A stretch of DNA of 12,333 nucleotides, from assembly GCA_017848155.1 (NCBI GenBank), contig JAGAKC010000387.1:1-12333 (forward strand). Reading direction: 5' to 3'. Position 1 is the stretch's first letter, and each line of letters begins with the position of its first letter. The notes under the pieces are model-generated. The model saw only the letters and a list, made by a program, of their open reading frames with translations. It did no database searches and was not told where the DNA came from. A program made the translations under genes and the position numbers. Below, piece by piece: positions 1 through 12,333 of the stretch. This DNA is from Oscillospiraceae bacterium (lineage in GTDB: Bacteria; Bacillota; Clostridia; Oscillospirales; Ruminococcaceae).

Positions 1-2
1 AA

Positions 3-572
3 TTCACAAAGCAGTCCATTTTTGTGGGGGACAGCATCTGCCGTGGCTTTGAAGCGTACGATGTGGTAAGTTCAAGTTATGTATACGCAAGGGGCAATCT
101 TGGCGCACGTACCTTCTGGGACTACATGTTCTATTACGGCGATAATGACGAGGAGATAGACTATACGGAGCTTCTCAGCCGCACAGAGCCGCAGTTCGTG
201 TTTCTTTCTATGGGAATGAATGATGTGAACATGACCGACGAGGATACGTTCTGCGAGAACTACAGGAAGATAATCGACGCAACTCTTTCGCAGAGCAAAG
301 CGGAGGTGTATGTCTGCGCCATTACACCCATATGCAGCGAGTTCACCACCAATTACAGGATAGACTGCTTCAACCTTAAAATGCAGGACTTCATCCGTGA
401 AAATTACACCGAGCGTGTTCATTTCGTTGATTTCGGAAAGCATCTGCGTGGTAAGGACGGAAAGCTCCGTGAGGTGTTCTCCAGCGGCGACGGAATACAT
501 CTCGCTCCGTATGCCTATTACATAGCACTGTGGGAGATGAACCGCACGACAAAGGCTGACGGAGTAAGGTGA
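3..572 (+). CDS. SGNH/GDSL-family hydrolase, 5'-truncated by the window edge
   Basis: The frame is open from the first complete codon (position 3), so the true start lies upstream; the GTG at 24 falls inside block I and is not a credible start. Visible SGNH hallmarks are block I GDS (FVGDSICRGF, the nucleophile Ser), block III GMND (the Gly/Asn of the oxyanion hole) and block V DGIH near the C-terminus (catalytic Asp and His). The family hydrolyses ester bonds in lipids, acylated sugars or cell-wall glycans; the substrate cannot be told from this fragment. Any signal peptide would lie outside the window. The gene ends in TGA and is followed 21 bases later by a strong terminator, so it is the last gene of its transcript. 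The family is confident; the role is unknown. Confidence 0.85.
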   Translation, partial: FTKQSIFVGDSICRGFEAYDVVSSSYVYARGNLGARTFWDYMFYYGDNDEEIDYTELLSRTEPQFVFLSMGMNDVNMTDEDTFCENYRKIIDATLSQSKAEVYVCAITPICSEFTTNYRIDCFNLKMQDFIRENYTERVHFVDFGKHLRGKDGKLREVFSSGDGIHLAPYAYYIALWEMNRTTKADGVR

Positions 573-593
573 ACACCAGCTTGATATGACCCG

Positions 594-630
594 AAATGCA
601 TTTTTTCTTATGGAAAAATGCATTTTTTTT
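594..630 (+). terminator. Intrinsic terminator after the SGNH hydrolase
   Basis: A perfect 12-bp inverted repeat (AAATGCATTTTT at 594-605 with AAAAATGCATTT at 614-625) is followed by a T run to 630. The stem is AT-rich but long. It separates the hydrolase from the acn promoter ten bases further on. Confidence 0.75.
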
Positions 631-646
631 GTGAATTTCTTGACAT
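629..646 (+). promoter_or_regulatory. Candidate Rex operator overlapping the acn -35 box
   Basis: The 18 bases read TTGTGAA-TTTC-TTGACAT. The left half matches the TTGTGAA half of Rex operators (TTGTGAA or TTGTTAA, four spacer bases, TTCACAA or TTAACAA). The right half matches five of seven positions of the inverted partner. The right half contains the -35 hexamer TTGACA (640-645), so a bound repressor would block RNA polymerase. The rex gene lies in the same cluster (4015-4659). The match was made by eye and the right half is imperfect; part of it is forced by the -35 consensus. Confidence 0.45.
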
Positions 647-668
647 CTTGACAAGTATGGTATATAAT
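640..668 (+). promoter_or_regulatory. Sigma-A promoter of the acn-icd-rex cluster
   Basis: TTGACA (640-645), 17 bases, TATAAT (663-668): both hexamers are perfect with ideal spacing. A second TTGACA at 648-653 is too close to the -10 box to pair with it. The predicted transcript starts near 675 and has an untranslated leader of about 75 bases with a possible small hairpin around CCC-TTTTTC-GGG (709-721). Confidence 0.9.
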
Positions 669-751
669 AATAGAGTATCAATTTGTATAAGGCGGAGCTA
701 TGCCCTTTTTCGGGACATGCAGCCTAACTCTTAACAAAGGAGCAAAAGAAT

Positions 752-2680
752 ATGGGACTTACTTTAACCGAGAAGATCATCAAGGCGCATATCGTTGACG
801 GCGAGATGATCAAGGGTCAGGAGATCGGTCTTAAGATCGACCAGACCCTCACACAGGACGCTACAGGTACTATGGCATACCTCCAGTTTGAGGCTATGGG
901 CGTTGACCGCGTTAAGACAGAGCGTTCTGTTGCATACATCGATCACAATACCCTTCAGAGCGGCTTTGAGAATGCGGACGACCACCGCTTCATCGGCTCT
1001 ATCGCAAAGAAGCACGGTATCTGGTTCTCAAGACCCGGCAACGGTATCTGCCATCAGGTACATCTGGAGCGCTTCGGCAAGCCCGGAAAGACTCTTATCG
1101 GCTCTGACAGCCATACTCCCACAGGCGGCGGTATCGGTATGCTCGCCATCGGTGCGGGCGGTCTTGACGTTGCCGTTGCAATGGGCGGCGGCGCTTACTA
1201 CATAACTATGCCTAAGGTAGTAAAGATAAACCTTACAGGCAAGCTCAACGACTGGGTTTCCGCAAAGGACGTTATCCTTGAGGTACTGCGTATCCTGTCC
1301 GTAAAGGGCGGCGTAGGCAAGGTAATGGAGTACTGCGGCGACGGCGTTGCAAGCCTGTCCGTGCCCGAGCGTGCTACTATCACCAACATGGGCGCTGAGC
1401 TTGGCGCTACCACATCCATCTTCCCCTCTGATGAAACTACTCTCCGCTTCCTTAAGGCGCAGGGCAGAGAAGAGGATTATGTGGAGCTTTCCGCTGACCC
1501 CGACGCAGTTTATGACGAGGAAGTAAACATCGACCTTTCAAAGCTCGTTCCCCTTGCTGCATGTCCTCATTCTCCCGACAATATCAAGAGCATCGAGGAG
1601 ATCGGCGCTATCAAGGTAGATCAGGTGTGCATCGGCTCCTGTACAAACTCCTCTCTTCAGGACCTGCTCAAGGTAGCTCATATTCTGAAGGGCAAGACAG
1701 TTCACCCCGACGTGAGCCTTTCCATCGCTCCCGGCTCAAAGCAGGTGTTCAACATGCTCGCCGAGAACGGTGCGCTGTCCATCCTCATCGACGCAGGCGC
1801 AAGGATCCTGGAGAGCGCATGCGGTCCCTGCATCGGTATGGGTCAGTCCCCCAATTCGGGCGGTATCTCCCTCAGAACATTCAACCGTAACTTCCTCGGC
1901 AGAAGCGGCACAAAGGACGGTCAGATCTACCTTGTATCTCCCGAAACAGCTGCTATCTCCGCTATCACAGGCGTATTCACCGACCCCAGAACTATCGGTG
2001 AGATGCCTCCTTATATCATGCCCGAGAAGTTCCTTATCAACGACAACATGGTGGTTCCTCCCGCAAGCGTTGAGGATGCTCCTGCTGTTGAGATACTCCG
2101 TGGTCCGAACATCAAGCCTTTCCCTGTGAACAAGCCCCTTGCCGAGAGCATCGAGAGCGACGTTACACTTAAGGTGGGCGACAACATCACAACTGACCAC
2201 ATAATGCCTGCAGGTGCAAAGATTCTGCCTCTGCGCTCCAATATCCCTGCTATCTCCGAGTACTGCTTCACAGTCTGTGACGAGACCTTCCCCACAAGGG
2301 CAAAGGAAGCAGGCAAGTCCATTATCGTCGGCGGTACGAACTACGGTCAGGGCTCTTCCAGAGAGCACGCTGCGCTTGCACCTCTTTACCTCGGCGTAAA
2401 GGCTATCATCTGCAAGAGCTTTGCACGTATCCACAGACAGAATCTCATCAACAACGGCATCCTGCCCCTCGAGTTCGTGAACGAGGCTGACTATGACAGG
2501 ATCGATCAGGGCGACAGCCTTGTTATCGCAGACATCCGCTCTATCGTTGAGAACGGCGGCGCTATCGTTGTCGAGAACAAGACTAAGGGCGAAAAGTACG
2601 ACGTTAAGTGCGAGCTTTCCGAGCGTGGCAAGGGCATGATCCTTGCAGGCGGTCTGCTTAACTACACAAAGGGCAACTAA
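752..2680 (+). CDS. acn: Aconitate hydratase (short, Aquifex-like type)
   Basis: Isomerises citrate to isocitrate through cis-aconitate in the cytoplasm with a [4Fe-4S] cluster. The 642-residue protein has the aconitase order: a large N-terminal catalytic part, then a C-terminal swivel domain. Visible are SDSHT (118-122), GSCTN with ligand Cys297, ACGPC with ligands Cys357 and Cys360, and SSREH (535-539) in the swivel domain preceded by GTNYGQG. It is far shorter than the roughly 900-residue AcnA/CitB type and close to the Aquifex-type aconitases of about 640-660 residues. The start is ATG 752, with AAAGGAG (736-742) nine bases upstream. It is the first gene of a cluster with icd and rex and probably supplies 2-oxoglutarate for glutamate synthesis. 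The strongly biased codons suggest high expression. 3-Isopropylmalate dehydratase is less likely, because both domains are fused in one chain. Confidence 0.93.
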   Translation: MGLTLTEKIIKAHIVDGEMIKGQEIGLKIDQTLTQDATGTMAYLQFEAMGVDRVKTERSVAYIDHNTLQSGFENADDHRFIGSIAKKHGIWFSRPGNGICHQVHLERFGKPGKTLIGSDSHTPTGGGIGMLAIGAGGLDVAVAMGGGAYYITMPKVVKINLTGKLNDWVSAKDVILEVLRILSVKGGVGKVMEYCGDGVASLSVPERATITNMGAELGATTSIFPSDETTLRFLKAQGREEDYVELSADPDAVYDEEVNIDLSKLVPLAACPHSPDNIKSIEEIGAIKVDQVCIGSCTNSSLQDLLKVAHILKGKTVHPDVSLSIAPGSKQVFNMLAENGALSILIDAGARILESACGPCIGMGQSPNSGGISLRTFNRNFLGRSGTKDGQIYLVSPETAAISAITGVFTDPRTIGEMPPYIMPEKFLINDNMVVPPASVEDAPAVEILRGPNIKPFPVNKPLAESIESDVTLKVGDNITTDHIMPAGAKILPLRSNIPAISEYCFTVCDETFPTRAKEAGKSIIVGGTNYGQGSSREHAALAPLYLGVKAIICKSFARIHRQNLINNGILPLEFVNEADYDRIDQGDSLVIADIRSIVENGGAIVVENKTKGEKYDVKCELSERGKGMILAGGLLNYTKGN

Positions 2681-2690
2681 GCTGAAAAAA

Positions 2691-2710
2691 GGCGGCGACA
2701 GTCTGCCGCC
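2691..2710 (+). other. Intercistronic GC-rich hairpin between acn and icd
   Basis: GGCGGC (2691-2696) pairs with GCCGCC (2705-2710) across eight bases, eleven bases after the acn stop codon. No T run follows on the plus strand, so it is not a standard terminator. A partial attenuator or an mRNA-stabilising hairpin is more likely. Six A residues precede it, so on the minus strand it would read as a terminator. Confidence 0.5.
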
Positions 2711-2749
2711 GCTTACATATATCATATCAAACCGAAAGGAATTGCTGAA

Positions 2750-3964
2750 ATGGCTGAAAAGATACAGATGACCACCCCTCTCGTTGAGATGGACGGCGAC
2801 GAAATGACCAGAATTATCTGGAAGATGATAAAGGATATCCTTATCACTCCCTATGTTGATCTTAAGACAGAGTACTATGACCTCGGTCTTGTACACAGAA
2901 ACGAAACAGACGATCAGGTAACTATCGACTCCGCAAACGCTACAAAGAAGTACGGTGTTGCTGTAAAGTGTGCAACCATCACACCCAACGCACAGCGTAT
3001 GACAGAGTACGACCTGAAGGAGATGTGGAAGTCCCCCAACGGCACTATCCGTGCTATCCTTGATGGTACAGTATTCCGTGCTCCCATCATCTGCAAGGGT
3101 ATAAACTCCCTTATCCCCACATGGACAAAGCCTATCACCATCGCACGTCACGCATACGGTGACGTATACAAGAACAGCGAGATGAAGGTAGCAGACGGCA
3201 GCAAGTGCGAGCTTATCGTGACAGATAAGGACGGCAACGAAACACGTCAGCTCATCCATACATTCAAGGGCAGCGACGGTATCATCCAGGGTCTGCACAA
3301 CATAAACGGCTCCATTGCTTCCTTTGCAAGGGCATGCTTCAACTTTGCTCTTGACACAAAGCAGGATCTGTGGTTTGCTACAAAGGACACCATCTCCAAG
3401 CAGTACGATCATACCTTCAAGGATATCTTTGCAGATATCTATGAGGCTGAGTACAAGGCAAAGTTCGAGGCTGCCGGTATCGAGTACTTCTATACACTTA
3501 TCGACGATGCTGTTGCAAGAGTTGTACGCTCTGAGGGCGGCTACATCTGGGCATGCAAGAACTACGATGGCGACGTTATGTCCGACATGGTCGCAACCGC
3601 ATTCGGCTCGCTCGGTATGATGACATCTGTTCTGGTATCTCCTGACGGCGTGTACGAGTACGAAGCAGCTCACGGTACTGTTACACGTCACTACTACAAG
3701 CACCTCAAGGGCGAGGAGACCTCCACAAACTCCGTTGCTACCATTTTCGCATGGACAGGCGCTCTTAAGAAGAGGGGCGAGCTTGACAATATCCCCGCTC
3801 TTACAGAGTACGCAGAGAAGCTTGAAAAGGCTACAGTACAGACCATCGAGGAAGGCGTTATGACAGGCGACCTGTACGTGCTCTCCACCCTCGAGAACAA
3901 GCGCAAGGTAAACACAGAGGACTTCCTCATTGAGATCAACAAAAGACTTGCGGCTATGATGTGA
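2750..3964 (+). CDS. icd: NADP-dependent isocitrate dehydrogenase, eukaryote-like homodimeric type
   Basis: Oxidatively decarboxylates isocitrate to 2-oxoglutarate with NADP+ and a divalent metal, directly after aconitase in the pathway. The 404 residues resemble the eukaryotic/subfamily II enzymes rather than the E. coli Icd type. Visible signatures are the N-terminal [15 protein letters not shown], the isocitrate-binding [18 protein letters not shown], the Arg of ARHAYGD (counterpart of human IDH1 Arg132), and the cofactor motif [24 protein letters not shown]. The His and Arg in GTVTRHY fit preference for NADP over NAD. ATG 2750 has AAAGGA (2735-2740) nine bases upstream. It lies 69 bases after acn and 50 before rex, with no terminator between, so it is probably co-transcribed. 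No citrate synthase gene is in the window. Confidence 0.95.
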
Positions 3965-4014
3965 TAGGCTGTACGGGTACTATTTGACAAAATGAAGAAA
4001 GCTGGTTAGATCAG

Positions 4015-4659
4015 ATGCAGAAGGATAATATCTCAAAATCAGTCATACGCAGACTTCCGCGGTATTACCGCTTTCTGGGCGGACTGCTGAAGCAGGGCAT
4101 CACTAAGATATCCTCGCGCGAGCTGTCCGAAATGATGCGGCTCACCGCTTCTCAGATAAGACAGGATCTTAACTGCTTCGGCGGCTTCGGGCAGCAGGGC
4201 TACGGCTACAATGTGGCGGAGCTGCGTGGAGAGATCGCAAAGATACTCGGTCTTGACGTGACCGAAAAGGTCATCATCATCGGTGCAGGTAATCTCGGAC
4301 GTGCTATTACCATGCATATCGACTTTGCAAAGTACGGCTATGAGCTTTCGGGTATCTTCGACAGCAATGCCGCTAAGGAGAATGGGGATATCTCGGGTAT
4401 CACCGTTATGCACACCGACCGTCTTGCGGATTTTTGCAGTGCAAATTCGCCTACTATGGCGGTGCTGTGTATTCCGAGGGCAGGTGCAAAGGAGATCGTG
4501 GAGAAGCTGAGAGAGCTTGGTGTAAATGCTTTCTGGAACTTCTCGCACTACGATATCCTGTTCGATTTCCCTGATGCGATAGTTGAGAACGTCCACCTTA
4601 CGGATAGTCTTATGACACTGTCCTACGCTGCAAAGCGCAGCTCGGACGACACAGAATAA
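4015..4659 (+). CDS. rex: Redox-sensing transcriptional repressor Rex
   Basis: Rex homodimers sense the cytoplasmic NADH/NAD+ ratio: NAD+-bound Rex binds its operator and NADH releases it. The 214 residues match the family in length and order. Residues 1 to about 80 form a winged-helix DNA-binding domain with the diagnostic VIRRLPRYYRFL and TASQIRQDLNCFGGFGQQG stretches. A Rossmann fold follows, with GAGNLG at 90-95, and a C-terminal helix exchanged between subunits. Only a weak ribosome site (AAGAAAG) precedes ATG 4015, and no good promoter sits in the 50-base gap after icd, so it probably depends on the acn promoter, though an internal promoter cannot be excluded. A candidate Rex site at 629-646 suggests control of its own cluster. 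A bidirectional terminator follows. Confidence 0.95.
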   Translation: MQKDNISKSVIRRLPRYYRFLGGLLKQGITKISSRELSEMMRLTASQIRQDLNCFGGFGQQGYGYNVAELRGEIAKILGLDVTEKVIIIGAGNLGRAITMHIDFAKYGYELSGIFDSNAAKENGDISGITVMHTDRLADFCSANSPTMAVLCIPRAGAKEIVEKLRELGVNAFWNFSHYDILFDFPDAIVENVHLTDSLMTLSYAAKRSSDDTE

Positions 4660-4666
4660 AGATAAG

Positions 4667-4695
4667 GAGCCTCCCAAAAGGGAGGCTCTCTTGTT
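4667..4695 (+). terminator. Terminator between rex and the convergent Cys-rich gene
   Basis: GAGCCTCCC (4667-4675), loop AAAA, GGGAGGCTC (4680-4688), then TCTTGTT. The nine-pair GC-rich stem sits seven bases after the rex stop and just beyond the stop of the minus-strand gene, so it can serve both directions, although the minus-side U tract (CTTATC) is poor. Confidence 0.85.
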
Positions 4696-4696
4696 A

Positions 4697-4846
4697 TCAG
4701 CAGCAGGAATTGCAGTTGTTGTCGCAGCCACAGCCACAGCCGTTGTTGGAGCCGCTTACACCGCCGTTGTTACCGCAGCAGCAGAACAGGAGAATGAGGA
4801 TGATGATCCAGCAGCAGTTGTTACCACCAAAGTTGAAGCATGACAT
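4697..4846 (-). CDS. Small cysteine-rich, single-helix membrane peptide (49 aa)
   Basis: Twelve of 49 residues are Cys and most of the others are Gly, Asn or Ser. The chain starts MSCFNFGGNNCC, has one hydrophobic stretch (about 13-21, WIIILILLF), then a CCC triplet and a Gly/Asn/Cys tail with alternating CGCGC and a final CC. The start at 4846 is fixed by a very strong ribosome site, AAGGAGG (4855-4861), eight bases upstream; an upstream ATG at 4906 would add 20 charged residues and has no comparable site. I recall similar proteins in gut clostridia annotated as high-cysteine or chorion-like; their function is not known to me. Possible roles are a surface or spore-associated layer cross-linked by disulfides, or metal binding; both are guesses. 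It converges on rex. Confidence 0.8.
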   Translation of the reverse strand: MSCFNFGGNNCCWIIILILLFCCCGNNGGVSGSNNGCGCGCDNNCNSCC

Positions 4847-4970
4847 AATGATGTCCTCCTTAATATGTTTTTGAAACTCCGCTTCCCTTTGAAGCTTCCG
4901 TTTCATAGTACATAGTATGCCGCACCTTATTTTTGGTTACTTTTTTGTCGGGCATTTTTTCGGGAAACGG

Positions 4971-4999
4971 TTGACAGCTGTTCCAAAAAAGTGTATCAT
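4971..4999 (+). promoter_or_regulatory. Sigma-A promoter of the PLP enzyme-yicC pair
   Basis: TTGACA (4971-4976), 17 bases, TATCAT (4994-4999). The predicted transcript start near 5006 would place the SD-like GGAG at 5008-5011 at the very 5' end of the RNA. This argues against the ATG at 5016 and for the start at 5070. Confidence 0.8.
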
Positions 5000-5069
5000 A
5001 TTATATTGGAGAGTTATGAACTCACAAAAAAGGCGGAGCTTCCGCAAAAACGAGAGGACACTATATAAA

Positions 5070-6323
5070 ATGGCGATATTTGATTTTTCACCACGCATCA
5101 ACGAGGCTGCCGAAAAGGCTATGGAGCTTTGCAGAGAGCCGTTTGCAGAGCTTGAAAGACTTGCGGAGCTTAACGGACAGAGGGTGCTCAAGGCATTCAT
5201 CGACAACCGTATCAGCGATATACATATGAAGGGCACCAACGGCTATGGCTACGGTGACGACGGCAGGGACAAGCTGGACGCTGTGTTTGCACAGATCCTA
5301 GGTGCAGAGGATGCACTGGTGCGTCACAACTTCGTAAACGGTACGCATGCTATCACCACAGCGCTTTTCGGAGTGCTGCGCACGGGAGATACCCTGCTGT
5401 CTGTGACAGGCGAGCCTTACGACACCATTCAGGGCGTGATAAAGGGCGATGGCATCGGCTCGCTGCGTGATTTCGGCGTTGCTTTCGATATGGTGGAGCT
5501 GCTGCCTGACGGCACTCCCGACTACAACGGTATCGCCGCTAAGGCAGCAGGCTGCAAGGTGGCTTACATCCAGCGCAGCAGAGGATACTCGCTGCGTCCG
5601 TCGCTGACTGTTGATGTCATAGGCGAGATAGTCAAGGCTGTGCGCAGCGTCAATAAGGACTGCTGTATCATGGTGGACAACTGCTACGGAGAGCTTGTGG
5701 AGGAGCGTGAGCCGCTTGCGGTGGGCGCTGATATCATTATTGGTAGCCTCATCAAGAATCTTGGCGGCGGTATCGCTGAAACAGGCGGATATATCGCAGG
5801 CAGGACAGATTATGTTGAGCAGTGCGCATACAGGCTGACCACTCCCGGCACGGGCAAGGAGGTCGGCGCTAGCCTTGACCAGCTGCGTGGGATGTACCTC
5901 GGAATATTCCATGCACCTGAGGCGGTTTGTGCTGCACTCAAGACCTCGGTATTTGCCACGGCGCTCTTTGAGATACTCGGCTACGAGTGCTTCCCGAAAT
6001 ACAACGAGAAGCGCACTGACATAATCGCAGCGCTGAAGCTCGGCGGTGAAGAGCCGCTCATCGCTTTCTGTCAGGGAATACAGGCAGGCTCGCCTGTGGA
6101 CAGCTTTGCCGCTCCCGAGCCGTGGGATATGCCCGGCTATGACAGCAAGGTCATCATGGCGGCAGGTGCGTTTACTATGGGCGCTTCGGTGGAGCTTTCT
6201 GCGGACGCTCCCCTGCGTGAGCCGTATGCGGTATGGCTTCAGGGCGGACTTACCTTCCCCACGGGCAAGACAGGCGTGATGCTTGCGGCACAGGCGATGC
6301 TGGACAAGGGACTTATTAAGTGA
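5070..6323 (+). CDS. PLP-dependent methionine gamma-lyase / aluminium-resistance family protein
   Basis: A 417-residue fold-type I PLP enzyme of the family annotated 'methionine gamma-lyase' or 'aluminium resistance protein' (Pfam Met_gamma_lyase, PF06838). Family features seen are the N-terminal LNGQRVLKAFIDNRISDIHMKGTNGYGYGD-type region, the GAEDALVRHNFVNGTHAI stretch that holds the cofactor phosphate, Asp203 in IMVDNCYGE (ring nitrogen) and Lys229 in SLIKNLGGG (likely Schiff-base lysine). The true substrate of this family is poorly established; C-S lyase or cystathionine-type chemistry is inferred from the fold. I chose ATG 5070 because GAGAGGA (5052-5058) precedes it, the product then begins like family members, and the promoter at 4971-4999 leaves a normal leader; ATG 5016 would add 18 basic residues. 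It is followed by yicC after 30 bases. Confidence 0.88.
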   Translation: MAIFDFSPRINEAAEKAMELCREPFAELERLAELNGQRVLKAFIDNRISDIHMKGTNGYGYGDDGRDKLDAVFAQILGAEDALVRHNFVNGTHAITTALFGVLRTGDTLLSVTGEPYDTIQGVIKGDGIGSLRDFGVAFDMVELLPDGTPDYNGIAAKAAGCKVAYIQRSRGYSLRPSLTVDVIGEIVKAVRSVNKDCCIMVDNCYGELVEEREPLAVGADIIIGSLIKNLGGGIAETGGYIAGRTDYVEQCAYRLTTPGTGKEVGASLDQLRGMYLGIFHAPEAVCAALKTSVFATALFEILGYECFPKYNEKRTDIIAALKLGGEEPLIAFCQGIQAGSPVDSFAAPEPWDMPGYDSKVIMAAGAFTMGASVELSADAPLREPYAVWLQGGLTFPTGKTGVMLAAQAMLDKGLIK

Positions 6324-6353
6324 TGCGTAAGATTTGTGAAAGGATATAATGCT

Positions 6354-7232
6354 ATGATAAGAAGTATGACAGGCTTCGGCAGAGGTCACGAGGTGCTGAA
6401 TGGCAGAGATATTACGGTGGAGATACGTGCCGTAAATCACAGGTACTATGAGTTTGGATGCCGTATTCCACGCAGCCTCGGCTTTATGGAGGAAAAGCTG
6501 AAATCCCTGCTTCAGGGCAGGATAAACCGTGGTAAGGTAGAGGTCGCCGTGCTGATATATAACGTGGATGCTCCCGATGAGAAGATATCCATCAATAAAG
6601 AGGTCGTAAGGGACTACATAGAAGCACTGCGCAGTGTGAAGGATGAGTTTTCACTCAACGACGATCTTTCGCTGTCACATGTGATGAGGATACCCGACGC
6701 ATTTACCGTTGTCAAGACGGAGGCTGACGAGGAGCAGATATGGGCTGACGTTAAGTCGGTCGCAGAGCAGGCACTGACTAAGTTCATCGCAATGCGTGAA
6801 ACTGAGGGCGAGCGCATGAAGGCTGATCTGCTGTCCCGACTTGCCACCATCGAGGGATGGGTGGGCGATGTCGAGAGCCGCTCTCCCGTTATCGTGGAGG
6901 AGTACCGCAAGCGCCTGTACGACAAGATGTGCGATGTTCTGGGCAATACGAATATCGATGAGAGCCGCATACTGCTTGAAGCGGGAATATTCTCCGAAAA
7001 GACCGCAGTGGACGAGGAAACTGTAAGGCTGCGCAGCCATATTGCACAGTTCCGCACGATGCTGGACGGGGATGAGGCTATCGGCAGAAAGCTGGATTTC
7101 CTTGTGCAGGAGATGAACCGTGAGACCAACACCATTGGCAGCAAGGTGCAGGATATCGAGGTAACAAAGCTGATCGTTGACCAGAAGAGCGAGATAGAAA
7201 AGATCCGTGAGCAGATACAGAATATAGAATAA
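6354..7232 (+). CDS. yicC: YicC/YloC family endoribonuclease
   Basis: A 292-residue cytoplasmic protein of the YicC family, whose members have been shown to act as endoribonucleases in RNA turnover. The N-terminal YicC domain begins with the signature MIRSMTGFGRG and includes EIRAVNHRYYE. The C-terminal DUF1732 domain carries VRLRSHIAQFRTML, IGRKLDFLVQEMNRETNTIGSK and ends with a charged helix. ATG 6354 has AAAGGA (6339-6344) nine bases upstream; GTG 6336 lies before this site and is rejected. It is probably co-transcribed with the PLP enzyme upstream. In many Firmicutes yloC is followed by remA, gmk and rpoZ; here none follows, and the next unit is a riboflavin riboswitch. I see no clear terminator after it. 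Confidence 0.93.
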   Translation: MIRSMTGFGRGHEVLNGRDITVEIRAVNHRYYEFGCRIPRSLGFMEEKLKSLLQGRINRGKVEVAVLIYNVDAPDEKISINKEVVRDYIEALRSVKDEFSLNDDLSLSHVMRIPDAFTVVKTEADEEQIWADVKSVAEQALTKFIAMRETEGERMKADLLSRLATIEGWVGDVESRSPVIVEEYRKRLYDKMCDVLGNTNIDESRILLEAGIFSEKTAVDEETVRLRSHIAQFRTMLDGDEAIGRKLDFLVQEMNRETNTIGSKVQDIEVTKLIVDQKSEIEKIREQIQNIE

Positions 7233-7257
7233 GCTGTGACAGTGTATAAAAATGGTA

Positions 7258-7286
7258 TTGACAAAATCGGAATAAAGGTATATAAT
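7258..7286 (+). promoter_or_regulatory. Sigma-A promoter of the FMN riboswitch-ribU transcript
   Basis: TTGACA (7258-7263), 17 bases, TATAAT (7281-7286): consensus hexamers at ideal spacing, about 35 bases before the riboswitch aptamer. Confidence 0.92.
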
Positions 7287-7321
7287 ATATCGGTAGCCGA
7301 AAGGCTATAATAACATTTTAT

Positions 7322-7436
7322 CTGTTTCGGGGCGGGGTGAGATTCCCCACCGGCGGTATAGTCCGCGAGCCTTTATGGTTGAATGGGTGAGATTCCCATA
7401 CCGACGGTATAGTCCGGATGAAAGGATCAGAACAAA
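7322..7436 (+). ncRNA. FMN riboswitch (RFN element) aptamer
   Basis: The conserved RFN blocks appear in order: TCGGGGC (7327-7333), GGGTGAGATTCCCCACCGGCGGT, AGTCCGCGAGC, then GGGTGAGATTCCCATACCGACGGT and TAGTCCGGATGAAAGGA-CAGAAC. Together they form the six-helix aptamer that binds flavin mononucleotide. The outer helix ends are approximate. The aptamer precedes ribU, and FMN binding is expected to favour the terminator at 7465-7516 and so shut off riboflavin uptake when flavin is plentiful. Confidence 0.96.
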
Positions 7437-7464
7437 TGTGGCTCATTTCCGAGAACATATTTGC

Positions 7465-7516
7465 GCCCCGACATTGGTGAGCTATCCTTTGTCGGGGCAT
7501 TCTGTTTTCTTGTTTT
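7465..7516 (+). terminator. Riboswitch-controlled terminator upstream of ribU
   Basis: GCCCCGACA (7465-7473) pairs perfectly with TGTCGGGGC (7490-7498) around a 16-base loop, followed by a T-rich tail to 7516. The left arm GCCCCGA is also complementary to the aptamer's own TCGGGGC (7327-7333). An alternative fold that joins the two would disrupt both aptamer and terminator and could act as the antiterminator. Confidence 0.88.
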
Positions 7517-7537
7517 CCCGAGGAATTGGAGGAAACG

Positions 7538-8215
7538 ATGAACAACACAACAACTACAACAGCAGGCAGACCGGCAAAACGTGTGGACGTGCGCAGACTG
7601 GTATTCACGGCGCTTCTCGGAGCGCTTTCCATTGTGCTTGCGAACTTCCTTAAGTTCAAGGTACCGATAATGCCCGGCTTTATCAGCTTTGATTTTTCCG
7701 ACATGCCTGCGATGCTTGCGTCGCTTACGATGGGGCCTGTATCGGGCGTGCTGGTGGCGCTGATAAAGAATCTGCAGGGACTAATGGTGACCGAAACGGG
7801 CGGCGTCGGTGAGCTTTCAAACTTCATCCTCAGTGCTTCACTGGTGCTTCCTGCGGGCATAGTTGCCATGAAAACAAAGAAGCTGTGGGCGATAATCGTC
7901 GGCTGCGTCGGCGGTGCAGTGCTTATGGGTCTTGTCAGCATAGCTTCAAATTACTTCATCATGTACCCTGCGTATGCGGCGGTGTTCATTCCAAAGCCTG
8001 AGCTTTCCATGAGCGACAAGCTGGATATCATCGTCGGTATGTACAAGGGACTTATCCCTGCTCTTGACGGCAGCATCAACGGACTTCTGGATGTGCTGGT
8101 GATGTTTAATATGCCGTTCACGATGGTAAAGGGACTTACTGCGGCGATCATTTCAGTGCCGCTTTACAAAAGACTGCGCCCTGTGTTCAACAGCTTCTAC
8201 AGAAACGAGGGCTAA
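7538..8215 (+). CDS. ribU: Riboflavin ECF transporter substrate-binding (S) component RibU
   Basis: An integral membrane S component that captures riboflavin and works with a shared ECF module (EcfT and two ATPases), not encoded here. The 225 residues have a short polar Thr/Asn-rich N-terminus, then about six hydrophobic segments. The RibU-like signature lies in VPIMPGFISFDFSDMPAM, followed by LTMGPVSGVLVALIKNLQG and GGVGELSNF. The upstream FMN riboswitch supports riboflavin as the substrate. ATG 7538 follows GGAGG (7528-7532); an in-frame TTG at 7526 overlaps this site and is not used. The DUF5662 gene starts 25 bases after its stop. Confidence 0.95.
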   Translation: MNNTTTTTAGRPAKRVDVRRLVFTALLGALSIVLANFLKFKVPIMPGFISFDFSDMPAMLASLTMGPVSGVLVALIKNLQGLMVTETGGVGELSNFILSASLVLPAGIVAMKTKKLWAIIVGCVGGAVLMGLVSIASNYFIMYPAYAAVFIPKPELSMSDKLDIIVGMYKGLIPALDGSINGLLDVLVMFNMPFTMVKGLTAAIISVPLYKRLRPVFNSFYRNEG

Positions 8216-8240
8216 GGGTGCGGCATCAACGGAGGTCACA

Positions 8241-8786
8241 ATGTCGCTAAAAGGAGCCTTAGGGCATTTCAGAACTATTACAAAACACCGTCATAAGGTT
8301 ATATCCCACTGCGCAAAGGCAGGTATCCTGTGGCAGGGTCTGCGCCATGATCTGTCGAAATATTCCCCTACGGAGTTTCTGGCAGGCGCAAGGTACTATC
8401 AGGGCACACGCTCCCCGAATGAAGCGGAGCGTGAGGCTTACGGCTACTCGAAGGCATGGCTCCACCACACGGGCAGGAATCGCCACCATTTCGAGTACTG
8501 GTTCGACTATGACCCTGTCACCAAGACCAATCAGCCTGTAAAGATGCCGCTGAATTATGTGATAGAGATGTTCTGTGACCGTGTAGCGGCAAGCAAGATA
8601 TATCAGGGAAAAAACTACACCGACCGACATCCGCTGGAGTACTTCCTTAAGGCAAAGGGGACACGAGTGATCCACAAGGAAACATCGGACTTCCTTGAAA
8701 AGCTGCTCACTATGCTGGCGGAGGAAGGGGAAAAAAATACATTTTTTTACATAAAATGCTATAAAACATCTAACAAAGAATATTGA
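8241..8786 (+). CDS. DUF5662 family protein, HD-like, unknown function
   Basis: A 181-residue soluble protein that I recognise as the DUF5662 type common in gut Firmicutes and phages. The visible pattern is His-rich: H16 and H18, GLRHDLSKYSPTEF with His36-Asp37, AWLHHTGRNRHHFEYW, and a later MFCDRVAASK. The spacing of H, HD, H(H) and D resembles a metal-dependent HD phosphohydrolase, but this is inference and no substrate is known to me. ATG 8241 follows GGAGGT (8231-8236). It lies 25 bases after ribU with no terminator between, so it should share the FMN-controlled transcript. The last 20 residues, encoded around two A/T runs (8729-8748), look less conserved than the rest. Confidence 0.82.
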   Translation: MSLKGALGHFRTITKHRHKVISHCAKAGILWQGLRHDLSKYSPTEFLAGARYYQGTRSPNEAEREAYGYSKAWLHHTGRNRHHFEYWFDYDPVTKTNQPVKMPLNYVIEMFCDRVAASKIYQGKNYTDRHPLEYFLKAKGTRVIHKETSDFLEKLLTMLAEEGEKNTFFYIKCYKTSNKEY

Positions 8787-8810
8787 AAACTGTTAAAAGT
8801 GCACAAAAAA

Positions 8811-8844
8811 CACTCCGTATCTTCGTTATGCGGAGCGTTTTTTT
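8811..8844 (+). terminator. Intrinsic terminator after the ribU-DUF5662 unit
   Basis: CTCCGTAT (8813-8820), loop CTTCGTT, ATGCGGAG (8828-8835), one G-T wobble, followed by CG and seven T residues (8838-8844). Confidence 0.88.
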
Positions 8845-8847
8845 ATA

Positions 8848-8876
8848 TTGACGATATTGTTTTAAAATGATATAAT
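8848..8876 (+). promoter_or_regulatory. Sigma-A promoter of the chemoreceptor gene
   Basis: TTGACG (8848-8853), 17 bases, TATAAT (8871-8876), directly after the upstream terminator. The transcript should start near 8883, leaving a leader of about 85 bases. No flagellar sigma-28 type promoter is evident. Confidence 0.85.
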
Positions 8877-8894
8877 ATTAACATAAATCATAAT

Positions 8895-8945
8895 ATGCAG
8901 ATATTGTCTGCATGTTTCTGTAGACAGTCATATGATCGCTGTCTA
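8895..8945 (+). other. Two hairpins in the chemoreceptor mRNA leader
   Basis: The first hairpin is ATGCAGA (8895-8901) with TCTGCAT (8907-8913). The second is TAGACAG (8921-8927) with CTGTCTA (8939-8945). Both have seven pairs. TGTCT in the first hairpin is also complementary to AGACA in the second, so the two folds could exchange. The second ends ten bases before the ribosome site. It matches no riboswitch class I recognise. Confidence 0.45.
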
Positions 8946-8966
8946 TGGAAGGATCGGAGGTTAATC

Positions 8967-10937
8967 ATGGCAAAGGCAAAGGGCAGTAAAGGCAGTTTGA
9001 TGGCAAGGCTTACAAGGCTTGCGGTAATTCCTACGGTGGTAGTTGGCATTGTCGTTGCGGCGCTTGCTATCACTGCAACAACAGTATCTTATAATACTGT
9101 ATATCAGGATGAGGCTATCTCGCTTGCGGAAGCATATGCCACCAGCACTCAGAATCTTCTGGAGAACCTGTCACAGCAGTTTGATGTTGTGATCGAGAAT
9201 CCTGATATAGTTAACGAAAACATATCGATGGAAGAGCGCAGGGCTATTCTTGACAATCGTGCTTCAACAAGTACGTTCAAGGACTTTTCCGTTGCGTATG
9301 CGGACGGTAAGACATACAACGATACCGATATATCCCAGCGTGACTATTTCAAGCAGGCTATGGCGAACAAGGGTGCGTATGTGTCAAGTCCTGTACTTAG
9401 AATGACCGACAACAGCCTTACTATAATGATGGGTAAGTATTTTAATGCAAACGGTCAGGACTACCTTGTATACGGCGGTCTTGCAACAGACACAGTAAAC
9501 CAGATAATCGAAAAGGTACATTTCGGCGAGAACGGCGTGAGCTTCATTATCGACAAGGACGGTCAGATAATAGCCACCAGCAACGAGGAGATGTTCCCCA
9601 TCCTTACAAATCTCAAGGACAAGGAGAACCTTTCCGCGGGACTTAAAGAGCTGTCTGCCGTGTCTGACAGCATGCTTACATATGAGGAAGGAACCTGCCA
9701 GAAAACAGTAAATGGTCAGCAGTACTATATCGGCTATGCTCCTGTTGCGGGCGCTGAGGGCTGGTCCATCGCAGTGGCTACTCCCTGGTCGCCAGTTGTG
9801 TGGAAGATAAATACGTCCGCTCTTCAGATACTTGCTCTGGCTACAGTTGCGGTGATCCTGGTAATAATCGTTCTGAGATTCCCCATCAAGAGGATCGCAG
9901 CACCCATAGCAAAGACTGCTAAGCGTCTTGTGGAATTTGCTGACGGCGATATCTCCAGTCCTGCTCCCACGACTGATTTCGGCGGTGAGATACAGGATAT
10001 GACCGAGGCGCTCGATTCCATGATAAAGACCATCAGTGGCTGTATCGGCGATATCAGGAACGTGCTTACGTCCATGGCTGACGGCGATCTTACGGCAAGA
10101 CCCTCCGTTGAATACAAGGGTGAGTTCAGCGAGATAAGCATATCCCTTGAGAATATCGGCGATTCGCTGAATCAGGTAATGTCCGAGGTAGGACGCTCTG
10201 CCACAGAGGTGCGCGACGGCGCAAGCCAGCTCGCAGAAGGCTCTTCACAGCTCTCTCAGAATGCTGTTACACAGGCGGCTGCTGTTGATGAGATCACATC
10301 TACAGTACTTGATATCGCAAAGAAAACAGAGGCAAACAACGAGAACGTAAAGCGTGCGCTTGAAACTGTCCAGACAGCTAATCAGCAGGCTCAGGAAGGA
10401 TCCCGCAGCATGGGCGAGATGCTTGAGGCTATTCACGAGATCGAAAGCTCCTCCAAGGAGATCGAGCAGATCATGAAGGTCATCGACGACATTGCATTCC
10501 AGACGAATATTCTGGCGCTGAACGCTGCGATCGAGGCTGCAAGAGCAGGCGAGGCAGGCAAGGGCTTCGCAGTGGTTGCAGACGAGGTAAGAAACCTTGC
10601 AGGCAAGAGCGGCGATGCCGCAAAGCAGACAGGCGAGCTGATAAACCGCTCCATCGAGGCTGTGAACCGTGGTGCAGAGCTTGCTGACACCACATCCGCT
10701 GCGCTTACTGATATCGTAAACGGTGTCGAGGACATCGCAGGTGTAATGGCAGGCATCGCAGACGCAAACGATGAGCAGGCTGCTGCTGTGGAGCAGATAT
10801 CCTCCGGCATGGAGAATGTCAATATGGCTATCCACAACACCAGCGCTACCGCAGAGGAGAGCGCCGCAGCAAGCGAGGAGCTGTCCGCACTGGCTGTCAG
10901 CCTTACAGATGTCGTAGGACGCTTCACCACCGTGTAA
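8967..10937 (+). CDS. Methyl-accepting chemotaxis protein with a dCache-type sensor
   Basis: A 656-residue transmembrane receptor that passes ligand signals to CheW/CheA. Domains in order: basic cytoplasmic tail (1-16); TM1 (about 17-40); an extracytoplasmic double-Cache sensor (about 41-280) with the [19 protein letters not shown] pattern and a second lobe [14 protein letters not shown]2 (about 286-307); a HAMP region (about 308-360); then a long helical signalling domain with the hairpin tip [20 protein letters not shown] starting near residue 510 and [16 protein letters not shown]. Gln/Glu-rich helices provide likely methylation sites. There is no C-terminal NWETF-like CheR/CheB tether; it ends [12 protein letters not shown] 8967 follows GGAGG (8956-8960); an in-frame ATG at 8895 lies in a leader hairpin and is rejected. 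It has its own promoter and terminator and no chemotaxis neighbours, so the ligand is unknown. Confidence 0.95.
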
Positions 10938-10951
10938 CTATGTATTTTGTT

Positions 10952-10983
10952 CAGCACCGTCATTCGTGGCGGTGCTGTCTTTA
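10952..10983 (+). terminator. Intrinsic terminator after the chemoreceptor gene
   Basis: CAGCACCGTCA (10952-10962), TTCG tetraloop, TGGCGGTGCTG (10967-10977): eleven pairs with one wobble, then TCTTTA. Confidence 0.88.
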
Positions 10984-11006
10984 TGCAATAATTTTTGGTT
11001 TTGGTG

Positions 11007-11036
11007 TTGACTTTATGGGTGGTTATGTGATATAAT
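11007..11036 (+). promoter_or_regulatory. Promoter reading into the 125-bp repeats
   Basis: TTGACT (11007-11012), 18 bases, TATAAT (11031-11036). The transcript should start near 11043, right at the border of the repeat array, and run through both repeat units into the lipoprotein gene at 11371. A shorter non-coding RNA from the same promoter is equally possible. Confidence 0.8.
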
Positions 11037-11087
11037 AAACTTGGCTTTTTCAAAAGCTGCGCTTTTGCGCCAAGTTTATTGAACGGC

Positions 11088-11149
11088 GGGGAGGTCTGCT
11101 TCGCAGACGGCTGCTGTTGCAGCCATCAAACGCTTTGCGTTTGCTCTCC
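11088..11149 (+). other. Predicted four-way-junction (cloverleaf) structure, copy 1
   Basis: Closing stem GGGGAG (11088-11093) with CTCTCC (11144-11149), one wobble. Inside it are three hairpins: GTCTGC-TTC-GCAGAC (11094-11108), GGCTGC-TGTT-GCAGCC (11109-11124) and CAAACGC-TTT-GCGTTTG (11127-11143). Only two bases (11125-11126) are unpaired at the junction. The pairing is exact, but whether it acts as RNA or as a DNA cruciform is unknown. It is not a tRNA: loops of three or four bases and no acceptor features. Confidence 0.7.
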
Positions 11150-11212
11150 TGGTTTAGATAAACTGTTGGCTATATCAAAAGCTGTGCTTTTGCGCCAAGT
11201 TTATTGAACGGC

Positions 11213-11274
11213 GGGGAGGTCTGCTTCGCAGACGGCTGCTGTTGCAGCCATCAAACGCTTTGCGTTTGCTCTCC
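11213..11274 (+). other. Predicted four-way-junction (cloverleaf) structure, copy 2
   Basis: Identical in sequence to copy 1: closing stem 11213-11218 with 11269-11274, hairpins at 11219-11233, 11234-11249 and 11252-11268. Confidence 0.7.
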
Positions 11275-11370
11275 TGGTTTAGATATACTGTTGGCTATAT
11301 CAAAAGCTGCGCTTTTGCTTATAATGGATGATGAAATAATTCACAACTTAACAGAAATGGAGAAATGCAT

Positions 11371-12168
11371 ATGAAAAAGTTTTTCAAAACTATTGCAGCT
11401 ATCGCACTGACAGCAGTAATGTGCGCAGGATGCAGCAGCACTGTAAAGCCTAACGAGGTGTTTTCCGCTGCTGACCTTGAGGGCAAGGTCATCGGTGTAC
11501 AGCAGGGCACTACCGGTGATACGTTCGTAAGCAGCGAGGAGAACGGCGTAAAAGCAAAGGAAGTGTCCAAGTTTAAAAAGGGCACAGAGGCTATCACTGC
11601 TCTTAAGCAGGGCAAGGTGGATGCAGTCGTTATCGATAACGAGCCTGCGCTTGAGTTCGTTGCGGACAATGACGATCTTATGATACTTGATGAGAAGCTG
11701 GCTGTTGAGGAGTACGCTATCGCAGTAAACAAGGACAGACCTGAGCTTACAGCTGCCATCAACACTGCACTGGATGAGCTTGAGGCTGATGGTACTCTCG
11801 GTGAGCTTAAGGCTTTCTGGATAGAGGAAACAGGCGGAAAGGGCTACGTTTCCCCCGAGGGCATCGCATATCCCAACGGCACACTGACAATGGCTACAAA
11901 CGCTACATTCCCTCCCTATGAGTTTAAGAGAGAGGGCGAGATCGTAGGCTTCGACGTTGATATGATGCGTGCTGTGTGCGACAAGCTTGGATATGAGCTT
12001 AAGATCAGCGACATGGACTTCAATTCCATCATTGCTGCCGTAAAGTCTGGCAAGGCTGATGTGGGTGTTGCAGGTATCAGTGTGACTGAGGACCGCAAGG
12101 CAAACATAGACTTTACAAGATCCTACTTTGATTCTGCCGCACAGGTGATCATCGTAAGAAAGAAGTAA
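11371..12168 (+). CDS. Circularly permuted amino-acid ABC transporter substrate-binding lipoprotein
   Basis: A 265-residue lipoprotein with the extracellular solute-binding protein family 3 fold, expected to bind an amino acid at the outer membrane face. A signal peptide ends in MCAGC; Cys21 is the likely lipidated residue, although Cys at -3 of the lipobox is unusual. The family's two halves are in reverse order. Residues 35 to about 150 are the normally C-terminal half (DLEGKVIGVQQGTTGD, DAVVIDNEPALEF, EEYAIAVNK, ELEADGTLGELKAFW). A 20-residue linker (151-170) follows, and then the normally N-terminal half (171-265; LTMATNATFPPYEF, GEIVGFDVDMMRAV, VGVAGISVTEDRKANIDF, QVIIVRKK). Ligand residues appear kept: Asp89 (amino group) and Arg242 (carboxylate). 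ATG 11371 has GGAG (11359-11362) eight bases upstream; ATG 11365 is too close. No permease or ATPase adjoins it, and a terminator follows directly. Confidence 0.9.
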   Translation: MKKFFKTIAAIALTAVMCAGCSSTVKPNEVFSAADLEGKVIGVQQGTTGDTFVSSEENGVKAKEVSKFKKGTEAITALKQGKVDAVVIDNEPALEFVADNDDLMILDEKLAVEEYAIAVNKDRPELTAAINTALDELEADGTLGELKAFWIEETGGKGYVSPEGIAYPNGTLTMATNATFPPYEFKREGEIVGFDVDMMRAVCDKLGYELKISDMDFNSIIAAVKSGKADVGVAGISVTEDRKANIDFTRSYFDSAAQVIIVRKK

Positions 12169-12173
12169 TATCC

Positions 12174-12214
12174 GACCGTGCCGTGCGTCATAACAGCTTC
12201 GGCACGGTCTTGTT
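12174..12214 (+). terminator. Intrinsic terminator after the substrate-binding protein gene
   Basis: GACCGTGCCG (12174-12183) pairs perfectly with CGGCACGGTC (12200-12209), followed by TTGTT. It starts five bases after the stop codon, so the gene ends its transcript here. Confidence 0.88.
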
Positions 12215-12237
12215 AAGTATAGGGGGTATCGGCGAAG

Positions 12238-12333
12238 GTGATTACATACAATGCCGTGTTTGCGCTGCTGTCAGAGGCTTCGGCTACTGCACAGACTGAG
12301 GAGATAGGCGCTGTTGCAGGCTTTTTCAAGGGG
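12238..12333 (+). CDS. Possible start of an unidentified gene, cut by the window edge
   Basis: The only frame that stays open to the right edge in this segment runs from a stop at 12220. The first plausible start is GTG 12238, giving VITYNAVFALLSEASATAQT-like sequence that continues past the window. AGGGGG (12221-12226) lies 11 bases upstream, which is long. Codon choice (GCT, GAG, AAG, GGC) matches the neighbours. I do not recognise the fragment. A competing signal, AAGGTGAT (12235-12242) eight bases before ATG 12251, would open an 18-codon frame that ends at TAG within the window. Confidence 0.35.
   Translation, partial: MITYNAVFALLSEASATAQTEEIGAVAGFFKG

Follow-up and report, generated by a model that had tools for sequence, protein, structure and literature searches.

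The window, the whole stretch of 12,333 nucleotides analyzed here, carries near its end an open reading frame for a 265-residue solute-binding lipoprotein, which was found at the position given in the original prediction (Table 1). The ATG at 11371 is the better start, since GGAG lies at 11359-11362, 8 bases upstream. Hereafter, L1 denotes the N-terminal half of a family-3 protein in canonical form, comprising most of lobe 1 and ending with hinge strand 1, and L2 denotes the second half, which holds lobe 2 and hinge 2 together with the lobe-1 helices at the C-terminus.

Table 1. Positions of the permuted binding-protein gene, its parts, and neighboring features in the window
Feature	Position	Strand	Basis
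Promoter-like site	11007..11036	+	11/12 matches; TG before the second hexamer
Circularly permuted family-3 solute-binding lipoprotein gene, 265 aa	11371..12168	+	ORF; Pfam and phmmer matches
Signal peptide to the presumed lipidated C21	11371..11433	+	Sequence; C21 invariant in 50 aligned sequences
L2 half, residues 30-151	11458..11823	+	Matches AncQR 109-231; 26-112 matches TmArgBP domain 2 (6gpm)
Linker, residues 152-168	11824..11874	+	Gap between the two AncQR matches; pLDDT 85 for block 151-160
L1 half, residues 169-265	11875..12165	+	Matches AncQR 9-104; 167-259 matches TmArgBP domain 1 (6gpc); strand 253-263
Hairpin downstream of the binding-protein gene, before the next frame	12173..12211 (ends approximate)	+	z -2.08; 8/200 shuffles fold as well
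Probable cognate permease start (GTG), cut by the contig end	12238..12333	+	Placement as in relatives

Two promoter-like sites are found in the region versus 1.4 expected in shuffles. Between the listed site and the gene, a 125-base tandem repeat (2.2 copies, 96% match) occupies 11041-11318. The repeat folds far better than shuffles (z -7.4), and diverged or partial matches to it, some of them in tandem, occur in eight of 42 other genomes of the genus; it looks like a mobile or REP-like element. The hairpin downstream of the gene was not called as a terminator by a pattern scan. It may resemble the terminators inside ABC operons that the available part of PMC9045158 reports for cellulolytic Clostridia. 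Farther upstream, an FMN riboswitch (Rfam RF00050, 112.3 bits) at 7319-7433 precedes a membrane-protein-like ORF of 229 residues (7526-8215), which is probably a riboflavin ECF S component.

The Pfam profile SBP_bac_3 (PF00497) scores 127.9 bits on the window protein, above its cut-off of 26.4, and matches it in two stretches; the better of them places residues 172-264 on profile positions 1-92. The same L2-L1 order is given by phmmer against AncQR (4zv1), where residues 169-264 align with 9-104 (91.8 bits) and residues 30-151 with 109-231 (69.0 bits). Both pieces are significant and swapped, and 6svf and 4prs agree. The profile search proposed with the original prediction, which had described the two lobes as lying in reversed order, thus returned two partial matches in swapped order. 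As far as sequence comparison goes, the reversed order is confirmed as real and far from chance, and the swapped Pfam and AncQR matches rule out a fit to the family in the normal order. The curated cut-off of PF00497 is exceeded, yet the halves do not follow the canonical order; judging from these alignments, the window protein is a permuted variant of the PF00497 family and not a standard member.

The position of the break should be noted. Four AncQR residues (105-108) are absent there, and the break sits in the short loop that follows hinge strand 1. The breakpoint had earlier been placed inside the hinge; the hinge strand is uncut and kept as residues 253-263 of the structure model, and it is the following loop that is broken. 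Similarly, the segment joining the old termini, taken before as 20 residues, is about 17 residues long (152-168) as read from the gap between the AncQR matches. With the tandem domains of GlnPQ (6h30), the best stretch places window residues 23-256 on chain residues 95-323; a match spanning both domains is expected, because the permuted unit straddles the border between the two. The curated ligand models TIGR01096 (149 bits, cut-off 256.35) and PRK09495 (130.1 bits, cut-off 303) are not reached, a shortfall that says little on the ligand because permutation itself lowers the score. The window protein has four Pfam matches, PF00497, PF10613, PF09084, and PF12974, none of which we take to be a Type I sugar-binding family. 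PF04069 (OpuAC-type) is absent from its Pfam matches at E 0.001.

The AlphaFold2 model of the window protein, a structure that the original prediction had called for, is confident (pLDDT 89.5, pTM 0.81). Each half matches its own TmArgBP domain, in swapped order, and strand 253-263 is the retained hinge strand. Whether the halves form one bilobed site, named in the original prediction as a point that could refute it, is addressed indirectly by the model and these matches. Altered closing dynamics had been suggested as a consequence of the break. Because the chain retains the hinge strand that precedes the break, the model makes altered closing less likely than was stated, and ordinary closing would be expected. 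OpuAC is the best whole-chain structural match, and Foldseek gives matches of mixed families for the permuted model. The aligners behind these whole-chain matches follow chain order, and absence of a family from the match lists does not exclude that family. The likeness of the modeled protein to OpuAC (PF04069) is one of fold order only.

Gln44, Thr47, Asp89, Phe180, Phe217, Gly235, and Arg242 are invariant in an alignment of 50 rows. We take these residues to have roles in ligand binding, with Asp89 presumably recognizing the amino group of the ligand and Arg242 its carboxylate, as in glutamine-binding protein. The presence of Asp89 and Arg242, pointed out before, therefore extends to all 50 aligned sequences. 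The window copy itself has a long end branch on the careful tree described below (0.63 versus a median of 0.23) and differs at 10 positions where at least 90% of the other 49 rows agree, with M236I and D218N among the changes. Such divergence at conserved residues, together with the long branch, suggests that the specificity of this copy may have shifted.

The original prediction treated the protein as a single oddity and proposed a search for homologues of the same order; many were found, and L2-L1 is a recurrent gene type across relatives. Half profiles, built from 81 two-lobed homologues, show that among the best 120 of 6851 homologues the order is L2-L1 in 82, L2-L1-L2 in 28, and L1-L2-L1 in 10. 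Of the 78 named genome loci returned, 48 (L052-L099) begin with L2-L1; one of them (L067) is L2-L1-L2-L1 and another (L097) is cut short, and the remaining 30 are weaker matches, canonical or L1 alone. Ruminococcus albus AR67 and KH2T6 are isolates with L2-L1, the other L052-L098 records being MAGs, and L099 is the one permuted Coriobacteriia record among the named loci returned. The order is also carried by 26 of 99 other relatives (L002-L027), among them 19 of 42 genomes of the same genus. In a class-wide search of 291 genomes, at least 15 besides the window's own have a close L2-L1 copy (L160-L174), and two of the 29 other loci read, L183 and L185, have distant copies; the class-wide counts are lower bounds, with 30 loci and 40 further stretches read. 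In L185 (a 615-residue frame, 1489-3336), the permuted family-3 pair (residues 385-612) closes a longer lipoprotein that begins with what looks, by eye, like another binding domain, of the sugar type. The median dN/dS is 0.18 over 174 non-independent pairs of 47 sequences, and the permuted gene type is under purifying selection among relatives.

The partners of the permuted genes point toward transport. A permease gene adjoins or is fused to the permuted gene in 40 of 47 loci (L052-L098), and it follows or is fused in 19 of 20 loci (L032-L051) and in all 12 of a third set. An ATPase gene follows in 40 of 47, 18 of 20, and 11 of 12 loci, respectively; the first two sets share at least four records, and their counts are not additive. 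L036, L040, and L049 have the permease fused to one permuted domain, and L039 has it fused to two. Both PF00497 and PF00528 are present in the three fusions tested with Pfam (L036, L039, and L049). This adjacency and fusion, read from gene order, provides the strongest evidence that permuted proteins would serve a transporter. A permease within 2 kb is missing in seven of the 47 loci, one of which is cut by the contig end, and in one of L032-L051. The permuted genes of L045, L082, L087, L088, L092, L094, and L095 have no permease within 2 kb and are possibly orphan receptors or sensors. The contig of the window stops at 12333, 165 bases past the gene, and the next frame has only 96 bases. Its 32-residue in-frame tail gave no permease match in BLASTP against the ORFs of L032-L129; from its placement, the frame from the GTG at 12238 is probably the start of the cognate permease. 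Across relatives, L2-L1 is an intact, widespread gene type paired with its transporter, not an error.

A second permuted order, with another break, consists of the C-terminal piece of L2 (L2c), then L1, and then the first part of L2 (L2n). It was first seen in the relative and class-wide searches as matches starting in the middle of the query or of the model. This type is cut before hinge 2; in L175, residues 33-86 align with AncQR 178-231 and residues 105-271 with AncQR 12-178, giving a clean cut at residue 178. Half profiles find the order in 27 of 28 loci (L189-L216), that is, in at least 27 of the 291 Clostridia-class genomes, and L207 shows L1-L2n alone. A permease lies downstream in 26 of the 27 loci, and ATPase genes also adjoin. 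L175-L182 and L188 belong to the same type. Among the best 120 of 7994 homologues, 118 share the second order and the other two are fused forms, one of which (P0121) joins both permuted orders as L2c-L1-L2-L1. The model of L175 has pLDDT 87.4 and pTM 0.80, with residues 1-32 below 50. It matches canonical ArtJ at 1.9 Å over 167 residues of 103-273 (L1 and the first part of L2), and the moved N-terminal piece is outside most of the structural matches.

The history of both types was followed on a careful tree of 75 proteins with the halves rearranged to the canonical order. Eight long-branch rows of 83 (L183, L114, L110, L100, L188, L144, L153, and L140), of which L183 and L188 are permuted, are dropped from this tree and from the AU tests. 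The window's type takes five changes (four to six in bootstraps, none of the 200 giving a single clade) and two are needed for the second type, while a quick tree with all 83 rows gives seven and three changes, respectively. With groups named after the first tree, the AU test rejects one clade for the window's type (p-AU 3e-5) and the joining of its two largest clades (p 0.0125), and, with p 0.032, weakly rejects one clade for the second type. It does not reject a clade that joins L166 and L167 to the main one (p 0.42). On the careful tree, permuted L145 pairs with canonical L155 (support 100/96). Since one clade for the window's type is rejected, the half order changed repeatedly, gains and losses being indistinguishable on the tree. 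Recombination between the halves, which the lobe trees suggest, would disturb the joint tree.

These lobe trees hold 12 of the 28 L2-L1-L2 and seven of the 10 L1-L2-L1 proteins (119 and 95 columns, weak support). All 12 first L2 copies fall among or beside permuted proteins, and 11 of the 12 second copies fall on the canonical side, again with weak support; the exception, P0008, may be a fragment of the 733-residue tandem type. The placement of L1 in three-lobed proteins is mixed. As intermediates preserved from the permutation, three-lobed proteins find little place here, and from this placement the sampled ones look mostly like permuted/canonical hybrids. Examples are P0002, P0005, P0009, and P0041 (L2-L1-L2), P0003 (L1-L2-L1), and P0133 (L2c-L1-L2). 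In three- and four-lobed proteins, the spare lobe could compete for a single partner lobe. None of the 38 three-lobed proteins is of ncbi or nr source, the longest contig has 20,468 bases, and no L2-L1-L2 gene was recognized in the 30 loci read from a 299-genome search; the three-lobed genes are possibly assembly chimeras. Tandem L2-L1-L2-L1-permease forms exist (L039 and L028). The tandem and three-lobed forms suggest that the permuted order would arise by duplication and trimming or by recombination among neighboring SBP genes, recurrently in Clostridia. Tandem duplication followed by loss of the outer halves, as originally proposed, would be one such route.

Canonical family-3 proteins (PF00497, cluster F/Type II: GlnH, ArtJ, TmArgBP, and AncQR) share the halves, the conserved residues, and the lipobox with the window protein, and their permease and ATPase neighbors are common to its relatives. 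The window protein differs from them in the order of the halves, the moved N- and C-termini, and the new linker. GlnPQ-type proteins (6h30) likewise have several binding domains per chain fused to a permease, but each of their domains is canonical, whereas L036, L040, and L049 fuse a permuted domain and L039 two. Permuted binding proteins are already known as a kind of event. In the available part of PMC4990184, the Treponema protein TpMglB-2 (Tp0684) is described as a glucose-binding lipoprotein of Type I that is circularly permuted and has relatives among Gram-positive bacteria of the gut; 'Type Ic / Cluster Bc' is proposed for the group, and the authors suggest tethering as a possible reason for the permutation. 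It resembles the window protein as a naturally permuted binding lipoprotein belonging to an ABC system, and itself binds its ligand and changes conformation in vitro, but it differs in its Type I fold, sugar ligand, and break (PMC4990184, same part). A 2008 report described permutation relations among glycine-betaine-binding proteins (2B4L, 1R9L, and 1SW1), molybdate-binding proteins, and CysB, and OpuAC is likewise related to ProX/AfProX and the molybdate-binding proteins by circular permutation (PMC2395249, available part). Those proteins are of another family with other ligands and are related below 24% identity, whereas permuted and canonical proteins coexist here in one family, the best canonical rows standing at about 45-53% per half against the window protein. 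A mostly open-access literature search of titles and the starts of abstracts found no description of permuted family-3 proteins, of two breakpoints in one family, or of permease-fused permuted domains, and the available part of PMC2861598 makes no mention of permutation or swapping.

We propose, with a probability of about 0.9, that the window protein is a working substrate-binding lipoprotein of a PAAT ABC importer, permuted after hinge strand 1. Receptor of a polar-amino-acid ABC importer would be its likeliest role, and family membership and the conserved residues predict the ligand class no finer than polar amino acid. The mature chain would leave the lipid anchor and build lobe 2, and then pass through hinge 2 to form the C-terminal lobe-1 helices. 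After the 17-residue linker joining the old C- and N-ends, it would build the rest of lobe 1 and end with hinge strand 1. A polar amino acid would be bound between the lobes by the predicted contacts Asp89 and Arg242 and delivered to the next-door permease.

A different reading takes the L2-L1 chain as a lobe-swapped dimer or oligomer, in which the linker would join two different binding sites. The match of 23-256 to the tandem canonical domains SBD1-SBD2 of GlnPQ (6h30) agrees with it, because L2 followed by L1 is also the junction between two sites, and so do the tandem permease forms L039 and L028. However, the single-chain model is confident throughout (pTM 0.81), 82 of the best 120 homologues have exactly one L2 and one L1, the linker has 17 residues with both termini in lobe 1, and the MglB-2 precedent is described as monomeric in the available part of PMC4990184; we therefore consider this reading improbable. 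Similarly improbable is a sensor role, for example in chemotaxis via a neighboring MCP, in place of a transport receptor. A dCache methyl-accepting chemotaxis gene lies immediately upstream in the window (8895-10937), frames of 658-702 residues, MCP-like by appearance, occupy the same place in L032/L052 and L034, and MglB-2 has been proposed for both uptake and chemotaxis (PMC4990184, available part). Against this, a permease and an ATPase follow the gene in most relatives, with fusion in several, and in L033 the MCP-like frame stands apart on the other strand. A functionless product, whether from rearrangement or decay of the copy or from two genes joined in assembly, is scarcely credible: the source assembly is fragmented (498 contigs, 76.9% complete) and the window copy is fast-evolving, but the L2-L1 order recurs in dozens of separate assemblies and two isolates, dN/dS is far below 1 among relatives, and the lipobox cysteine and invariant residues are intact, as the original prediction had anticipated in judging decay unlikely.

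For the importer receptor, the position of the lipid anchor should be noted. Both permutation types appear to put the lipid-anchored end on lobe 2 instead of lobe 1. That Clostridia repeatedly permute family-3 receptors because an N-terminal anchor on lobe 2 is the selected outcome is a tentative and rather doubtful idea, drawn from the positions of the two breaks and the matches to the TmArgBP domains. Since the canonical receptors of Clostridia are often lipoproteins as well, tethering alone does not require permutation. If the idea is true, the receptor would hang from the small lobe, and in the fusions the end of hinge strand 1 would provide a further tether, to the permease. The permutation would then be an adaptation of receptor presentation to the permease, as proposed for MglB-2.

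The permutations known so far among binding proteins either relate distant families to each other or belong to a sugar-binding subclass. In the present case, a single bacterial class contains the canonical receptor and both permuted types, which are still clearly alike per half. Curated ligand models, which assume the canonical order, see such a receptor as two weak partial matches and not as one protein. Because the permuted receptors coexist with tandem and three-lobed forms, the steps of the permutation, its cost, and its possible benefit are directly testable.
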